A DNA stretch of 64,000 bases from Pyramidobacter sp. C12-8 (lineage in GTDB: Bacteria > Synergistota > Synergistia > Synergistales > Dethiosulfovibrionaceae), in assembly GCF_002007215.1 (NCBI RefSeq), contig NZ_MUHX01000010.1, positions 1 to 64,000 of the forward strand, given 5' to 3'. Numbering within the stretch: position 1 is the stretch's first letter; each line of letters opens with the position of its first letter. The translations under genes were made by a program, and so were the position numbers. The notes under the pieces are model-generated. The model had not been told where the DNA came from. It made no database searches and was given only the letters and a program-made list of their open reading frames with translations. This document shows positions 1-64,000 of the stretch, in pieces.

Positions 1-2
1 AA

Positions 3-134
3 AAATTTAACGGAAAATCTCCTGCAGAGATCTTTATCAACCTGTATGGCGAGGATGTATTGCATTTACTCGGACTCGAACTTATTCCGCCACAGGATAT
101 CTGTTTAAAGCGGACTCTTCTCGCCGGTAAATAA
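3..134 (+). pseudogene. C-terminal end of a probable IS30-family transposase (cut by window edge)
   Basis: An open frame runs in from the left edge and stops at 132-134, giving 43 residues. The tail contains a GKSPAEIFINLYG segment followed by an IPP motif and a Leu-Leu end, which I recall from the C-terminus of IS30-like transposases of anaerobes. The DNA here is clearly more AT-rich than the genes to its right, fitting a mobile element. Only the tail is visible, so it cannot be said whether the element is intact upstream. The family assignment is from memory of a short motif. Confidence 0.45.
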
Positions 135-552
135 CGGCTCCTTTTTAATTTCTTGATTGCATTAACTCTGAACTGAAAATTTTGCTTTCAGTTGAGGATC
201 ACTTTTGTATGCACTTTTTTCGGACAATTTCCTCGTAACAGCTTTTCATCCCCTTGAATTTGTTCCGTTAGCGCAATCTTGATCGTTATTATGTGTTCGT
301 AATGACTGCTTGCTGCTTTTGTCCTGTCAAAGTAAATGCAACCCCGTCGCATTTACTTTGACGAGGTTGCATTTACTCTGAAAATTTACCGATGTTCCCG
401 AGGCGGTTGTGTTTCGTCCGAAAATAACGCCCCAAAAGCGCCGCAACGTTTGAACTTATGGCGTTCAGAGTCTATAATTGAGCTGAAAGTTTTTGCGGAA
501 CCACGAATTTTCTCCTCAAAAATCCTATTTCAGAAAAGGAGTATGAACGATC
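135..552. other. Non-coding spacer after the transposase remnant
   Basis: This 418-base stretch is AT-rich up to about 400. Apart from the repeats at 326-382 and the ribosome-binding region of the next gene (AAAAGGAG near 535-542) I see no gene in it. A 75-codon frame starting at 336 runs through the repeats and has no recognisable features. Confidence 0.5.
326..382. repeat. Inverted and direct repeats, possible insertion-sequence end(s)
   Basis: The 14-mer gtcaaagtaaatgc (326-339) is repeated in inverse orientation at 349-362. A longer arm, gtaaatgcaacc (332-343), is complemented by ggttgcatttac (365-376). So one copy faces left and two face right within 57 bases. They lie about 190 bases downstream of the transposase stop, so the leftward copy could be the right terminal repeat of that element and the others part of its target or of a second end. 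Confidence 0.45.
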
Positions 553-1815
553 ATGGACGTTAACGACAAACTTTACCGCAAAGCGCTCGACCGTCGCCCT
601 CTCAATGTGAGAAACCGCTGGGAAAACGAAGACGTAGGACTGTTCAGCGGCCGCGATATTTTCGACGCCATGAAGGAAAACGAGGCGATCGTGCTGGCGG
701 CGAACGCCCGCCATCCGCTTACGGCCAAGGGCGTGCTGCGCGCCGCCAAAAAACACAGCGCCGCCGTGCTGATCGAGATCGCCAAATCGGAGACCAATTA
801 CTGCGGCGCCAATTTCGACAATCTCGTCGACTCCACCGTGCAGTATTCCAGGGAGCTGGGGCACGGCGCGGTCTTCGCCATGCACGTCGATCATTACGGC
901 ATCAAGGGCAAAGAGGACGTGATGAAGGCGGTCGCGCAGATGGGCGAGATCGTCGCCAAGGGCTGGACCTCGGTGGCGATCGACGCCTCGCATCTCGACG
1001 ACTGGAACAATCTCTGCGCCACGCGCGACGTGGCCATGCACATCCCGCCGTACTTCGGGCTTGAGGCCGAGGTGGGCGAGATCAAGGGACCGGGCGAATT
1101 CTCCACGGTGGAAGAAGCGTCGTATTTCATCGGCGGGCTCAACTCGTGGGGCATCTTCCCCGACCTGATCGCCATCTCCAACGGCAGCAAGCACGGCACC
1201 TACGACAAGACGATGGGGCAGGACGAAGGCATCAACCTCGAGCGCACGCTGGAGATCGCCACGGCGCTGCGGCCTTACGGCGTCAGCATCGCCCAGCACG
1301 GCATCTCCGGCACCGACATCGAGAAGTGCGCCAAGTTCCGCAAGTACGGCATCGTCAAGGGCAACGTGGCGACGCTGTTCCAGAATGTGATCTTCGGCAT
1401 CAAGATGGAGCCGGATACGGGCAACGCGGTGATCGAGGGCGATTCCTACGTCAAGGAAGCGGACCGCGGCATTCCCGTCGAACTGTGGAACGAGATCGTG
1501 GCGTACTGCGACGGCAAGGGCATGAGCCGCAAATCGGGCGACTACAAGAAGGCGAATCTGCCCTTCTGCGACAAGATCCTCGCCCTGCCCGACAAATATC
1601 TGGACCGCATCCTCGACGAGACGGAGTACTGGGCGGAGCGCTTCATCAGGGCGTTCAACGCCGAGGGCACGGCCGACAGGGTGATCGAGATCGTCAACCG
1701 CCGCGGCACGTGGAACCCGCTGCCCGAGCGCAAGATCATCGCCGACCGGAGCGATTTCCGCGCCGACAACGCGCCCACGAAGGGCGGCAACGACGGCGGC
1801 GATTATTCCGAATAA
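553..1815 (+). CDS. Class II (zinc) ketose-bisphosphate aldolase, long form
   Basis: The 420-residue product carries the class II aldolase signature set in order: the HVDH zinc motif (His111, Asp113, His114), an AIDASHL strand (about 142-148), the second-metal EAE motif (171-173), a GSKHGTY loop with His214, and an AQHGISGTD phosphate loop (248-255). Class II enzymes reversibly condense dihydroxyacetone phosphate with an aldehyde, as in glycolysis and gluconeogenesis. It is over 100 residues longer than the usual GatY/FbaA type, with the extra sequence C-terminal (beyond about 290). The start is ATG 553 with AAAAGGAG about 10 bases upstream. The exact sugar-phosphate substrate cannot be read from the sequence. 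lptA follows after 3 bases, so co-transcription is likely. Confidence 0.8.
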   Translation: MDVNDKLYRKALDRRPLNVRNRWENEDVGLFSGRDIFDAMKENEAIVLAANARHPLTAKGVLRAAKKHSAAVLIEIAKSETNYCGANFDNLVDSTVQYSRELGHGAVFAMHVDHYGIKGKEDVMKAVAQMGEIVAKGWTSVAIDASHLDDWNNLCATRDVAMHIPPYFGLEAEVGEIKGPGEFSTVEEASYFIGGLNSWGIFPDLIAISNGSKHGTYDKTMGQDEGINLERTLEIATALRPYGVSIAQHGISGTDIEKCAKFRKYGIVKGNVATLFQNVIFGIKMEPDTGNAVIEGDSYVKEADRGIPVELWNEIVAYCDGKGMSRKSGDYKKANLPFCDKILALPDKYLDRILDETEYWAERFIRAFNAEGTADRVIEIVNRRGTWNPLPERKIIADRSDFRADNAPTKGGNDGGDYSE

Positions 1816-1818
1816 GCG

Positions 1819-2739
1819 ATGAGAAACTTTCCCGCGAAAATTCTTTTGAGCGTTCTGCTGCTGGCGGCGGGAGGCGCTGCGCTGACGGCGGCTCCCGTCG
1901 CCACGCAGCTTACCGCCGACGCCATGGACTACGATATGGAAAGCGGCGAGTTCAAGGCGCAGGGACACGTGACGCTGAAGCGCGAGGACGTGACGCTGAC
2001 GTCTGCCTACGGCGAAGCCAGCACGAAAACGCAGAAGGCGCGCCTGTGGCGGAGCGTGCGCGCTTTCGGCACTTATCGCGGCGAAAAGCTCGACGCCGTG
2101 TGTGCCGAGCTGACGGCCGACTTTTCCGTTTCCGGCGGCAGCTATGCGATGAAGGGCAACGTGGACGCCGCCTTCGGCAGCCGCGTGCTGCGCGCGGCCG
2201 TGGCGCGGCTGAGCGGGCAGACTTTCGGCGCCGAGGACGTGACGCATTTCGAGGATAAAGACCGAAATATGGTCATGACGTGCCGCACGCTGAGCGGCGA
2301 TTACGACGCCCAAGGGCTTCGCGCCGCCGAAGGGAAGGGGAACGTCACGGTCGTGCAGCAGGATGAAGAGAAGGTTTCGCGCCTCTGGTGCGACGCGCTG
2401 TCCTATTCCCGCGCGGCCGACACGCTGACGGGGACCGGCAGCGCCAAGATCCACGTGCAGCCCAAGAGCGGCAAAACCAGCGAGACGACGATCGAATGCG
2501 AAAAACTCGTCTACTCCGTGGGCGGCAGCGTCGTGACGGCGACGGGCAAAGCCCGGGCCGTGCAGGACGGGCGCCGCATCAGCGCCGAGACGCTGATCTA
2601 CCATCCCGATACCGGGCGGCTCGAGGCCAAGGGAACGCCGCGCATCTCGGTGGATCTGACGAATCTGAAACCGTCGCCGCGGACGCCCGCGAAGAACGGA
2701 GCTCCCGCCGCGGGAAGCGAAAAAGGCGGCAAGAAATGA
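1819..2739 (+). CDS. lptA: LPS transport periplasmic bridge protein LptA (OstA-like)
   Basis: The 306-residue protein begins with a signal peptide (about residues 1-24, ending in an AALTAA-type cleavage region). It then shows repeated beta-strand OstA/LptA sequence, for example QLTADAMDYDMESGEFKAQG early and a second similar stretch after residue 210. LptA polymerises into the periplasmic bridge that carries lipopolysaccharide from the inner-membrane LptBFGC complex to LptD. The protein is longer than the about 185-residue E. coli LptA, consistent with two OstA-like units. Its stop overlaps the lptB start by 4 bases (ATGA), so the two are translationally coupled. The pair shows that the organism has an outer membrane. 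Confidence 0.85.
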   Translation: MRNFPAKILLSVLLLAAGGAALTAAPVATQLTADAMDYDMESGEFKAQGHVTLKREDVTLTSAYGEASTKTQKARLWRSVRAFGTYRGEKLDAVCAELTADFSVSGGSYAMKGNVDAAFGSRVLRAAVARLSGQTFGAEDVTHFEDKDRNMVMTCRTLSGDYDAQGLRAAEGKGNVTVVQQDEEKVSRLWCDALSYSRAADTLTGTGSAKIHVQPKSGKTSETTIECEKLVYSVGGSVVTATGKARAVQDGRRISAETLIYHPDTGRLEAKGTPRISVDLTNLKPSPRTPAKNGAPAAGSEKGGKK

Positions 2740-3470
2740 ACGCGATAAAAACGCTGAGCGCGACGGGGCTGAACAAGAGCTTCAAAAAACGCCACGTCGT
2801 CAACGACGTCAGCCTTGAGTTCAGCACCGGCGAGGTGGTTGGCCTGCTCGGCCCCAACGGCGCCGGCAAGACGACGAGCTTTTACATGATCGTCGGCCTG
2901 ATCGAGGCCGATTCGGGCGTCGTCAGGATCGACGACCGCGACGTCACGGGGCTGCACGTATATCAGCGCGCCCGTTGCGGCATCGGCTATTTGCCGCAGG
3001 AAGCCTCGGTGTTCCGCAGCCTGTCCGTGCGCGACAACATCGATCTGGTGCTGCAGGAGCGCGGCATCGAGACGAAGAAGCGCCGGCAGATCATCGACGA
3101 GCTGGTGGAGGAATTCGGCCTGGCGGCGCTCGCCGACGTGATGGGCTATTCCCTTTCCGGCGGCGAGCGCCGCCGGCTGGAAGTGGCCCGCACGCTGGCG
3201 CTCGATCCCGATTTCATCCTGCTCGACGAACCGTTCGCCGGGATCGACCCGATCGCGGTCGGCGACATCCAGCAGATCGTCAAAACCCTGAAGGACAAGG
3301 GCTACGGCATCATGATCACCGATCACAACGTGCGCGACACGCTGGCCATCACCGACCGCGCCTACATCATCTATCAGGGCGAGATCAAGGTGAAGGGAAC
3401 GTCTGCGGAGATCGCCGACGATCCCTTTGCGAGAAAATATTATCTGGGCGATTCGTTCCGCCTCGATTGA
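2736..3470 (+). CDS. lptB: LPS export ABC transporter ATP-binding protein LptB
   Basis: The 244-residue ABC ATPase has a Walker A GPNGAGKTT at about 39-47, an LSGGERRRLEVAR signature near 145-157 and a Walker B FILLDEPFAGIDP near 165-177. This GID-type Walker B and the compact length are typical of LptB, which powers LPS extraction with LptF and LptG. ATG 2736 is used because it overlaps the lptA stop; the open frame upstream of it is lptA in another frame. lptF, lptG and lptC are not in the window. Confidence 0.92.
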   Translation: MNAIKTLSATGLNKSFKKRHVVNDVSLEFSTGEVVGLLGPNGAGKTTSFYMIVGLIEADSGVVRIDDRDVTGLHVYQRARCGIGYLPQEASVFRSLSVRDNIDLVLQERGIETKKRRQIIDELVEEFGLAALADVMGYSLSGGERRRLEVARTLALDPDFILLDEPFAGIDPIAVGDIQQIVKTLKDKGYGIMITDHNVRDTLAITDRAYIIYQGEIKVKGTSAEIADDPFARKYYLGDSFRLD

Positions 3471-3486
3471 AGAGGCGTTTTCCGGC

Positions 3487-3945
3487 TTATTCGAGCGCGG
3501 CGATCCCGTCGAGCCGTCCCGCGGCGATCAGATCGGCGCACTCCTGCGCCGCCTGGACCGCCGCGGGCGTGAGCCCGATGCCGAAATCGACGCTCTGCGG
3601 CTGGATGGCGACGACCCAGGCTTCGCAGTCCGACGGCAGCGTGCCGGCCAGCAGCTGCGGCAGCGGCAGATCGTGGCTGGTGAAGGAGGGATCGTCGACG
3701 CGCGCCAGCGGAAATCGGCGCAGAGTTCCGGGCGGCAGCCCCATGTCGGAGGCGTCGATCAGCAGAAAGCGGCGCGGGCGTTCCCTTGCGAGCGTGGCGA
3801 GATAATTGCCGGGCGCCAGCTCGCAGCGGCGCAGCGAAAAGCCCGACAGTTTCCTTTCGCCGAGCAGGCGCACGACCTCGAGCCCGGCGGCGTCGTCGCG
3901 CAGCAGAGGATTGCCGATGCCCCAGACGGTGGTATGGGTTCTCAT
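3487..3945 (-). CDS. [NiFe]-hydrogenase maturation protease (peptidase M52 family)
   Basis: The 152-residue product starts with the M52 motif GIGNPLLRDDAAGLEVVR (residues 9-26), in which Asp17/Asp18 occupy the position of the nickel-sensing acidic residue. DASDMG near 68 and the His in SHDLPL near 93 supply the other expected ligands. These endopeptidases clip the C-terminal peptide of the hydrogenase large subunit after Ni insertion. No hydrogenase structural genes lie nearby. It is transcribed against lptB and divergently from murJ, with a parS site in the divergent spacer. Confidence 0.82.
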   Translation of the reverse strand: MRTHTTVWGIGNPLLRDDAAGLEVVRLLGERKLSGFSLRRCELAPGNYLATLARERPRRFLLIDASDMGLPPGTLRRFPLARVDDPSFTSHDLPLPQLLAGTLPSDCEAWVVAIQPQSVDFGIGLTPAAVQAAQECADLIAAGRLDGIAALE

Positions 3946-3986
3946 ATTCTTGCGGCCCCTTTCGATTGGCCGGCCCGAAACGGAAA

Positions 3987-4002
3987 TGTTCCACGTGGAA
4001 CA
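3987..4002. other. parS site 1 (ParB/Spo0J binding palindrome)
   Basis: TGTTCCACGTGGAACA matches the bacterial parS consensus TGTTnCACGTGnAACA at every informative position. It sits in the spacer between the divergent maturation protease and murJ genes. Flanking arms ccgaaacgg (3975-3983) and ccgtttcgg (4005-4013) extend the dyad with a small offset. ParB loading at parS organises origin segregation. Confidence 0.9.
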
Positions 4003-4073
4003 TTCCGTTTCGGCGGGTCGAGTCTCTTTTGTGGAAAATCCGCGAAAATACGCATGAGAGCGGGAGAAACTTT

Positions 4074-5639
4074 ATGGCAAGTGAAAAATCGGGAAACATG
4101 ATCCGCAACGCCCTGACGATGATGGCGGGCACGTTTTCGAGCCGTATCCTCGGGCTGCTGCGCGAGGTGATCACCGCGGCGTATTTCGGCGCCGGACGCT
4201 CGCTGGACGCCTTTTTCGTGGCCTACACCGTCGCCAATCTCGGCCGTCAGCTGTTGGCGGAAGGGGCGCTGTCGGCCGCTTTCGTGCCGGTGTTCTCGCA
4301 GGTCCTGGAGCGCGACGGACACCGCCGCGCCGAGCGTCTGGCCCGTCAGGCGCTGACGGTGATCCTCGGCGTGGGCGCGCTGGCGGTGGCTGCCGGCGTC
4401 GTTTTCAGCCCGCAGCTGATCGCGCTGATCTCGCCGGGCTTTGCGGGCGAGAAGAAACTGCTGGCGGTGGCGATGACGCGGCAGATGTTTCCGTTCCTGC
4501 TGCTGATTTCCGTGGCCGCGCTGGCGATGGGGGCGCTCAACAGCCTGAACTGCTTTTTCGTGCCGGCGCTCGCCCCCGCGCTCAGCAACGCCGTTTATAT
4601 TATGACCGTCCTGTTCTGCGCGTCAAGATTCGGCGTGGAAAGCCTGGTCGCCGCGGTGCTTTTCGGCGGCGCGGCGCAGCTGGCGTTTCAATGGTGGGCG
4701 GCCTGCCGCAAGGATATGCTGCTCGTCCCCGCCCGTCCAAATTGGAAAGACCACGACCTGCGGCGCATGCTGACGCTGTTTTTGCCCTACGCGGCGGGAC
4801 TGTCGCTGAATCAGGTCAATCCCGTGCTGGGACGTTTGTTCGGTTCGTTTTTGGCCGATGGTTCCATTTCCATGCTCAATTATTCGAACCGCGTCATCCA
4901 GCTGCCGCTCGGACTGGTGGTGATCGCCATTTCGCAGGCGGTTCTGCCGGAGCTGGCGCGCTGTGTGCGGCAGGGCGACGAAGTCTTTGCGGGCACGCTG
5001 CGCGACGCGCTGCGCTTCGCTCTGTTCGTGATCCTGCCGGTGACGCTGGGCACGCTGCTCGTGTCCAGCGAGGCGGTGAACTTTCTGTTCTTCCGCGGCG
5101 CTTTCGACGCGGAAGCGTGGCGCGGGACGGCCTCGACTCTTTTTTATGCGGCGCTGGGACTGCCGGGTATGGCCTGTTCGACGGTGCTGATGCGCGCGCT
5201 TTTCGCCCGTTCGCTGCCGCGCGCGGCGATGACGACGACGGCGGCCAGCGTGGCGGGCACGCTGCTGTTCTCGGCGGCGCTGGTGCTGCCGATGAAGATG
5301 AACGGCATCGCCTTGGCCAGTTCGCTGGCGTTCACGTTTTCCAGCGGCGTCGGCCTTCTTTTGCTGCGTCGTTCCATGTCGGCGCCGCTGCGTCTGTTTT
5401 CCGCCGGCTGGCTGGCGAAGATCGCCGTCTCCTGCGCGCTGACGCTTGCGGCGGGACTGGCGTGGCGGACGCTGTGGCGTTATCCGGTCGAGGCTTCGCT
5501 GCTGCGGCGCGGGCTCTGGATCGTCGGGATTGCCGCGGCGTGCGCGGCCGTTTATGGTATAACGACTTTGAAACTGAAATGCGAAGAGTGGGGGCTGATC
5601 TCTCAGGCTGTGCGTCGGAAAACGCCGCGGGAGAAATAA
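4074..5639 (+). CDS. murJ: Lipid II flippase MurJ (MviN family)
   Basis: The 521-residue polytopic membrane protein has the MurJ N-terminus (MIRNALTMMAGTFSSRILGL, then REV..AAYFGAG) and about 13-14 hydrophobic segments. A Glu/Arg-rich first segment and the GALNSLNCFF region fit the MOP superfamily fold. MurJ translocates undecaprenyl-linked peptidoglycan precursor across the inner membrane. ATG 4074 follows GGGAG (4062-4066). The open frame continues upstream without support, so the longer version was rejected. Confidence 0.9.
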   Translation: MASEKSGNMIRNALTMMAGTFSSRILGLLREVITAAYFGAGRSLDAFFVAYTVANLGRQLLAEGALSAAFVPVFSQVLERDGHRRAERLARQALTVILGVGALAVAAGVVFSPQLIALISPGFAGEKKLLAVAMTRQMFPFLLLISVAALAMGALNSLNCFFVPALAPALSNAVYIMTVLFCASRFGVESLVAAVLFGGAAQLAFQWWAACRKDMLLVPARPNWKDHDLRRMLTLFLPYAAGLSLNQVNPVLGRLFGSFLADGSISMLNYSNRVIQLPLGLVVIAISQAVLPELARCVRQGDEVFAGTLRDALRFALFVILPVTLGTLLVSSEAVNFLFFRGAFDAEAWRGTASTLFYAALGLPGMACSTVLMRALFARSLPRAAMTTTAASVAGTLLFSAALVLPMKMNGIALASSLAFTFSSGVGLLLLRRSMSAPLRLFSAGWLAKIAVSCALTLAAGLAWRTLWRYPVEASLLRRGLWIVGIAAACAAVYGITTLKLKCEEWGLISQAVRRKTPREK

Positions 5640-5679
5640 CGCCGGCTGTCCGCAGGCGCGGAAAAACGGAGGTGAGTTT

Positions 5680-6228
5680 GTGAGAATGAAGAAGATGATA
5701 AAACTTCTTGGGGCGGCGGTGCTTCTGACGATGGGAGCGATTTCGGCCTTTGCCGCTTCGGCGAACAAGGATGAAGAATTGATGAAAGCCCGCTCGGTGC
5801 TGCTGTGGATCGGCGGCACGCGCGTCGGCGACCTGATGGTCGGGGCCGACGCCAAGCTGCAGTTCCAGTTCGTGGATCGGACGCTGTCGGCGCGGATCTA
5901 CGCGGCGCCGAACAACTTTCCCGACGACATCGTCTGGAACGCGTCGTATATCGACAAGGCGGCCCGCGCCAAATGCAACCTGGTGATCCTCGGCTATCGG
6001 GCCATGAACCGCTGGAACTTCGATCCGGGCAAGCTGACGGTCAACGGCGAACCGCTGCCGGCCAACCGCATTTACACGAGCCTGCTCTCCAAGGAAACGG
6101 GCAATCTGGCCCCCGATACGCAGGACGCGATCGCTTTCGGCGTGCCGCGTTCGCAGTCGCGCGGCGGCAGCGAGATCGTTTTCGGCTATGAAGGATATTC
6201 CGTGAAATTGACGATTCCCGAGAGGTGA
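5680..6228 (+). CDS. Secreted or periplasmic protein of unknown function
   Basis: The 182-residue protein has a clear signal peptide (charged RMKKMIK start, hydrophobic stretch, cleavage likely after SAFAAS, about residue 25). The mature part is a mixed alpha/beta domain without cysteines or recognised motifs; segments such as VLLWIGGTRVGDLMVGADA are notable. GTG 5680 with ACGGAGGTG 7 bases upstream is the likely start; ATG 5686 is the alternative. The stop is directly followed by the ATG of the next miniprotein, and murJ ends 40 bases before, so these genes probably share a transcript. I do not recognise a family. Confidence 0.6.
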   Translation: MRMKKMIKLLGAAVLLTMGAISAFAASANKDEELMKARSVLLWIGGTRVGDLMVGADAKLQFQFVDRTLSARIYAAPNNFPDDIVWNASYIDKAARAKCNLVILGYRAMNRWNFDPGKLTVNGEPLPANRIYTSLLSKETGNLAPDTQDAIAFGVPRSQSRGGSEIVFGYEGYSVKLTIPER

Positions 6229-6411
6229 ATGAAAATGGCGGGGCATGTGTTCAAGTGCGCGCTCTGCGGCGAACGGATCAGTTCCGACGGCCGTCCGGCG
6301 CGCTGTCCGAAGTGCGGGGGCAAGGCGTTCGTCCATGAAGAGGGCGAACCGTTGCGGAAAAAGGCGTGCTGCACGGGATCGTGCAGCGGTTGCAGCGGAT
6401 GCTGCCACTAG
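6229..6411 (+). CDS. Zinc-ribbon, cysteine-rich 60-residue protein
   Basis: Two CxxC pairs (Cys10/Cys13 in FKCALCGE and Cys26/Cys29 in RCPKCGG) form a rubredoxin- or zinc-ribbon-like knuckle. The C-terminal tail adds six more cysteines and ends Cys-Cys-His, a second possible metal site. The start codon follows the previous stop directly. The gene overlaps the tsaD start by 13 bases, indicating translational coupling. Family relatives are known only as small zinc-ribbon proteins; the partner or substrate is unknown. Confidence 0.65.
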   Translation: MKMAGHVFKCALCGERISSDGRPARCPKCGGKAFVHEEGEPLRKKACCTGSCSGCSGCCH

Positions 6412-7442
6412 ACAGGCGTTTCCTGACGCTGGGCATCGAGAGCAGCTGCGACGACACGTCGGTGGCGCTGCTCGAAGGGCCGCGGCGCGTCCTGAGCTGG
6501 AAGATCTCCAGCCAGATCGAACGGCACGCGGCGTTCGGCGGCGTCGTGCCCGAGTACGCCTCGCGCATGCATCTGGAGGCGATCCTGCCGCTGACGCGTG
6601 CCGTCCTCGCCGAGGGCGGCGTCGCCGATCCCGCGAAACAGATCGGCCTCGTGGCGGTGACGCGCGGCCCGGGGCTGATGGGCTCGCTGCTGGTCGGCGT
6701 GATGACGGCCAAGGCGTACGCGCAGGCGTGGAACGTGCCGATCCTCGGCGTCAACCATCTGGAAGGGCACATCTACGCCAACATGGTCGATCACGAAGAT
6801 TTACGGTTCCCGTTTCTGTGCATGGTCGTCTCCGGCGGGCACACCGAGATCGTGCTCGTCGAAGGCTGCGGCGCGTACCGGATGCTCGGCGCCACGCAGG
6901 ACGACGCGGCCGGCGAGGCGTTCGACAAGGTGGCCAAAGTGCTCGGCCTGCCCTATCCCGGCGGCCCGGTGATCGACCGTCTGGCCGCCGCAGGCGGCGC
7001 GGAGGCCTTTAAGTTTCCCGACGTGCTGCAGCATCTGGACGGGCTGAATTTCAGCTTCAGCGGTTTGAAGACGGCGGCGATCAATCAGGTGAACCGTCTG
7101 CGTCAGAAGGGCGAAGAAATTCCGCTGGAGGACTTTTGCGCGTCGTTCCAGAACACGGTGGTGAAGACGCTGGTCGCGCGTCTCGAACAGGCCGTGCGGC
7201 TGACGGGCGTGAAATCCGTGGCGATCTCCGGCGGCGTGGCGGCCAACAGCGCTTTTCGCCGCGCGGTGGCGGAACACGAGGGCTGGAAACCCTTCCTGCC
7301 CTCGAAGATGTTCTGCACCGACAACGCGGTAATGGTAGCCGCCGCCGGCTACGCGGCCTGGCAGAGCGGCCGCCGGGATGACATTGGGCTGGCGCCCGAT
7401 CCGGCGCTTGATTTCGGCGAAGACGAGGTGGTCGGAAAATGA
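6399..7442 (+). CDS. tsaD: tRNA N6-adenosine threonylcarbamoyltransferase TsaD
   Basis: The 347-residue protein has the family start LTLGIESSCDDTSVALLE, the conserved ERHAAFGGVVPE segment, the iron/zinc-binding HLEGH motif and VSGGHTE, SFSGLK and AISGGVAANSAF nucleotide-binding motifs of the ASKHA fold. TsaD transfers the threonylcarbamoyl group to A37 of ANN-decoding tRNAs together with TsaB and TsaE. ATG 6399 gives the usual N-terminus; an upstream in-frame ATG at 6366 would lie deep in the miniprotein gene. Its stop overlaps the start of the following pseudopilin gene by 4 bases. Confidence 0.93.
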   Translation: MLPLDRRFLTLGIESSCDDTSVALLEGPRRVLSWKISSQIERHAAFGGVVPEYASRMHLEAILPLTRAVLAEGGVADPAKQIGLVAVTRGPGLMGSLLVGVMTAKAYAQAWNVPILGVNHLEGHIYANMVDHEDLRFPFLCMVVSGGHTEIVLVEGCGAYRMLGATQDDAAGEAFDKVAKVLGLPYPGGPVIDRLAAAGGAEAFKFPDVLQHLDGLNFSFSGLKTAAINQVNRLRQKGEEIPLEDFCASFQNTVVKTLVARLEQAVRLTGVKSVAISGGVAANSAFRRAVAEHEGWKPFLPSKMFCTDNAVMVAAAGYAAWQSGRRDDIGLAPDPALDFGEDEVVGK

Positions 7443-7894
7443 GGAAGGCGCGGAGGAGCAAGGGGTTTACGCTGATCGAACTGCTGATCGTGATCACGGT
7501 GATCGGTATCCTTTCCGGCAGCATGATGCTGACGATGGGCTCGAGCGCCGACAAGGCCGAAGCGACGCGGATCGTCGCCGATCTGCACAGCCTCAAGCTG
7601 GCGGCCGGGCTGTATTACGCCGATAACGTCGGCGGCGCGCTGTCGCCCGACATCGCCAGACTGAAAACCTACGTGACCGCGCCGGAGAAGCTGAGCGGCG
7701 ATCAGTACGAATTTGTCGCCGGAGCCGACGCGGGACAGTGGTTCGTCGGTTACAAGGTAGCGGGGGCCGACGCCGGCGTGCGCGAAAACCTGAAGAAAAT
7801 GGCCGCCGCCAACGGCTTGCGCGTCGGCACGACCTCGGCGGACACCGACGTGTACGACGGCGGCACGGCGGGCCTTTATGTGCGCGTCAAGTGA
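7439..7894 (+). CDS. Type IV pilin-like (pseudopilin) protein
   Basis: The N-terminus RRSKGFTLIELLIVITVIGIL is a textbook prepilin: a basic leader, Gly-Phe cleavage site for PilD-type prepilin peptidase, Glu at +5 and a hydrophobic helix. The 151-residue total with a small C-terminal globular part fits a pilin or type II secretion pseudopilin. No other pilus genes are in the window, so its machine is elsewhere. It is coupled to tsaD by a 4-base overlap and followed by a strong terminator. Confidence 0.82.
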   Translation: MRKARRSKGFTLIELLIVITVIGILSGSMMLTMGSSADKAEATRIVADLHSLKLAAGLYYADNVGGALSPDIARLKTYVTAPEKLSGDQYEFVAGADAGQWFVGYKVAGADAGVRENLKKMAAANGLRVGTTSADTDVYDGGTAGLYVRVK

Positions 7895-8020
7895 CGCTGG
7901 TTCCCGAAAAAGTGGGGAAGGGACGGCCAAGGCTTCGAGAAAAACCGCCGCTTTTTGCGGCGCGCCCGCAGACTGGAGAGGGAAAAAGCGGAAGTGTCGT
8001 TCCCCCGGCATTATGAAAAA

Positions 8021-8053
8021 GGCGCTGAGAGACTTGTCTCTCAGCGCCATTTT
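8021..8053. terminator. Bidirectional Rho-independent terminator
   Basis: The stem ggcgctgagaga (8021-8032) pairs with tctctcagcgcc (8037-8048) around a 4-base loop. It is followed by attttgt on the plus strand and by an A-run mirrored as U on the minus strand. It separates the convergent pseudopilin and znu operons. Confidence 0.85.
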
Positions 8054-8152
8054 GTGTCATCGCGTGCGTCATAGGACTGTCAATCGATTCTTGAGAAAGC
8101 CTTAACATCTGGGCGCTCGCTCGCCGTCGGGCCGTTCCGTTAAGAGGTGGCG

Positions 8153-8563
8153 TTAAAAGTCGATGGCGGACTGGCCGACGCGGTAGTAGGTTGTGCCGTT
8201 GTCCTCGTATTTCTCGTAAACGCCTTCCACGGTGATGGGGGCTTCGAGATCGGGGAAATCTTCGGGGTAGTACAGCTCGCCGGCGACGCCGAACTCGAGG
8301 CTGTTCTGCGCCATCGGGATGACGCAGTTGTAGAAAATCTTGTCGGGATCGGGCTGTCCCTGAGCGTCGGCGCCCTGAATGATGGCGAACTGGCCGGTCA
8401 TTTTGATGCGGCGGCCGAGGTAGCTTTCGGGATTGTTCTTGATGTCGTAGACGGCGGCGAACAGCATCGTGCGCCCCATGGCGGCGAGGTCGATATCCGG
8501 CGCGGCCGGCGCGGGGAGGGCCAGCGCCGCGAGGAGGAACAGCGCTGCGGCGAGGCGTTTCAT
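8153..8563 (-). CDS. Secreted OB-fold-like protein, last gene of the znu operon
   Basis: The 136-residue product has a signal peptide (MKRLAAALFLLAALALPAPA, cleavage near residue 21). A compact beta-rich domain follows with YLGRRIKMTGQF, a single Cys in FYNCVIP, and an ITVEGVYEKYEDNGTTYYRV end that reads like an OB-fold barrel. It overlaps the end of znuB by 4 bases, so it is the fourth gene of the metal-uptake operon. The context suggests a periplasmic accessory for the ABC transporter, but no function is established that I know of. Confidence 0.6.
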   Translation of the reverse strand: MKRLAAALFLLAALALPAPAAPDIDLAAMGRTMLFAAVYDIKNNPESYLGRRIKMTGQFAIIQGADAQGQPDPDKIFYNCVIPMAQNSLEFGVAGELYYPEDFPDLEAPITVEGVYEKYEDNGTTYYRVGQSAIDF

Positions 8564-9411
8564 CGTGCGGCCCCTTTCAGGCGGCCGAGTGCCGCGCAGA
8601 GCAGAAAGACGAGGATGTTGCCGGCGACGATGGTGGATCCGACAGGCGTCCCCGCCAGCACGGAGACGACGATGCCGGCGGCGGCGCACAGCACGGAAAC
8701 GGCGGCGGAGCAGAGCGTGACCGAGAGGAACGATGTGAACAGCCGCATGGCGCTCAACGCCGGAAAAATGATCAGCGCCGAAATCAGCAGCGAACCGACG
8801 AGATTCATGGCCAGCACGATGATCACGGCGATGACGACGGCGATGACCAGATTGTACAGCCCGGCGCGCGTGCCGGTGGCGGCGGCGAATTCTTCGTCGA
8901 ACGTGACGGCGAAAATCTTGTGATAGAACAGCACGAACACGGCGATGACGACAAAGGAGAGGACGGCGCAGAGTTTGACCTCGAACGGATCCAGCGTGAG
9001 GATCGAGAAGGAACCGAAGAGGATGCTGCACACGTCGCCGGACAGATTGGCCGAACGCGAAAAAACGTTCATGAGCAGATAGCCCATGGCGAGGGCGCTG
9101 ACGGAGAGCATGGCGACGGCGGCGTCGCCTTTGATGCGGCGAGTCCTCCCGCCCTGGAGCAGCAGCACGGCGCAGGCCACGGTGACGGGGAGCGTCAGCG
9201 CCGTGGTGCTGTTCATCTTCAGCACAGCGGCCACGGCCATGGCGCCGAAGGCCACATGCGACAGGCCGTCGCCGATCAGCGAGAAGCGTTTCAGCACCAG
9301 CGTCACGCCGAGCAGCGACGAGCACAGCGCCACGAGCACGCCGACGATGAACGCGTAGCGCACGAAAGGATACTGAAAATACGCGGCGAGTTGGGTGAAC
9401 ATGGCGGACAT
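8560..9411 (-). CDS. znuB: Zinc/manganese ABC transporter permease (ZnuB-like)
   Basis: The 283-residue membrane protein of the ABC-3 family has about eight to nine hydrophobic segments. Hallmarks include GDGLSHVAFGAMAVA near 45-60 and the coupling-helix region LVGSLLISALIIFPALSA near 205-222. It forms the membrane channel for Zn(II) or Mn(II) delivered by the binding protein. ATG 9411 is preferred over ATG 9402 because of an AGGGGGA ribosome site about 9 bases upstream. Confidence 0.88.
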   Translation of the reverse strand: MSAMFTQLAAYFQYPFVRYAFIVGVLVALCSSLLGVTLVLKRFSLIGDGLSHVAFGAMAVAAVLKMNSTTALTLPVTVACAVLLLQGGRTRRIKGDAAVAMLSVSALAMGYLLMNVFSRSANLSGDVCSILFGSFSILTLDPFEVKLCAVLSFVVIAVFVLFYHKIFAVTFDEEFAAATGTRAGLYNLVIAVVIAVIIVLAMNLVGSLLISALIIFPALSAMRLFTSFLSVTLCSAAVSVLCAAAGIVVSVLAGTPVGSTIVAGNILVFLLCAALGRLKGAAR

Positions 9412-9425
9412 CACTGCTTTCCCCC

Positions 9426-10124
9426 TTAGCGGTGCGTGAAGATCCGGCCGGCGGCGCTGCCCAGATATTCCGCACGGGAGCCGAAGAAGTATTTTCCTCC
9501 GCCGAGGTGGAGGATATGCGTGGCGTAGCGCACGGCGGCGGCGATGTCGTGGGAGATCATGACGACCGTGAGCCCTTCGTCGCGGTTCAGCGCCGCCACA
9601 AGCTCGTACATTTCCGTCGTGACTCTGGGGTCGAGGCCGGTCACTGGCTCGTCGAGCATGATCAGCTTGCGCGTGGCGCAGAGCGCGCGGGCGAGGAGCA
9701 CGCGCTGCTGCTGTCCTCCCGAAAGTTCGCGGTAGCAATGACTGGCCAGGGGCGTCACGCCGAGACGGGCCATGTTCCGCGCCGCCAGTTCTTTTTCCCG
9801 GCGCGTGTAAAACGGCCGCAGCCCCATGCGGTTCAGGCAGCCCGACAGCACGATCTCCCTGACGCTGGCGGGAAAATCTTTCTGCACGGCGGTTTGCTGG
9901 GGAAGGTAACCGATCTCGGTCCGTTTCAGTCCTTCGCCGGTGACGACGCGTCCCGTCCGCAGCTTGATCAGGCCGAGGACGGTCTTCATCAGCGTGCTTT
10001 TGCCGGAGCCGTTTTCGCCGACGATGTAGAGATAGTCGCCGCGTTCGACGGCGAAGTTCAGCCCTTCGATCACCGGCGCGCCCTCGTAGCCGGCGGCGAC
10101 ATTTTCGCAGGTAAGCAGAGCCAT
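9426..10124 (-). CDS. znuC: Zinc/manganese ABC transporter ATP-binding protein (ZnuC-like)
   Basis: The 232-residue ABC ATPase has Walker A GENGSGKST (about 36-44), the signature LSGGQQQRVLLARAL (about 133-147), Walker B LIMLDEPVTGLDP and the H-loop MISHD. It is flanked by its binding protein and permease genes in the usual znuA-znuC-znuB order, which assigns it to a metal system rather than to another importer. Whether the physiological metal is Zn or Mn cannot be read from the ATPase. Confidence 0.9.
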   Translation of the reverse strand: MALLTCENVAAGYEGAPVIEGLNFAVERGDYLYIVGENGSGKSTLMKTVLGLIKLRTGRVVTGEGLKRTEIGYLPQQTAVQKDFPASVREIVLSGCLNRMGLRPFYTRREKELAARNMARLGVTPLASHCYRELSGGQQQRVLLARALCATRKLIMLDEPVTGLDPRVTTEMYELVAALNRDEGLTVVMISHDIAAAVRYATHILHLGGGKYFFGSRAEYLGSAAGRIFTHR

Positions 10125-10139
10125 GGAAATCTTCCCGTC

Positions 10140-11096
10140 CTAGTCGAGCGCTTCGCGCAGCGCGGCAAGATTGTCCCGCATGAGCGAAAGGTAGGTCGTG
10201 CCGCGTTCCAGATCCCGGGCGGTACAGGACTGCATGGAGTTCATGGCGACGATCTTCCGCTCCCGGCCGCCGGCCGTGCGCAGCACCGTTGCGGCGATCT
10301 TGCGGTCCGAGTTTTCCAACACCAGCACGGCGGGCAAGTCAAGTTCTTTGACCTTGCCCGCCAAAACGGCCACGGTTTTGAAACTGGCTTCGCTCTCGGC
10401 CGAACAGCCTCTGAAAGCGGCGTAGTGCTCCAGTCCGTAGTCTTCGGTCATGTAGATGAAGGGGAAACGGTCGGCGAAGACGACGGTGCGGCGCTTGGCC
10501 GAGGCGGCCATGGCCGCGTATTCGCCGTCGAGCGCCTGCAGTTGGGCGATGTAGGCCGCGGCGTTGGCGCGGTAGAGCGGCGCGCCCTCGGGATCGAGTG
10601 CCGCCAGCTTCTCGGCGATGAGACGGCAGAAGCGCTGGGCATGGCGCAGCGACAGCCACACGTGTTCGTCCAGCTCCGGCTCTTCGTGCGCGTGATCATG
10701 ATGGTGATGCTCCGGCGTTTCGCCGGCCGCGGGAGCTTCCTCACGGGCGCGCTCGCCAAGCGAGGCAAGCAGATCGATCACGGCCATCTCCCGGTTGACC
10801 GCGCCGGAGAGCGCGCCGGACAGACCGCTGTCGGACGCGCCGCCCACGCCGATGAAGAGGTCGCACGACGAAACCAGGATCATGTCGTTGACGGTAGGCT
10901 GATAACTGTGCAGGTCCACGCCATTGTCGAAAAGCAGTTTCAGACGAACCTGGCCGGCTCGTTCGCCGAGGATGACGCGTGCCCAGTCATAGGCCGGAAA
11001 AACAGTGGCGACCACGGTCAGCTTCTTGTCCGCCGCCGCGGCCGGGCCGTGGCACGCCAGAGTCAGCGCGGTCAGCAGCAGGAAAAATCTTCTCAT
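10140..11096 (-). CDS. znuA: Metal ABC transporter substrate-binding protein (ZnuA-like)
   Basis: The 318-residue protein has a signal peptide (MRRFFLLLTALTLACHGPAA), then a cluster A-I binding-protein fold. Metal ligands expected for the family are visible as the first His in DLHSYQP and a His in DEHVWLS. A His/Asp/Glu-rich loop, EHHHHDHAHEE near 150-160, typical of zinc-specific ZnuA, lies between them. The loop favours zinc over manganese. ATG 11096 has GGAGG 9-10 bases upstream; the longer frame beyond it starts in the intergenic promoter region. Confidence 0.88.
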   Translation of the reverse strand: MRRFFLLLTALTLACHGPAAAADKKLTVVATVFPAYDWARVILGERAGQVRLKLLFDNGVDLHSYQPTVNDMILVSSCDLFIGVGGASDSGLSGALSGAVNREMAVIDLLASLGERAREEAPAAGETPEHHHHDHAHEEPELDEHVWLSLRHAQRFCRLIAEKLAALDPEGAPLYRANAAAYIAQLQALDGEYAAMAASAKRRTVVFADRFPFIYMTEDYGLEHYAAFRGCSAESEASFKTVAVLAGKVKELDLPAVLVLENSDRKIAATVLRTAGGRERKIVAMNSMQSCTARDLERGTTYLSLMRDNLAALREALD

Positions 11097-11276
11097 TTCT
11101 GAAAGCCTCCGTTGCAGAAAATTTAAAATTGTCCGCACCTCTGTGCTATAATCGCAAAAGGGCGGACTTTTTACGCCATTGGCAAAAATATATTTCAAAA
11201 GCTAGCACGCGGCATCGCCGTTGTCAAATGAAAAGAATGCATAAGTTCAGTCGTCGTAACGCTGAGGAGATATTCA

Positions 11277-11909
11277 ATGATGAGGAAAATCTTCCGTTGG
11301 GCCGTCCTTTTCTGTGCGCTCTTCCTCCGGACGGACAGCGCCGCGGCCGCAGAGCCGCCGCTGCCCCGGGTCGAAACGCCCGTGCTGATCACCGGCTTCG
11401 GGCAAAGTCAGGACACCAATTCGGTCAACATTTTGTGCCGCCGTCTGCAGATCGACTACGACTACAAGCTCGACGTTCCCGCCGGGGAGGTGGACTGGAG
11501 CCGCTACAAGACCATCTTCGCCGTACTGGGGTGCAGCAGCAGCGTGTACTGCTGCTCGTTCGACGCCGACTCGACGGCGATCGTGATCACCCGCGACGGC
11601 AAACCCAGCCCGACGGTGTCGGGGCTGAGCATCCTCGACGAAGCGGCCCGCTGTTCCGAGATCCTGGCCGAGGCGAAGAAACACAACGTAAAAGTCGTCG
11701 CCATGCACGTGGGCGGCGAGCCGCGCCGTCTCAAGAACTCCGAACCGTTTCTGCCCTTCGCCGGCGCCGCCGACTTCATGATCGTCCGTTCGGACGGCAA
11801 TCTCGACGGCTATTTTACCACGCTCTGCGCCGAAAAAAACGTGCCGCTCTTCACGATCGAAAAAACAGCCGATCTGAAGAAGATCATTCCGCTCATGGTA
11901 CGGCCCTGA
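11277..11909 (+). CDS. Secreted protein, resembles DUF6305
   Basis: A 210-residue product with a signal peptide (cleavage likely after SAAAA, about residue 25). The mature start TPVLITGFGQSQDTNSVNIL recalls the DUF6305 family, whose members begin with a similar PVLIT-GQS segment. A C-x5-CC cluster (GCSSSVYCC, near 85-93) is unusual. The fold looks like a Rossmann-type alternation of strands and helices. A possible promoter, TTAAAA (11123-11128) with TATAAT (11147-11152), lies upstream. No enzymatic role is known. Confidence 0.6.
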   Translation: MMRKIFRWAVLFCALFLRTDSAAAAEPPLPRVETPVLITGFGQSQDTNSVNILCRRLQIDYDYKLDVPAGEVDWSRYKTIFAVLGCSSSVYCCSFDADSTAIVITRDGKPSPTVSGLSILDEAARCSEILAEAKKHNVKVVAMHVGGEPRRLKNSEPFLPFAGAADFMIVRSDGNLDGYFTTLCAEKNVPLFTIEKTADLKKIIPLMVRP

Positions 11910-12104
11910 CGTCCGCTTTGCGGCCGGCGGCGGGAGTTTTTCGACGTGATGATAGCCGCGCGTTCATAAAGTTATATGCTTTCATGACTTGGACAAAGAG
12001 CGGGGTTTGTGATAGGAATGAATCGCCAGTCCGACTTTCGAGAAGGCGCGCGCCTGCGCGGAACTGCCTCGAGAGATCGTTATTTTTTTATGAAGAGGAA
12101 GTGC

Positions 12105-13379
12105 ATGTCCATGTCGTTCATCGATGAAGCGCTGGATCCCATTCGGATCCCCCGGTTCGTGAAAGTCCGCCAGAACTTCCCTCGCCCTTGCGTGCAGGAC
12201 CCCGCCGGCGATCTGCGTACCGGGCTGGAAACGGGGCGTTATCTCGACTCCGTCACGCCCGGTATGAGCGTTGCCATCACCGCCGGCAGCCGCGGCATCA
12301 CCAACTATCCGTTGATCATCAGGACGCTGGTCGAAGCGGTGAAAAGGCGAGGCGGCGAGCCCTTTATCTTCCCCGCCATGGGCAGCCACGGCGGGGCCAC
12401 CGCCGAAGGACAGAAAAACATGCTGGCCGGCCTCGGCATCAGCGAAGAAACCATGGGTGCGCCGGTTCGTTCCACGATGGAAACGGTACGGCTCGGCACG
12501 GCTGCCAACGGTCGCCCCGTCTACCTCGACAAGTATGCCGACGCGGCCGACGCCATCATCATCGTCAACCGCGTCAAGCCGCACACGGGATTTCGCGGCG
12601 CGGTGGAGAGCGGCATCTGCAAGATGTGCGCCATCGGCATGGGCAAGCAGAAAGGCGCGGACTTCTGCCACGCCGAAGGCTTCGGGCACATGGCCGAGAA
12701 CATTCCCGCCATCGCCGCCGTAACGTTGGCCAAGAAGAACGTGCTCTGCTGCGTGGCGCTGCTGGAAAACGCCTATCACGAGACGGCGCAGATCGAACTG
12801 ATGCGCAAAGACGAAGTGCTCGGGCGCGAACCGGTGCTGCTCGAACGCGCATGGGAGCTGCTGGCCAAGATCCAGCTCGACGAATTCGACGTGCTGATCA
12901 TGGACGAGATCGGCAAGAACATCGCCGGCACGGGCTTCGACACCAACGTGGTGGGACGCTACAACACGCCTTACGCCTCCGGCGGCCCGAAGATCACCCG
13001 CGTCGCCGCGCTCGACATCACCGACGTCTCGCACGGCAACGGCAACGGTCTGGGCATGCTCGACGTGACCACCATGCGCGCCTACGAAAAGTTCAGCATG
13101 GAGCAGACCTATCCGAACGCCATCACTTCCACCGTGCCGCTGACGGTGAAGATCCCCATGGTGCTGAAGAGCGACCGTCAGGCCATCCAGGGCTGCATCA
13201 AGACCTGCAACGTGCTCGACCCGTCGAAATTGCGCCTCGTGCGCATCAAAAACACCCTTGCCCTCGACGAGATCGAAGTCTCCGAGGCGCTGCTCCCGGC
13301 GGTCGCCGCCCATTCGCACATGGAGGTCGTCGGCGCGCCGTACGAACTGAAATTCGACGCGGACGGCAACCTGTTCTAA
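12105..13379 (+). CDS. LarA-like (lactate racemase domain) protein, probable Ni-pincer-dependent isomerase
   Basis: The 424-residue protein resembles the LarA/DUF2088 superfamily: an N-terminal Rossmann-like domain with SVAITAGSRGITNYP (about 48-62), MGSHGGATAEGQ (about 88-99) and IIIVNRVKPHTGFRG (about 147-161). LarA enzymes use a nickel-pincer nucleotide to racemise or epimerise alpha-hydroxy acids. This one belongs to a divergent group (I recall it as group 22), and its substrate is unknown. larB, larC and larE homologues are not in the window. ATG 12105 follows AGGAAG closely; ATG 12111 is an alternative with better spacing. Confidence 0.72.
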   Translation: MSMSFIDEALDPIRIPRFVKVRQNFPRPCVQDPAGDLRTGLETGRYLDSVTPGMSVAITAGSRGITNYPLIIRTLVEAVKRRGGEPFIFPAMGSHGGATAEGQKNMLAGLGISEETMGAPVRSTMETVRLGTAANGRPVYLDKYADAADAIIIVNRVKPHTGFRGAVESGICKMCAIGMGKQKGADFCHAEGFGHMAENIPAIAAVTLAKKNVLCCVALLENAYHETAQIELMRKDEVLGREPVLLERAWELLAKIQLDEFDVLIMDEIGKNIAGTGFDTNVVGRYNTPYASGGPKITRVAALDITDVSHGNGNGLGMLDVTTMRAYEKFSMEQTYPNAITSTVPLTVKIPMVLKSDRQAIQGCIKTCNVLDPSKLRLVRIKNTLALDEIEVSEALLPAVAAHSHMEVVGAPYELKFDADGNLF

Positions 13380-13408
13380 CCGCTCCGCAAAGAATCAGTA
13401 TGAGATAA

Positions 13409-13450
13409 AAACGCCGCGGCCCGGTCAGCGCTGACCGGGCCGCGGCGTTT
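13409..13450. terminator. Perfect 42-base palindrome, bidirectional terminator
   Basis: The dyad is centred between 13429 and 13430; every base from 13409 to 13450 pairs, with terminal AAA/TTT. It lies between the convergent LarA-like and C69 dipeptidase genes and can terminate both. Confidence 0.85.
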
Positions 13451-13510
13451 CCTTCATCGTGGATTTTTCATGTTGAAGAGATCGCACGACTGACTGTGTC
13501 CGGCGCGAAA

Positions 13511-13526
13511 TGTTCCACGTGGAACA
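13511..13526. other. parS site 2 (ParB/Spo0J binding palindrome)
   Basis: TGTTCCACGTGGAACA again matches the parS consensus perfectly; gaaa/tttc flanks extend the palindrome to 24 bases (13507-13530). The site abuts the stop codon of the dipeptidase gene (13531-13533), so it is outside coding sequence. Confidence 0.9.
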
Positions 13527-13530
13527 TTTC

Positions 13531-15327
13531 CTATGCCGTTCGCTCCGTGAACGTGAAAAAGCAGCGGCCGCCGAAGGAGCGCCCCCATTGGTCGCGTCCT
13601 CCGAGCCAGTAGTCGAAGGTCCCGGGCACGCCGGCTTTCTGCAGATCGGCGGCTTTGACGCGGACAGTCCAGCGGCCCTCTTCGGCTCGCAACGAACCGG
13701 CGACGGGGCGGATGCCCATCAGACGGGCGTTGGTGCCTCCCAGCGTGAGCAACAGCGCGTCCTCGGAGGGGATGCGCCCGTCCGTGAGCGCGAAGCTGAA
13801 CTCGATCTCTTCGGCGCTGTCCATCGCCGTGGCGGCGGGGGAGGCGCTGACGGCGACGGGGCGCAAGTTTTTCTCCTGCTCGCCGATGGCGGCCAACGCT
13901 TCGGTGGCGACGGCTGCGTCGCGCTCGCGCAGCAGCGCGGCGGCGCGTTCTCTGTCGTCGAGCGCCGCGACGCGCGCCTGCAGTTCGCTTTCGCGCCGCG
14001 CAAGGCCGTTTTCGTAACTCCACAGCCAGCGTTCGTGCTCGTCGTGATGCTGCTGGAAGACCAGTTCGAAGAGGTTTTGGAAGTCGCGCAGCTTTTGCCA
14101 GCCGTTGTCGCGCCATGTCGCGATCTCCGCGTCGGGGCGGCAGTGAACGGCCAAAAGCGCCGGCGCTTCGTCTCCCATCGTGTCCAGCGCGGCGGGCACG
14201 CCGCAGAAAGGATGGAAGGGCAGATAGGGCAGTTCGCTCGGGCGTCCTGCGCACAGCCACATCGTCGTGGTCTCGGGACGATCCCGATCGCCGAAGACGG
14301 TGACGGACGATTCCATGGTCGTGCCCGTGCAGATGCGGCGGATCTCCGTGTCGTGCGGCGCGCCGCCGGGGAACTGCATACGCGCCCAGGCGGGATCGAG
14401 GAACGAGCCTTCGTAGTAGCAGCGCAGGATTTCCATGACCTGTTCCACGGCGACGGGACGCTTCGGCACGACGGCGAAGGGGTAGCGGTCTTCGCGCCAG
14501 AAGGGGCTGCGCGTCAGGATCGAATAGCCGGCGGCGCTGCGGTACGTGTTGCCCGGCCCCATCCAATCCTTCTCGGCCTGATAGGCGCGCGCGAAGTCGA
14601 ACGCGCCCTGAGCGGGATCGTACCAGCCCTTCTTTTGCGCGTACTCGACCAGATCGGGCGAGACGATGAAGTTGTCGCGGTCGTCGAAGTCGATCTCGTG
14701 GATCGTGTAGTAATTGGGAATGAACGCCGCCTCGCGGTCGCCGACGCGGCGCGCAGCGTAACGGCGGCCGCTGACGACCTGGAGCATCCACGCTTCGTCG
14801 GCGTCGGCGCAGGTGTAAGTGCGGCCGGAGGAAACGTAGCCGTAGCGTTCGAGCATTTCGACGCCGATTTCCACGGCGTGGCGGGCGGAGTTAGCGCGCT
14901 CGGCCATGACGCGGCGAAGGTTGAAGCCGATGCCGCCCTCGCTGAGCCGCGAGGCGTCTTCGAGGTCTTCCTTGGAGTCGACGCAGCTGTCGCTGACGAT
15001 CAGCACGCCCTGGTCGTTGTAGAAGGAGTCGGCCGTCGACATGCCGCCGGAGGCTCCTTTCATCTCGCTCCAGTAGAATCCGTGCGTGTGCGCCGCCTGC
15101 GGGATGAGCGCGTAACCATCTTCGGCCGGCAGCGTTTCGCCGGGAACGTGGTCGGCGGCGGGAACGGAGCCGTGACGGTTGACGAGACGCCCGCCGTCGT
15201 CTTCGTTGTGCCCGACGATCACGTGCCCCGTCGGCGAAGCTTCGCGCCCGACGACGACGGTGGTGCAAGCGCGAGCCGCCGCGGGCAGCGCGATCAGAAG
15301 CGCCAGAGCCAGAATGACAAGATCCAT
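13531..15327 (-). CDS. Secreted C69-family dipeptidase (Ntn hydrolase)
   Basis: The 598-residue protein has a hydrophobic signal segment (residues 1-20) ending in AARA, followed directly by Cys21-Thr-Thr. Processing would place Cys21 at the N-terminus, as needed for an Ntn-type nucleophile. GHNEDD near 38-43 and the TCADADEAWMLQVVSGRRYAA region fit PepD/C69 dipeptidases, which hydrolyse short peptides. The C-terminal part after about 440 is helical and then beta-rich. ATG 15327 is preferred over GTG 15336 because the AGGAAAGGG site is 10 bases from it. The dpp operon starts nearby in the same direction. Confidence 0.85.
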   Translation of the reverse strand: MDLVILALALLIALPAAARACTTVVVGREASPTGHVIVGHNEDDGGRLVNRHGSVPAADHVPGETLPAEDGYALIPQAAHTHGFYWSEMKGASGGMSTADSFYNDQGVLIVSDSCVDSKEDLEDASRLSEGGIGFNLRRVMAERANSARHAVEIGVEMLERYGYVSSGRTYTCADADEAWMLQVVSGRRYAARRVGDREAAFIPNYYTIHEIDFDDRDNFIVSPDLVEYAQKKGWYDPAQGAFDFARAYQAEKDWMGPGNTYRSAAGYSILTRSPFWREDRYPFAVVPKRPVAVEQVMEILRCYYEGSFLDPAWARMQFPGGAPHDTEIRRICTGTTMESSVTVFGDRDRPETTTMWLCAGRPSELPYLPFHPFCGVPAALDTMGDEAPALLAVHCRPDAEIATWRDNGWQKLRDFQNLFELVFQQHHDEHERWLWSYENGLARRESELQARVAALDDRERAAALLRERDAAVATEALAAIGEQEKNLRPVAVSASPAATAMDSAEEIEFSFALTDGRIPSEDALLLTLGGTNARLMGIRPVAGSLRAEEGRWTVRVKAADLQKAGVPGTFDYWLGGRDQWGRSFGGRCFFTFTERTA

Positions 15328-15455
15328 GGGAAACACCCTTTCCTGAAAAAATGATGGGATCGAAACGGCCGCTGCGAAAAAAGGAAAGGAAGAGCGTTTC
15401 CTCCCCTTTTTCCATTGTCGATTATAGAAAGCCTTCGAACGAGCGTCAAAGGTTT

Positions 15456-16457
15456 TTACTGATCAAAAAGATGGCATTGCACCCAATGCCCCGGCGCGAT
15501 CTCGCGCTCTTCGGGCGCGCACTGCGAGCAGACGGGCATGGCGCAGCGGCAGCGCGTGTGGAAGCAGCAGCCCGACGGCAGGTTCACGGCGCTGGGGATC
15601 TCGCCTTCCAGCCCTTCGGCGTTGCGCATGTTGTGTCCCGTCAGCGTGGGGATCGAAGAGAACAGCGCCTTGGTGTAGGGATGCTGCGGAGACGCGAAGA
15701 TCTGCTCCTTGCTGCCCTTCTCGACGATGCTGCCGAGGTACATGACCGCCACCTGATTGGAAATGTGCTTGACCACCGAGAGGTTGTGGGCGATGAACAG
15801 ATAGGAGAAGTGGAACTCGTCCTTCAGATCCATGAGCAGGTTGAGGATCTGGGCTTGAATGGACACGTCCAGCGCCGACACCGGTTCGTCGGCGATGATG
15901 AATTCCGGTTCCACGGCCAGGGCGCGGGCGATGCCGATGCGCTGGCGCTGTCCGCCCGAGAACTGGTGCGGGTAACGGCTCGCCTGCTCGGGACGGATGC
16001 CGACGCGGGACAGCAGGTCGAGCGCGCGGGCGCGCGCTTCCTTTTTGCCGCTCGCCACCTTGTGGAACAGCATCGGCTCCGTGAGGATCTCCATGACGTT
16101 TTGGCGCGGGTTGAGCGAAGCGTAAGGGTCCTGGAAGATCATCTGCATCTTCTTGCGCAGCGGCAGCATCTCGTCCAGCGGGATGTGGGCGATGTCCTGC
16201 CCGCGGTAGCGGACCGAGCCGCCGGCCGGTTCGATCAGGCGGATGATGCTGCGCGCGGCCGTCGATTTGCCGCACCCAGATTCGCCGACAAGGCTGTAGA
16301 CTTGGCCTTCTTCGAGATCGAAGCTGATGCCGTTGACGGCGTGGACGACGCGTTTGCGGCGCACGACGCGCCCGCCTTCGAAGCGGAGCTGGCTGAGGAA
16401 CGAGCGGTCGAGGTCGAAACGCTGTTCGAGATTTTTGACTGAAAGCAGACAAGCCAT
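15456..16457 (-). CDS. dppF: Di/oligopeptide ABC transporter ATP-binding protein DppF
   Basis: The 333-residue ABC ATPase has Walker [10 protein letters not shown] (about 57-65), signature [15 protein letters not shown] (about 165-179) and Walker [14 protein letters not shown]. The C-terminal oligo_HPY domain contains a CxxxxRCxxA-type cysteine cluster ([14 protein letters not shown]), which in DppD/F-type ATPases binds a [4Fe-4S] cluster. The gene is last in the order dppB-C-D-F, typical of the family. Confidence 0.9.
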
Positions 16458-16458
16458 G

Positions 16459-17442
16459 TTACTTCACCTCCCCGCGAAGCGGAAAATGGCAGGCGGCGCA
16501 ATGCCCCGGCGCGATCTCGCGCAGCTGCGGCGCTTCGCGGCGACAACGTTCCTGAGCGCAGGAACAGCGCGGACTGAAATAGCATCCCGAAGGCAGGGCG
16601 AACATGTTGGGGACGATGCCGGGGATCGTGTCGAGGCGCTCTTTTTCCGTGCTCAGGTCGGGAATGGAGCTGATCAATCCATGGGTGTAGGGATGCGCGC
16701 TGCGGTCGATCACGTCGCGCGCGGCGCCGCTCTCGACGATCTTGCCGCAGTACATCACGTTGATGCGGTCGGCGACCTCCGAAACCACGGCGAGGTCGTG
16801 GGTGATCAGCATCAGCGAGCAGCCCTCGGCGCGGATCAGGTCGGTCATCAGCTTGAGGATCTGCGCCTGGATCGTCACGTCTAGCGCCGTCGTCGGTTCG
16901 TCGGCGATGATCAGCCGCGGGCGGGCCGCCAGCGCGATGGCGATGACCACGCGCTGCCTCATGCCGCCGGAGAACTGGTGCGGATAGTTCTTGAGCCGGC
17001 TTTCGGGATTGGAAATGCCGACGTCCCTGAGCAGGTCAACGCTGGCCCGGCGGCGCTCGGCCGTATTCATTGACGTGTGCAGCCGCAGCGTTTCGTCGAG
17101 CTGCTGGCCGATCGTGTAGACGGGGTTGAGCGAGGTCATCGGATCCTGGAAGATCATGGAGATGTCCTTGCCGCGCAGCTTGTTCATCTCGTGTTCGGAA
17201 AGCGTCATGAGGTCTTTGCCGTCGAACAGGATCTCGCCCGATTCGATGAAGCCCGGCTCTTCGATCAGGCGGATCAGCGAGAAGCCCGTCACCGATTTGC
17301 CGCCGCCGGACTCTCCGACCACGGCCAGCACTTCGCCCTGCCTGATGTCGAACGACACGTCGTCCACGGCCTTGACCGTGCCCTTGAACGTTTTGAACCA
17401 CGTGCGCAGGTGCTTCACCTGCAAAAGAAGTTTGTCGTCCAT
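16459..17442 (-). CDS. dppD: Di/oligopeptide ABC transporter ATP-binding protein DppD
   Basis: The 327-residue ABC ATPase has Walker [10 protein letters not shown] (about 40-48), signature [15 protein letters not shown] and Walker [14 protein letters not shown]. It also ends in an oligo_HPY domain with a [14 protein letters not shown] cysteine motif. It pairs with DppF to energise the two permeases. ATG 17442 has GAGG upstream; 1 base separates its stop from the dppF start. Confidence 0.9.
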
Positions 17443-17450
17443 GGCGGGCC

Positions 17451-18350
17451 TCATTTCAGCTTGGGATTCATCTCGTCGCGCAGGAAATCGCCGAGGAGGT
17501 TGATGCCGAACACGATGATCATGATGTACAGCCCCGGCAGGATCGAGACCCACCACAGGCCGCTGTAAAGCACCGTGAAGCCGTCGTTGCAGAGCATGCC
17601 AAGCGACGGACGCGAGATCGGCACGCCCAGGCCGAGGAAGCTCAACGTCGCCTCGGTGAGGATGAAGCCGCCCACCTGGATCGTGGACAGCACGACGATG
17701 GAGGCGAAGACGTTGGGCAGCACGTGCTTGTAAAGGATGCGCCAGTTCGGCAGGCCGATCACGTGCGTGGCTTCGATGTATTCGCATTTTTTGACGCGCA
17801 GCGTTTCGCCGCGCACCGTGCGCGCGTAGCGCACCCAGCCGACCAGCATCAGCGACAGCAGGATGTTGGTGATGCTGCGCCCCAGCATGGACATCAGGAA
17901 CAGCGCGATCAGCATCGACGGGAACGACAGCTGCACGTCGGCAAAGCGCATGATGAGCGCGTCCACCTTGCCGCCGAAATAGCCCGAGATCAGCCCCAGC
18001 ACGATGCCGATGCCGCTGGCCATCAACGTGCCCAGCAGGCCGATGACCAGCGAGACGCGACTGCCGTAGACCATGGCGCTTACCATGTCGCGCCCTTGCT
18101 GATCGGTGCCCAGCAGGAACTTGGGGTCGCCGCCCTCCAGCCAGAACGGCGGCTTGTAGGCGTCGCCCAGGTCGAGCTCGGCCATATTGTAGGGATTCTG
18201 CACCGTGAACTGCGGCCCCACGACCGCGATCAGGATCACGAGCAGGACGATCACTGCTCCGGCGATCGCCGTAGGGGAGTGACGGAAGTTGTAAAACAGT
18301 TCCGAGTCCAGAAAAGCGCGCCAACGGCTTTTCTCTTGTGCGTCAGACAT
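17451..18350 (-). CDS. dppC: Di/oligopeptide ABC transporter permease DppC
   Basis: The 299-residue permease has an N-terminal OppC-type segment ([22 protein letters not shown]), a periplasmic insertion with [13 protein letters not shown], and the inner-membrane signature [19 protein letters not shown] that docks the ATPases. Six hydrophobic segments are visible. ATG 18350 has AGGAGGA about 10 bases upstream. Confidence 0.9.
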
Positions 18351-18364
18351 TTTTCGTCCTCCTC

Positions 18365-19330
18365 CTACTGCAAGTCGATGCGCGGATCGATAAAAACGTA
18401 GAGCAGATCCACGATGAAATTGATGAACACGAACATCACCGCCACGAACAGAATGTAGGCGGCGATGATCGGCCGGTCGGCGCTGGTCACCGCGTCGATG
18501 AGCAGCTTGCCGATGCCCGGCCAGGCGTAGATCGTCTCGGTGATCGTCGTGAAGGCGATCAGGTTGCCCAGCTGCAGTCCGAAGACCGTGACCACCGGGA
18601 TCAGCGTGTTTTTCAGCGCGTGCCCGAACAGCACCTTGCGGTTGGGCACGCCCTTGGCGCGCGCGAACTTGACATAATCCTGCCGCATGTTTTCCTGCAT
18701 CCCCGCGCGGGTGAGGCGGATGATGGTCGCCACGTTGCCCAGCGCCAGCGTGATCGACGGCAGGATGATATGCGCCCAGCCGTCGGCGGTGGCGAGGCTG
18801 GTCGTGATTCCGAAGATCACGCCCGTTTCGCCGCGTCCGGACACGGGCAGGACGCCGAGATACAGGCCGAAGAAATAGATCATCACCATGCCGATCCAGA
18901 ACGACGGCATCGAGATCCCGGCGATGGACATGGCCATGACGCTTTTGCTGAAACGGCTCTTCGGATACGCGCCGGACCATACGCCCAGCGGGATGCCGAG
19001 AAAGATCGAGAGCACCATGGCCACGGCGACGATGTCCAGCGTGGCGGGAAGCCGTTCGGTGATCAGCGCCAGCGCCGGCAGGTGGTACATGTACGACTGG
19101 CCGAAATTGCCGTTCAAAACGTTTTTGACGAAGATCCAGTATTGGACGTACAGCGGTTTGTCCAGGCCGAGATAGGCCGAGACGGCCGCGATCTCCTCGG
19201 GCGTTGCGTTTTCGCGCACCATAAGGTAAACGGGGTTGCCCAGCACGCTCGTGAGCACGAACACGATCAGCGAGACCACGAGCACGACCAGCACGAGCTG
19301 GGTCAGCCTTTTGACGAGAAACTGAAGCAC
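18365..19330 (-). CDS. dppB: Di/oligopeptide ABC transporter permease DppB
   Basis: The 321-residue permease starts VLQFLVKRLTQLVLVVLVVS (read with initiator Met), carries NPVYLM and the coupling signature RAKGVPNRKVLFGHALKNT, and has six membrane segments. GTG 19330 is chosen because a strong GGAGGTGA site (19339-19346) lies 8 bases upstream. The longer frame starting TTG 19399 would run through the intergenic hairpin and lacks a ribosome site. Confidence 0.88.
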   Translation of the reverse strand: MLQFLVKRLTQLVLVVLVVSLIVFVLTSVLGNPVYLMVRENATPEEIAAVSAYLGLDKPLYVQYWIFVKNVLNGNFGQSYMYHLPALALITERLPATLDIVAVAMVLSIFLGIPLGVWSGAYPKSRFSKSVMAMSIAGISMPSFWIGMVMIYFFGLYLGVLPVSGRGETGVIFGITTSLATADGWAHIILPSITLALGNVATIIRLTRAGMQENMRQDYVKFARAKGVPNRKVLFGHALKNTLIPVVTVFGLQLGNLIAFTTITETIYAWPGIGKLLIDAVTSADRPIIAAYILFVAVMFVFINFIVDLLYVFIDPRIDLQ

Positions 19331-19402
19331 CTTAAAGGTCACCTCCGCGGAAAAGCAGTCTATTCCGGAGCGAAAAGGACGGAAAAAGACTTTCATCAAA
19401 GA

Positions 19403-19436
19403 CAGACGGTTCTTTTCGCGTGAAAAGAACCGTCTG
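19403..19436 (-). terminator. Intercistronic hairpin between dppA and dppB
   Basis: A perfect 14-base-pair stem (19403-19416 with 19423-19436) around a 6-base loop. On the minus strand it is followed by a short U-rich run (tcttt). A stable hairpin directly after the binding-protein gene usually gives more of that protein than of the permeases, by partial termination or by 3-prime protection; this is inference. Confidence 0.7.
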
Positions 19437-19466
19437 CATTATGGGTGTCTTTCGGGAACCGGGAAA

Positions 19467-21077
19467 TTATTTTTTGAACGTGACGTCCCACGCGTACACG
19501 TATTTGTTGTAGCGCGGCGCGTAATCGATGCGCGGCCCGACGGCGTACACGTCCATCTGGAAGTGCAGCGGGATGTAGGCCACGTCGTCGGCGGCCAGCT
19601 TCCACGCCTGCCGCATGATCTGATCGCGTTTGGCGGCGTCGACGGTCGCCATCGCTTCCTCGATCAGTTTGTCCACCTCGGCGTTGCTGTAATAACCGCG
19701 GTTGACGCCGCCCCAGCCCTGCTTGACGTACTCGCCGGGCTTCATCGAGTAGATCATGTCGAGGGCGATCAGCGCTCCCTCGCCGCCGGAGTCGGCCCAG
19801 CCGGTCTGGCACAGGTGCGTGTTGTCTCCCGACCGATTGACCGCGCCGATGTAGGAGAAGAAAATGTTGCGCGACATCAGATTGGGGACGACCTTGATGC
19901 CGACCTTTTCGAGGTATGAGGCGCAGGCCGTGGCGATGGCGCCGTCGTTGATGTAGCGGTCGTTGGATGCGTCGAGCGTCACCTGGAAACGTGTGCCGTC
20001 GGCCTGGCGGGGGTAACCCGCTTCGTCAAGCAGCTTTTCGGCCAGAGCCGGATCGTAAGCAAGGCGCTTGATCTCGGGATTGTAGCCGTTGTAGCCCTCG
20101 GGACAGTAGGTCGCGGCGGGAAGGGCGAAGCCGTTCATGACCTTGGCGACGATCTCGTCCTCGTTGATGGCGTGGTACATGGCGGCGCGGACGCGCTTGT
20201 CGGTCATCGGGTTCCTGCCCGTGGGCGAAACCAGCGGGAACTTGGAATCCTTGCTGGGGTTCTCCACGCAGGACGGATTGAGGTAGATGACGCGCAGGCT
20301 GGGCATCTTGACGATGCTGATGTTTTTGTTGCGCTCGACCATGGCCACGTCGCGCACCGGCACGTCGACGATCATGTCGACGGCGCCGGACATCATGTTG
20401 GCGGTGCGGGTGCCGGGGTTGGTGATCGGCTTGTAGACGACGTTCTCGGCCTCGGGTTTGTCGCCCCAATAAGTTTCGTTGCGCTTGAAGACGATGCGGT
20501 CGCCGCGCACGTGCTCGGCCAGCGCGTACTTGCCGGTGCCGACGGGATGGTTGGCGTTGTAATCGTCGTCGTGGGCCTCGCAGGTCTCCTTGTCGAGGAT
20601 CACCACGTCCTTGACGTGGGCCAGCAGCAGCACGTTGGGCGCCTTGCAGGTGATTTTGACGGTGTAATCGTCGATCTTCTCGCTCTTGTCGATGGTGGCG
20701 AACGCGTAAATGAAGGCCGACTTGCCGGCCGTGTTGGCGCGCTCGAACGAGAACAGGACGTCGTCGGCGTTGAAGGCGCTGCCGTTGTGGAACGTGACGC
20801 CCTTGCGCAGATGGAACGTCCAGATCGAAGCGTCCTCGTTGGTTTCCCAGCTCTCGGCCAGAAGCGGCTGCGGTTTGATCTCCCGGTCAAGGGTCACGAG
20901 CGGTTCGAAGACGTGCTCCATGATGGCGTTGTTGAGGTCTTCGTTCAGCGAATAGGGATAAAACGAATAAGCGTCGCCCGTCAGGCCGATCGTCACGTCC
21001 CGCGGCCCCGCCGCGCAGGCCGCCGAGGCTCCCAGCGCCAGAGCGGCCAGCGCACACCACAAAATACTTTTCTTCAC
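19467..21077 (-). CDS. dppA: Di/oligopeptide ABC transporter substrate-binding protein DppA
   Basis: The 536-residue family 5 extracellular binding protein has a signal peptide (cleavage near SAACAAG, about residue 22), an early [21 protein letters not shown] motif and the typical [18 protein letters not shown] segment. It binds peptides or similar ligands in the periplasm for DppBCDF. GTG 21077 has AGGAGG 9 bases upstream. A consensus-like promoter (21122-21150) lies in front. Confidence 0.88.
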
Positions 21078-21121
21078 GGCATTTTCCTCCTGTTAAAGAT
21101 AAGTTTTTAAGAACCATCTGA

Positions 21122-21150
21122 ATCATAATTTTTATGGATACAAAATTCAA
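21122..21150 (-). promoter_or_regulatory. Sigma-70-type promoter of the dpp operon
   Basis: On the minus strand, TTGAAT (21150-21145) and TATGAT (21127-21122) are separated by exactly 17 bases, about 50 bases before the dppA start. Confidence 0.65.
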
Positions 21151-21288
21151 CAATAAAACATAGTGATCGGCGTGATAATAAATGTTGTTTTTGCATTAAA
21201 ATGTTTGCTGCGGAACTGTCATACAGATAAACTACTTTTCCCCGGCTTCATGTGCCGACAATTTTTCGAAAAGAAAAGAGGCTCGTCA

Positions 21289-21360
21289 CGGCAGAGCACA
21301 GAACATGGGCGGCGGATTCACATGAATCCGCCGCCCATGTTCTGTGCTCTGCCGTTTTTT
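21289..21360. terminator. Very long perfect hairpin, terminator
   Basis: Thirty-two bases (21289-21320) are complemented perfectly by 21323-21354 with only two bases between the arms. A run of six T follows on the plus strand (21355-21360); on the minus strand the stem is followed by ctcttttctttt. It lies 26 bases beyond the stop of the AsmA-like gene, which it most likely terminates. Confidence 0.75.
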
Positions 21361-21380
21361 GTTCCGCAGGCGTCCGCCTC

Positions 21381-24152
21381 TTATTTACCGAAAAGACTGT
21401 TCAACCCTTTTTCGAGCTCTTTGTTGAGCGCATCGTTGAGCTGGTCTCTGACGCTGTTTTTGCTGGACCCGCTTTCGGCGCCGCTCTTGCCGGTGAGTTT
21501 CTCGGTGAGCTTGTTCACGGCGTCTTCTTTGGCCTTTTCAACGGCGTTCTTGGCCTGGTCCTTGACGTTGGTGACTTTGGCGTTTTCCTGCTGGGCTTCC
21601 TTGGCGTCCCAGGTCTTGCCGTTGACTTTGAAACTGCCGATCTTGGGGTCGCCGATAGTGCCGCCGATGTGGAAGGTCAGGTTTCGGAAGTCGTTGACGC
21701 CCCAGCTCTTGCTGGCGCCGGCGATACCGCCGCCGATCAGGCCGGCGATGCCGCCGGCGCCGCCGGTCAACAGGGCCGCCGCGCCACCGGCCGCCATCGC
21801 GCCGCTCAGGGTCGAAGCCGCCGTGTTCACGAGCATGGCGTTGATGGAACCGTCGACGTTGATGTTCAGATTGCCGGCGTAGGCGAAGGTACCGTTGGCT
21901 TTGATGTACTGATAAATGCCGTCGCCCTTTTCGGCGTTGATGACGGTGCCGTCCTTGAGCGTCAGCTTTTCGATGTCGTTGGCGAAGGGGATCCTGGCGT
22001 TGGCGTAGGCGATGCCCTTGTTGCCGTGCAGCGCGGCGACGGCGTTGACGATGGACTGATACTGCTTGAAGCCGTACATCCTGCCGCCTGCCGAGGAGAC
22101 GGAACCTTCGCCGTCGAGCGTGAAGGGGCTGAGCTTGCCGGCGGCCTTGTATTCGCCGGTCAGCGTGCCGGTCAGTCCGCCGCCGAGCGCGGGCGCCATC
22201 TGGTCGATGATGGTCTTGAGCTGGCTGCCCTTCAGGCTGGCGCCGAGCTCGTAAGTCATCTTGTTGATGTCCATGCTCGCATTGCCGTCGATCGTTCCGC
22301 CGGCGAATTTGGAGGAGAAATCGGGCAGCGAGGCCACCATTTTGGAGAGTTTGAGGGAGGATCTGATCTGTTCGAACTTGAGCCCCGTAAGCGAGAAGAC
22401 GGGGATGGAAAGCGAACCGTCGCCGGTGATGTCCGTGTCGGAAAGCTCGCCCTTGAGGCCGCCGCTGAGTTTGCCGGAAGCGCCCAGCGAGGCGGCGCCG
22501 AACGTGTTCATCACGTTGCCGAGGTCGATGCCGTTCAGTTTCAGATCGTAGGTGCCGTTCAGATTTTTGCCGAATTTCAGCACCGAGTCCATCTTGATCG
22601 TTCCGTTGGCGACGACCGCGGACATTTCCTTGAAGGCCAGATTGTCGCTGCCCATGGTGATGGAGCCGTTGACCTTGGTGACGGGCAGTTCCATAAAGAC
22701 CAGCGAGGCGTTTTTGAACGTCACCGTGCTGCCCTGGAAGGCGACGGGCACGTTGACCTTGTCGATGTTCATGTCGTTGAGCGAGACGCGCGGCGAGTCG
22801 ATCTTGCCGCCGGCGGTGATGGCGCTGCCCTTGCCCTTGACGGTGAAGGCGGCGTTCACTTTGCCCTTGATGTTCGCCGGCGCCGAAGGCACGATCTTGG
22901 GCAGCATGGCGAGGTCGAAGTCCTTGACGCTGAAAGCCACGTCGGCCGCCACTTCCTTGCCGCCGGCGTTGACCGTTCCTTTGAGCGTGGCGGGATTGCC
23001 GGCGAGGTTGGAGCCGCCGGAGACGGTGATCAGCCCTTTGCTGTTGAACGCGGCCTTGAAAAGCGTGTCGGTGACGCTGGCGCCGCCGAACGTAAGCTTG
23101 TCGGCCTTGACTTGGGCGCTGCCCTTGAGGGCGTTCACCGGTCCTTCGACCGCGACGTTGACGGCGTCGACCTGTCCGCTCAGTTCAGCGGGCAGCGAGG
23201 GCAGATTCTTGCGCAGAGTTTCGGCGGTGACGGGGCCGTCGGTGTTCATGTTCACTTTGATGGAAGGCGTTTTGCCGCCGAGGTCGGCGAACACGTCGCC
23301 TTTGGTGGGAATGCCGATGGCATTGACGGTCAGAGGCTTGAGATTGACTTTCAGGTCTTTCATCGCGACCGTGGTGCTGGCCGAAACGGGGAAGCCCATG
23401 GCGGAACCGTCCTCGAAGCTGACAGTCCCCGCTACGGCGGGATTGCCCGGCTCGCCTGTGACGGTCATGTCAGCGGTGACCAAACCTTTGACGAGGAAAC
23501 TTTCCAGCTGGGGAACGAGGGCCGCCAGATCGCCGATCTGCACCTTGTCGGCAGCGGCCTTGAGATTCAACGCCGGCGCTACGCTGCCGTTGACGCTGAT
23601 CGTACCGCCGGCAGTTTCGATGTTCCCTTTGCTGATCGTCAGGCCGGGGGCCATGCTGACTTTGAAGCTGCCCTTCAGGGGCAGACCGTTGAGGGCGATG
23701 TCGAAGGCCGCCTCGGCTTCGCTGCCGTCCAGCGTACCGCCGACTGAATTGAGCTGGAGGTCGTTGAGCGGAACGGCGCTGGGCAGCGTCACTTTCTGGC
23801 CGGTGAAGATTTCGGCCAGCTGGAGCAGGTGAGGAATGGTGCTCTTGATGTCGCCCAGTTCAATCCAGTCGAGCGCCACGTTACCGGTGATCAGCTTGAG
23901 CAGCGCCGGGTCGACGAAAATTTTGCCTGCTTTGATCAGCGACGCGCCGTCGCGCGTCAGTTCGATGTCGTTGAAAGTGTAGCCTTTGACGGGATTGCCT
24001 TTGGCGCCGCCGATGGACACGCCCAGATTGTAGGTGTTGGCCACGTATTCGGCGCCTTTCTGAGCGATCCAGCCTGTGCCGACGTCCAACGTGCAGACGG
24101 CGACGACGGCCGCCGCGAGCAGGATCGCAATGCCTATGAAAAGTTTTTTCAT
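21381..24152 (-). CDS. AsmA/TamB-like envelope protein
   Basis: A 923-residue protein with an N-terminal membrane anchor (KLFIGIAILLAAAVVAVCTL) followed by some 780 residues of repetitive beta-strand sequence rich in Gly, Ser, Val and Asn. Recurrent patterns such as SxGxxxLxGxVxxxxxAL are typical of AsmA-like and TamB-like bridge proteins that move phospholipid between the membranes of diderms. A hydrophobic Gly/Ala-rich stretch near 790-830 and a charged coiled tail with many Lys and Glu (about 860-923) close the protein. Which of the paralogous families it belongs to needs profile comparison. Confidence 0.7.
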   Translation of the reverse strand: MKKLFIGIAILLAAAVVAVCTLDVGTGWIAQKGAEYVANTYNLGVSIGGAKGNPVKGYTFNDIELTRDGASLIKAGKIFVDPALLKLITGNVALDWIELGDIKSTIPHLLQLAEIFTGQKVTLPSAVPLNDLQLNSVGGTLDGSEAEAAFDIALNGLPLKGSFKVSMAPGLTISKGNIETAGGTISVNGSVAPALNLKAAADKVQIGDLAALVPQLESFLVKGLVTADMTVTGEPGNPAVAGTVSFEDGSAMGFPVSASTTVAMKDLKVNLKPLTVNAIGIPTKGDVFADLGGKTPSIKVNMNTDGPVTAETLRKNLPSLPAELSGQVDAVNVAVEGPVNALKGSAQVKADKLTFGGASVTDTLFKAAFNSKGLITVSGGSNLAGNPATLKGTVNAGGKEVAADVAFSVKDFDLAMLPKIVPSAPANIKGKVNAAFTVKGKGSAITAGGKIDSPRVSLNDMNIDKVNVPVAFQGSTVTFKNASLVFMELPVTKVNGSITMGSDNLAFKEMSAVVANGTIKMDSVLKFGKNLNGTYDLKLNGIDLGNVMNTFGAASLGASGKLSGGLKGELSDTDITGDGSLSIPVFSLTGLKFEQIRSSLKLSKMVASLPDFSSKFAGGTIDGNASMDINKMTYELGASLKGSQLKTIIDQMAPALGGGLTGTLTGEYKAAGKLSPFTLDGEGSVSSAGGRMYGFKQYQSIVNAVAALHGNKGIAYANARIPFANDIEKLTLKDGTVINAEKGDGIYQYIKANGTFAYAGNLNINVDGSINAMLVNTAASTLSGAMAAGGAAALLTGGAGGIAGLIGGGIAGASKSWGVNDFRNLTFHIGGTIGDPKIGSFKVNGKTWDAKEAQQENAKVTNVKDQAKNAVEKAKEDAVNKLTEKLTGKSGAESGSSKNSVRDQLNDALNKELEKGLNSLFGK

Positions 24153-24376
24153 TGGGATTTAACCTCCTCTATTCTGTCGTTTTCACAACGGCAATGATGG
24201 TACGCTTCGCGATTTTGTGCCGGCGTTTTCATGCCGGACTCATTATAGCACAGGCTTAGAAAAGGGACGCTCCCGAGCGGAAAAGGAACGGAACGCTTTC
24301 CATTTGCATCGTGTAGTGTTTATAAAACAATCGTGTTATCATAAAAAAATACATTTATGGAAGGTGCAGGAAATCT

Positions 24377-25726
24377 ATGGAAAATCGTCGTGAAATGCTG
24401 GCGCAATCGCCGTTGCTGCGTTTGCTCGCGAAAATGTCTCTGCCGGCCATGATCGGCATGTTCGTCATGGCTTCGTACAACGTAGTCGATGCGATCTTCA
24501 TCGGCTGGGGCGTCGGCCCGCTGGGCATCGCCGCCACGTCGGTGGCGTTCCCGCTGCAGCTGTTCGTGGGGGCGCTGTCCATGTGGGTGGCGATGGGCAC
24601 GGCCTCGCTGTCGTCGCGCAAACTGGGCGCGGGACTGGACGACGACGCGGAGCGGGCGCTGGGCAACGGCTTCGTGATGTCGACGGCGCTGGGTTTCGCG
24701 ACGCTGGCCGCCGGGCTGTTCTTCCTCGATTCGCTGATCGCCATGATGGGGACCGACGAGCAGGTGGCAGACTACGCGCGGCAATATCTCGGCATCGTCT
24801 TTCTCGGCAATCCGCTGGTGATCGTGGGGATGCTCTTCAACAACACGATCCGCTCTGAGGGCAACACGCGCTACGCCATGTACTCGATGGTGCTGCCGGC
24901 GGTGCTGAACGTTTTTCTCGATCCGCTGTTCATCTTCGGCTTCAAGATGGGCATGGCGGGAGCGGCCTGGGCGACGGTGATCGGCCAGCTGGTGACGCTG
25001 CTGTGGAATCTTCGCTACTATCTGACGGGGCGCCGCAGCCTGATCGCCCTGCGCGTCAGCCGCATGCCGCTGCGCTGGGCCATCGACGCCGAGATCCTCG
25101 GCGTCGGCGTTTCCGAGTTCGCGCGCCAGGGGGCGCTGACGGTGGCCAACACGATCCTGATGAATCAGATCTCGCATTACGGTTCGGCGCTGCATATCGC
25201 CGCCTACGCGATCATGATGAAGGTCTCGTCGATCGCCGTGATGCCGATCTTCGGCATCGGCCAGGGCATGCAGCCGATCGTGGGTTACTGTTACGGCGCG
25301 GGACTTTACGGCCGCGCCCGCAGGGCTATCGAGATCGCGCTGCTTTCGGCCACGGTCATCACCGTGACGGGCGAGATCATTCTGCTCGGCTTTCCGCACG
25401 TTTTCGTGCGCGCGTTCACCGATGACGCCGAGGTGATCCGCCTCACCGTCTGGGGCGTGCGCATCCTCCAATCCACGTTCGCGATCATCGGCTTTCAGAT
25501 CGTCGGCACGGTGACGTTTCAGGCGCTGGGATTCGCGGGGCCGGCGCTGTTTCTGTCGCTGAGCCGCCAGGTAATTTTTTTCATCCCCTCGCTGCTGGTC
25601 CTGCCGCGCTTTTTCGGCGTCGCCGGCGTGTTCTTGAGCTATCCCGTGGCGGACGTGTGCGCCTGCTGTGTGACGCTGGCGCTGCTGATCTTCTACCGAG
25701 GACGCTTCAAAAAGCTTGAACGCTGA
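24377..25726 (+). CDS. MATE-family multidrug/metabolite efflux transporter
   Basis: The 449-residue protein has twelve hydrophobic segments in two similar halves. It carries family motifs such as MFVMASYNVVDAIFIG near the start, PLFIFGFKMGMAGAAWATVIGQ near 180-200 and PIFGIGQGMQPIVGYCYGAG in the second half. MATE proteins export cationic compounds with Na+ or H+ antiport. ATG 24377 follows GGTGCAGGAA. It is not closely coupled to a neighbour. Confidence 0.88.
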   Translation: MENRREMLAQSPLLRLLAKMSLPAMIGMFVMASYNVVDAIFIGWGVGPLGIAATSVAFPLQLFVGALSMWVAMGTASLSSRKLGAGLDDDAERALGNGFVMSTALGFATLAAGLFFLDSLIAMMGTDEQVADYARQYLGIVFLGNPLVIVGMLFNNTIRSEGNTRYAMYSMVLPAVLNVFLDPLFIFGFKMGMAGAAWATVIGQLVTLLWNLRYYLTGRRSLIALRVSRMPLRWAIDAEILGVGVSEFARQGALTVANTILMNQISHYGSALHIAAYAIMMKVSSIAVMPIFGIGQGMQPIVGYCYGAGLYGRARRAIEIALLSATVITVTGEIILLGFPHVFVRAFTDDAEVIRLTVWGVRILQSTFAIIGFQIVGTVTFQALGFAGPALFLSLSRQVIFFIPSLLVLPRFFGVAGVFLSYPVADVCACCVTLALLIFYRGRFKKLER

Positions 25727-25867
25727 CGGTGCGATGCCGCCGCTTCCCGTATCGCGCCGACGAGGCGAAAATAATGATTTTCATGATTTCATGGATAAGG
25801 CAGATGAGTTAAAATAAATTATAGTGAACATAATGGAAGAAGAGCATCCGGGACATCTGAAGAAGCC

Positions 25868-26941
25868 ATGATCGTGTATCGGATGCTGTTCGCGCGGACG
25901 TTCGACCCGATCGCGCTGTACCGCGTGGAAGAAGGATCGCACCGCAGCATCACGGCCGACAGGGTGTTTTTCGTCGACGTCAACCCGTCTTACGAGCGCG
26001 TCATGAAGGTTCGCCGCCGGGACGTGATCGGCCGCAGCTTTCTCGACGTATGGCCGATTTCCGAGCCGCGCTGGTCCCAGATCATCGTCGACTGTCTGCG
26101 TCTCGGGCATTCGGTGCACTGCGAGGGCAACAGCAAAGAGGCCGGCAGTTTTCTCGAGGCGATCGCTTTTCCTCTGCCGCCGGCCATGGCGGCCGTGATC
26201 TTCCTCGACAAGACGAAACTGAAGGATGCCGACGAGGCGCTGGACCGCAAAAAAAATGAATTGCGCAATTTGGCCACGCAGCTGACGCTCACCGAGGAGA
26301 GCACGCGCCGCGCCATCGCCACCGACTTGCACGACCGCATCGGCTACGATCTGGTCTCGCAGCTTCACAAGATCCGCGAGCTGCGCGAAAAAGTGCGTCC
26401 GGCGCTGGAGGCGGAGATGGCGGCGCTGGAAGCCAACACGGAGAAGATGATCCGCGAAAGCCGTTCGCTGATCTTCGAGCTCAGCCCGCCCATTCTCAAG
26501 GAAGTGGGCATCAATCCCGCTTTGGAATCGTTGGCCGACAACCTGCTCACGCCGCACGGCATCAAGTGGGAGCTGCGCGCGAAGGGGACCATGGCCGACT
26601 TCTGGGCGGACGATGCCGTCTGCGTGATCCTTTACCGCATGGCACGCGAGCTGCTGATCAACGTGATCAAACATTCCGGCGCGACGCGTGTCACCATCAT
26701 CGTCAACCGCGGCCCGGGGAAGATCATGGTCGCGGTGGAGGACAACGGCCGGGGATTCCCCGAGGACTTCGACCTCGATCATAACGAGGAGCGCAAGGAA
26801 ACGAAAAGCTTTGGGCTTTTCAGCATCAGGGAACGCCTTGAACCCATCGGCGGAACTCTGAAAATCGTTTCCATCCCCGGGAAGGGCGCGACCGTCGCCA
26901 TGTCCTGCCCGTTGAAACTGAAGGAAGGGGAGTTCAAATGA
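25868..26941 (+). CDS. NarL-type sensor histidine kinase with PAS domain
   Basis: The 357-residue protein has an N-terminal PAS-like domain (residues about 5-115; DVNPSYERVMKVRRRDVIGRSFLDVWP) and no membrane segment, so it senses in the cytoplasm. A coiled linker leads into a HisKA_3 dimerisation box with the phosphoacceptor His155 in ATDLHDRIGYDL. The C-terminal HATPase domain has the N-box ARELLINVIKHS and G-box DNGRGFP. The stop overlaps the regulator gene by 4 bases. The stimulus is unknown. Confidence 0.87.
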   Translation: MIVYRMLFARTFDPIALYRVEEGSHRSITADRVFFVDVNPSYERVMKVRRRDVIGRSFLDVWPISEPRWSQIIVDCLRLGHSVHCEGNSKEAGSFLEAIAFPLPPAMAAVIFLDKTKLKDADEALDRKKNELRNLATQLTLTEESTRRAIATDLHDRIGYDLVSQLHKIRELREKVRPALEAEMAALEANTEKMIRESRSLIFELSPPILKEVGINPALESLADNLLTPHGIKWELRAKGTMADFWADDAVCVILYRMARELLINVIKHSGATRVTIIVNRGPGKIMVAVEDNGRGFPEDFDLDHNEERKETKSFGLFSIRERLEPIGGTLKIVSIPGKGATVAMSCPLKLKEGEFK

Positions 26942-27588
26942 GTATTCGCGTGCTTCTGGCCGACGATCACGAAATGTTTCTTGAAGGACTGCGGGAACTG
27001 CTCGGCAAAGCGGACGGCATCGAACTGGCCGGACTGGCCCGCGACGGCGCGGAGGCCGTCGCGGCGGCGGAACGTCTGCAGCCCGACGTGGTGCTGATGG
27101 ACATGACGATGCCGCGGCTGAACGGCATCCAGGCGACGCAGAAGATTGCCGCCGGCTCATCCGGCACGAAGGTGCTGGTGCTGTCCATGCACGGCGACAA
27201 GAACCTGATCGTCGAGAGCCTGAAGGCCGGAGCCCGCGGCTACGTGCTGAAAGAGTGTTCGTCGCAGGAGCTGTGCCTGGCCATCCAAACCGTCGCGAAC
27301 GGCCAGTATTACTTGACGCCGGCGATCCTTTCGACGCTTATCGGAGATTATCTGCGCTTGACCGAAAACGAAGCCCAGTCCTCGAGCTGCCCGCTGTCGG
27401 ACCGCGAGCTGGACGTGTTGAAACTGCTCGTCAACGGTTGCAACGCCAAACAGATCGCCGAACAGCTCAGCATCAGCAAAAACACGGTGGACACGCACCG
27501 TCGCCACATCCTCGACAAACTTGGCTGCAACAGCATGGCCGAGCTGACGCGCTACGCTATCCGCGAAGGCTACCTCGACCTCAGCTGA
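26938..27588 (+). CDS. LuxR/NarL-family response regulator
   Basis: The 216-residue protein has a receiver domain with acidic pair Asp9/Asp10 and phosphoacceptor Asp55 (VLMDMTMPR), and a C-terminal LuxR helix-turn-helix (about 150-212) with LSDRELDVLKLLVNGCNAKQ followed by SKNTVDTHR. It is coupled to the kinase gene by a 4-base overlap. Targets are not visible, but the divergent or downstream grd operon is an obvious candidate by position. Confidence 0.9.
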   Translation: MSIRVLLADDHEMFLEGLRELLGKADGIELAGLARDGAEAVAAAERLQPDVVLMDMTMPRLNGIQATQKIAAGSSGTKVLVLSMHGDKNLIVESLKAGARGYVLKECSSQELCLAIQTVANGQYYLTPAILSTLIGDYLRLTENEAQSSSCPLSDRELDVLKLLVNGCNAKQIAEQLSISKNTVDTHRRHILDKLGCNSMAELTRYAIREGYLDLS

Positions 27589-27991
27589 AACGCCTCTCCA
27601 GCCGCGAAGAAAAAAGCGGGCACGGCACCCGCGGCGGAACGGAAGAGGAAACTTGGCAACGGCGCCGCCTGTGCGGCAGACACCGAACCATCGTGAAAAT
27701 CTTGTCGGGAAACAACGGCAAAGAGCCGCCTCGCATCGACCGGGGCGGCTCTTTGTGCATGTTCCGCGTTAAGCGACGCCGTCGGATTGTCGCGAACGGC
27801 ACGTCATAATTTTTACTACGGGCATTTTCACATTTTTCATTATGGAAGTCATTCATTCTTTTTCATTATAATCCAATCGTGAAAAGCAACACAGAGGGAA
27901 TGGAGCGGCCGGGCTGAGAACGTCCGGTCATCTCGAAGGGGCATCGGAGGGATTTGATCCCGCGAATCTTGAAGAAGGAGTGATTTCAGTT
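27589..27991. other. Spacer and leader region upstream of grdI
   Basis: About 400 bases. After the terminator, an AT-rich promoter-like stretch has TATAAT at 27867-27872. The following 120 bases can form two hairpins: ggccgg (27909-27914 region) with ccggtc, and ggga/tccc around 27951-27964. A core cgaaggggca near 27938 recalls part of a glycine aptamer, but the rest of that consensus is missing. No gene is supported. Confidence 0.4.
27719..27757 (+). terminator. Rho-independent terminator after the two-component genes
   Basis: The arms caaagagccgcc and ggcggctctttg pair around an internal loop, ending in ctttgtg. Confidence 0.75.
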
Positions 27992-29299
27992 ATGAGACTT
28001 GAAATCGGAGCCTTTCATGTGACCGACATCAAGTTCGGCGACCATACGGGCTACAGCAAGGGCATTCTCACCGTCAACAAGGAAGAACTGCTCAAGGTCG
28101 TCAAGGAAGACGAGCACATCACCACCGCCGATCTGAGGATCGTGCATCCCGGCGACAAAGTGGTGCTCTGTCCCGTCAAGGAAGCGGTGGAGATGCGCTG
28201 CAAGGTGTCCGGCGGCCACGGAATCTTCCCCGGCGTCCTGTCCGAGATGGAGATCGCCGGTTCCGGCCGCACCCACTGTCTGCAGGACTGCTCGCTGCTC
28301 GTCGTCGGCGAACATTGGGGCGGATTCCAGGACGGCCTGATCGCCATGGGCGGCGCGTATCAGCATCACACCATCTTCGGCGACATGGTCAATCTCGTGT
28401 TGGTGGCGGACACCGACGAAGAGTTCGAAAAGCGCGAGCAGCAGAAGAAAAATCACGCCCTGCGCTGGGCCGGCATGCGCCTTGCCGAATACGTCGGCCA
28501 GTGTGTGAAAGATCTCGAGCCCGAGAACATCGAAGTCTACGACCTGCCTGCCCTGAACGAGCGCGGCCCTGAAGTGGACAAACTGCCCCGCGTGGTCTAC
28601 CTGCTCCAGCCGCAGACCCAGATGGAGACGATGGGCTACAACACGCTGATCTACGGCTGGGACGGCAACCATATCCTGCCCACCTTCATGCACCCCAACG
28701 AACTGCTCGACGGCTGCATGGTGTCGGGGTCCTTCATGCCCACGTCGTCGAAGATCTCGACTTACGAGTTCGCTGTCAATCCGATGATCAAGAAGCTCTA
28801 CGAACAGCACGGCAAGACCATCAATTTCCTCGGCGTCGTCATGTCCACGCTGAACGTGAAGATGGACGAAAAAGTCCGCTGCGCCAAGATGGCCGGGCAG
28901 ATCTGCGCCTCTCTCGGCGTCGACGCCGCGGTCGTCGTCGAAGAAGGGTACGGCAACCCCGACGTCGATTATACCGCCATGCTGGTCGAGCTCGAGCGCC
29001 TCGGCATCAAGACCATCGGCCTGTCGGACGAGTGCACCGGCCGCGACGGCGCCTCGCAGCCCCTCGTTTCCATGAACCCCGTCACCGACGCGTTGGTCAC
29101 CACCGGCAACGTGTCCCAGATGTACGAGTTCCCGAAGATGGAAGTCATCGGCGAGCTCGAAGCTCTGGCCCGCGACGGGAACTCCGGCGGCTGGGAAGGC
29201 TGCATCCGTCCCGACGGTTCCTTCGTGATGGAAAACAACGGCATGTTCTGCGCCAACCACATCAGCGGTTACTCCAAGAGAACCTGCGCTGATTTTTAA
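27992..29299 (+). CDS. grdI: Grd complex component B, alpha/beta proprotein (betaine-reductase type, GrdI)
   Basis: The 435-residue protein matches the GrdE/GrdG/GrdI family: start MRLEIGAFHVTDIKFGD, PGDKVVLCPVKEAVEMR near 55-70, and a YGNPDVDYTAM segment near 325. Component B binds the substrate and hands a carboxymethyl group to the selenocysteine of protein A. The BCCT transporter downstream points to betaine rather than glycine or sarcosine. In GrdE as I remember it, a cysteine about six to ten residues after the DG.xVSG motif becomes a pyruvoyl group; here that segment (244-254) has Phe248 and Ser252/Ser253 instead, with the only near Cys at 242. ATG 27992 with AAGGAG upstream is chosen. 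Confidence 0.82.
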   Translation: MRLEIGAFHVTDIKFGDHTGYSKGILTVNKEELLKVVKEDEHITTADLRIVHPGDKVVLCPVKEAVEMRCKVSGGHGIFPGVLSEMEIAGSGRTHCLQDCSLLVVGEHWGGFQDGLIAMGGAYQHHTIFGDMVNLVLVADTDEEFEKREQQKKNHALRWAGMRLAEYVGQCVKDLEPENIEVYDLPALNERGPEVDKLPRVVYLLQPQTQMETMGYNTLIYGWDGNHILPTFMHPNELLDGCMVSGSFMPTSSKISTYEFAVNPMIKKLYEQHGKTINFLGVVMSTLNVKMDEKVRCAKMAGQICASLGVDAAVVVEEGYGNPDVDYTAMLVELERLGIKTIGLSDECTGRDGASQPLVSMNPVTDALVTTGNVSQMYEFPKMEVIGELEALARDGNSGGWEGCIRPDGSFVMENNGMFCANHISGYSKRTCADF

Positions 29300-29319
29300 A
29301 TCGGGGAGGCAAAAATAAA

Positions 29320-30636
29320 ATGCTGAAAGCCATTCATTACATCAACCAGTTCTTCGGCCAGGTCGGCGGCGAAGACGCGGCCGACGCCAAGCCCATTTTC
29401 CACGACGATCTCGTCGGCTGCTCGATGATGCTGAACCAGATGGTGAAGCCCGACATCGAAGTCACCAATACCATCGTCTGCGGCGATAATTACATCACCA
29501 ATCACACCGACGAGGCCCTGAAAGAGATCTTCGCCTGGCTCGACACGAAGAAATTCGACATTTTCTTCGCCGGTCCCGCCTTCATGGCCGGACGCTACGG
29601 CGTCGGCTGCGGCATCATGTGCAAGGCGGTGGCCGAGCGCTATCACGTGCCCGTGATCACCTCCATGAACGAGGAAAACCCCGGCGTCGAAGAGTACAAA
29701 TCCGTGTGCTACATCTTCAAGGGCGGCCGCAAGGCGACCTTCATGAAGGACGACGTGACCGCCATGGCTGCGTTCGCCAAGAAAATCGCCAAAGGCGAAG
29801 AGCTCCTGCCCGCCGCCCAGGAGGGTTACTTCCCCCGCGGCATCCGCGCCGAGATCCCTCAGCCCGACGGACGCATCGCCGCCGACCGCGTCATCGACAT
29901 GCTGCTCAAGAAGCTCAAGGGCGAGCCCTTCCAGACCGAGCTGATCATCCCCAAGATGGAGAAGATCCCGCCCGCGCCCGCGCTCAAGGATCTGGCCCAT
30001 GCCACCGTCGCGCTCGTCTCGTCTTCCGGCGTGGTGCCCGTGGACAATCCCGACCGTATCCAGAGCGCTTCCGCCCAGAAATGGGGCAAGTACGACATCT
30101 CCAAGCTCGACAACTTGCCCGAGGGCGTGTTCAAGACGATCCACGCCGGTTTCGACCCCGCCGCCATGTGCCACATTCCCGATCGCGGCATCCCCGTGGA
30201 CGCCATGCGCTACTTCGAGAAACAGGGCAAGATCGGCAAACTTTATGATTATTACTATGTGACTGTCGGCACCGGCACGACCCAGGCCTTCGCCGCCAAG
30301 TTCGGCAAGGAGATCGCCGCCGAGCTTCACGCCGCCAAAGTCGACGCCGTCGTGCTCACCGCCACCTGAGGCACGTGCACTCGTTGCGGGTCAACGATGG
30401 GCAAAGAAATCGAAAAAAGCGGCATCCCTGTGGTCGTGATGTGCAATCTGATCGACGTGGCCAAGACCGTCGGTGCCAACCGCATGGTCCAGACCGTGTC
30501 CGTCCCCTATCCTCTGGGCGATCCCGAACTGAGCGCCGAGGCCGAGTGGCAGCTGCGCACCAGCCGCGTCGAGGCGGCTCTGAACGCTTTGGCGACGGAC
30601 ATTACCGAGCCGACGGTGTTCCCCTCCAAGTTCTGA
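29320..30636 (+). CDS. grdH: Grd complex component B, gamma selenoprotein (GrdH/GrdB family), UGA read as Sec350
   Basis: The frame runs 349 codons to an in-frame TGA at 30367-30369, then continues in the same frame without break to the stop at 30634-30636. This gives 438 residues when TGA is read as selenocysteine. The context TAT-U-GTCTRCGSTM is the active-site motif of the GrdB/F/H subunits, which cleave the substrate C-N bond through selenium chemistry. A hairpin suited as bacterial SECIS follows at 30381-30397. A conventional annotation would truncate the protein at residue 349. ATG 29320 follows GGGGAGG. It forms one operon with grdI (20-base gap). GrdA, GrdC, GrdD and the Sec machinery are not in the window. 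Confidence 0.92.
30367..30397 (+). promoter_or_regulatory. Selenocysteine UGA and bSECIS hairpin
   Basis: TGA at 30367-30369 is followed after 11 bases by a stem tcgttg (30381-30386) / caacga (30392-30397) with the 5-base loop cgggt. The loop sits 17-22 bases past the UGA and contains the GU expected for SelB binding. The element lies wholly in coding sequence, as is normal for bacteria. Confidence 0.85.
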
Positions 30637-30691
30637 TCTGACGGAACGGCGGAGTGAGATTCTCTCGACCAGAGACAAGGCAGTAAGTTCG

Positions 30692-30740
30692 AGGGGCTGA
30701 AAGGACGTTTTTGAAACGTGAATTTCAGCCCCTTGTTTTG
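30692..30740 (+). terminator. Attenuator-like hairpin between grdH and the BCCT gene
   Basis: The arms aggggctgaaa (30692-30702) and tttcagcccct (30723-30733) pair, with an inner acgttt/aaacgt stem; ttgttttg follows. It lies 35 bases before the transporter gene, so it probably reduces read-through to it. Confidence 0.7.
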
Positions 30741-30774
30741 AATCGTCCTTCCCATTGTGAAAGGAGTCGCTTGA

Positions 30775-32337
30775 ATGTCGGATAAAATTTCCCGAAATCC
30801 TCTCGACCACGGCCGGCTTGACTGGTCAGGCTGCGTCGATACCAAGAGCAACGCGGTTTATTACGTTTCAATTCTGATCACCTTCGCGGCGGTCCTTTGG
30901 GGACTGCTGTCGCCCGATTCTTTCGGCTCTTTCGCCAAGTCGTTGTTCAATGGCCTGACGACTTATTTCGGCGCCGGGTACATGTTCTTCATGAACGTTT
31001 TCGTTATCTTCTGTCTCTTCATCGCCGCCGGCCGTTTCGGCAAAGTCCGCCTGGGCAAGGCGGAGGACCGCCCCGAATACAGCAACTTGGCCTGGTTCGC
31101 CATGCTGTTCTCGGCCGGTATGGGGGTGGGGCTGGTGTTCTATGGTGCCGCCGAACCTTTGATTTATTTCACCAATCCGCCCTTCGGCGCGGCTCCCGAG
31201 TCCGTCCAGGCCGCCCGTGACGCGCTGCAGGTCTCTTTCTTCCATTGGGGGCTGCATCCTTGGGCAGGTTACGCCGTCATCGCCATGCCGCTGGCCTACT
31301 ATCAGTTCCGCTACAACGCGCCCGGCTTGATCAGTTCGATCTTCATCCCGCTGGTCGGAGAGAAGGCCGTCAAGGGGACGTTCGGCAAGGTTGTCGACAT
31401 TCTCGCCACGTTCGCCACGCTGGGCGGCATCACCACGTCTCTGGGGCTCGGCACGCTGCAGCTGAACTCGGGAGCTAACACCGTCTTCGGACTGCCCAAG
31501 ACCACGTTCGTTCAGGTCGTCATCATCGCGATTCTTGCCGTGCTTTACACCGGTTCGGCCGTGCTCGGCATCAAAAAGGGCATTTCCAAGGTGGCCGACT
31601 TCAACATCCGCGTCTGCTTCATCCTCATGGCCCTGATGTTCATCGTCGGCCCCTCGCTGCCCATCGTCGAATCCTTCATGACCGGTATCGGCGATTTTCT
31701 CAGCGGCCTGGTCGAGGAGAGTTTCATGATGGATCCCTACGGCGCCGGGTACCAGAAACATCTTGCCAACTGGACATTGTACTACTGGGCCTGGTGGATC
31801 GCCTGGGCGCCTTTCGTCGGCGCTTTCGTGGCCCGCATTTCCCGCGGCCGCACCATCAGCGAGTTCATCGCCGGCGTTCTGATCGTTCCCGCGCTCGGCA
31901 GCGCGGTCTGGTTCGCCATCTTCGGCACTTCGGCGCTGCATCTCGAGCTGGTCCAGCACGTCAAGATCGCGGCGGAAGTGATCAAGGACGTTTCCGTCGG
32001 CGCCTTCGAGCTGTACAAGCACTATCCTCTCGGCACGGCCATGTCCTACGGCATGATCGTGTTGATCACGACGTTCTTCGTCACTTCGGCCAATTCGGCC
32101 ACGTTCGTGCTGGCTGCGTACTGCCAGCACGGCACCAGCGATCCGTCCAAGAGCAAGATGGCCATCTGGGGCATCCTCATGGGCGCTCTGGCCGTGGTGC
32201 TCTTGACCACCGGCGGCCTGATCAACATTCAGACCATCTCACTGTGCACGGCGCCTCCGTTCGCGTTCATCATGTTCTTCTCCTGCTGGGGGTTCTGGAA
32301 GGCCCTCAACGCCGACGAGCGGAACGGGCGTCTGTAA
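30775..32337 (+). CDS. BCCT-family betaine/choline/carnitine transporter
   Basis: The 520-residue protein has twelve membrane segments, the MGVGLVFYGAAEPLIYF motif near residues 118-134 and the aromatic substrate-site region WTLYYWAWWIAWAPFVGAF near 330-348. BCCT carriers import betaine or related quaternary amines with Na+, H+ or by exchange. Placement directly after grdI-grdH implies that it feeds the reductase. The N-terminal tail is short, unlike osmoregulated BetP. ATG 30775 follows GAAAGGAG. Confidence 0.9.
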   Translation: MSDKISRNPLDHGRLDWSGCVDTKSNAVYYVSILITFAAVLWGLLSPDSFGSFAKSLFNGLTTYFGAGYMFFMNVFVIFCLFIAAGRFGKVRLGKAEDRPEYSNLAWFAMLFSAGMGVGLVFYGAAEPLIYFTNPPFGAAPESVQAARDALQVSFFHWGLHPWAGYAVIAMPLAYYQFRYNAPGLISSIFIPLVGEKAVKGTFGKVVDILATFATLGGITTSLGLGTLQLNSGANTVFGLPKTTFVQVVIIAILAVLYTGSAVLGIKKGISKVADFNIRVCFILMALMFIVGPSLPIVESFMTGIGDFLSGLVEESFMMDPYGAGYQKHLANWTLYYWAWWIAWAPFVGAFVARISRGRTISEFIAGVLIVPALGSAVWFAIFGTSALHLELVQHVKIAAEVIKDVSVGAFELYKHYPLGTAMSYGMIVLITTFFVTSANSATFVLAAYCQHGTSDPSKSKMAIWGILMGALAVVLLTTGGLINIQTISLCTAPPFAFIMFFSCWGFWKALNADERNGRL

Positions 32338-32357
32338 GTCTCTTCAATTCAATCGTG

Positions 32358-32397
32358 AAAAAACGGACGCCTTTTTTCGCAAAAAGGCGTCCGTTTT
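32358..32397 (+). terminator. Rho-independent terminator of the grd-BCCT operon
   Basis: AAAACGGACGCCTTTTTT and its complement pair with a very short loop (cgc), followed by TTTTG; the structure is near symmetric. Confidence 0.85.
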
Positions 32398-32447
32398 GTA
32401 AAATTGCCATGGGAAAAATATTTCTCTTAGACGAAGGAGGAACGATC

Positions 32448-33461
32448 ATGGAATCTTCGATCCTTTTGTTTTCTCCCGAATTCCCCTGTTGGGACGAGGA
32501 GACGGTGCGGCTGGCCGGCGACGATCCCTCGTCGCTGGCCGGGATGCTCGAAGCCGGCGAACTGGCACGCCGCGGCGGCGGCTACGTGCTGACGTCCAAG
32601 GGCAAGGCGGCGCGGCGCGAGCTGGCGCGGTCGACCGGAGTTCCGGCGGCGGAGATGGGCGCTCCGACGGACGACGAGGCGCAGGCCTGCCGGGAGCTGG
32701 AACACAACCGCATGTGCCAGCTGCTCGATCGCGCGTTCCGTCAGCAGTGGGGCGTCAAGGAAGTCACTCATCACGAAACGTTTCCCGTCGTGCCCTGTCT
32801 TCCCGACGACCGGTACTTCGCCTTTGAGGGCGAGCGCGTCAGGGCGATCTGGCCGCAGCATCCGCTCGTCGAATCGTTTACGGGAGCTTTTCCGCACTGG
32901 GGTGTGGGCGCACGCGGCCTGCCCGCTCCCGGCCAGGCGGGGCTCGACGCCTGGGCGAAGGAAAACGGCGCTCCCGCAGGGACGCTGACGATCGACTTCA
33001 TGCTGCGCAGCCATGCCGATTTCGAACACTACAGGTTTTTCGAACCGATGGCGTCGGACCGCTTCGGGTTTTATAACGTCGATCTGATGTTTGCCGTGAA
33101 ATGCGGTGACGATCCCCGGGAACTGCTGCCGCTGATCGGGCGGCTGCACGTCTTTTTGATGGAGCAGCGGCGCGTCTACGTCCCCGGCTGGTATGATCTC
33201 GACGCCGATGAGCAGGAGGATTGGACGCTGCTGGCTCTCGTCACCGACACCGAAACGCAGCTGGCCGATCTGGCGGCGACACTGCGGCGTTGGGGGCGCG
33301 ATCTGATCGAACCCTGCCGCCCGTTTTACATCCTCGGTACGAGCATCGAACGCCTGCGCGCGCAGAAAGAGCCGAAAGATACCCTTTACGACTGGTTCCA
33401 GGAGGAGACCGTGCGCATCCTGCGTCCCGACGTGGACGATCAGGAAGATCTGTTCGGCTGA
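32448..33461 (+). CDS. Protein of unknown function (337 residues)
   Basis: ATG 32448 has a perfect AAGGAGG site (32434-32440). Residues about 10-75 look like a small helical, winged-helix-like unit (SSLAGMLEAGELARRGGGYVL then TSKGKAARRELA). The rest is an alpha/beta domain rich in aromatic residues: a HHETFPVVPCLPDD stretch near 107-120, FMLRSHADFEHYRFFEPM near 185-202, and a Trp/Tyr-rich GWYDLDADEQEDWTLL near 245-260. No signal peptide or membrane segment, so it is cytosolic. It is monocistronic between terminators. I do not recognise a family. Confidence 0.6.
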   Translation: MESSILLFSPEFPCWDEETVRLAGDDPSSLAGMLEAGELARRGGGYVLTSKGKAARRELARSTGVPAAEMGAPTDDEAQACRELEHNRMCQLLDRAFRQQWGVKEVTHHETFPVVPCLPDDRYFAFEGERVRAIWPQHPLVESFTGAFPHWGVGARGLPAPGQAGLDAWAKENGAPAGTLTIDFMLRSHADFEHYRFFEPMASDRFGFYNVDLMFAVKCGDDPRELLPLIGRLHVFLMEQRRVYVPGWYDLDADEQEDWTLLALVTDTETQLADLAATLRRWGRDLIEPCRPFYILGTSIERLRAQKEPKDTLYDWFQEETVRILRPDVDDQEDLFG

Positions 33462-33474
33462 GAGCAAAATAAGT

Positions 33475-33512
33475 GAGGCGCGCGCGACGGCAATGTCGTC
33501 GCGCGCGCCTCA
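33475..33512. terminator. GC-rich hairpin after the unknown gene
   Basis: The arms gaggcgcgcgcgac and gtcgcgcgcgcctc pair around a short loop; the T-run after it is weak, so termination strength is uncertain. Confidence 0.5.
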
Positions 33513-33544
33513 TCATGAAGTTATGTGTGAACAGCGCTTTTTTC

Positions 33545-33600
33545 AAAAAAATCCCCTTCCGACAGATCTGAAAGTGACGATGACAGACGGTCGGAAGGGG
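33545..33600 (-). terminator. Rho-independent terminator of the second MATE gene
   Basis: On the minus strand ccccttccgac (33590-33600 region) pairs with gtcggaagggg (33553-33563) and is followed by a run of seven T. It lies about 80 bases beyond the stop of the minus-strand MATE gene. Confidence 0.8.
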
Positions 33601-33680
33601 GAAAGGGTTGCTGCGTTGTGTGTAAACGCCGAAGTTCAATCGGCGTTTTTGTTTTTCTGACGCCCGCGAAAAAAGCTGTT

Positions 33681-35063
33681 TCATGGAGCTGGCGCGTGCG
33701 CGGCGGAACTCGGCGCCGCAAATTCCGTTCGCCGCAGGTTCCGCGCTTCACGGCGCAGCAGCAGCGCGGCGGCGAGGCCGCCGACGAAATCGATGGCGGG
33801 AAAGGTGATCCACACGCCGTCGACGCCGAGGAATCTTGGCAGGATGACGATCAGCGCGATGCCGACGAGCTGGCGGATCAGGTTGAAGCAGAAAGACGCC
33901 CGCGCCCGTCCGAGCGCCTCGAGCGTGTAGCCGACGATGATCGCGGCAGCGCTGAAGGGAAGGGCGGCGTAGCCGATGCGCATGCAGCGCGCCGCGAGGG
34001 CGATCAGTTCGGCGTCGCCGTCGGTGAAGAGGGATGCCAATTCCTCCGCCCAGAACATCGCCGCCGCTTCGGACAAAATATAATAGCCGACCGAAAACAG
34101 CAGCGCGATCTTCACCGTTTCGCGCAGGCGGTCCCAGCGGCGCGCGCCGTAGTTGTAGCCGATGATGGGCATGGCGCCTTCGCCGATGCCGGTGACGGGC
34201 ATGAAGAGCAGACTGTCGAGGCCGAAGAAGATGCCCATGGCGGAGATGGCCATCTCGCCGCCGTATTGCCCCAGCAGCAGATTGAACGCCACCAGCATGA
34301 CCGAAAAGAAGATGTTGATCAGAAAGGGCGACACCCCCACCGCGCAGGTTTCGGCCAGCACCCGCCAACGCGGCCTGAACCGATCGGGAGAGAGCCGCAG
34401 CGCGCCGCGGCGCCGCGCGTAAAAAGCCAGCAGCCAGAGAAAGGCGAAAATCTGCGCACCGGCGGTCCCCCAAGCGGCGCCGGCCACGCCCATGCCGAGC
34501 CCGGCGATGAACCACCAGTCCAGGGCGACGTTGAACAACGAGCCGAGCACCATCGCCCACATGGCATGGCGCGGATGGCCTTCGGCCCGCATGGCGGCGA
34601 TCAGAACCATGCTGAGAAACTGAACGGGAATGGCCGGCCCGGTGATTTTCAGGTAGGTCTCCGTCAGCGGCGCGATACGCTCCGTGGCGCCGCACAGCCT
34701 GACGATCGCCGGGATGTTGAACAGCAGCAGCGGCGCCGTCAGGGCCAGGAAAAAGACGGAGGCCGTGACGCCGTTGCCGAGCGCGATCTCGGCCCGTTCC
34801 TGATCCTGCGCGCCGAGATCGCGCGAGATCTGCGAGGCCGTGCCGACGCCGATCAGAGCGCTGAAGGCGACGACCAGCAGAATGATGGGGAAGACGACGG
34901 AAATGGCGGCCAGCCCCTCGGCGCCGACGTAATGGCCGATGAAGACGCGGTCGACGATGTTGTAAAGCGCGTTGGCCAGCACCCCGAGCGTGGCCGGCAG
35001 GGCGAAGCGGAGGATCAGGCGGGGAATGGGCGCGCTGCCCATCAGAGCGGAAGCGTCGGGCAT
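33681..35063 (-). CDS. MATE-family efflux transporter (second copy)
   Basis: The 460-residue polytopic protein starts PIPRLILRFALPATLGVLAN and has ALYNIVDRVFIGHYVGAEGLA near 32-52, GVAGAAWGTAGAQIFAFLWL near 190-210 and PVTGIGEGAMPIIGYNYGAR in the second half: two homologous MATE halves. It is only distantly similar to the copy at 24.4-25.7 kb. The start ATG 35063 is 1 base after the nikR stop, so it is the last gene of the C39-nikR-MATE operon and could export a metal complex or drug; the substrate is unknown. Confidence 0.85.
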   Translation of the reverse strand: MPDASALMGSAPIPRLILRFALPATLGVLANALYNIVDRVFIGHYVGAEGLAAISVVFPIILLVVAFSALIGVGTASQISRDLGAQDQERAEIALGNGVTASVFFLALTAPLLLFNIPAIVRLCGATERIAPLTETYLKITGPAIPVQFLSMVLIAAMRAEGHPRHAMWAMVLGSLFNVALDWWFIAGLGMGVAGAAWGTAGAQIFAFLWLLAFYARRRGALRLSPDRFRPRWRVLAETCAVGVSPFLINIFFSVMLVAFNLLLGQYGGEMAISAMGIFFGLDSLLFMPVTGIGEGAMPIIGYNYGARRWDRLRETVKIALLFSVGYYILSEAAAMFWAEELASLFTDGDAELIALAARCMRIGYAALPFSAAAIIVGYTLEALGRARASFCFNLIRQLVGIALIVILPRFLGVDGVWITFPAIDFVGGLAAALLLRREARNLRRTEFAAPSSAAHAPAP

Positions 35064-35064
35064 C

Positions 35065-35484
35065 TCAGACCAGGACGGCGATCACCGGATTGACCGAGCT
35101 GACGGCCTTGAGCGCGCGCAGCGAGGCGATGAATTCCTTCACGCTTTCCACGTCGCCGCGGACGATGACAGTCTCGAGACAATGATCATGATCGGCGTGG
35201 ACGTGGGTGGTGCACACGATGATGTCGCCGAAATCGTGCTGAAGGCCGGTAAGGCGCGCCGTCACGTCGTTGCTGTGATGATTGTAGGTGAGCGTGATCG
35301 TGCCGTAGACTTGCCCCGATCCTTTCTGCCAGGTGTCGCGGCTGACGTACTCGCGGATCAGCTGACGCAGCGCTTCCGAGCGATTGGGCAGGCCGGCGTT
35401 CTCGAGGCGCTTGTCAAAACTCTGCAGAAGGTTCTCCGGAACGGCGACGCCGAAACGGATCAGCGGTTCTTTTTCACGGTGCAT
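35065..35484 (-). CDS. nikR: Nickel-responsive regulator NikR
   Basis: The 139-residue protein has an N-terminal ribbon-helix-helix DNA-binding domain (LIRFGVAVPENLLQSFDK, about 8-25, and NRSEALRQLIREYV) and a C-terminal ACT-like domain. The high-affinity nickel ligands are all present: His83, His94, His96 and Cys102 in the order H-x10-H-x-H-x5-C. NikR represses nickel-uptake genes when Ni(II) is bound. No nik transporter is in the window. The gene overlaps the end of the C39-like gene by 25 bases and has AGGAG upstream of ATG 35484. Confidence 0.9.
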   Translation of the reverse strand: MHREKEPLIRFGVAVPENLLQSFDKRLENAGLPNRSEALRQLIREYVSRDTWQKGSGQVYGTITLTYNHHSNDVTARLTGLQHDFGDIIVCTTHVHADHDHCLETVIVRGDVESVKEFIASLRALKAVSSVNPVIAVLV

Positions 35485-36338
35485 GGCCACAAGTCTCCTT
35501 CCTTTCGGGGCGGACGGGCGACGACCCAAGGCTGAGTGCATTCGTCCCGTTCCATGACGAAAATGTCGTACCAGGTGCTGTAAAACTTGTCGATGTGTTC
35601 CACGACGTAGCCGTCCTGGCAGTGGTCGGCGGTGTCGTGCGGATCGGCGAGGATCAGCACGCCGTGGGCGGGATTGCCCGTGCCCATGTCGTCGTAGCCG
35701 ATGATCACCCGCCAGTGCGCGCCCCAGTCGATGTTCTCGACCATGATCGGAGCGCCGTCGCGCAGCGTTCGGCGGCAAAAACGCGCGAAGCTGTCCAGCG
35801 TCGGGAAGCTTTTGGCCTCGGCGCAACGCCACGGATTGTAGGGCGCGGCGTCCTGCGGCGCTTTGGCGGCGAAAGGCAGATTCGATGCCACGTCCCAGCC
35901 GATCGCCTCGAAGAAATGGACCAGATCCTTGACCGGGATCGGGCGGCGCGACTCCGTCGGCAGGCCGTGAAAGGCCGCCATCTTGTCGGCGATCTCCAGC
36001 TCCCGCCAGTCGTGATAGCCGAAGTGGTACATGACCATCAGCGCCACGGCCGAGGCGCAGCTGTAATCGCGCGTCTGCTGGTAGGTGCGGAAACAGGGCA
36101 GGATCGTGCGCGAGCCTTGGCTGTACATGTGATAAAAGTCCAGCGCGGGAAAATAAGGCGAGTTGGGGCAGTCGGCCGCTTTGAAAAAGGCCGACGCGTC
36201 CGATTCGAGGTTGTAGCCTTCGGGCACGTGAATGATCGGATCGGCGTTCCACCGCGTCGCGACAATGGCTGCCTCGTGCCGGGTCAGTTCCCACAGCGGC
36301 GGGAGCGGCAGTTTCTCTTTTTCTGCATGTGCTGCCAT
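35460..36338 (-). CDS. C39-like cysteine peptidase family protein
   Basis: A 292-residue protein with a papain-like core of the peptidase C39-like type: Cys94 in TRDYSCASAVALMVMYHFGY as nucleophile, and His208 in GAHWRVIIGYDD with a following Asp (230s, LILADPHD). There is no signal peptide, so it is probably cytosolic. ATG 36338 has AGGAGG 8-9 bases upstream. It is first in an operon with nikR and a MATE pump. Related domains cleave double-glycine leaders in bacteriocin exporters, but this stand-alone protein may do something else. Confidence 0.7.
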   Translation of the reverse strand: MAAHAEKEKLPLPPLWELTRHEAAIVATRWNADPIIHVPEGYNLESDASAFFKAADCPNSPYFPALDFYHMYSQGSRTILPCFRTYQQTRDYSCASAVALMVMYHFGYHDWRELEIADKMAAFHGLPTESRRPIPVKDLVHFFEAIGWDVASNLPFAAKAPQDAAPYNPWRCAEAKSFPTLDSFARFCRRTLRDGAPIMVENIDWGAHWRVIIGYDDMGTGNPAHGVLILADPHDTADHCQDGYVVEHIDKFYSTWYDIFVMERDECTQPWVVARPPRKEGDLWPCTVKKNR

Positions 36339-36524
36339 CGACGCATTCCTCCTTTGCAAATAAAAGCCTGCGGCATAATTTCTTATTTTAGCGCAAAGAA
36401 CGCCATTCGTGGCGGATGATTTGAGCGGAAAACAAAAAAATCGTTCCGCGCCGCCGCGCCCGTTTCGTGGTACACTTTGCCCAGAGAATCTTTTCGTCAA
36501 CGGAAAGAAAGGAGCGAGTTATCC

Positions 36525-37940
36525 ATGGATTCCCGCATCGAAAGAGACAGCATGGGCGAGATCGCCGTCCCCGCCGAGCGTCACTGGGGCGCGCAGACGC
36601 AGCGCAGCTACGAGAACTTCCGCATCGGCACGGAGACGATGCCGCGCGGGATCATCGAAGCCTTCCTGATCCTCAAGAAAGCCGCCGCCGCGGCCAACGG
36701 CCGCCTTGGCGCGCTCGACGCCGAAACCGCCGCGGCGATCATGCACGCCGCCGACGAGCTGCTGGCCGGCGGCCGCTGGGACGAATTCCCGCTCAAGGTC
36801 TGGCAGACGGGCAGCGGCACCCAGAGCAACATGAACGTCAACGAAGTGATCGCCCATCTCGCTTCCGAACGTTTGGGGCGGAAGATCCATCCCAACGACC
36901 ACGTCAACCGCAGCCAGAGCAGCAACGACACGTTTCCCACGGCGCTGCACGTCGCCGCCGTGCTGGCCGTGGAAAAGGGAGTGCTTCCCGCGCTGGAAAA
37001 GATGCGCGAGTGCTTGCAGGCCAAGTCGGAACGATACATGGATCTGGTCAAGATCGGCCGCACGCACCTGCAGGACGCCACGCCGCTGACGCTGGGACAG
37101 GAGATCGGCGGCTGGGCGCGCATGCTCGAACGCTGCCAGGCCATGATCATGACCGCCGTCGAGTTCATGAAGGATCTGGCCCTCGGCGGTACGGCCGTGG
37201 GCACCGGCCTGAACGCGCCCGAACAGTTCGGCAGATTCGCGGCGCAGGAGATCGGCGACATCACCGGCGTGGATTTCCGCACCGCGCCCAACAAGTTCCA
37301 CTCGCTCACCAGCCGCGACGAGATCGTGGCGCTGCACGGCGCGCTCAAGGCGCTGGCCGCCGATCTGATGAAGATCGCCAACGACGTGCGCTGGCTCGCT
37401 TCCGGCCCGCGCTGCGGCCTCGGCGAGCTGAAGATCCCCGCGAACGAACCGGGAAGTTCGATCATGCCCGGCAAGGTCAATCCCACCCAGTGCGAGGCCG
37501 TGACCATGGTGGCCGTGCAGGTGATGGGCAACGACGCGGCCGTGGGCTTCGCGGCGTCGCAGGGCAACTTCGAGCTGAACGTGTTTTTGCCCGTGATCGC
37601 CTACAACTTTTTGCAAAGCTGCCGCCTGCTCGGCGACGCGATGAACTCCTTCACCGACCATTGCCTGGCCGGACTGGAGGCCGACGAGGCGCGCATCGCC
37701 GAGAACCTGAGCCGCAGCCTGATGCTGGTCACGGCGCTGGCGCCGAAGATCGGCTACGACAAGGCCGCCGAGATCGCCAAAAAAGCGAACGGCGAAGGCA
37801 CGACGCTGCGCGAAGCGGCGCTGGCGCTTGGGTACCTGTCGGCCAAGGAATTCGACGCGGCCGTCCGTCCCGAGCTGATGGTCGGGCGCCCCGTGAGGGC
37901 CGTGAAGCCGCCCGCCGCGAAATCGGCGGAAAAGGAGTAA
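36525..37940 (+). CDS. fumC: Class II fumarate hydratase FumC
   Basis: The 471-residue enzyme shows [15 protein letters not shown] near 96-110, [31 protein letters not shown] with the catalytic His, and the signature [20 protein letters not shown] near 315-335. TQCEA favours fumarase over aspartase. The enzyme interconverts fumarate and malate, independent of iron-sulphur clusters. ATG 36525 follows AAAGGAG. A C-terminal Lys/Ala tail is slightly longer than usual. Confidence 0.92.
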
Positions 37941-37947
37941 CCGTCCG

Positions 37948-38778
37948 ATGAGAATTTTTATCAGCGCCGACATGGAAGGCGCCACGGGCGTCACGTCCAT
38001 CGCGCAGTGCGACAGCCGCCGTCCGGAATACGCTTTCGGCTGCAGGATGCAGCAGCGCGACGTGCTCGCGGCGGTGCGCGGCGCTCTGGACGGCGGCGCC
38101 GACGAGGTGATCGTCAACGACGCTCACAGTCACATGACCAATCTGGACATCGGCGAGTGGCCGAAGGGGGCGCGGCTGACCAGCGGCTCGCCCAAAACGC
38201 TGGGCATGATGGAAGGCTTCGACGAGTGCGACGGCATCTTCTTCCTCTGTTACCATGCCATGGCCGGCACGCGGTGCGCGGTGCTGGATCACACCATCGA
38301 TCCGAACGTGGTTTACAGCGTGAAACTGAACGGCCTTGAAGTGGGCGAGATCGGCATCAACGCCGCGGCCGCTTCCGGCAAAAAAATCCCCGTGGCGTTG
38401 GTGACCGGCGACGACGCCGCCTGCTGCGAAGCCCGCGCCCTGTGGGGCGACACAGCCGTCACCGCCGCGGTGAAAAAGGCTCGCGGCCGCCTGGCCGCGA
38501 CCTGCCTGGGACCGGAAGAGACTTACAAGATCATTTACGACGCGGCCATCAAGGCGGCGCAGCTGGTGCGCGGCAAAAAAGCGCCCGTGCTGGACTTCGC
38601 TCCGTCCTGGATCGCCGAGATCGCTTTTCTCAAGACCGCTCAATGCGATGTCGCCGCAACGCTGCCGTTCGTCGAGCGCCTCGACGGCCGCCGCGTCCGC
38701 TTCGGCGGCTCCGACTCCGTGGAAATGCGCCGCTGCGTCAGCGCCGTGCTCGATCTGGCGGGGACCGCGCCATTCTAA
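37948..38778 (+). CDS. M55-family D-aminopeptidase (DppA type)
   Basis: The 276-residue protein has the M55 metal ligands Asp8 and Glu10 in ISADMEGATGV, His60 in NDAHSHM and His103 in CYHAMAG. These decameric zinc enzymes release N-terminal D-amino acids or hydrolyse related substrates. It follows fumC by 7 bases and is probably co-transcribed. It should not be confused with the DppA binding protein at 19.5-21 kb. Confidence 0.88.
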   Translation: MRIFISADMEGATGVTSIAQCDSRRPEYAFGCRMQQRDVLAAVRGALDGGADEVIVNDAHSHMTNLDIGEWPKGARLTSGSPKTLGMMEGFDECDGIFFLCYHAMAGTRCAVLDHTIDPNVVYSVKLNGLEVGEIGINAAAASGKKIPVALVTGDDAACCEARALWGDTAVTAAVKKARGRLAATCLGPEETYKIIYDAAIKAAQLVRGKKAPVLDFAPSWIAEIAFLKTAQCDVAATLPFVERLDGRRVRFGGSDSVEMRRCVSAVLDLAGTAPF

Positions 38779-38969
38779 CGCTGAAAGTATGGGCCGATTC
38801 CGTCCGCGGCGACGGGATCGGCTTTTTGCAGCCCATGAGATTCTGGGACAGGAGGCCGAAAAAACGTCGTTCCGCGCTGCAATAAGCCGTCAGCTTTTGT
38901 TCGGCGCGGCGCCCTTGTGTTCGAATTTTTGATGAAGAAACAGCGCGACAATCTTTGGGGGGATGGCAA

Positions 38970-40454
38970 TTGAAGACAGACTATGACGTGGTCGTCGTCG
39001 GAGGCGGCGTGGTGGGGTGCGCCGTGGCGCGGGGGCTGGCGCAGTATCGCATCGGCGCCTGTCTCGTCGAACGCGAGCTTGACGTGTCGCTCGGCACAAG
39101 CTGCCGCAACAGCGGCGTGCTCCACTCGGGCATCAACTACAAGCCGGGCACGCTCCGCGCTGAACTGGCCGTGCGCGGCAACGCCATGATGGACGATCTG
39201 TGCCGCGACTTGAAGGTGAAAATCCGGCGCATCGGCAAGCTGACAGTCGCCCTTGACAGAGACGATCTGCCCGGCATCGAACGTCTTCACGCTCAGGGGC
39301 AGGCCAACGGCGTGCCGGGCCTGGAGATCATCGGTCCGGCGCGCATGCGTCAGATCCAGCCCGACGTACAGGGGATCGCGGCGCTGTGGTCGCCGACCAG
39401 CGCGATCATCTCGCCTTACGGCCTGACGATCGCCCTCGCCGAAAACGCCAAGGCCAACGGCGTCGACATCCGTCTCGATTGGCCGGTGGCGAACGTGAAC
39501 GTGCTGCCGCAGGGGCGCGGCTTTGAAGTGAGAAACGATCGCGGCGACATGCTCACCTGCCGAGTGCTGGTGAATGCGGCGGGACTTTTTGCGGCGAAAA
39601 TCTGCGAGATGGTGGGCATCGGGGATTATCGCATTTATCCCTGCCGCGGCGAATACTATGTGCTCGACAAGCGCCTCGGCGGTTCGTTGCGCACGCTGAT
39701 CTACCCCACGCCGAATCCGAAAAATCCCGGCCTGGGCATTCACCTGACGCCGACGGTGGACGGCAATATCCTTATCGGGCCGAGCGCCGATTATCAGGAT
39801 TCGCCTCGCTGGACCGGAAACGAAGCGCCGGTCATGGCGTCGCTGCGTGACGAAGGGCTCAAGCTGTTGCCCGACATCCACGTGTCCGATTATATCCGTA
39901 CGTTCGCCGGCCTGCGCGCCAAGCGGACGCCGCCGGAAGTCGGCGGCAACGCCGATTTCGTGATCGAGGACCGCCCTGACGTGAAAGGCTTCATCAACGT
40001 GCTCGGCATCGAGAGCCCGGGGCTGACCAGTTCTCCTGCGATCGCGGAGATGGTGCTCGGTTTTGTGGGAAATCATCTGGAACTGCGGCGCACCCCGGAT
40101 TTCAACGGCGCACGTCCTGGCAACGCTCTGTCGTTCAGCGAGCGCAGTCCCGAGGAACGCGCCGACATGATCGCTGCGGATCCGGATTACGGCGAAATGA
40201 TCTGTCGCTGCGAGGGCGTCAGCAAACGCGAAGTGCTGGACGCGCTCGACAATCCGCTGGGCGCGCGAGCCTTCGTCAGCCTCAAGTACCGTTCCCGCGT
40301 CTCCATGGGGCGATGCCAGGGCGGCTTCTGTTTTCCCCGTATCGTCCGCCTGCTGCGCGAGGAGTTCGATTGGGAGTGGGAGGACTTTGTGGATCACAGC
40401 GCTGCGTCCGCCATGTTTTCAGGCTGTGCGCTCGGCGGGGGTGAAGACCGGTGA
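38970..40454 (+). CDS. glpA: Anaerobic glycerol-3-phosphate dehydrogenase-like flavoprotein (GlpA type)
   Basis: The 494-residue protein has an FAD-binding Rossmann start (DVVVVGGGVVGCAVARGLAQ), a DAO-type core (SCRNSGVLHSGINY near 47-60) and a C-terminal BFD-like [2Fe-2S] domain with CxC (ICRCEG, near 410) and CxxxxC (RCQGGFC) motifs. In many anaerobes this form starts a three-gene set with an NAD(P)/FAD oxidoreductase and a DUF1667 protein, as here. TTG 38970 with a GGGGGGATGG site 7 bases upstream is the likely start. Substrate could be glycerol-3-phosphate or another 2-hydroxy acid. Confidence 0.82.
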   Translation: MKTDYDVVVVGGGVVGCAVARGLAQYRIGACLVERELDVSLGTSCRNSGVLHSGINYKPGTLRAELAVRGNAMMDDLCRDLKVKIRRIGKLTVALDRDDLPGIERLHAQGQANGVPGLEIIGPARMRQIQPDVQGIAALWSPTSAIISPYGLTIALAENAKANGVDIRLDWPVANVNVLPQGRGFEVRNDRGDMLTCRVLVNAAGLFAAKICEMVGIGDYRIYPCRGEYYVLDKRLGGSLRTLIYPTPNPKNPGLGIHLTPTVDGNILIGPSADYQDSPRWTGNEAPVMASLRDEGLKLLPDIHVSDYIRTFAGLRAKRTPPEVGGNADFVIEDRPDVKGFINVLGIESPGLTSSPAIAEMVLGFVGNHLELRRTPDFNGARPGNALSFSERSPEERADMIAADPDYGEMICRCEGVSKREVLDALDNPLGARAFVSLKYRSRVSMGRCQGGFCFPRIVRLLREEFDWEWEDFVDHSAASAMFSGCALGGGEDR

Positions 40455-41692
40455 TCGGGGAAAGACACTGCGGCGTCGCCGTGATCGGCGGCGGTCCCGC
40501 CGGCCTGGCGGCGGCCATCTCGGCCTGCGAGGCCGGTTGCCGCGACGTGGTACTGGTCGAGCGCGACCGGCTCTTGGGCGGTATTCTCAATCAGTGTATC
40601 CATGACGGTTTCGGCCTGCATCGTTTCGGCGAGGCCATGACCGGTCCCGAGTACGCCCAGCGCGACATCGACCGCTTCGGCGAATTGGGGCTCGAGGCCA
40701 TGACCGAGTCGATGGTATTGGAACTTTCGAAGGAGCGCGAGCTGCTCGTCAGCCGTCGCGGCGAGATGGTCCGACTCAGAGCGGACGCCGTCGTGCTGGC
40801 CATGGGGTGCCGCGAGCGCCCGCGCGGCGCTCTGTCGATCCCCGGCACGCGCCCGGCGGGCATTTACACGGCCGGGGCCGCGCAGAATCTTGTCAATCTC
40901 GAAAACCTGATGCCCGGCAAAAAGATCTGCATCCTCGGCTCCGGCGATATCGGCCTGATCATGGCACGCCGCATGACCTTGGAGGGAGCCGGCGTCGAGG
41001 CGGTTTTCGAACTGCTGCCCTACTCAAGCGGCCTGCCGCGCAACATCCAGCAATGTCTGAACGATTACGGCATTCCCCTTTATCTGAGCACGACCGTGAC
41101 CGATATTGTCGGCGACGACCGCCTCGAAGCCGTGCAGGTGTCGCGGGTGGACGAAAAACGCCGCCCCATCCCCGGTACGGAGCGGATTTTCGAGTGCGAT
41201 ACTCTGTTGCTGTCCGTCGGGCTGATCCCCGAAAACGAACTGACGCGCATGGCCGGCATCGAAATGAATCCTGCGACCGGCGGTGCGGCGGTGGATGACG
41301 ACTTTATGACCAGCGTTCCCGGCATTTTCTCGTGCGGCAACGTGCTGCACGTGCACGATCTGGTGGATTGGGTCTCTCTGGAGGCGGCCGAAGCGGGGGC
41401 GCGCGCGGCGGCTTATGCTCTCGGACGATCTCCTTGCAGAGAGAGCATCGTCGTTCGTCCCGGCGCCGGCGTGCGTTACACTACGCCTTCGCGGATCAGC
41501 GGCGAAAAAGACGTGTCCATTGCGTTCCGTCTCGTCTCTCCCGGCCGTGACCGCTGTCTCGTCGTGAGCGCCGATGGCCGTGAGATCCTGCGCGAAAAAC
41601 GGGTGCGCCTTCATCCGGCCGTGATGGAACATCTCGGAGTCAGGGCCGCTGATCTGAAGGGCTGCTGCAGTTTGGAGGTGTCGGTGCAGTGA
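40451..41692 (+). CDS. FAD-dependent pyridine nucleotide oxidoreductase of the glpA operon
   Basis: The 413-residue protein has an N-terminal GGGPAGLAAAISACEAG dinucleotide fold, a CREN-like MGCRERPRG turn near 118-126, a second Rossmann GSGDIGLIMARRM near 160-172, and a PGIFSCGNVLHVHD FAD C-terminal motif near 300. Such partners pass electrons between NAD(H) and GlpA-type subunits. GTG 40451 overlaps the previous stop by 4 bases. It ends with an overlap to the DUF1667 gene, giving a tightly coupled operon. Confidence 0.82.
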   Translation: MIGERHCGVAVIGGGPAGLAAAISACEAGCRDVVLVERDRLLGGILNQCIHDGFGLHRFGEAMTGPEYAQRDIDRFGELGLEAMTESMVLELSKERELLVSRRGEMVRLRADAVVLAMGCRERPRGALSIPGTRPAGIYTAGAAQNLVNLENLMPGKKICILGSGDIGLIMARRMTLEGAGVEAVFELLPYSSGLPRNIQQCLNDYGIPLYLSTTVTDIVGDDRLEAVQVSRVDEKRRPIPGTERIFECDTLLLSVGLIPENELTRMAGIEMNPATGGAAVDDDFMTSVPGIFSCGNVLHVHDLVDWVSLEAAEAGARAAAYALGRSPCRESIVVRPGAGVRYTTPSRISGEKDVSIAFRLVSPGRDRCLVVSADGREILREKRVRLHPAVMEHLGVRAADLKGCCSLEVSVQ

Positions 41693-42069
41693 GCGAACGC
41701 CGCGAATATACTTGTATCGTCTGTCCCAATGGCTGTCCTCTGCAAGTCGAGACGAGCGGCGGCGAAAAAGCGAAGCTTGTTTCGGTGACGGGCAATCTGT
41801 GTCCGCGCGGCGCCAGATGGGCGAAGCAGGAAGTGGAGGACCCGCGCCGTACCATTGCCACGAACGTGCTGGTGGAGGGCGGCACGCTGCCCGTGGCGAG
41901 CGTGCGCACGCTTGATGCCGTCCCGTTGAAGGACATCATGGCCGTGCGCGAAAGCCTGAAAGGAATCGTGCTCCATGCGCCGGTCCGGGCGGGCGACATC
42001 GTGGCCGATCATCCGGCCGGAGTCCCTTGCCGCGTCGCCGTCACGCGCCATGTGCCTCGCAAGGGCTGA
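41689..42069 (+). CDS. DUF1667 protein, third subunit of the glpA operon
   Basis: The 126-residue protein contains a CIVCPNGCPL motif (three Cys, about 9-18) and a fourth Cys in NLCPRGARW near 44, arranged like a [4Fe-4S] ligand set. DUF1667 proteins are found with GlpA/FAD oxidoreductase pairs. GTG 41689 overlaps the upstream stop by 4 bases. A terminator follows at 42101. Confidence 0.8.
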   Translation: MSERREYTCIVCPNGCPLQVETSGGEKAKLVSVTGNLCPRGARWAKQEVEDPRRTIATNVLVEGGTLPVASVRTLDAVPLKDIMAVRESLKGIVLHAPVRAGDIVADHPAGVPCRVAVTRHVPRKG

Positions 42070-42100
42070 TTTTTCGTGATGAAATAGAATTTATGAAGTA

Positions 42101-42145
42101 AGGGGCTTGCGAAAATTCCGGATGGATTTCGCGAGCCCCTTTGTA
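42101..42145 (+). terminator. Rho-independent terminator of the glpA-type operon
   Basis: aggggcttgcgaaa (42101-42114) pairs with tttcgcgagcccct (42128-42141) with one mismatch, followed by ttgtatt. Confidence 0.75.
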
Positions 42146-42374
42146 TTCGCACCGGTTGATTCTAAACTCTTGATAAAAAAACTTAACATGGCCCGCTGGC
42201 CCCCCGAGGGCGCTCTGGCGCTCAGGACGATCTCGCCTGCGGCGCAGTTCGTGGTGCGGATCTCCCTCGAGGCGCTCTCCCTGCCCAGCGTTTCAATCAA
42301 GAAGGAGTACAAGATTTTTGGAAGGCGGGGCGGCGGATTTGTCATTGAACACGACGCAAGAAATCCCGTTCTTA

Positions 42375-42403
42375 TTGACAGGAAAGAAATCAGTTGTTAG
42401 AAT
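42375..42403 (+). promoter_or_regulatory. Consensus sigma-70 promoter upstream of feoA
   Basis: TTGACA (42375-42380), exactly 17 bases, TAGAAT (42398-42403). The same two hexamers and spacing occur in the promoter of the tRNA cluster at 58,406. Transcription would start near 42410 and read toward feoA. Confidence 0.75.
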
Positions 42404-42408
42404 CTCGG

Positions 42409-42426
42409 TAAGTTATGTATAACTAA
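42409..42426. promoter_or_regulatory. Palindromic operator candidate overlapping the feo start point
   Basis: TAAGTTATGTATAACTAA is an inverted repeat (core agttat/ataact, 2-base centre) lying 5 bases after the -10 hexamer, across the predicted start. The position suits a repressor; its TTAG-like ends on the complementary strand recall DtxR/IdeR-type boxes, so iron control is a plausible but unproven reading. Confidence 0.45.
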
Positions 42427-42800
42427 CTCATGTCGGATTCCTGATGATTCCGGAAAGCGGTGGATGCTTTGTTCCGAATTCAGTTGATTGCCATCGGTAC
42501 GGTCAAGCGAGCGACTGCCGCGGAACGAAAAAGACTCATCGAGCGTGGGCTCGCTGCACGGAACGGGATCGCGCTTCTGTGACGATGATGCGCCTGTTTT
42601 GAACAGAAAAATGCATCGGCTCTGAAGCATTGCATCGTGAGAAAGCAGGAAAAAGACAAAGAACAAGAGATCCGCCGTCGATAAGTTCCATTAAGAATTC
42701 AGTAAGAATACGAATGTGCGCATGCGGAGACCCAGTGCAGGATCCGAGACGGGAAGGTCTCTCCGAAAAACGAATGCCGCGCAGTCTCAGGAGGTTTCCC

Positions 42801-43034
42801 ATGTTCCCTCTCTCTTTGGCGCCGCTGAACGTCGATCTGAAAATCGTCAATCCCGGCGGCGACGCAAGAATGTCCAAGCGCCTCGAAAGCCTGGGATTGA
42901 GCGAAGGCAGCATCCTCACCCTTCTGCAGGAACGGGACGGCGACGTCATCGTCCGGCCGGCGGGAGGCGCGAGCAGCCTGGCGCTGGACCAAAACGTCGC
43001 CGCGCGCCTGATGGTGACCGTGAACGACTCGTAA
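42801..43034 (+). CDS. feoA: Ferrous iron transport protein FeoA (first copy)
   Basis: A 77-residue SH3-like protein with the FeoA pattern: MSKRLESLGLSEGSILTLLQ (about 24-43) and RLMVTVND at the end. FeoA is thought to regulate or assemble FeoB. ATG 42801 has a strong AGGAGG 6 bases upstream. It is 88 bases ahead of the second copy. The two copies share only the general FeoA pattern, so they are not a recent duplication. Confidence 0.82.
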   Translation: MFPLSLAPLNVDLKIVNPGGDARMSKRLESLGLSEGSILTLLQERDGDVIVRPAGGASSLALDQNVAARLMVTVNDS

Positions 43035-43122
43035 TTTTTCGCGGGGCCGGCGGGAAGATGGACCGCGTGCGCGGCGGAAATTCCGAACGCACGCTTTTAC
43101 TGTTTCGAGAGAGGTGCAGACG

Positions 43123-43356
43123 ATGAACGAAACGACGTTGGCGGAACTGGCTCCGGGAGAATCGGGGCGAATCGTGAAGATCGAGGGCAAAGGGATCCTC
43201 GCCCAGAGGCTGGTGGACATGGGGCTGTATCCCGGCGTCGCCGCGAAGGTCGTCCGCCGCGCGCCCCTCGGCGACCCGATCGAGGTGGACGCCGAAGGCG
43301 CGCTGGTCAATCTGCGCCGCGAAGAAGCGCGTTTCGTGAAAGTGAAAAAACTCTGA
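43123..43356 (+). CDS. feoA: Ferrous iron transport protein FeoA (second copy)
   Basis: A 77-residue SH3-like protein: LAELAPGESGRIVKIEG, QRLVDMGLYPGVAAKVVR, GDPIEVDAEGALVNLRREEA. This is closer to the FeoA consensus than the first copy. Its stop overlaps the feoB start (TGATG-type, 1-base overlap). ATG 43123 follows GAGAGGTG. FeoA acts on the cytoplasmic face with FeoB. Confidence 0.88.
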   Translation: MNETTLAELAPGESGRIVKIEGKGILAQRLVDMGLYPGVAAKVVRRAPLGDPIEVDAEGALVNLRREEARFVKVKKL

Positions 43357-45860
43357 TGGCAAAGAAGATCATCGCCCTCGCGGGACAGCCGAACTGCGGC
43401 AAATCGACCGTCTTCAACAGCCTGACGGGAGCGAAACAGTTCGTGGCCAATTATCCCGGCGTCACCGTCGACAAGATGATGGGCTGGTATAAACGAAACG
43501 GCGAAGACGTGGAAGTCATCGACCTTCCCGGCACGTACAGCCTGACCTCCTATTCCCCCGAAGAGCGCGTCACGCGCGACGTGCTCCTCCACGAGCCGCT
43601 TTCCGCCGTCGTGAACGTCATGGACGCCGCCAACCTGAAGCGCAGCCTGTACCTGACGCTCCAGCTTCTGGAGATGGAGATCCCCCTCATTCTCGACCTG
43701 AACATGATGGACGTGGCCGAAAAGCTGGGCGTCTCCATCGACGTTCCGGGACTTTCGCGGGAACTCGGCGCGCCGGTCGTGACGACGGCCATCACCCAGG
43801 GGCGCGGCCGCGAAGATCTGCTGCAGGCCGTCGCCGACATGTCGCAGTCCGGCGTCCGCGCCAGCCTCGCCGTTTGCGAGCTCTATCCCGACCTGAAAGA
43901 CGCCCTGGACGATCTGGAGGGCCTGTTGAACCGCGAAGAGAGTCTGAAGGGCGCCTTCCCCATTTCGTGGCTCGCCGTCAAACTGATGGAAGGGGATCCC
44001 GCCGTCGCCGCGCTGCTGCGCGGCAAAGCGAAAGGGAGCGCGTCCGTCCTTGCGCGGGCGGAAGAATGGCGCGCGCGGTTCGAGCGGGAAAAGGGCGTGA
44101 GCGCCGACATCTACGTTTCAGGCCAGCGCAGCCGCCGGGCGGCGGCCATCGCCAAACGCCTCGCGGCCAAAAAGGAGGCCGCGAAAGCGCCGCTCTCCGA
44201 GCGCATTGACCGGGCCGTCTGCAACAAGTTCTTCGGCCCCGTCTTTCTGCTTTTCGTCATTTACGGATTCTATTACCTTTCCTTTATCCAGGGCTACAAT
44301 CTCACCCACTACACATGGCCCGTCCTCGCCGGCGTCCGCAGCTTTGCGGAACGTATCCTTCCCCAGCCCGGGCTCATAGACGTTCCCATCGTGCGGGAAT
44401 TCGTGCTCTGGATCGTGGATAACCTGAACGCGCTCTTCAACTACATCCCGATCTTCTTCATCCTCTTCGCGCTCATCGCCGTGCTGGAGGACAGCGGCTA
44501 CATGCCGCGCATCGCGTTCGTCCTGGACCGTATCCTCAGCCGCTTCGGGCTGCACGGGCAGTCAACGCTGCCGATGATCCTCGGCGGCGTGGTCCTGGGC
44601 GGCTGCGCCGTTCCGGCGGTCATGGCCACCAAGGGAATCCCCGACGAAAAGTCGAAGCTGGCGACGATCCTGACGCTCCCCATGCTCAACTGTCAGGCCA
44701 AGCTGCCCTTGTACTTCCTGCTCATCGGCATCTACTTCAACGAGACGGTGCATCTGCCCCTGCTGGGGAACGTCAACCAGCAGGCCATCGTCATCGTCTT
44801 CATTCAGACGATCAGCCTGCTCTTCGTGCTGCCCATCGCCAAGATCCTTTCAATGACGGTGCTGAAGCACAAGGAAACGGCGCCGTTCATCATGGAGATG
44901 CCGCCCTATCACATCCCCACGCTTCGCGGCGTTTTAGGGCGGGCGGTCGAGCGGATCTGGCTGTACGTCCGCAAGATTACCACCGTCGTCGCTGCGGTCG
45001 CCGTGGTCCTCTTCGTCCTGCTGCGCTTCCCCGGCCTGTCCCCGGAACGCGAAGCCCATTACGAGGCGGAGAAAGACCGGGCCGTCCAAGTTTTTCTCGA
45101 TGCGGCGAAGAACAAAAAATTCGGACGAAATCTCACGAACGAAGACGATGTCCTCAACCTGATCCTCTACCAGCAGGGTTACCGGGAATTACTCAAGTCC
45201 GGGGCCTCCGCCGAGAAGAAAAGGGCCTACGGACTCACGAATCCCGACTTTTTCGAGATCATCCAGAACAGGAAGGATCCTGAAGCGAAGGCGCTCGAAA
45301 AGGAGCTCAAAAAGCTGATCGTTTTCCGAACGAACGCGCTGACGGCCATCCGCAAGGAACGCATCGACAACAGCCTGCTCGGCAAGGCCGGCCGCGCGCT
45401 GGAACCTATTTCACGCTACGCCGGCTTCAACTGGCGCGTCAACGTCGCCGTGCTCAGCACCCTGGCGGCCAAGGAGAACAGCGTCTCCACGCTGGGCGCC
45501 CTTTACATCAAGGAAGCGGACGACGGCGAAGCGAAGAACGCCGACACGCTGGAACAGCGTATGAAACGGCAGGAGGAAGACCTCACGCCGCTGCACGCGA
45601 TGGCTCTGATGCTCTTCATGGTGCTCTGTCCGCCCTGTCTGCCCACGATCATGGCCATCCGCGTGCAGACCGGCTCCACCAAATGGATGCTCTTCGCCTT
45701 TTTCGTGCCGCTCATTCTCGGGCTGCTCGCCGCCGTGCTCGTTTTTTCCGGCGGCTCCGCCCTCGGCCTGACCGGATTTCAGGCGATGTGGATCTTCTAC
45801 CTGATCCCGCTGACCCTGACGATCCTGCTGGGGCTGATCAAGACCAAGAGGACCTATTGA
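43356..45860 (+). CDS. feoB: Ferrous iron transporter FeoB
   Basis: The 834-residue protein has an N-terminal GTPase domain with G1 GQPNCGKST (about 9-17), G3 DLPGTYSLTSYSPEE and a divergent G4. A helical GDI domain follows, then a polytopic membrane region with two Gate motifs (GGVVLGGCAVPAVMATKG near 408-425 with the conserved Cys; and the second near 770 with LCPPCLPT). FeoB imports Fe(II) under anoxic conditions. A cytoplasmic-looking charged insertion near 565-660 is longer than in E. coli. No FeoC gene is adjacent. Confidence 0.93.
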   Translation: MAKKIIALAGQPNCGKSTVFNSLTGAKQFVANYPGVTVDKMMGWYKRNGEDVEVIDLPGTYSLTSYSPEERVTRDVLLHEPLSAVVNVMDAANLKRSLYLTLQLLEMEIPLILDLNMMDVAEKLGVSIDVPGLSRELGAPVVTTAITQGRGREDLLQAVADMSQSGVRASLAVCELYPDLKDALDDLEGLLNREESLKGAFPISWLAVKLMEGDPAVAALLRGKAKGSASVLARAEEWRARFEREKGVSADIYVSGQRSRRAAAIAKRLAAKKEAAKAPLSERIDRAVCNKFFGPVFLLFVIYGFYYLSFIQGYNLTHYTWPVLAGVRSFAERILPQPGLIDVPIVREFVLWIVDNLNALFNYIPIFFILFALIAVLEDSGYMPRIAFVLDRILSRFGLHGQSTLPMILGGVVLGGCAVPAVMATKGIPDEKSKLATILTLPMLNCQAKLPLYFLLIGIYFNETVHLPLLGNVNQQAIVIVFIQTISLLFVLPIAKILSMTVLKHKETAPFIMEMPPYHIPTLRGVLGRAVERIWLYVRKITTVVAAVAVVLFVLLRFPGLSPEREAHYEAEKDRAVQVFLDAAKNKKFGRNLTNEDDVLNLILYQQGYRELLKSGASAEKKRAYGLTNPDFFEIIQNRKDPEAKALEKELKKLIVFRTNALTAIRKERIDNSLLGKAGRALEPISRYAGFNWRVNVAVLSTLAAKENSVSTLGALYIKEADDGEAKNADTLEQRMKRQEEDLTPLHAMALMLFMVLCPPCLPTIMAIRVQTGSTKWMLFAFFVPLILGLLAAVLVFSGGSALGLTGFQAMWIFYLIPLTLTILLGLIKTKRTY

Positions 45861-45951
45861 CCTGTCCCGAAAAGGCGCGCATATACTGCGGCAGACTGCG
45901 GCATTCCCCGCCGCTGGACTGACATACAAAATTCAAACGGAGGTTTTGAGG

Positions 45952-46272
45952 ATGAACAGAAAGTTATGGACTGGCGTGATAACGGCCGTCTTCATCGCGG
46001 CGCTCGCAGGCGCCGCTCTGGCCCATACCCCGCTTTTCTCCTGCTGGGACAACGGCGACGGCACGCTCTCGTGCGAGGGCGGCTTCTCCGACGGTTCCTC
46101 GGCCGCGAACATCCCCATCCGCGTCACCGACGAGAAGGACGCCGTTGTGTTCGAGGGCAAGCTGGACGAGAGCGGCGAGCTGACGTTCGACAAGCCGCAG
46201 GGAGCCTTTTCCGTCACCTTCGACGGCGGCCCCGGGCACACGCTCACCGTCAAAAGCGGCGACATCAAGTAA
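45952..46272 (+). CDS. Small secreted protein of the feo cluster with predicted N-terminal His
   Basis: The 106-residue product has a signal peptide (RKLWTGVITAVFIAALAG) with an ALA-His cleavage site, so the mature chain would start His-Thr-Pro. Two Cys (SCWDNGDGTLSC) flank an Asp/Gly loop like a metal or calcium turn, and the C-terminal half is a small beta domain. I recall similar short proteins next to DUF4198 genes in Desulfovibrio-like anaerobes. ATG 45952 follows ACGGAGG. Likely function: periplasmic metal handling (inference from context). Confidence 0.6.
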   Translation: MNRKLWTGVITAVFIAALAGAALAHTPLFSCWDNGDGTLSCEGGFSDGSSAANIPIRVTDEKDAVVFEGKLDESGELTFDKPQGAFSVTFDGGPGHTLTVKSGDIK

Positions 46273-46333
46273 GGCGGCCTGAGTGAATCAGGCCAGGATA
46301 CTGATTTCAAAAAAGAAAAGGAGCGTATCGTAC

Positions 46334-47128
46334 GTGAAAAAAGCGGCCCTGTTGTCGATATGCGCGCTGTTTGCCGCGGTTCTCCCCGCTTCGGCGCACT
46401 TTCAGATGCTCTATACCCCCGAGATGATTCTGGACAAAGGCGGAGAAATTCCCCTGAAGCTTGTGTTCACCCATCCTTTTGAGGCTGGACACACGATGGA
46501 CATGGAGACCCCGCAGGAGTTCTTTGTCGTGAACAAGCAAAAGAAGACGGATCTGCTCAAGACGCTGAAGCCCATCACCTGGACGAGCCTGGAGAACAAG
46601 GGCAGGGGCTTTGAGACTTCTTTCAAGCTGAGAGGTATGGGCGATTACGTCTTCTGTCTGGTCCCGGCTCCTTATTTCGAAAAGAGCGAGGACATCTATA
46701 TCCAACAAATCACCAAAATGATCGTAAACAACGGCAGTCTCCCCACGGAGTGGGATGCCGACATGGGGCTCAAGGCGGAGATCGTGCCCTTGGACAAGCC
46801 CTATGCGATCTGGGCCGGCGGGATGTTCCGCGGCGTCGTGAAGAGCGAAGGGAAGCCGGTCCCCTTCGCCGAGGTCGAGGTGGAGTACATGAACCATCGC
46901 CCCGACCTGAAGAAGAACGCCTTCGAAAGGAAGGGCGCGGTCTCCGCTCCCCACGACGCCTTTGTGACTCTGACGATCAAGGCCGACGCCAACGGCACGT
47001 TCGCTTTCGCCATGCCCAAGGAGGGATGGTGGGGATTTGCCGCTCTGGGCGTCGGCCCTGATACGGAATTCAAGGGCAAGGAGCTCTCGCAGGATGCGGT
47101 GATTTGGGTTCAGGCTGCCAAGATGTAG
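46334..47128 (+). CDS. DUF4198-family periplasmic protein (feo cluster, copy 1)
   Basis: The 264-residue protein has a signal peptide (KKAALLSICALFAAVLPASA) cleaved before His, giving a mature HFQMLY start. The DUF4198 (COG5266, NikK-like) pattern is seen in the beta-sandwich region, including AEVEVEYMN near 195 and a final GWWGFAALGVG. DUF4198 proteins are periplasmic components near cobalt, nickel or iron uptake systems. GTG 46334 has AAAAGGAG 10 bases upstream; the ATG at 46283 lacks a site. It belongs to the feo operon by spacing. Confidence 0.7.
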   Translation: MKKAALLSICALFAAVLPASAHFQMLYTPEMILDKGGEIPLKLVFTHPFEAGHTMDMETPQEFFVVNKQKKTDLLKTLKPITWTSLENKGRGFETSFKLRGMGDYVFCLVPAPYFEKSEDIYIQQITKMIVNNGSLPTEWDADMGLKAEIVPLDKPYAIWAGGMFRGVVKSEGKPVPFAEVEVEYMNHRPDLKKNAFERKGAVSAPHDAFVTLTIKADANGTFAFAMPKEGWWGFAALGVGPDTEFKGKELSQDAVIWVQAAKM

Positions 47129-47171
47129 TTCGTTGAGGCACTCTGCGGCAGAGAGAGGAGGTTTTCAGACC

Positions 47172-47321
47172 ATGGGCGCACAGGAGCTGATCGTTGTCCT
47201 GATCGCGCTTGCCGCCGGAGGATACCTGCTTCGCGGCTGGATCGTTTCCGCACGGCAGGGACGCTGCGGCGGGTGCGGATGTGGGTGTGGGGGCAGAAAA
47301 TGCCCTCCGGACGAGGAATAA
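47172..47321 (+). CDS. FeoB-associated Cys-rich membrane protein
   Basis: The 49-residue protein consists of a single membrane helix (ELIVVLIALAAGGYLLRGWIV) and a basic linker, then a cysteine tail CGGCGCGCGGRKC. This is the pattern of the FeoB-associated Cys-rich family (PF12669 as I recall it), which sits next to feoB in many anaerobes. It may bind iron at the inner face of the membrane. ATG 47172 follows AGAGGAGG. Confidence 0.8.
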   Translation: MGAQELIVVLIALAAGGYLLRGWIVSARQGRCGGCGCGCGGRKCPPDEE

Positions 47322-47397
47322 TCGAGGGAGTTTCGTCCCTCTCGAAAGAATCGACATGACATTCGATGTATACACAACACTAAGGAGGAGAATTTTC

Positions 47398-48213
47398 ATG
47401 CGCAAGATTTTTTCCGTACTGCTTGCAGGGGCGTTTTTTGCGGCTTCTTTCGGCGTTTCCGCCGAGGCTCACGAGTTCTGGGTGAACGCCGAGTATAAGG
47501 ACGGCCTTCTCAAGGCCGATTTGGGCTACGGGCACGAGTATCCCGATCCCGAACCCATTGCCGCGGACCGTACGCATCTCTTCGAGCCCTTGAAGCTCAT
47601 TACCGCCGAGGGCGCGACGGAGATGGCCCAGACCGGCGCCGACAACTTCCACTACGAGGCGGCGGCCGACTTGAAAAAAGGCGACTATTTGGTGATCGGC
47701 AACTACAAGCCCACTTTCTGGGCCAAAGGAGCGGAAGGATGGAAACAGGCGGACAAGGCCAAGTACAAGGAACTGACGAAGGCCGATGCGACTTATGCCG
47801 AGGAAGCGGCGATGTACGCCAAGCTCGTCCTGAATCTTGACGGCGCCGAGGGGATGGATGTCATCACCAAGCCGGTGGGACAGCGTCTGGAGATGGTGCC
47901 GCAGGTGAATCCGGCGACGGTGAAGCCGGGACAGCGCTTCCCCGTTCTGATACTCGTCGACGGCAAACCGGCCAAGACGGCGGAAGTGAAAGCCGTTTAC
48001 GCGGGTTTTGCCGGCGACACGAAGGACGGCGATCCCGCCAACGAGTACAAGGCGTTCTATGGGCGTACCGACCTGAAAGGCATCATCAACATCATTCCCT
48101 CGAAAGCCGGCTATTGGAACGCCTCGGTGGAAGTGAAAGTGCCTTATGCCGACAAGACCGTCGCCGACGAGTCCGTCCTGGTATCCCGTCTGACGTTCAT
48201 GATCGCGGAGTGA
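47398..48213 (+). CDS. DUF4198-family periplasmic protein (feo cluster, copy 2)
   Basis: The 271-residue protein has a signal peptide ending in VSAEA-His, again predicting a mature His-Glu-Phe-Trp start. AHEFW is typical of DUF4198. A beta-sandwich with YGHEYPDPEP near 45-54 and NFHYEAAADLKKGDYLV near 95-110 follows. It differs strongly in sequence from copy 1, so the cluster carries two distinct members. ATG 47398 follows AAGGAGG. Metal identity is unknown; the genomic position suggests Fe(II). Confidence 0.72.
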   Translation: MRKIFSVLLAGAFFAASFGVSAEAHEFWVNAEYKDGLLKADLGYGHEYPDPEPIAADRTHLFEPLKLITAEGATEMAQTGADNFHYEAAADLKKGDYLVIGNYKPTFWAKGAEGWKQADKAKYKELTKADATYAEEAAMYAKLVLNLDGAEGMDVITKPVGQRLEMVPQVNPATVKPGQRFPVLILVDGKPAKTAEVKAVYAGFAGDTKDGDPANEYKAFYGRTDLKGIINIIPSKAGYWNASVEVKVPYADKTVADESVLVSRLTFMIAE

Positions 48214-48410
48214 GCCCGGTTTCACGAGAACGACGAATTCTTATACTATTTCTTGATAAAACGCATGAACACAGTTTACGGGGCGCTGCGGGGAAGTTCA
48301 GTCGCTCGGAACTCCTTCGACTGCTGCGCAGCTCGCCTTGTGAATCTTCCTCGCCGCGCCTCTGTGTTCGGCCTTTTAATTGAGAAATAGTATGAATCTT
48401 ACCGCAAACG

Positions 48411-48450
48411 AGCGGCCCCGCCATTTCTCTTTCAAGGCGGGGCCGCTTTT
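48411..48450 (+). terminator. Rho-independent terminator of the feo cluster
   Basis: agcggccccgcc (48411-48422) pairs with ggcggggccgct (48436-48447), followed by tttca. It closes the cluster about 200 bases after its last gene. Confidence 0.8.
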
Positions 48451-48491
48451 CAATGGCCGATGGTTCGGGGATCGTCCCGGCATGAAAACGA

Positions 48492-48520
48492 TTGACGAAG
48501 CAGAGCGGGACTGCTAAAAT
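48492..48520 (+). promoter_or_regulatory. Promoter of the ileS leader
   Basis: TTGACG (48492-48497), 17 bases, TAAAAT (48515-48520). Transcription would start about 48527, giving a 250-base leader before ileS. Confidence 0.75.
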
Positions 48521-48555
48521 CACATTCAACACTACTTATTACGGAGGTGGAGAAG

Positions 48556-48645
48556 ATGTATGCGGCTGAGTGTCAGTACAAAGGCGTCATTATTATTATA
48601 GCGGCGGCCGATGCATCGTGTTCTCTTCCTCTGGCGACGCTGTAA
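48556..48645 (+). CDS. ileS leader peptide with four consecutive Ile codons
   Basis: A 29-residue open frame (MYAAECQYKGVIIIIAAADA, then SCSLPLATL) has a strong GGAGG site (48543-48547) 9 bases before ATG 48556. Codons 11-15 read Val-Ile-Ile-Ile-Ile. The frame lies between a promoter and an intrinsic terminator (48662-48703) that stands before ileS. This is the layout of ribosome-mediated attenuation: lack of charged tRNA-Ile would stall the ribosome at the Ile run and favour read-through. GCGTC (48584-48588) can pair with GACGC (48636-48640), a possible pause hairpin. The antiterminator pairing was not resolved by eye. Confidence 0.75.
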   Translation: MYAAECQYKGVIIIIAAADASCSLPLATL

Positions 48646-48661
48646 TTTGTCGTGGAGCAAT

Positions 48662-48703
48662 ACAGGGAGGACGGGGCGCGGCTCTTTCCTCCCTGTTGTT
48701 TTT
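48662..48703 (+). terminator. Leader terminator (attenuator) before ileS
   Basis: acagggagga (48662-48671) pairs perfectly with tcctccctgt (48687-48696), followed by tgttttt. It lies 17 bases after the leader-peptide stop and 74 bases before the ileS start. Confidence 0.85.
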
Positions 48704-48776
48704 GCGGTGTGTTCGGACAGGTTCATGAATTCCGCCTATGACGCGGAGCACAATTTAAATCAAGAGGTGAGGCATC

Positions 48777-51539
48777 ATGTCGGTTGACTACAAATCGACG
48801 CTTCAGCTGCCGGTGACGGAATTCCCCATGCGGGCCGGACTGGCGAAGAGAGAACCGGAAACGGTCAGATTCTGGGAACAGAACGAGATTTATAAAAAAA
48901 TGCTGGAGAGCAACAAGGACCGCCGCTCCTTCATGTTCCACGACGGGCCGCCCTACGCCAACGGCGCGATCCACATCGGGCACGCGCTCAACAAGTCGCT
49001 GAAGGACTTCATCGTCAAGTACAAGTCGATGCGCGGCTACTACGTGCCTTACGTGCCGGGCTGGGACACGCACGGGCTGCCCATCGAGCTGAAAGTGCTC
49101 AAGGACGAGCACCTGAACAAGGACACGACGCCGGCGCTCGAACTCCGCTCCAAATGCCACGACTACGCGCTCAAATGGGTGGATGTGCAGCGCGAGGGCA
49201 TGAAGCGCCTGGGCTGCTTCTCGCTCTGGGACGAGCCGTATCTGACGTTGAATCCGGAATTCGAGGCCCGCGAGCTGGAAACGCTGGCCACGATCGTGGA
49301 AAAGGGTTTCGTCTACCGCGGTACCAAGCCCGTGTACTGGTGTATCGACTGCCAGACCGCCGAAGCCGCGGCCGAGATCGAGTACGCCGACGTCACGTCG
49401 CCCTCGGTGTTCGTCGCTTATCAGATGGATGATGACGCGGCGGAGCGATTCCCCGCGCTGAAAGGACGCGACGTGAACGTCGTGGTCTGGACGACGACGC
49501 CCTGGACGCTGCCCGCCAGCCGCGCCGTGACGCTGAACGCCAACTTCGACTACTCGTTTTTCGAGGTGGGCGACAAAGTTTACCTGATCGCCGACGGCAT
49601 GGCCGATTCGGTGTCGCGCGACACTGGGCTCGATTTCTCCAAACGCCTGCTGACCGTCAAGGGCAAAGACTTGGAATTGCTCGCCGCCAATCATCCCATG
49701 TATCCCTGCAAAACGCCGCTCGTGCTGGCTCCATACGTCACGCTCGAGGCCGGCACCGGCTGCGTTCATACGGCGCCGGCCTACGGCGTCGAGGATTTCG
49801 AGACGGGACAGCGCTATCACATCGAAAATTACAATCCCGTCGACGCCACGGGACATTACAAGTCCGACACGCCCGTCGTCGCCGGCCTGGATCTGGACAA
49901 GGGCGGCCGCAAGGCGCTGGAAGTGATCGAAGCCAACGGCCGTTTGCTCGGCCTGAAGAAGATCTCGCACTCTTATCCGCACTGCTGGCGCTGTCACAAG
50001 CCCGTCATTTTCCGCTCCACGCCGCAGTGGTTCATCGACGTCGCCGCGTTCAAGAAACGCGCGCTCGACGTAATCGACAACGAGGTGAAATGGATCCCCG
50101 GCTGGGGACACGACCGCATCTACAACATGGTGTCCGAGCGCTCCGATTGGTGCATCAGCCGTCAGCGCGTGTGGGGCGTGCCGATCCCGGCGTTCGAGTG
50201 CGAAGACTGTCATGAAACGATCCTCGATGCCGCCCGTATCCGCCGCGTCGCGGAAAAAGTCGCCGGGGCCGGTTCCGACGTCTGGTGGGCGAGCACGCCC
50301 GAAGAGCTGCTCGGCGATCTGGCGGTCTGCCCTCGCTGCGGCAGTCGTCATCTGAAGAAGGGCGAAGACATTCTCGACGTGTGGTTCGATTCCGGCGCGA
50401 GCCACTTCTCCGTCATGGACGTGCCCAGCCGTCCCTATCTGAACTGGCCGACCGACCTGTATCTCGAGGGGGCCGATCAGCACCGCGGCTGGTTCCAGAC
50501 CTCGCTGCTCACTTCCGTGGCCGTGGCCGAAAAAGCGCCGTACCGGGCCGTCCTGACGCACGGCTTCATCGTCGACGAACAGGGGCGCAAGATGTCCAAA
50601 TCGCTGCAGAACGGCGTCGCCCCCGAGAGGATCACGAATCGCGACGGAGCGGACATCCTGCGCCTGTGGGTGGCTTCCGCCGACTATCGCAGCGACGTAC
50701 ACATCTCCGACGGCATCATCAAGAACCTGTCGGAGGAATACCGCCGCATCCGCAACACGGCCCGCTTCATGCTCGGCAACCTGAACGGCTTCGAGCCGGC
50801 CAGGGATTCCGTGCCGTTCGGCAAGATGCCCGAATTCGACCGTTGGGCCATGTCGTTGCTGAACCGCGTCGTCGAGCGCGTGACGGAAGGTTTTGAGGCG
50901 TATGATTTCCACATGCCCATCACCGTCATTCATCAGTTCTGCGTGAACGAACTGAGCTCGTTCTATCTCGACGCCAGCAAGGACCGCCTTTACGCCGACG
51001 CGGCGGACGGCCTGAGCCGCCGCGCCTGCCAGACGGTGATGTGGAAGGCCGTCTGCGCGCTGGCGCGCATGCTCGCGCCCGTGATCAGCTTCACCGCCGA
51101 GGAGATCTGGCAGCAGCTGCGCACGATCGAGCCTTCGCTGGCCGAGAGCGTCTTTCTGGGCGGCTGGCCGGAAGCGGATCCTGCCGAGACGGACGGCACG
51201 CTTGTGGAAAAATGGGAGAAAGTCCAATTCCTGCGCGGCCTCGTCAGCAAGGCGCTGGAAGCCGAACGCGCCGTCGGCAAGATCGGCCAGGCGCTGGAAG
51301 CTCGCGTCGCCGTCGCCGCGCCCGAGTTCTACAAAAACGCCATGAGCGCCGAGGACTGGGCGATGGTGTGCATCACTTCGGGCTTCGAGTTCGGCGAGAC
51401 GGTGGAAAGCGACGACGACATCCGCGTCGAAGTGTTCCCCGCCAAAGGCACGAAGTGTCCGCGCTGCTGGAAGTACGAAGAGACGTCTCACGCCGACGGA
51501 CTGTGCCGCCGCTGCGCGTGCGTCATTGAGAAAAAGTAG
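48777..51539 (+). CDS. ileS: Isoleucyl-tRNA synthetase IleS
   Basis: The 920-residue class I synthetase has the HIGH motif as HIGHALN (about 67), an editing domain with WTTTPWTLPAS near 240-250, KMSKS near 607-611 and a C-terminal zinc site with CPRCWKYEE and CRRCACV (near 895-915). It attaches isoleucine to tRNA-Ile. ATG 48777 follows AAGAGGTGAGG. It is transcribed behind its own attenuator leader, and a terminator and a parS site follow. Confidence 0.95.
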   Translation: MSVDYKSTLQLPVTEFPMRAGLAKREPETVRFWEQNEIYKKMLESNKDRRSFMFHDGPPYANGAIHIGHALNKSLKDFIVKYKSMRGYYVPYVPGWDTHGLPIELKVLKDEHLNKDTTPALELRSKCHDYALKWVDVQREGMKRLGCFSLWDEPYLTLNPEFEARELETLATIVEKGFVYRGTKPVYWCIDCQTAEAAAEIEYADVTSPSVFVAYQMDDDAAERFPALKGRDVNVVVWTTTPWTLPASRAVTLNANFDYSFFEVGDKVYLIADGMADSVSRDTGLDFSKRLLTVKGKDLELLAANHPMYPCKTPLVLAPYVTLEAGTGCVHTAPAYGVEDFETGQRYHIENYNPVDATGHYKSDTPVVAGLDLDKGGRKALEVIEANGRLLGLKKISHSYPHCWRCHKPVIFRSTPQWFIDVAAFKKRALDVIDNEVKWIPGWGHDRIYNMVSERSDWCISRQRVWGVPIPAFECEDCHETILDAARIRRVAEKVAGAGSDVWWASTPEELLGDLAVCPRCGSRHLKKGEDILDVWFDSGASHFSVMDVPSRPYLNWPTDLYLEGADQHRGWFQTSLLTSVAVAEKAPYRAVLTHGFIVDEQGRKMSKSLQNGVAPERITNRDGADILRLWVASADYRSDVHISDGIIKNLSEEYRRIRNTARFMLGNLNGFEPARDSVPFGKMPEFDRWAMSLLNRVVERVTEGFEAYDFHMPITVIHQFCVNELSSFYLDASKDRLYADAADGLSRRACQTVMWKAVCALARMLAPVISFTAEEIWQQLRTIEPSLAESVFLGGWPEADPAETDGTLVEKWEKVQFLRGLVSKALEAERAVGKIGQALEARVAVAAPEFYKNAMSAEDWAMVCITSGFEFGETVESDDDIRVEVFPAKGTKCPRCWKYEETSHADGLCRRCACVIEKK

Positions 51540-51565
51540 TCTGGAATAAATCGAAACGCCGAAAA

Positions 51566-51581
51566 TGTTCCACGTGGAACA
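51566..51581. other. parS site 3 (ParB/Spo0J binding palindrome)
   Basis: TGTTCCACGTGGAACA, the same sequence as sites 1 and 2. The flanks extend it to a perfect 34-base palindrome (51557-51590). It lies in the short spacer after ileS and before its terminator. Confidence 0.9.
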
Positions 51582-51605
51582 TTTTCGGCGGACAGAGTAC
51601 AATGA

Positions 51606-51633
51606 AGGGAGCGAAGATTCTTCGCTCCCTTTT
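51606..51633 (+). terminator. Rho-independent terminator after ileS
   Basis: agggagcgaa (51606-51615) pairs with ttcgctccct (51621-51630), followed by ttt. The next gene starts within 25 bases, so its own promoter or read-through is required. Confidence 0.75.
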
Positions 51634-51656
51634 ATGATGGAGTGGTGATCGATCGA

Positions 51657-52601
51657 ATGGAAAACGCGAATCGCGAAATTTACGAGCTGGCTGTCCCCGA
51701 AGAGGATTCCGGCGCGCGCCTTGACCTTTTTCTCGCCGGCGAACTGTCGCTGTCGCGCAGCCGCGTCCGCGCCCTGCTCGACGGCGGGGCCGTGACGTGC
51801 GAACAGGTGAGGAAGATCCGCCCGGCGTTCAGGATCCAGCCCGGGCAGGTATATCGCGTGGAAATTCCCGAGGCCGCGCCGGCGGAGATCGCGGCGCAGG
51901 ACGTGCCTTTTGACGTGGTCTACGAGGACGACGACGTGATCGTGGTCAACAAACCGGCGGGCGTGGTCGTGCATCCCGGCGCCGGGCGTCCCGACGGCAC
52001 GCTGGTCAACGGCCTGATGTTCCGCTATCCGGAGATCGGCCGCATCGGCGATTCGGTGCGCCCCGGCATCGTTCACCGTCTCGACGTGGGCACGTCGGGG
52101 CTGATGGTCGTGGCCCGCAGCGACGCGGCTTTTCGCGGCCTGACGGAGGCGTTTCAGGCGCACGAAGTGCTCAAGGAGTATCTGGGGCTTGGCGTCGGTA
52201 CGCTGAGATCGTCCGAAGGCACGGTGAACGCCCCGATCGGCCGCGATCCTCACAATCGCCTGAAGATGTGCGTGTCGTGGGACGGGCGCGAAGCCGTGAC
52301 CGATTACAAAGTCCTCTGGACGCGGGCGCGCTACACTCTGATCAGGGTACGGCTGCACACGGGGCGCACGCACCAGATCCGCGTGCACATGCGCGCGCTC
52401 GGCTGCTCGCTCGACGGCGACACGCTCTACGGCCCCAAGGATCCGGCGCAGCACATCCTCAAAGATCGCGTGTTTCTGCATTCGTGGCGGCTGGGGTTCC
52501 GCCATCCCGTCGGCGGCGAGCGGCTCGAATTCCGAGCGCCGCTGCCGCCGGAACTGATCGCGGCGCTGCGCGTGCCGCTGTCGCAGCCGCAAGACGCGTG
52601 A
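51657..52601 (+). CDS. rluD: RluA/RluD-family 23S rRNA pseudouridine synthase
   Basis: The 314-residue protein has an N-terminal S4 RNA-binding domain (RLDLFLAGELSLSRSRVRAL, about 21-40), then a catalytic domain with HRLDVGTSGLMV containing the catalytic Asp143, and the RTHQIRVHMRALG motif near 243-255. RluD-type enzymes modify U1911/1915/1917 of 23S rRNA; without comparison it could be another RluA paralogue. The start is uncertain: ATG 51657 is used, with GTG 51642/51645 possible. Confidence 0.85.
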   Translation: MENANREIYELAVPEEDSGARLDLFLAGELSLSRSRVRALLDGGAVTCEQVRKIRPAFRIQPGQVYRVEIPEAAPAEIAAQDVPFDVVYEDDDVIVVNKPAGVVVHPGAGRPDGTLVNGLMFRYPEIGRIGDSVRPGIVHRLDVGTSGLMVVARSDAAFRGLTEAFQAHEVLKEYLGLGVGTLRSSEGTVNAPIGRDPHNRLKMCVSWDGREAVTDYKVLWTRARYTLIRVRLHTGRTHQIRVHMRALGCSLDGDTLYGPKDPAQHILKDRVFLHSWRLGFRHPVGGERLEFRAPLPPELIAALRVPLSQPQDA

Positions 52602-52687
52602 CGCTCTGAACGGGATGCCGCGGCTGAATATTTTATCGGCGATAAAAATATTCATGCGCAAAAAACGCGCGCACGGCGCCGCGTCGA

Positions 52688-52716
52688 TTGAAAAGTTTAT
52701 TTTTGTAGAGTATAGT
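52688..52716 (+). promoter_or_regulatory. Promoter of the TAXI TRAP operon
   Basis: TTGAAA (52688-52693), 17 bases, TATAGT (52711-52716). An imperfect hairpin (52734-52760, arms cgagg..ctccc and gggagcctcg) lies in the leader. Confidence 0.65.
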
Positions 52717-52781
52717 TAGCCTGCTCGTCATTCCGAGGTTCTCCCCCGACGGGAGCCTCGCTATTATTGAAGGAGGAAAAA

Positions 52782-53753
52782 ATGAGAAGAAACGCATGGA
52801 CAGCATTGGCCGTCGGCGCGGCGTTGACTGTGGGAGCCGCGGTTTCGTTCGCGGCCGATCACAAGATCTCCGGCAGCTTTCTGATGGGGACGGGCAGCGC
52901 CACGGGGAATTACTATTCCTTCGGCAGCGTGCTCGCGCAGGTTATCAACAGCCATACCGGCGCCAACATCACCGTCAGTTCCACGGGCGGCTCGGTGGAG
53001 AACGTGCGCCTTCTCAAAAAGGGCGAAAACGAGATGGCGCTGGTGCAGACGGACGTGAACAGCTACGCTCTGAACGGCGTGGAGCAGTTCGCCAGCGGCG
53101 CGGTGACGAATTTCTCGGCGATCACGGCCTGCTATCCCGAAATGGTGCAGATCGTGGCGAGCAAAGCCAGCGGCATCAAGAGCGTGGCCGACATGCGCGG
53201 CAAGCGCATCTGCGTGGGCGCGGTCGGCTCGGGATACGAGGTGGCGGCCCGCCAGATTCTCGGCATTTACGGCATGAACTACGACGACATCGACGAGCGC
53301 TTCCTGAGCCAGTCGGAGGGCAAGAACGCCCTTCAGGACGACCAGATCGACGCGTTCTTCATGTGCTCGGGCTATCCCAACGCCAACGTGACGGAGCTGT
53401 CGCTGATGGGCAAGATCGAAGTGATCTCCATCGACGACGAGCATTTGAAGCTGCTGCAGGAGAAGTATCCGTTCTACGCGCCGTTCACGACGCCCGACGA
53501 TCAGTACAATCTCGGCCATCCCGTCACCTCGGTGGCGGTGATGTCGATGCTGGTGGTACTGAACGAGATCTCCGACGACGACGTGTACGCGATGACGGCG
53601 GCGATCTACGATCATCTCGACGAGATCCGCGCGCTCAACAAGAAGGGCGAATACATGTCGTTCGAAGGCGCTTTCCGCGGCATCCCCGGCAACATCCATC
53701 CCGGCGCGGCCCGCTTCTACGAGGAGAAAGGGCTGAAGGTCCCCGGAAAGTAA
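52782..53753 (+). CDS. TRAP transporter substrate-binding protein, TAXI family
   Basis: The 323-residue protein has a signal peptide (RRNAWTALAVGAALTVGAAVSFA, cut near AADH). It then shows the TAXI start LMGTGSATGNYYSFGSVLAQ, STGGSVENVRLLKKGENEMALVQTD near 68-92 and CVGAVGSGYEVAARQIL near 145-160. TAXI receptors bind amino acids such as glutamate or other carboxylates. ATG 52782 follows AAGGAGG. The cognate permease is downstream after a hairpin. Confidence 0.88.
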   Translation: MRRNAWTALAVGAALTVGAAVSFAADHKISGSFLMGTGSATGNYYSFGSVLAQVINSHTGANITVSSTGGSVENVRLLKKGENEMALVQTDVNSYALNGVEQFASGAVTNFSAITACYPEMVQIVASKASGIKSVADMRGKRICVGAVGSGYEVAARQILGIYGMNYDDIDERFLSQSEGKNALQDDQIDAFFMCSGYPNANVTELSLMGKIEVISIDDEHLKLLQEKYPFYAPFTTPDDQYNLGHPVTSVAVMSMLVVLNEISDDDVYAMTAAIYDHLDEIRALNKKGEYMSFEGAFRGIPGNIHPGAARFYEEKGLKVPGK

Positions 53754-53793
53754 ACGGCGCGCGGCCGCGGGGCCGCGATTCCATGGCATGATG

Positions 53794-53830
53794 CCGGACG
53801 GTTCGATCGCTGCGGACCGTCCGGTTTTTT
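53794..53830 (+). terminator. Intercistronic terminator between TRAP receptor and permease
   Basis: ccggacggt (53794-53802) pairs with accgtccgg (53816-53824), followed by TTTTTT. It is a full intrinsic terminator inside the operon, so the permease should be expressed at a lower level than the receptor. Confidence 0.82.
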
Positions 53831-53850
53831 CCTGAAAGGGGAGGCGGCGC

Positions 53851-55803
53851 TTGAGCTTTTTGAGCCGAAAAAAACTGAACAACGAAGTTCCGCAAAACGT
53901 CGATCTGTCCGAATTGGAGCGCGATTCGCGCTATCGGATCTTTTCCGGCGGCATGAAAGTCTTTCTGACGGTCGTGCTGACGTGTTTCGCGCTGTTCCAG
54001 CTTTACGCTTCGCTGAGCGGGAGGCTGCCGCAGCAGATTTTGCGCTACGGGCATCTGGGGTTTGCTATCAGTCTGGCCTTTATCATCTATCCGACGACGA
54101 AAAAGTCGAGCCGCCGCAGGATCAATCCGCTGGACGTGATCTTTGCGCTGACGTTCCTGACGGTGATTATGTATTTTATCGGCAACTTCAAGGCGCTACA
54201 GCTGCGCGCCGGCGAGTATACGACGCTGGACACGGTCATGGCGGGGCTGGGCGTTTTTCTGGTGCTGCTGGCCTGCTGGCGCGTGGTCGGCCCGCCGATC
54301 GTGATCATCGCCTCGTGCTTCATGCTGTACGGGCTGATGGGCGCGCGCGGCTTTTTCGCCGTGCAGATGCCGGGGTTTCTGGCGCAGCGCGGCTATCAGC
54401 TGCCGCGAATCATCACGCATCTTTTCATCACCACGGAGGGCGTGATCGGCAACCCGATCGGCGTGTGCTCGACGTACATTTTCCTGTTCATCCTTTTCGG
54501 TTCCTGTCTCGAAAAGACGGGGATCGGACAATTCTTCATCGACCTGGCCAACGCGCTGGCCGGCTGGGCCGTGGGCGGCCCGGCCAAGGTGGCGGTGCTT
54601 TCGTCGGCGCTGCAGGGCACGGTCTCCGGTTCTTCGGTGGCGAACACCGTCTCGACGGGCTCCTTCACGATCCCGCTGATGAAGTCGCTGGGCTACGAGC
54701 CGGAGTTCGCCGGCGCGGTCGAAGCGGCGGCTTCGACGGGCGGGCAGATCATGCCGCCGGTGATGGGGTCGGCGGCGTTCCTGATCGCCGAATCGGTGGG
54801 GATCCCCTATTCGCAGCTGATGCTGGTGGCGCTGATCCCGGCGCTGCTGTACTTTTCGGGCATCTGGATCATGGTGGACTTCGAGGCGCGCCGCAAGGGG
54901 CTGAAGGGGCTGCCGCGCGAAAAGCTGCCGCCCGCCAAGCCGCTGCTTCTGCAAAAGGGGCATTTGGTGCTGCCGCTGGCCGCCATCATCTACTTCATGC
55001 TGTCGGGTTTCACGATCACGCGCTCGGCGCTGTGGGGCATCATGATCGCCGCGTTGGTGCCGTTTTTGAAAAAGAGCACCTGGGTCTCGCCGAAGCAGAT
55101 TCTCGAGGCGCTGCCGCTGGCGGCGCGCAACATCGTCTCTGTGGCGACAGCCTGTGCGACGGCGGGCATCATCGTCGGCATGGTGACGCTGACGGGGCTG
55201 GGGCAGCGGATCGGCGGCGGCATGTTCCAGGTCGTGGGCGGCAACGTTTTCCTTGGCCTGATGTGCGCGATGATCACGTCGCTGGTGCTGGGCATGGGGG
55301 TGTCGACCACGTCGAACTACATCATCACCTCGACGGTGGCCGCGCCGATCCTCATCCATCTGGGTATCCCGTTGCTGGCGGCGCACATGTTCTGCTTCTA
55401 CTTCGGCATCATCGCCGACATCACGCCGCCGGTGGCGCTGGCGGCCTACGCCGGTTCCGCCATCGCCAAGGGCAATCCGTTCAGGACGGGCGTCAACGCC
55501 TCGAAGCTGGCGATCGCGGCCTTCCTCGTGCCCTACATGTTCGCGCTCGACCCGAAGCTGATCATGATCGACGGCACGTTCTTCGAAGCGCTGCCGATGA
55601 TCGCCACGGCGCTGGTCGGCCTGTTCGGCATCGGCGGGGGGCTGATCGGCTACATCAACGCGCCGATCGAATCCTATTGGCGGCTGCTGATGATCGCGGG
55701 CGGCCTGGGACTGTTGATCCCCGGCACGATCAGCGACCTGATCGGCGCGGCGGTGATTCTGGCGGTTTATTTTTTCACCCGGCGCAAAAAAGCGGGCGAA
55801 TAA
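53851..55803 (+). CDS. TRAP transporter fused permease (4TM/12TM)
   Basis: The 650-residue protein fuses a small DctQ-like region (about 40-190) to a large DctM-like region. The latter carries SSALQGTVSGSSVANTVSTG near 250-270 and GGQIMPPVMGSAAFLIAE near 292-310, and LGMGVSTTSNYIITST near 475-490. Such fusions partner with TAXI receptors to import substrates with a sodium gradient. The start is TTG 53851 with GGGGAGG 6 bases upstream; no ATG fits better. Confidence 0.9.
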   Translation: MSFLSRKKLNNEVPQNVDLSELERDSRYRIFSGGMKVFLTVVLTCFALFQLYASLSGRLPQQILRYGHLGFAISLAFIIYPTTKKSSRRRINPLDVIFALTFLTVIMYFIGNFKALQLRAGEYTTLDTVMAGLGVFLVLLACWRVVGPPIVIIASCFMLYGLMGARGFFAVQMPGFLAQRGYQLPRIITHLFITTEGVIGNPIGVCSTYIFLFILFGSCLEKTGIGQFFIDLANALAGWAVGGPAKVAVLSSALQGTVSGSSVANTVSTGSFTIPLMKSLGYEPEFAGAVEAAASTGGQIMPPVMGSAAFLIAESVGIPYSQLMLVALIPALLYFSGIWIMVDFEARRKGLKGLPREKLPPAKPLLLQKGHLVLPLAAIIYFMLSGFTITRSALWGIMIAALVPFLKKSTWVSPKQILEALPLAARNIVSVATACATAGIIVGMVTLTGLGQRIGGGMFQVVGGNVFLGLMCAMITSLVLGMGVSTTSNYIITSTVAAPILIHLGIPLLAAHMFCFYFGIIADITPPVALAAYAGSAIAKGNPFRTGVNASKLAIAAFLVPYMFALDPKLIMIDGTFFEALPMIATALVGLFGIGGGLIGYINAPIESYWRLLMIAGGLGLLIPGTISDLIGAAVILAVYFFTRRKKAGE

Positions 55804-55901
55804 AAATCAGGCCGACGACGTTCCACGTCACCGGCCTATCTGGGAAGAAAACGAACGCGGTTCGCGCGGCGTTTGCGAAGAACGGAAAGGACCGAGCTGA
55901 A

Positions 55902-56543
55902 ATGAGACTTTTCATGGTGCGCCACGGAGAGACAAAATGGAACCGCGAGGGGCGCTTTCAGGGGCAGATGGATATCCCGTTGAACGAGACGGGATTGGCG
56001 CAGGCGGACCGCGCCGCGGAACGTTTTCGCGGCTTTCCGCTGGAGGCGGTATTCGTCTCGCCGCTGTCGCGCGCCCGCGTCACCGGGGAGAAAATCTTTG
56101 CGGCGGCGAAATGCGGGCAGCTCGTGAGCGACCCGGGATTTATGGAGATCAATCACGGCGCGTGGGAGGGGCTGACGTTCGAAGAGGTGTCGGTCCGGTA
56201 CGGGGCGCTGCTGGAGCGGTGGCGCACGAGCCCCGACGGCGTGAAGATGCCCGGCCCCGGCGGCGAATCGCTGGAAGACGTGCAGCATCGCGCCGTCGCC
56301 GCGCTAAAGCGCACGGCGCTGAACTACCACGGCGACACGCTGCTGGCCACGCACGACGCCGTGCTCAAGACGCTGATCTGTTATTTTCTCGGCGTGCCGC
56401 TATCTCATTACTGGCGGCTGAAGATCCCCAACTGCAGCGTCTCTTACGTCGAATTTTTGAACGGAACGCCCCAAGTGGGACTGCTGAGCGACGTCAGCCA
56501 CCTTGGCAACGGTTTCGACAGTTTTGTCTCGAAGAGCCTGTAA
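55902..56543 (+). CDS. Histidine phosphatase family protein (phosphoglycerate mutase-like)
   Basis: The 213-residue enzyme starts MRLFMVRHGETKWNREGRFQ with the phospho-accepting His8. It has SPLSRARVTGEKI near 53-65, and the second His in LLATHDAVLK near 150-160. Members range from cofactor-dependent phosphoglycerate mutase to cobalamin phosphatase CobC and broad phosphatases. The short length and lack of PGAM-type inserts favour a phosphatase. ATG 55902 follows GGAAAGGA. Confidence 0.82.
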   Translation: MRLFMVRHGETKWNREGRFQGQMDIPLNETGLAQADRAAERFRGFPLEAVFVSPLSRARVTGEKIFAAAKCGQLVSDPGFMEINHGAWEGLTFEEVSVRYGALLERWRTSPDGVKMPGPGGESLEDVQHRAVAALKRTALNYHGDTLLATHDAVLKTLICYFLGVPLSHYWRLKIPNCSVSYVEFLNGTPQVGLLSDVSHLGNGFDSFVSKSL

Positions 56544-56584
56544 GGGTGTTTGCGGCGGGAATAGGGCCGTATTCGAAAAGAGCG

Positions 56585-56622
56585 AAAAAGGCACGGCGAT
56601 CCGAAGATCGCCGTGCCTTTTT
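56585..56622. terminator. Bidirectional terminator between the phosphatase and rqcH
   Basis: aaaaaggcacggcgat and atcgccgtgccttttt pair around a short loop, giving T-runs in both directions between convergent genes. Confidence 0.85.
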
Positions 56623-56678
56623 CCGTGTCGTTTTTTTCGAGCTTTTGCGTTTTGGGCACGTCTTTTGTTTGAACGCGG

Positions 56679-58328
56679 TCAGCGGCGTTCGATGATTTCT
56701 TTCCAGTCGTCGGGATTGACGAGGACGGTGCTGGGGCGCTTGTAGGTGACGTTGGCGGGGCCGCCGCCCTGGATGTGGCGGACCTGCTTCTTTTCGGCGT
56801 AATCGACGACCGAACTGCGGTCGCCGCATTCGCTGTAACGCAGCGCCAACGACGCGGCGGCGCGCACGGCGCGTTCCCGCTCCGCCGCGTCGGCGGGGGG
56901 ATTCTTGAGGATCACATGCGAGCCGGGGAACTCGTGCACGTGGAACCACAGGTCGTCGGGCGCTGCTTCCTGAAACGTGACATACCGGTTGCCGCGCTCG
57001 TTCATGCCCACCAGGATCAGGCTGTCGCCCAAAGCGAAGTGCAGATGGGGCGGCAACGGGTTTTTCGCTTTGCGGGCGCGGGCGTCCTTTTCTTTTTTGC
57101 GGCCGTCGTCGTATTGCTGGGCTATCTGTTCGCACAGTTCCGTCAGTTTTTCCGCGCTGGCGACGCGCTTCAAATTAGCTTCCAGCGCGGCGAGATCGTT
57201 CAATTCCGTTTGCAACGCGGCGACGCGCTCTCTGACGACGGCCACGTCGGTGCGGAATTTCTGGTATCTCTTGAAATAGAGTTTTGCGTTGCCCTGAAGG
57301 TCGAGCGCGGGATTCAGCTTGACCTCGACGGTTTTTTCTCCGTCGGCGTCCCAGTATTTCAGCGTGACAAAGTCCTGATGTTCTCTGACCTTGCCGAGAT
57401 TTTGCAGGAGCGCTTCGCCGGCGGCCCGATAGGCGTCGCAGTTTTCGGCTTTTTTGATCTGGCTGAGCAGATCGCCGACGTGCTTGGCGCGCCGGCCGCG
57501 CTGGCGCTCGAGGATCTTCAGCGCTTTGGCGGCGAGGGTTTTCAGCGCGCGGCGCTCGATCTCGCCGGCGATGTAGGCGCGGCAGAAATCCAATCCAGCG
57601 CCGTCGTAAACTTCGGCGCCCGGCAGCGCCGCGCCGAGGGCGGTCAGATATTTGCCGAAGCGCTGAAAGATTTTCGGCTCGCCGAACAGCGCCGCGCGGA
57701 CCATGTCTTTGCAGCCGTTTTGCCAAAGCCGCGTCAGTTCGTTCGCCAGCGGCCGGCCGATGCCGCGCGGCGCTTTCAGGAACGCCGTCAGTTCGGCGTC
57801 GCTCATGCCGGGACGGGGCAGCTTTCCCGGAATGGGCGGCGGCGGCGCGTAGGGCGCGCCGGGGACGATGGAACGATAGCGGTTCACTTCCGGGTACACG
57901 TGTTTGGCCGCTTCGAGGATGACGCCGTTCTCGTCGGTGAAGAGCGCGTTGCTCATGCGGCCCGTGAGTTCCAGGATCAGCGTCAGTTCCCTGCTGACGC
58001 CGCCGCCGACGAAGCGCTGGAATTCCATCGTCAGCACGCGGTCGCCGGGGACGCATTTCACGTCCGTCATCGAGCCGCCGCCGAGATGCCGCTGCAGCCC
58101 CATCGCGAACGGCGTCTTCACGCTCTGGCTGCGTAGGTCGCGCAGCTCGTCGGAGCCGATCCGGCAGATGCCGAAAGTTTCCGGATTCCACGTGAAAAAA
58201 ATCGAGCCGGCGTTTTTGAAGGTCAAAGCGCACCAGTCGCTTCCCGCTTCGATGCGCTGCAGCTGGCAACCGACGCAGCGCCGAAGCTCCGGCGCCAACG
58301 CGCTGATAAGTTCCGGTCCGTAGTTCAT
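56679..58328 (-). CDS. rqcH: Rqc2/NEMF homologue RqcH (NFACT protein)
   Basis: The 549-residue protein has the NFACT-N domain (about 1-180), helix-hairpin-helix and coiled-coil regions (about 200-400) and a C-terminal NFACT-R domain with DLWFHVHEFPGSHVIL near 465-480. RqcH recruits tRNA-Ala to stalled 50S subunits and adds C-terminal Ala tails as part of ribosome-associated quality control. In older annotations it is called fibronectin-binding protein. ATG 58328 starts the usual N-terminus. Confidence 0.88.
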   Translation of the reverse strand: MNYGPELISALAPELRRCVGCQLQRIEAGSDWCALTFKNAGSIFFTWNPETFGICRIGSDELRDLRSQSVKTPFAMGLQRHLGGGSMTDVKCVPGDRVLTMEFQRFVGGGVSRELTLILELTGRMSNALFTDENGVILEAAKHVYPEVNRYRSIVPGAPYAPPPPIPGKLPRPGMSDAELTAFLKAPRGIGRPLANELTRLWQNGCKDMVRAALFGEPKIFQRFGKYLTALGAALPGAEVYDGAGLDFCRAYIAGEIERRALKTLAAKALKILERQRGRRAKHVGDLLSQIKKAENCDAYRAAGEALLQNLGKVREHQDFVTLKYWDADGEKTVEVKLNPALDLQGNAKLYFKRYQKFRTDVAVVRERVAALQTELNDLAALEANLKRVASAEKLTELCEQIAQQYDDGRKKEKDARARKAKNPLPPHLHFALGDSLILVGMNERGNRYVTFQEAAPDDLWFHVHEFPGSHVILKNPPADAAERERAVRAAASLALRYSECGDRSSVVDYAEKKQVRHIQGGGPANVTYKRPSTVLVNPDDWKEIIERR

Positions 58329-58405
58329 GATTCAGTTCTCCTTGAATAATAAAATCTCGTAATAAAATCTCGCTGCCGCAGGTAGAGTATCTCAAAAATC
58401 CCCCC

Positions 58406-58434
58406 TTGACAAGAACAGCCTTTGAGTCTAGAAT
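58406..58434 (+). promoter_or_regulatory. Promoter of the tRNA cluster
   Basis: TTGACA (58406-58411), 17 bases, TAGAAT (58429-58434), about 18 bases before the first tRNA. The hexamers and spacing equal those at 42375-42403. Confidence 0.85.
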
Positions 58435-58452
58435 GCAACCTGTTGGTTCTGA

Positions 58453-58528
58453 GGGGCTGTGGCGCAGTTGGGAGCGCGATTCGTTCGCAACGAATAGGTC
58501 GAGGGTTCGAATCCCTTCAGCTCCACCA
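58453..58528 (+). tRNA. tRNA-Ala (anticodon CGC)
   Basis: Acceptor ggggctg/cagctcc, D arm gcgcagttgggagcgc, anticodon stem attcg/cgaat with loop ttcgcaa, T loop ttcgaat and encoded CCA. Confidence 0.92.
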
Positions 58529-58541
58529 TATTCTCTCAATT

Positions 58542-58619
58542 CGGGGTGTAGCGCAGTCTGGTTAGCGCACCTGCTTTGGGAGCAGGGGGTCGAAGGTTCG
58601 AATCCTTTCACCCCGACCA
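58542..58619 (+). tRNA. tRNA-Pro (anticodon TGG)
   Basis: Acceptor cggggtg/caccccg, anticodon stem cctgc/gcagg with loop tttggga, T loop ttcgaat and encoded CCA. Confidence 0.93.
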
Positions 58620-58634
58620 GTGGATGAGGTTTGT

Positions 58635-58710
58635 GCGGAAATAGCTCAATTGGTAGAGCACTAGCCTTCCAAGCTGGGGGTTGCGGGTTCGAGTCCCGTT
58701 TTCCGCTCCA
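58635..58710 (+). tRNA. tRNA-Gly (anticodon TCC)
   Basis: Acceptor gcggaaa/tttccgc, anticodon stem ctagc/gctgg with loop cttccaa, T loop ttcgagt and encoded CCA. Confidence 0.92.
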
Positions 58711-58717
58711 TTACCGT

Positions 58718-58794
58718 GCGCCGGTAGCTCAGTTGGATAGAGCAACGGCCTTCTAAGCCGTGGGCCACGGGTTCGAATCCTGTCCGGCGCGCCA
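58718..58794 (+). tRNA. tRNA-Arg (anticodon TCT)
   Basis: Acceptor gcgccgg/ccggcgc, anticodon stem acggc/gccgt with loop cttctaa, T loop ttcgaat and encoded CCA. Confidence 0.93.
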
Positions 58795-58824
58795 TTTTCA
58801 TCCGCGCAGTTCGCAAGGCAATAT

Positions 58825-58902
58825 GGTGGGTGTAGCTCAGTTGGTTAGAGCGGAGGATTGTGGATCCTCAGGTCGAGAGTTCGAATCTCTTTACCCACCC
58901 CA
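58825..58902 (+). tRNA. tRNA-His (anticodon GTG)
   Basis: Acceptor gtgggtg/tacccac with the extra G at -1 (58825) opposite C73, anticodon stem gagga/tcctc with loop ttgtgga, and encoded CCA. Confidence 0.93.
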
Positions 58903-58910
58903 ATTCATAT

Positions 58911-58986
58911 GGATCGTTAGCTCAACTGGCAGAGCATCTGACTCTTAATCAGAGGGTTACAGGTTCAAGTCCTGTACGATCCACCA
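58911..58986 (+). tRNA. tRNA-Lys (anticodon CTT), copy 1
   Basis: Acceptor ggatcgt/acgatcc, anticodon stem tctga/tcaga with loop ctcttaa, T loop ttcaagt and encoded CCA. It is identical over its full length to the copy at 59562-59637. Confidence 0.93.
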
Positions 58987-59003
58987 AGCTCAGTAAATCC
59001 AAG

Positions 59004-59057
59004 GCGTCGAAGCGTTTTTCGCGTACCCTGTGCGCGTTATGCGCTTCGGCGTTTTTT
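59004..59057 (+). terminator. Terminator of the six-tRNA unit
   Basis: gcgtcgaagcg (59004-59014) pairs with cgcttcggcg (59042-59051), one G-T pair, with a long loop, followed by TTTTTT. Confidence 0.65.
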
Positions 59058-59402
59058 GTGGGCGCAGATGACGATGAAGCGGACAAGACGAGAGACGGGA
59101 CGAATCGTGTCGTTTTGTTCCAATATTGTTTCTCGATTGAAATGTTGCGATCAAAAGCGCCCGGAGAGACCTCCGCCGCTCGGACATACGGCCTTCCTCG
59201 GGGCGCTCGGCGCTCTTTGTCACTGAGTCCTGTTTCTTAAGGCGTCAGTATCAAATCTCGTCACGAGGTCCCCGCTCGCGGGAAAAAGCGCTCTTGTCCG
59301 CGTTATGTCTCGGCTCTCTCAAAGTATCTGCTTTGTTTACAACCTTGAAATAGCTGAATATTTCGACTTCAAACGATCATTTGCTCCCGACGGAAAATCC
59401 AC

Positions 59403-59432
59403 TTGTCACGTCCGGCGCGGGGATGCTATAAT
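59403..59432 (+). promoter_or_regulatory. Promoter of the tRNA-Leu/tRNA-Lys unit
   Basis: TTGTCA (59403-59408), 18 bases, TATAAT (59427-59432), 24 bases before tRNA-Leu. Confidence 0.8.
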
Positions 59433-59456
59433 TCCCCGTGTCGTGCGAGGCGCGTT

Positions 59457-59541
59457 GCGAGGGTGGCGGAATTGGCAGACGCGCCAGACTTAGGATCTGG
59501 TGCCTTCGGGCGTAGGGGTTCAAGTCCCCTCCTTCGCACCA
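59457..59541 (+). tRNA. tRNA-Leu (anticodon TAG)
   Basis: Acceptor gcgaggg/ccttcgc, anticodon stem ccaga/tctgg with loop cttagga, a long variable arm (gtgccttcgggcgt) typical of class II tRNAs, and encoded CCA. Confidence 0.93.
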
Positions 59542-59561
59542 AGTTCATAAGTTTTAAATAT

Positions 59562-59637
59562 GGATCGTTAGCTCAACTGGCAGAGCATCTGACTCTTAAT
59601 CAGAGGGTTACAGGTTCAAGTCCTGTACGATCCACCA
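59562..59637 (+). tRNA. tRNA-Lys (anticodon CTT), copy 2
   Basis: The 76 bases are identical to the copy at 58911-58986, including the encoded CCA; the base before (t) and the taT context also match. Confidence 0.93.
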
Positions 59638-59647
59638 GAGTATTTCT

Positions 59648-59673
59648 CCCGGCCTTTCAAGCCGGGTTATTTT
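59648..59673 (+). terminator. Terminator of the tRNA-Leu/Lys unit
   Basis: cccggc (59648-59653) pairs with gccggg (59661-59666), followed by ttatttt. Confidence 0.7.
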
Positions 59674-59749
59674 GTATCGTTCGCGGGCGATGGGGAGTTT
59701 TGCGGCAGCCGACGGAAACGGCCGTCTGTTTTCACAATTGAATAATCTG

Positions 59750-59835
59750 ACGCGGGGAGCTGGAAACGGCTGAGAGGAAGCGCTGAGCTTCGACCCGGAA
59801 CCTGAATTGGATAATGCCAACGGAGGGATGTAAGA
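59750..59835 (+). ncRNA. TPP riboswitch (THI element) controlling thiW-thiM
   Basis: The aptamer landmarks are present in order: ggggagc (59754-59760), ggctgagagg (59768-59777), gacccggaacctgaa (59792-59806), ggataatgccaacggaggga (59809-59828). An intrinsic terminator (59855-59882) lies between the aptamer and thiW, so thiamine pyrophosphate would turn off transcription. Confidence 0.93.
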
Positions 59836-59854
59836 TGCGTGAACGAACGTAATG

Positions 59855-59882
59855 GCGGTGTCCGACAGGGCGCCGCTTTTTT
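59855..59882 (+). terminator. Expression-platform terminator of the TPP riboswitch
   Basis: gcggtgtcc (59855-59863) pairs with gggcgccgc (59868-59876) with two G-T pairs and loop gaca, followed by TTTTTT. Confidence 0.82.
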
Positions 59883-60000
59883 GTTTGCCGGAAAACCGTC
59901 TGGACCGGCAGCGGAGCCGGCGTCGGCTCTGTACAGACAGATGGGCAGGAAAGAGAGCGGAAGTTTTTTTCGGGAGCACGTTTTTTTCAAGGAGGAGTCC

Positions 60001-60531
60001 ATGAACAATTTACGAGTCAGAAAGATCGCGTTTACGGCCGTTCTGGCCGCGTTTGCCGTGGTGGGATCGTTTTTTTCCTTTCCCGTTTTCGGGGCCAAGT
60101 GCGCGCCGGCGCAGCATCTCGCCAACATTCTCGGCGCCGTTTTTCTCGGGCCGGCGTGGAATGTGGCGGCGGCGTTCATCGCCAGTCTGATCCGCAACCT
60201 CATCGGCGCCGGCACGCCGCTCGCGTTCCCCGGGAGCATGTGCGGCGCGCTGCTGGCCGGCGTTCTGTACCGGCTGGTTCGGCGGCTTCCTGCCGCCTGG
60301 CTGGGGGAGATCGCCGGCACGGGGCTGATCGGCGGGATGCTGTCCTATCCCGTGGCGCGTTTTGTGTTGGGCAACGACAAAGCCGCGCTGCTGACTTTCG
60401 TCGTGCCGTTTCTGATCAGTTCCGCCGGCGGCACGGCGATCGGCGCCGTGATTACCGTCGCCATGAAAAGGCTGGGGCTGCTCGAAGCTGAGCGGAATAC
60501 TTCGGGAGGACGGCATGGCGGCTCCCGCTGA
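60001..60531 (+). CDS. thiW: ThiW, S component of an ECF-type thiazole/thiamine precursor transporter
   Basis: The 176-residue membrane protein has five to six hydrophobic segments and the ThiW pattern: NNLRVRKIAFTAVLAAFAVV start, CAPAQHLANILGAVFLGP near 34-51, and LIRNLIGAGTPLAFPGSMCG near 63-82. ThiW binds the thiazole moiety (or HMP) and docks on a shared ECF energising module, which is encoded elsewhere. It is under TPP riboswitch control. ATG 60001 follows AAGGAGG. It overlaps thiM by 17 bases. Confidence 0.9.
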   Translation: MNNLRVRKIAFTAVLAAFAVVGSFFSFPVFGAKCAPAQHLANILGAVFLGPAWNVAAAFIASLIRNLIGAGTPLAFPGSMCGALLAGVLYRLVRRLPAAWLGEIAGTGLIGGMLSYPVARFVLGNDKAALLTFVVPFLISSAGGTAIGAVITVAMKRLGLLEAERNTSGGRHGGSR

Positions 60532-61324
60532 ACTGTGGGCGGTGTGGAAGATAATTTCCCGCCGCCGTCCGCTCGTCCACTGCATCACCAACCCGGTGAC
60601 CGTGAACGACTGCGCCAACGTCCTGCTGGCCGCCGGCGCGCGTCCCTTTATGGCCGCTCATCCCGATGAGGTGGAAGAGGTGCAGTGCCATGCCGACGCG
60701 CTGGTGGTCAATATGGGGGCCATCGCGCAGCTGGATTCCATCGGAAAAGCGGCGCGGCAGGCCGCCGAGCGCGGGCATCCGATCATTGTCGATCCGGTCG
60801 GCGTTGCCGCTTCTTCGCTCCGCCGCCGCAGCTGCATCGCGCTGCTGAAAGAATTTCCCGTGGCCTGCGTACGGGGCAACGGCGCGGAGATCCGAGCTTT
60901 GCTTGGCGACACGGGAACGGCGAGGGGCGTCGACACATCTTCGGAAGACGCGGCGTCTGCGCACGAAACTGCGGTGCAGCTGGCGCGGCGGTACGGCTGC
61001 GTAGTGGTTGCTTCCGGCGCCGTCGATGCGGTCACCGACGGACGCCGAACGTTCAGCGTTGGCAACGGCGATGCGATGATGACCCGCGTCACGGGTATGG
61101 GCTGCATGCTGTCGTCGCTGCTCGGCGCCGCGTTCGCCGTCGAAAATTCCCTGCGCGCGGCGGCCGCCGTCTGCGCCGTCGTGGGGCTGAGCGGTGAGCA
61201 GGCTGCCGCCGGAACGTGCGCGGCGCGACGCGGCCCTGCGTATTTCCGCGACCTGTTCGTCGACACTCTTTTCAGCCTCGATGAAGCTCAATTCATGGGA
61301 GGAGCAAAATATTCCGAGGGCTGA
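60515..61324 (+). CDS. thiM: Hydroxyethylthiazole kinase ThiM
   Basis: The 269-residue ribokinase-like enzyme has VHCITNPVTVNDCANVLLA near 21-39, IVDPVGVAASSLR near 90-102 and the anion-hole/catalytic GDAMMTRVTGMGCMLSSLLG near 185-204 with the catalytic Cys. It phosphorylates hydroxyethylthiazole for thiamine salvage, together with ThiW. ATG 60515 follows GGGAGGA. No thiE or thiD follows directly. Confidence 0.93.
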   Translation: MAAPAELWAVWKIISRRRPLVHCITNPVTVNDCANVLLAAGARPFMAAHPDEVEEVQCHADALVVNMGAIAQLDSIGKAARQAAERGHPIIVDPVGVAASSLRRRSCIALLKEFPVACVRGNGAEIRALLGDTGTARGVDTSSEDAASAHETAVQLARRYGCVVVASGAVDAVTDGRRTFSVGNGDAMMTRVTGMGCMLSSLLGAAFAVENSLRAAAAVCAVVGLSGEQAAAGTCAARRGPAYFRDLFVDTLFSLDEAQFMGGAKYSEG

Positions 61325-61521
61325 ACGTTCTCCGCTCTTTCCTCACACGAGACGAAGCGCATGGTATAATCAAAAAGAAAAATAATCGACGCTTGAGCAG
61401 GGGGCCGCTGAGGAAATGTCCGGCGGGGGCCGGAGTTTTTATTTCCGACGCGGCGAAGAGGGGAGCGGCGCGAAATCCGTTCTTGCGCCGCGGGATTCGG
61501 GGCAGAGGAAGGGGTTTCTTT

Positions 61522-62124
61522 ATGGATTCGCGAATTATGCATCAGCTGACGTACGGTTTGTTTGTGCTCAGCGCGGCGGAAAACGGCAAGGACAACGGCT
61601 GCATCATCAACACGGTAACGCAGGTGTCGGCAGCCCCCGCCCATGTGACCATCTCGGTCTGCAAACAGAACTACACTCACGATATGATCGCGCGCACGGG
61701 GCGATTCAACGTGGCGATCCTCGATATCACGGCGCCGTTCGATCTGTTTCAGCGCTTCGGTTTCCAGAGCGGGCGCGACGCCGACAAGTTTGCCGGCGTT
61801 GAGACCATTCGCACGGCCAACGGCATTTTGATCCCAACCGAACATGTGAACGCCTGGTTCTCGGGAAAAGTCCTGCAAGCGTGGGAACTGGGTTCGCATT
61901 CGCTGTTCCTCGCGGATATCGAGGGCGGAGAGATCATGTCCGGCAAAGAGCCGGCGACGTACGCCTTCTATCACAAGAACATCAAGCCCCGGCCGCAGGC
62001 GGGCAAGAGAAAAGGCTGGCGCTGCAAGATCTGCGGCTACGTGTACGAGGGCGAAGAACTGCCCCCCGATTATGTGTGCCCATTGTGCAAGCACGGCGCG
62101 TCTGACTTCGAGCGGATCGAGTAG
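61522..62124 (+). CDS. hrb: High-molecular-weight rubredoxin (flavin reductase-rubredoxin fusion)
   Basis: A 200-residue protein: an N-terminal flavin reductase-like domain (about 1-155; RIMHQLTYGLFVLSAAENGK, TVTQVSAAPAHVTISV) that binds FMN, and a C-terminal rubredoxin domain (about 160-200) with CxxC pairs in WRCKICGYVYEGEELP and VCPLCKHG. In Moorella-type anaerobes Hrb passes electrons to flavodiiron protein for NO or O2 detoxification. The Fpr-type partner is not in the window. ATG 61522 follows GAGGAAGGGG. Confidence 0.88.
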   Translation: MDSRIMHQLTYGLFVLSAAENGKDNGCIINTVTQVSAAPAHVTISVCKQNYTHDMIARTGRFNVAILDITAPFDLFQRFGFQSGRDADKFAGVETIRTANGILIPTEHVNAWFSGKVLQAWELGSHSLFLADIEGGEIMSGKEPATYAFYHKNIKPRPQAGKRKGWRCKICGYVYEGEELPPDYVCPLCKHGASDFERIE

Positions 62125-62139
62125 TTGAGAGAAAAAGAA

Positions 62140-62167
62140 CGAGGACACGTTGTGAAACGTGTCCTCG
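62140..62167 (+). terminator. Hairpin between hrb and ddl
   Basis: cgaggacacgtt pairs with aacgtgtcctcg around a short loop; only a weak T-run follows, and the ddl ribosome site begins 8 bases later. Confidence 0.55.
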
Positions 62168-62186
62168 ATTGATAGCGAGGTGCGAA

Positions 62187-63251
62187 ATGGAAACGAAGAA
62201 AAAAGTGGCGCTGCTGTTCGGCGGACAGTCGTCGGAGCATGAAGTGTCCTGCGTTTCGGGCGCGACGGTGGCCCGCAATATCAACAGGGAAAAATACGAC
62301 CTGCTTCTGATCGGCATCACTAAGGACGGGCGTTGGCTCCACGTCGAGTCGGTCGATCAGATCGTTTCGGGCGAGTGGCGTCAGAGCCGCAAAGGCGCGG
62401 CGCTGCTGCCCGACGCGGCTCTGAAAAGCGTTCTGCTCAGCGACGGAGGGCGCTTTTCCCTTGAGCGCGTCGACGTGCTTTTTCCCGTCCTGCACGGCCT
62501 GTACGGCGAAGACGGCTGCCCGCAGGGTATCGCCGAACTGGCGCAGATCCCTTACGTGGGCTGCGACGTGCTGTCGTCGGCCGCGACGATGGACAAAGCG
62601 ACGGCCAAAGCCGTTCTGGAACGCTGCGGCATCCCGCAGGCGCGTTACGTTGCGTTTCGGCGGGAGGAGCTGGACGACATGGACGGCGTCGTGCGCCGCG
62701 TCGAGTCCGAACTGAGCTATCCCGTTTTCGTCAAGCCCTCCAACGCCGGTTCGTCCTGCGGCGTCTCCAAGGCGGGGAGCCGCGCGCAGCTTGTCGAAGC
62801 GTTACGGGCTGCCGCCGCTCAGGACTGCAAAGTGATCGCCGAAGAGACCATCGTCGGCCGCGAACTGGAATGCGCGCTCCTCGGCGGCTGGGATGCCGAA
62901 GCCAGCGGCGTGGGCGAGATCCTCGCCGGCGCCGAATTTTATGATTACGACGCCAAGTACAACAGCAGCGCCTCGCGCACCGTCGTCGACCCTCCGCTGC
63001 CGGAAGGCAAGCGCGAAGAGATCCGCGCCATGGCGAAAAAGATCTTCCGCGCCATGGACTGCCGCGGCCTTTCGCGCGCCGACTTCTTCCTCGAAAAAGG
63101 TACGGACCGCGTCGTCTTCAACGAGATCAACACCATCCCCGGCTTCACGGCCATCAGCATGTACCCAAAGCTCTGGGAAGCCGCCGGCGTGCCGCTGCCC
63201 GATCTGGTGGAGAAATTGATCGAAAGCGCCGCCGTCACGCGGCGTCGCTGA
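62187..63251 (+). CDS. ddl: D-alanine--D-alanine ligase Ddl
   Basis: The 354-residue ATP-grasp enzyme has LFGGQSSEHEVSCVSGATVA near 10-29, HGLYGEDGCPQGIAELAQIPYVG near 103-125, VKPSNAGSSCGVSK near 180-193 and NEINTIPGFTAISMYPKLW near 313-331. It makes the D-Ala-D-Ala end of the peptidoglycan precursor flipped by MurJ. ATG 62187 with GCGAGGTG is preferred to the in-frame ATG 62169, which lies in the hairpin. Confidence 0.93.
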   Translation: METKKKVALLFGGQSSEHEVSCVSGATVARNINREKYDLLLIGITKDGRWLHVESVDQIVSGEWRQSRKGAALLPDAALKSVLLSDGGRFSLERVDVLFPVLHGLYGEDGCPQGIAELAQIPYVGCDVLSSAATMDKATAKAVLERCGIPQARYVAFRREELDDMDGVVRRVESELSYPVFVKPSNAGSSCGVSKAGSRAQLVEALRAAAAQDCKVIAEETIVGRELECALLGGWDAEASGVGEILAGAEFYDYDAKYNSSASRTVVDPPLPEGKREEIRAMAKKIFRAMDCRGLSRADFFLEKGTDRVVFNEINTIPGFTAISMYPKLWEAAGVPLPDLVEKLIESAAVTRRR

Positions 63252-63275
63252 GAAGAAAACGATCCGGAATGTATG

Positions 63276-63327
63276 AAAAAAACAGGTGAGTCATGGCTGA
63301 TGTCGGCCGCGACCCTCCTGTTTTTTT
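63276..63327. terminator. Bidirectional terminator between ddl and the LysR gene
   Basis: aaaaaaacagg (63276-63286) pairs with cctgttttttt (63317-63327), with long A and T ends, between two convergent genes. Confidence 0.7.
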
Positions 63328-63413
63328 ATTTGCAGAGCGTGACGGGGGCGTCTTCGTCCCCGATACTTGCCGTCAATGACGCTTTTTGCTGGGCGCGAAA
63401 CGAGTGTCTTCGT

Positions 63414-64000
63414 TCAGAGTTCGGAAAGAAATTTTTGAACGGCGGGTTGCTGCCCGCTTTCTTTCCGGTAAACCGCATAGTGTTGAACCGGGGGGATCTT
63501 TTCGTCGCGTACCGGAATGACGCGCAGCTGACCGGACTGGAGTTGAGGCTCCACGTGCTTCCTGGCTAAAATGGCGTACCAGCCGCCGCCTTTCAGGAGC
63601 GGCACGGCGCAGGAGGCGATATCCACTCTCAACTGGAATTGACAGGAAGGGGGAAAAAGGCGGCGCTGCGTCGTTCCGTAAAGAAAGTTGGAATCTATCA
63701 TCGGCAGTTCTTTGACGCTTGCGTATGAAATGCCGTCGCAGTGCTCCGTGTTTTTCGCGTCGGTCACGAGGACGAGTTCGTCCTCGCCGACGCATGTGCA
63801 GACGTAATCGGGATTGTGGAGCGGGTGGTGCGTGAACGCGACGTCGAGCAGAGCGCGCCTCAGCTCATTGAGGAGCGCGCCCGTATGCCCGCACTTTACC
63901 CGCACGGAAATGTCGGGGTGCCGTTCTGCGAAGATCCGCAGATTCCTGCAAAGGTACATGTCGTAGTAAGCGTATGCGCTCCCCAGGATGAGATACCCCG
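63414..64000 (-). CDS. LysR-type regulator, ligand-binding domain (partial; continues beyond window)
   Basis: The 195 residues visible from the right edge to the stop match the C-terminal substrate-binding domain of LysR regulators: ILGSAYAYYDMYLCRN, then FAERHPDISVRVKCGHTGALLNELRRALLDVAFTHHPL near the start, ELVLVTDAKN, and a VPLLKGGGWYAIL cofactor-type segment. The N-terminal helix-turn-helix lies outside the window. The ligand is unknown. Codon use fits its neighbours. Confidence 0.8.
   Translation of the reverse strand, partial: GYLILGSAYAYYDMYLCRNLRIFAERHPDISVRVKCGHTGALLNELRRALLDVAFTHHPLHNPDYVCTCVGEDELVLVTDAKNTEHCDGISYASVKELPMIDSNFLYGTTQRRLFPPSCQFQLRVDIASCAVPLLKGGGWYAILARKHVEPQLQSGQLRVIPVRDEKIPPVQHYAVYRKESGQQPAVQKFLSEL

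Follow-up and report, generated by a model that had tools for sequence, protein, structure and literature searches.

A GrdI-type B subunit in Pyramidobacter carries Ser-Phe in place of the Asn-Cys cleavage pair, as does nearly all of its clade

Results

A grdI-type gene adjoins a selenoprotein partner and a BCCT transporter

The window, meaning the whole stretch of 64,000 nucleotides from Pyramidobacter sp. C12-8 that was analysed, carries a grdI-type gene, a grdH-type gene and a transporter gene in that order on the forward strand. The features considered below are the following.

27992..29299, + strand: grdI-type gene, substrate-specific E/G/I subunit of protein B (PF09338, 8e-175; 60-61% identity to homologues)
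28637..28642, + strand: codons of Tyr216-Asn217, where Cys-bearing homologues have a His-Asp pair (counted from the ATG at 27992)
28715..28717, + strand: codon of Cys242 (TGC), aligned over the Ala of DGA and not at the pyruvoyl position
28730..28735, + strand: codons of Ser247-Phe248, in the place of the Asn-Cys cleavage pair of GrdE and GrdG (alignments)
28745..28750, + strand: codons of Ser252-Ser253, with Ser252 at the second conserved Cys column (alignments; Cys252 in 120 of 121 Asn-Cys proteins)
29320..30636, + strand: grdH-type gene for a selenoprotein B subunit of 438 aa; residue 350 is Sec, within TATUGTCTRCG (PF07355, 1.7e-152)
30370..30407, + strand: SECIS element immediately behind the Sec codon (38.5 bits with Rfam SECIS_4; gathering score 38)
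30775..32337, + strand: BCCT transporter, presumed to take up betaine (PF02028, 1.8e-174; betaine BCCT model NF047988, 590.5 bits, cut-off 650)

The open reading frame from the ATG at 27992 encodes 435 amino acids with a predicted uncut mass of 47.9 kDa, and its product matches PF09338, the family of glycine/sarcosine/betaine reductase B subunits, over profile positions 1-425 of 426, indicating full-length homology. An alignment of eight proteins was built from the window protein, two Bacillota homologues, GrdG of Peptoclostridium acidaminophilum, a Photobacterium protein and three paralogues from the same genome; the 60-61% identity is to the homologues of Acetoanaerobium and Enterococcus gilvus in this set. 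Among whole-protein matches in genome_contigs, the nearest named relatives are Synergistota genomes. The NCBIfam matches for the window include no GrdI model, and the protein scored 147.7 bits against the FarE model NF053623, far under the cut-off of 675, which places it outside FarE. Homology supports the gene as a GrdI-type B subunit, with betaine as the putative substrate assigned from its kinship and its neighbours.

The grdH-type gene starts twenty bases past the grdI stop codon and contains an in-frame TGA at 30367-30369 as the Sec codon, so that the TGA and the SECIS_4 match together identify a Sec-containing subunit of the GRDB family as the partner of GrdI. With the TGA read through, GrdH scored best with the betaine model NF040795 (670.4 bits), followed by the general B model TIGR01918 (602.7), the sarcosine model (508.7) and the glycine model (474.8). 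The general model was passed easily (602.7 bits, cut-off 65.45), whereas the score with NF040795, a model typed 'exception', lies below its curated cut-off of 775; the betaine GrdH label therefore rests on kinship and not on the cut-off.

Of the 80 named GrdI loci, 64 have a BCCT gene and 78 a detected partner of the GrdB family. None of the 123 loci of Asn-Cys proteins has a BCCT gene, a weak contrast because these loci are mostly short. The same arrangement ends a longer cluster on a plasmid of Enterococcus gilvus, in the order trxB-trxA-grdA-grdC-grdD-grdI-grdH-BCCT, where grdH is annotated and grdI is annotated only as a B subunit. Just upstream of grdI in the window and on the same strand, two ORFs resembling a histidine kinase and a LuxR-type response regulator were seen by eye at 25868-27588, and this pair may regulate grdI.

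Phe248 occupies the column of the pyruvoyl-forming cysteine

Wagner et al. reportedly found in 1999 that cleavage takes place at an Asn-Cys bond in E. acidaminophilum. The pyruvoyl group derived from Cys242 of C. difficile GrdE was captured by mass spectrometry, as given in the available part of PMC9908766. An earlier note on this DNA had suggested that the pyruvoyl-forming cysteine is replaced in the window protein. In the eight-protein alignment, the Cys-bearing proteins have SGNCVSACDK or SGNCVAPCDK where the window protein has SGSFMPTSSK; put as a pattern, GrdE, GrdG and similar proteins have GN|C..[AP]C and the window GrdI has GSFMPTS. Ser247 lies under the Asn and Phe248, encoded by TTC at 28733-28735, under the Cys of GNC, and Ser252 lies under the second Cys. 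The window protein thus has Ser-Phe and Ser where a GrdE/GrdG proprotein has its Asn-Cys pair and second Cys, and it carries no processing cysteines, as expected of GrdI. Cys242, which might have been taken for the missing residue, falls under an Ala six residues before the pyruvoyl column, so that alignment with GrdE-, GrdG- and GrdI-type proteins upholds the suggestion. That this residue and the pyruvoyl Cys of C. difficile GrdE both bear the number 242 is accidental.

Columns 247-248 were tabulated for the 271 of 304 PF09338 matches that are distinct and 200 aa or longer. The pair was NC in 121, SF in 109, SY in 2, TC in 7 (PrdA) and another pair in 32. Aligning each sequence singly with the window protein reproduced the pair in 232 of 232 NC, SF and SY rows and in 34 of the 39 others. 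Since the pairwise alignments agree with the multiple alignment, the alignment is secure at this site and the absence of the cysteine is not an alignment slip. The absence of the pyruvoyl cysteine in the window GrdI is therefore real.

The replacement is shared across the GrdI clade

The best 80 whole-protein matches to the window GrdI in named genomes of genome_contigs, chosen regardless of the motif, all have GSF. The GrdI set was retrieved by means of an alignment with the window GrdI at its head, and no frequency can be read from the number of its members; of 183 matches, the 8 shorter than 300 aa were left out before tabulation. Ser247, Phe248, Met249, Pro250, Ser252, Ser253 and Lys254 are invariant in 66 aligned sequences, namely the window protein and 65 of the best 80 matches. 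Two positions close to the site vary among the 111 SF/SY proteins. At residue 251, Cys is the commonest with 56 cases, followed by Thr (21), Val (17), Ser (11) and Ala (6); at residue 242, 87 proteins have Ala, 23 have Cys and 1 has Ser. This variation indicates that neither nearby cysteine is needed by the clade. A tree was calculated without the motif columns from the 61 rows that identity thinning left of the PF09338 sequences; in it the 8 GrdI rows including the window protein form one clade with support of 98/92. The absence of the cysteine is not peculiar to the Pyramidobacter genome; throughout the GrdI clade it is the rule.

Other positions also differ between the two groups. In the 121 NC proteins, His216 and Asp217 have frequencies of 1.00 and 0.99, whereas the 111 SF/SY proteins have Tyr (0.96) and Asn (1.0) there; residue 223 is mostly Val in the former and Trp in the latter, Cys252 is replaced by Ser, and Asp or His at 253 is likewise replaced by Ser. 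Counted with duplicates kept, His-Asp was found in 122 of 123 NC proteins (the remaining one has His-Ser), in 0 of 130 SF/SY proteins, and as His-Asp or His-Glu in 11 of 11 PrdA-type rows. Among the other Cys-less proteins that have residues at the site, only two, both Asn-Ser, carry the His; a short PrdD-like row that is gapped at the site (L283) has it, and one discordant protein (L063, pair HC) has a Cys at the column but no His. The presence of Cys248 and of His216 agrees in 58 of the 61 tree rows. Only 2 independent pairs of coupled loss of Cys248 and His216 were found on starred branches (4 on all branches), which is too few for significance.

The partner of GrdI also differs from the usual form next to its selenocysteine. 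The residue two before Sec is Ala in the window GrdH (30361-30369, TATUG), and most GrdH have Ser. Partners of the 111 distinct SF/SY proteins read STU in 89 cases, ATU in 17, TTU in 1 and SNU in 1, with 3 unreadable; partners of the 121 distinct Cys-bearing proteins read STU in 56 and ATU in 1, with 64 unreadable, mostly at loci that end early. In the accessible part of PMC10838667, the Ser of STUG is proposed as a carbonyl source (formylglycine). The Ser before Sec is relaxed in GrdH partners, which does not decide whether Ser serves as the carbonyl source.

Paralogues with and without cysteine are found in the same genome

Four PF09338 genes were found in the Pyramidobacter genome: two encode GNC proteins, one of which has a glycine riboswitch upstream, and the others are the window GrdI and a FarE gene. 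Because GNC paralogues are kept in the same genome, the cysteine has been lost only from certain paralogues. The FarE gene (L004, 1375-2667 on the - strand of contig C144) scored 935 bits with the fluoroacetate model, above its cut-off of 675; its product lacks the Cys, its partner contains Sec, and a second, partial GRDB match adjoins. The genome has five GRDB matches and one GrdA gene with an in-frame TGA.

Cys-less E subunits also occur outside the GrdI and FarE groups. One Bacillota clade has GNYVWPAFK at the site (L242, L243, L244, L246, L247, L250), and at the five of its six loci that were read (L242, L243, L244, L246, L247) an intact Sec-containing B gene with UGTCTRC lies upstream. 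L242 has genes for an aldehyde dehydrogenase and an Fe-dependent alcohol dehydrogenase downstream, and the related locus L240 has an aldehyde dehydrogenase. Seven divergent Cys-less E genes (L248 and L251 to L256) have the pairs QY, NY, YT, YL or NA, and their Sec partners read UGTSTRCG, without the first Cys of CxxC; partners at the FarE loci L004 and L067 read UGTSSRCG. A B component without UxxCxxC is treated as a likely pseudogene in the available part of PMC6778437. Since seven Cys-less and two FarE loci share an altered partner motif, the absence of UxxCxxC alone need not mean decay.

Two GrdE-like genes (L266, 2028-3347 on the - strand; L284, 2002-3309 on the + strand) have Asn-Ser for Asn-Cys and retain His-Asp as well as the second Cys. 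Neither has a detected GrdB partner nearby, and they may possibly encode a serine-derived pyruvoyl form or be orphan copies. A scan of viral_contigs with GrdE found nothing.

Structure searches

The AlphaFold model of GrdI has a mean pLDDT of 87.1, with residues 241-260 less certain (blocks of 73 and 75). A sequence search of solved structures with GrdI found no relative. The searches with profile A1 and with PrdA gave one match each (E 0.96 and E 0.051), both rejected as chance, and so no relative either. With the model as query, Foldseek gave no match under E 0.001 and VIA-align gave no Z of 8 or more; the middling matches were common alpha/beta folds and are uninformative on function. As no solved relative was found, no active-site geometry can be read from the model.

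Discussion

The gene very probably encodes GrdI, the substrate-binding subunit that pairs with the selenoprotein GrdH to form the betaine-specific protein B of a Stickland-type betaine reductase, with a chain that stays uncleaved and free of pyruvoyl. From the residues at the site, we infer that the chain is not self-cleaved and has no pyruvoyl group. Meyer et al. reportedly described in 1995 a betaine protein B of two subunits of 45 and 48 kDa, which the predicted uncut mass of GrdI fits. The component B of these reductases has two or three subunits in the part of PMC6778437 available. In the parts seen of PMC10838667, glycine and sarcosine bind through a Schiff base, and GrdI is without processing cysteines and is not a proprotein, like FarE. 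Since betaine is itself a quaternary ammonium ion, cleavage of its C-N bond would not require a Schiff base. We propose that its trimethylammonium group would already be an adequate leaving group for a GrdI chain that stays whole. The selenolate of GrdH would attack the methylene carbon, trimethylamine would leave and a carboxymethyl selenoether would form, and the carboxymethyl group would then pass to protein A (GrdA) and on to protein C (GrdCD), appearing as acetyl phosphate. The aromatic residues Phe248, Tyr216 and Trp223 might hold the trimethylammonium head by cation-pi contacts, a speculation from conservation only. The suggestion of the earlier note that loss of the cysteine fits a betaine-specific, uncleaved subunit is thus supported: the Sec-containing GrdH and the BCCT gene uphold the link to betaine, and the published account of GrdI, as far as that text was available, agrees with the uncleaved chain predicted from sequence for this organism.

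Serine is the usual pyruvoyl precursor in other enzymes. GrdI might still be processed at Ser247, Ser252 or Ser253 to give a serine-derived pyruvoyl group as in those classical enzymes; all three serines are invariant in the 66 aligned GrdI, and the Asn-Ser pair of L266 and L284, which keep His-Asp, suggests that a serine form may exist elsewhere in the family. We consider such processing very unlikely, because GrdI also lacks the Asn and the His-Asp pair, because the carbonyl would be of no use to betaine, which cannot form a Schiff base with it, and because the available text of PMC10838667 states that GrdI is not a proprotein. That the gene is a decayed or misaligned copy of a GrdE or GrdG gene, and not a functional betaine subunit, is scarcely credible: beyond the missing cysteine itself nothing was found in favour, and it has to contend with a full-length open frame 60-61% identical to Bacillota homologues, with a Sec partner that is intact with its SECIS, with a transporter, and with replacement residues that are invariant across phyla, a clade-wide conservation that contradicts decay.

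A pyruvoyl-free B subunit could also act on some other quaternary or amine-free substrate, such as a betaine analogue or, like FarE, a halogenated acetate. The Cys-less FarE in the same genome and the score of the window GrdH under the betaine cut-off would agree with this, but the protein lies inside the GrdI clade on the tree, the best model for its GrdH is the betaine one and a BCCT gene is its neighbour, and we regard another substrate as very unlikely. A GrdI of betaine reductase with an uncleaved chain is the reading that we retain.

That GrdI has lost the cysteine has been published before, and the interpretation is supported here and is not new. What is added is the clade-wide Ser-Phe/Tyr-Asn signature, the ATU of the window GrdH as against the usual STU, and several uncharacterised clades of Cys-less E subunits; no description of the signature, of the relaxed Ser before the Sec of GrdH or of further Cys-less clades was found in the accessible portions of the open-licence literature. 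Asn-Cys with His-Asp, as against Ser-Phe with Tyr-Asn, sorts B subunits into those capable of a cysteine-derived pyruvoyl group and the betaine type that cannot form one. The signature helps to predict which gut and sediment bacteria release trimethylamine from betaine, and it points to uncharacterised Cys-less reductases. GrdI and FarE may not be isolated cases, given the further Cys-less clades that are also without the His. It is conceivable, though we hold it only tentatively and with more doubt than belief, that the family is a general platform for cleaving C-X bonds by a selenolate, in which pyruvoyl serves only primary and secondary amines, an aromatic residue often stands at the former pyruvoyl site and seats quaternary or amine-free leaving groups, and the Asn-Ser orphans represent a serine version of the pyruvoyl form.

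Compared with known systems, the window proteins are closest to GrdI and GrdH of Acetoanaerobium, Enterococcus and other Bacillota, which also lack the Asn-Cys pair, and the order grdI-grdH-BCCT is that of Enterococcus gilvus. Unlike many GrdI, the window protein has Thr at residue 251, where 56 of the 111 SF/SY proteins have Cys, and its GrdH has Ala and not Ser two before Sec, unlike most GrdH. GrdE (glycine) and GrdG (sarcosine) belong to the same Pfam family with similar length and 35-37% identity, but they have GN|C..[AP]C and His-Asp where the window protein has GSFMPTS and Tyr-Asn. FarE, the fluoroacetate reductase subunit, is likewise missing both processing cysteines, a comparison also made in the part of PMC10838667 available to us; it is only 27% identical, has RYWEP with a deletion at the site, and its partner lacks the first Cys of CxxC. 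PrdA, the proprotein of D-proline reductase, is a distant homologue over the same site (TIGR04480), and, unlike the window GrdI, it has a Cys in the pyruvoyl column (preceded by Thr, or in one case by Cys) together with His-Asp or His-Glu.
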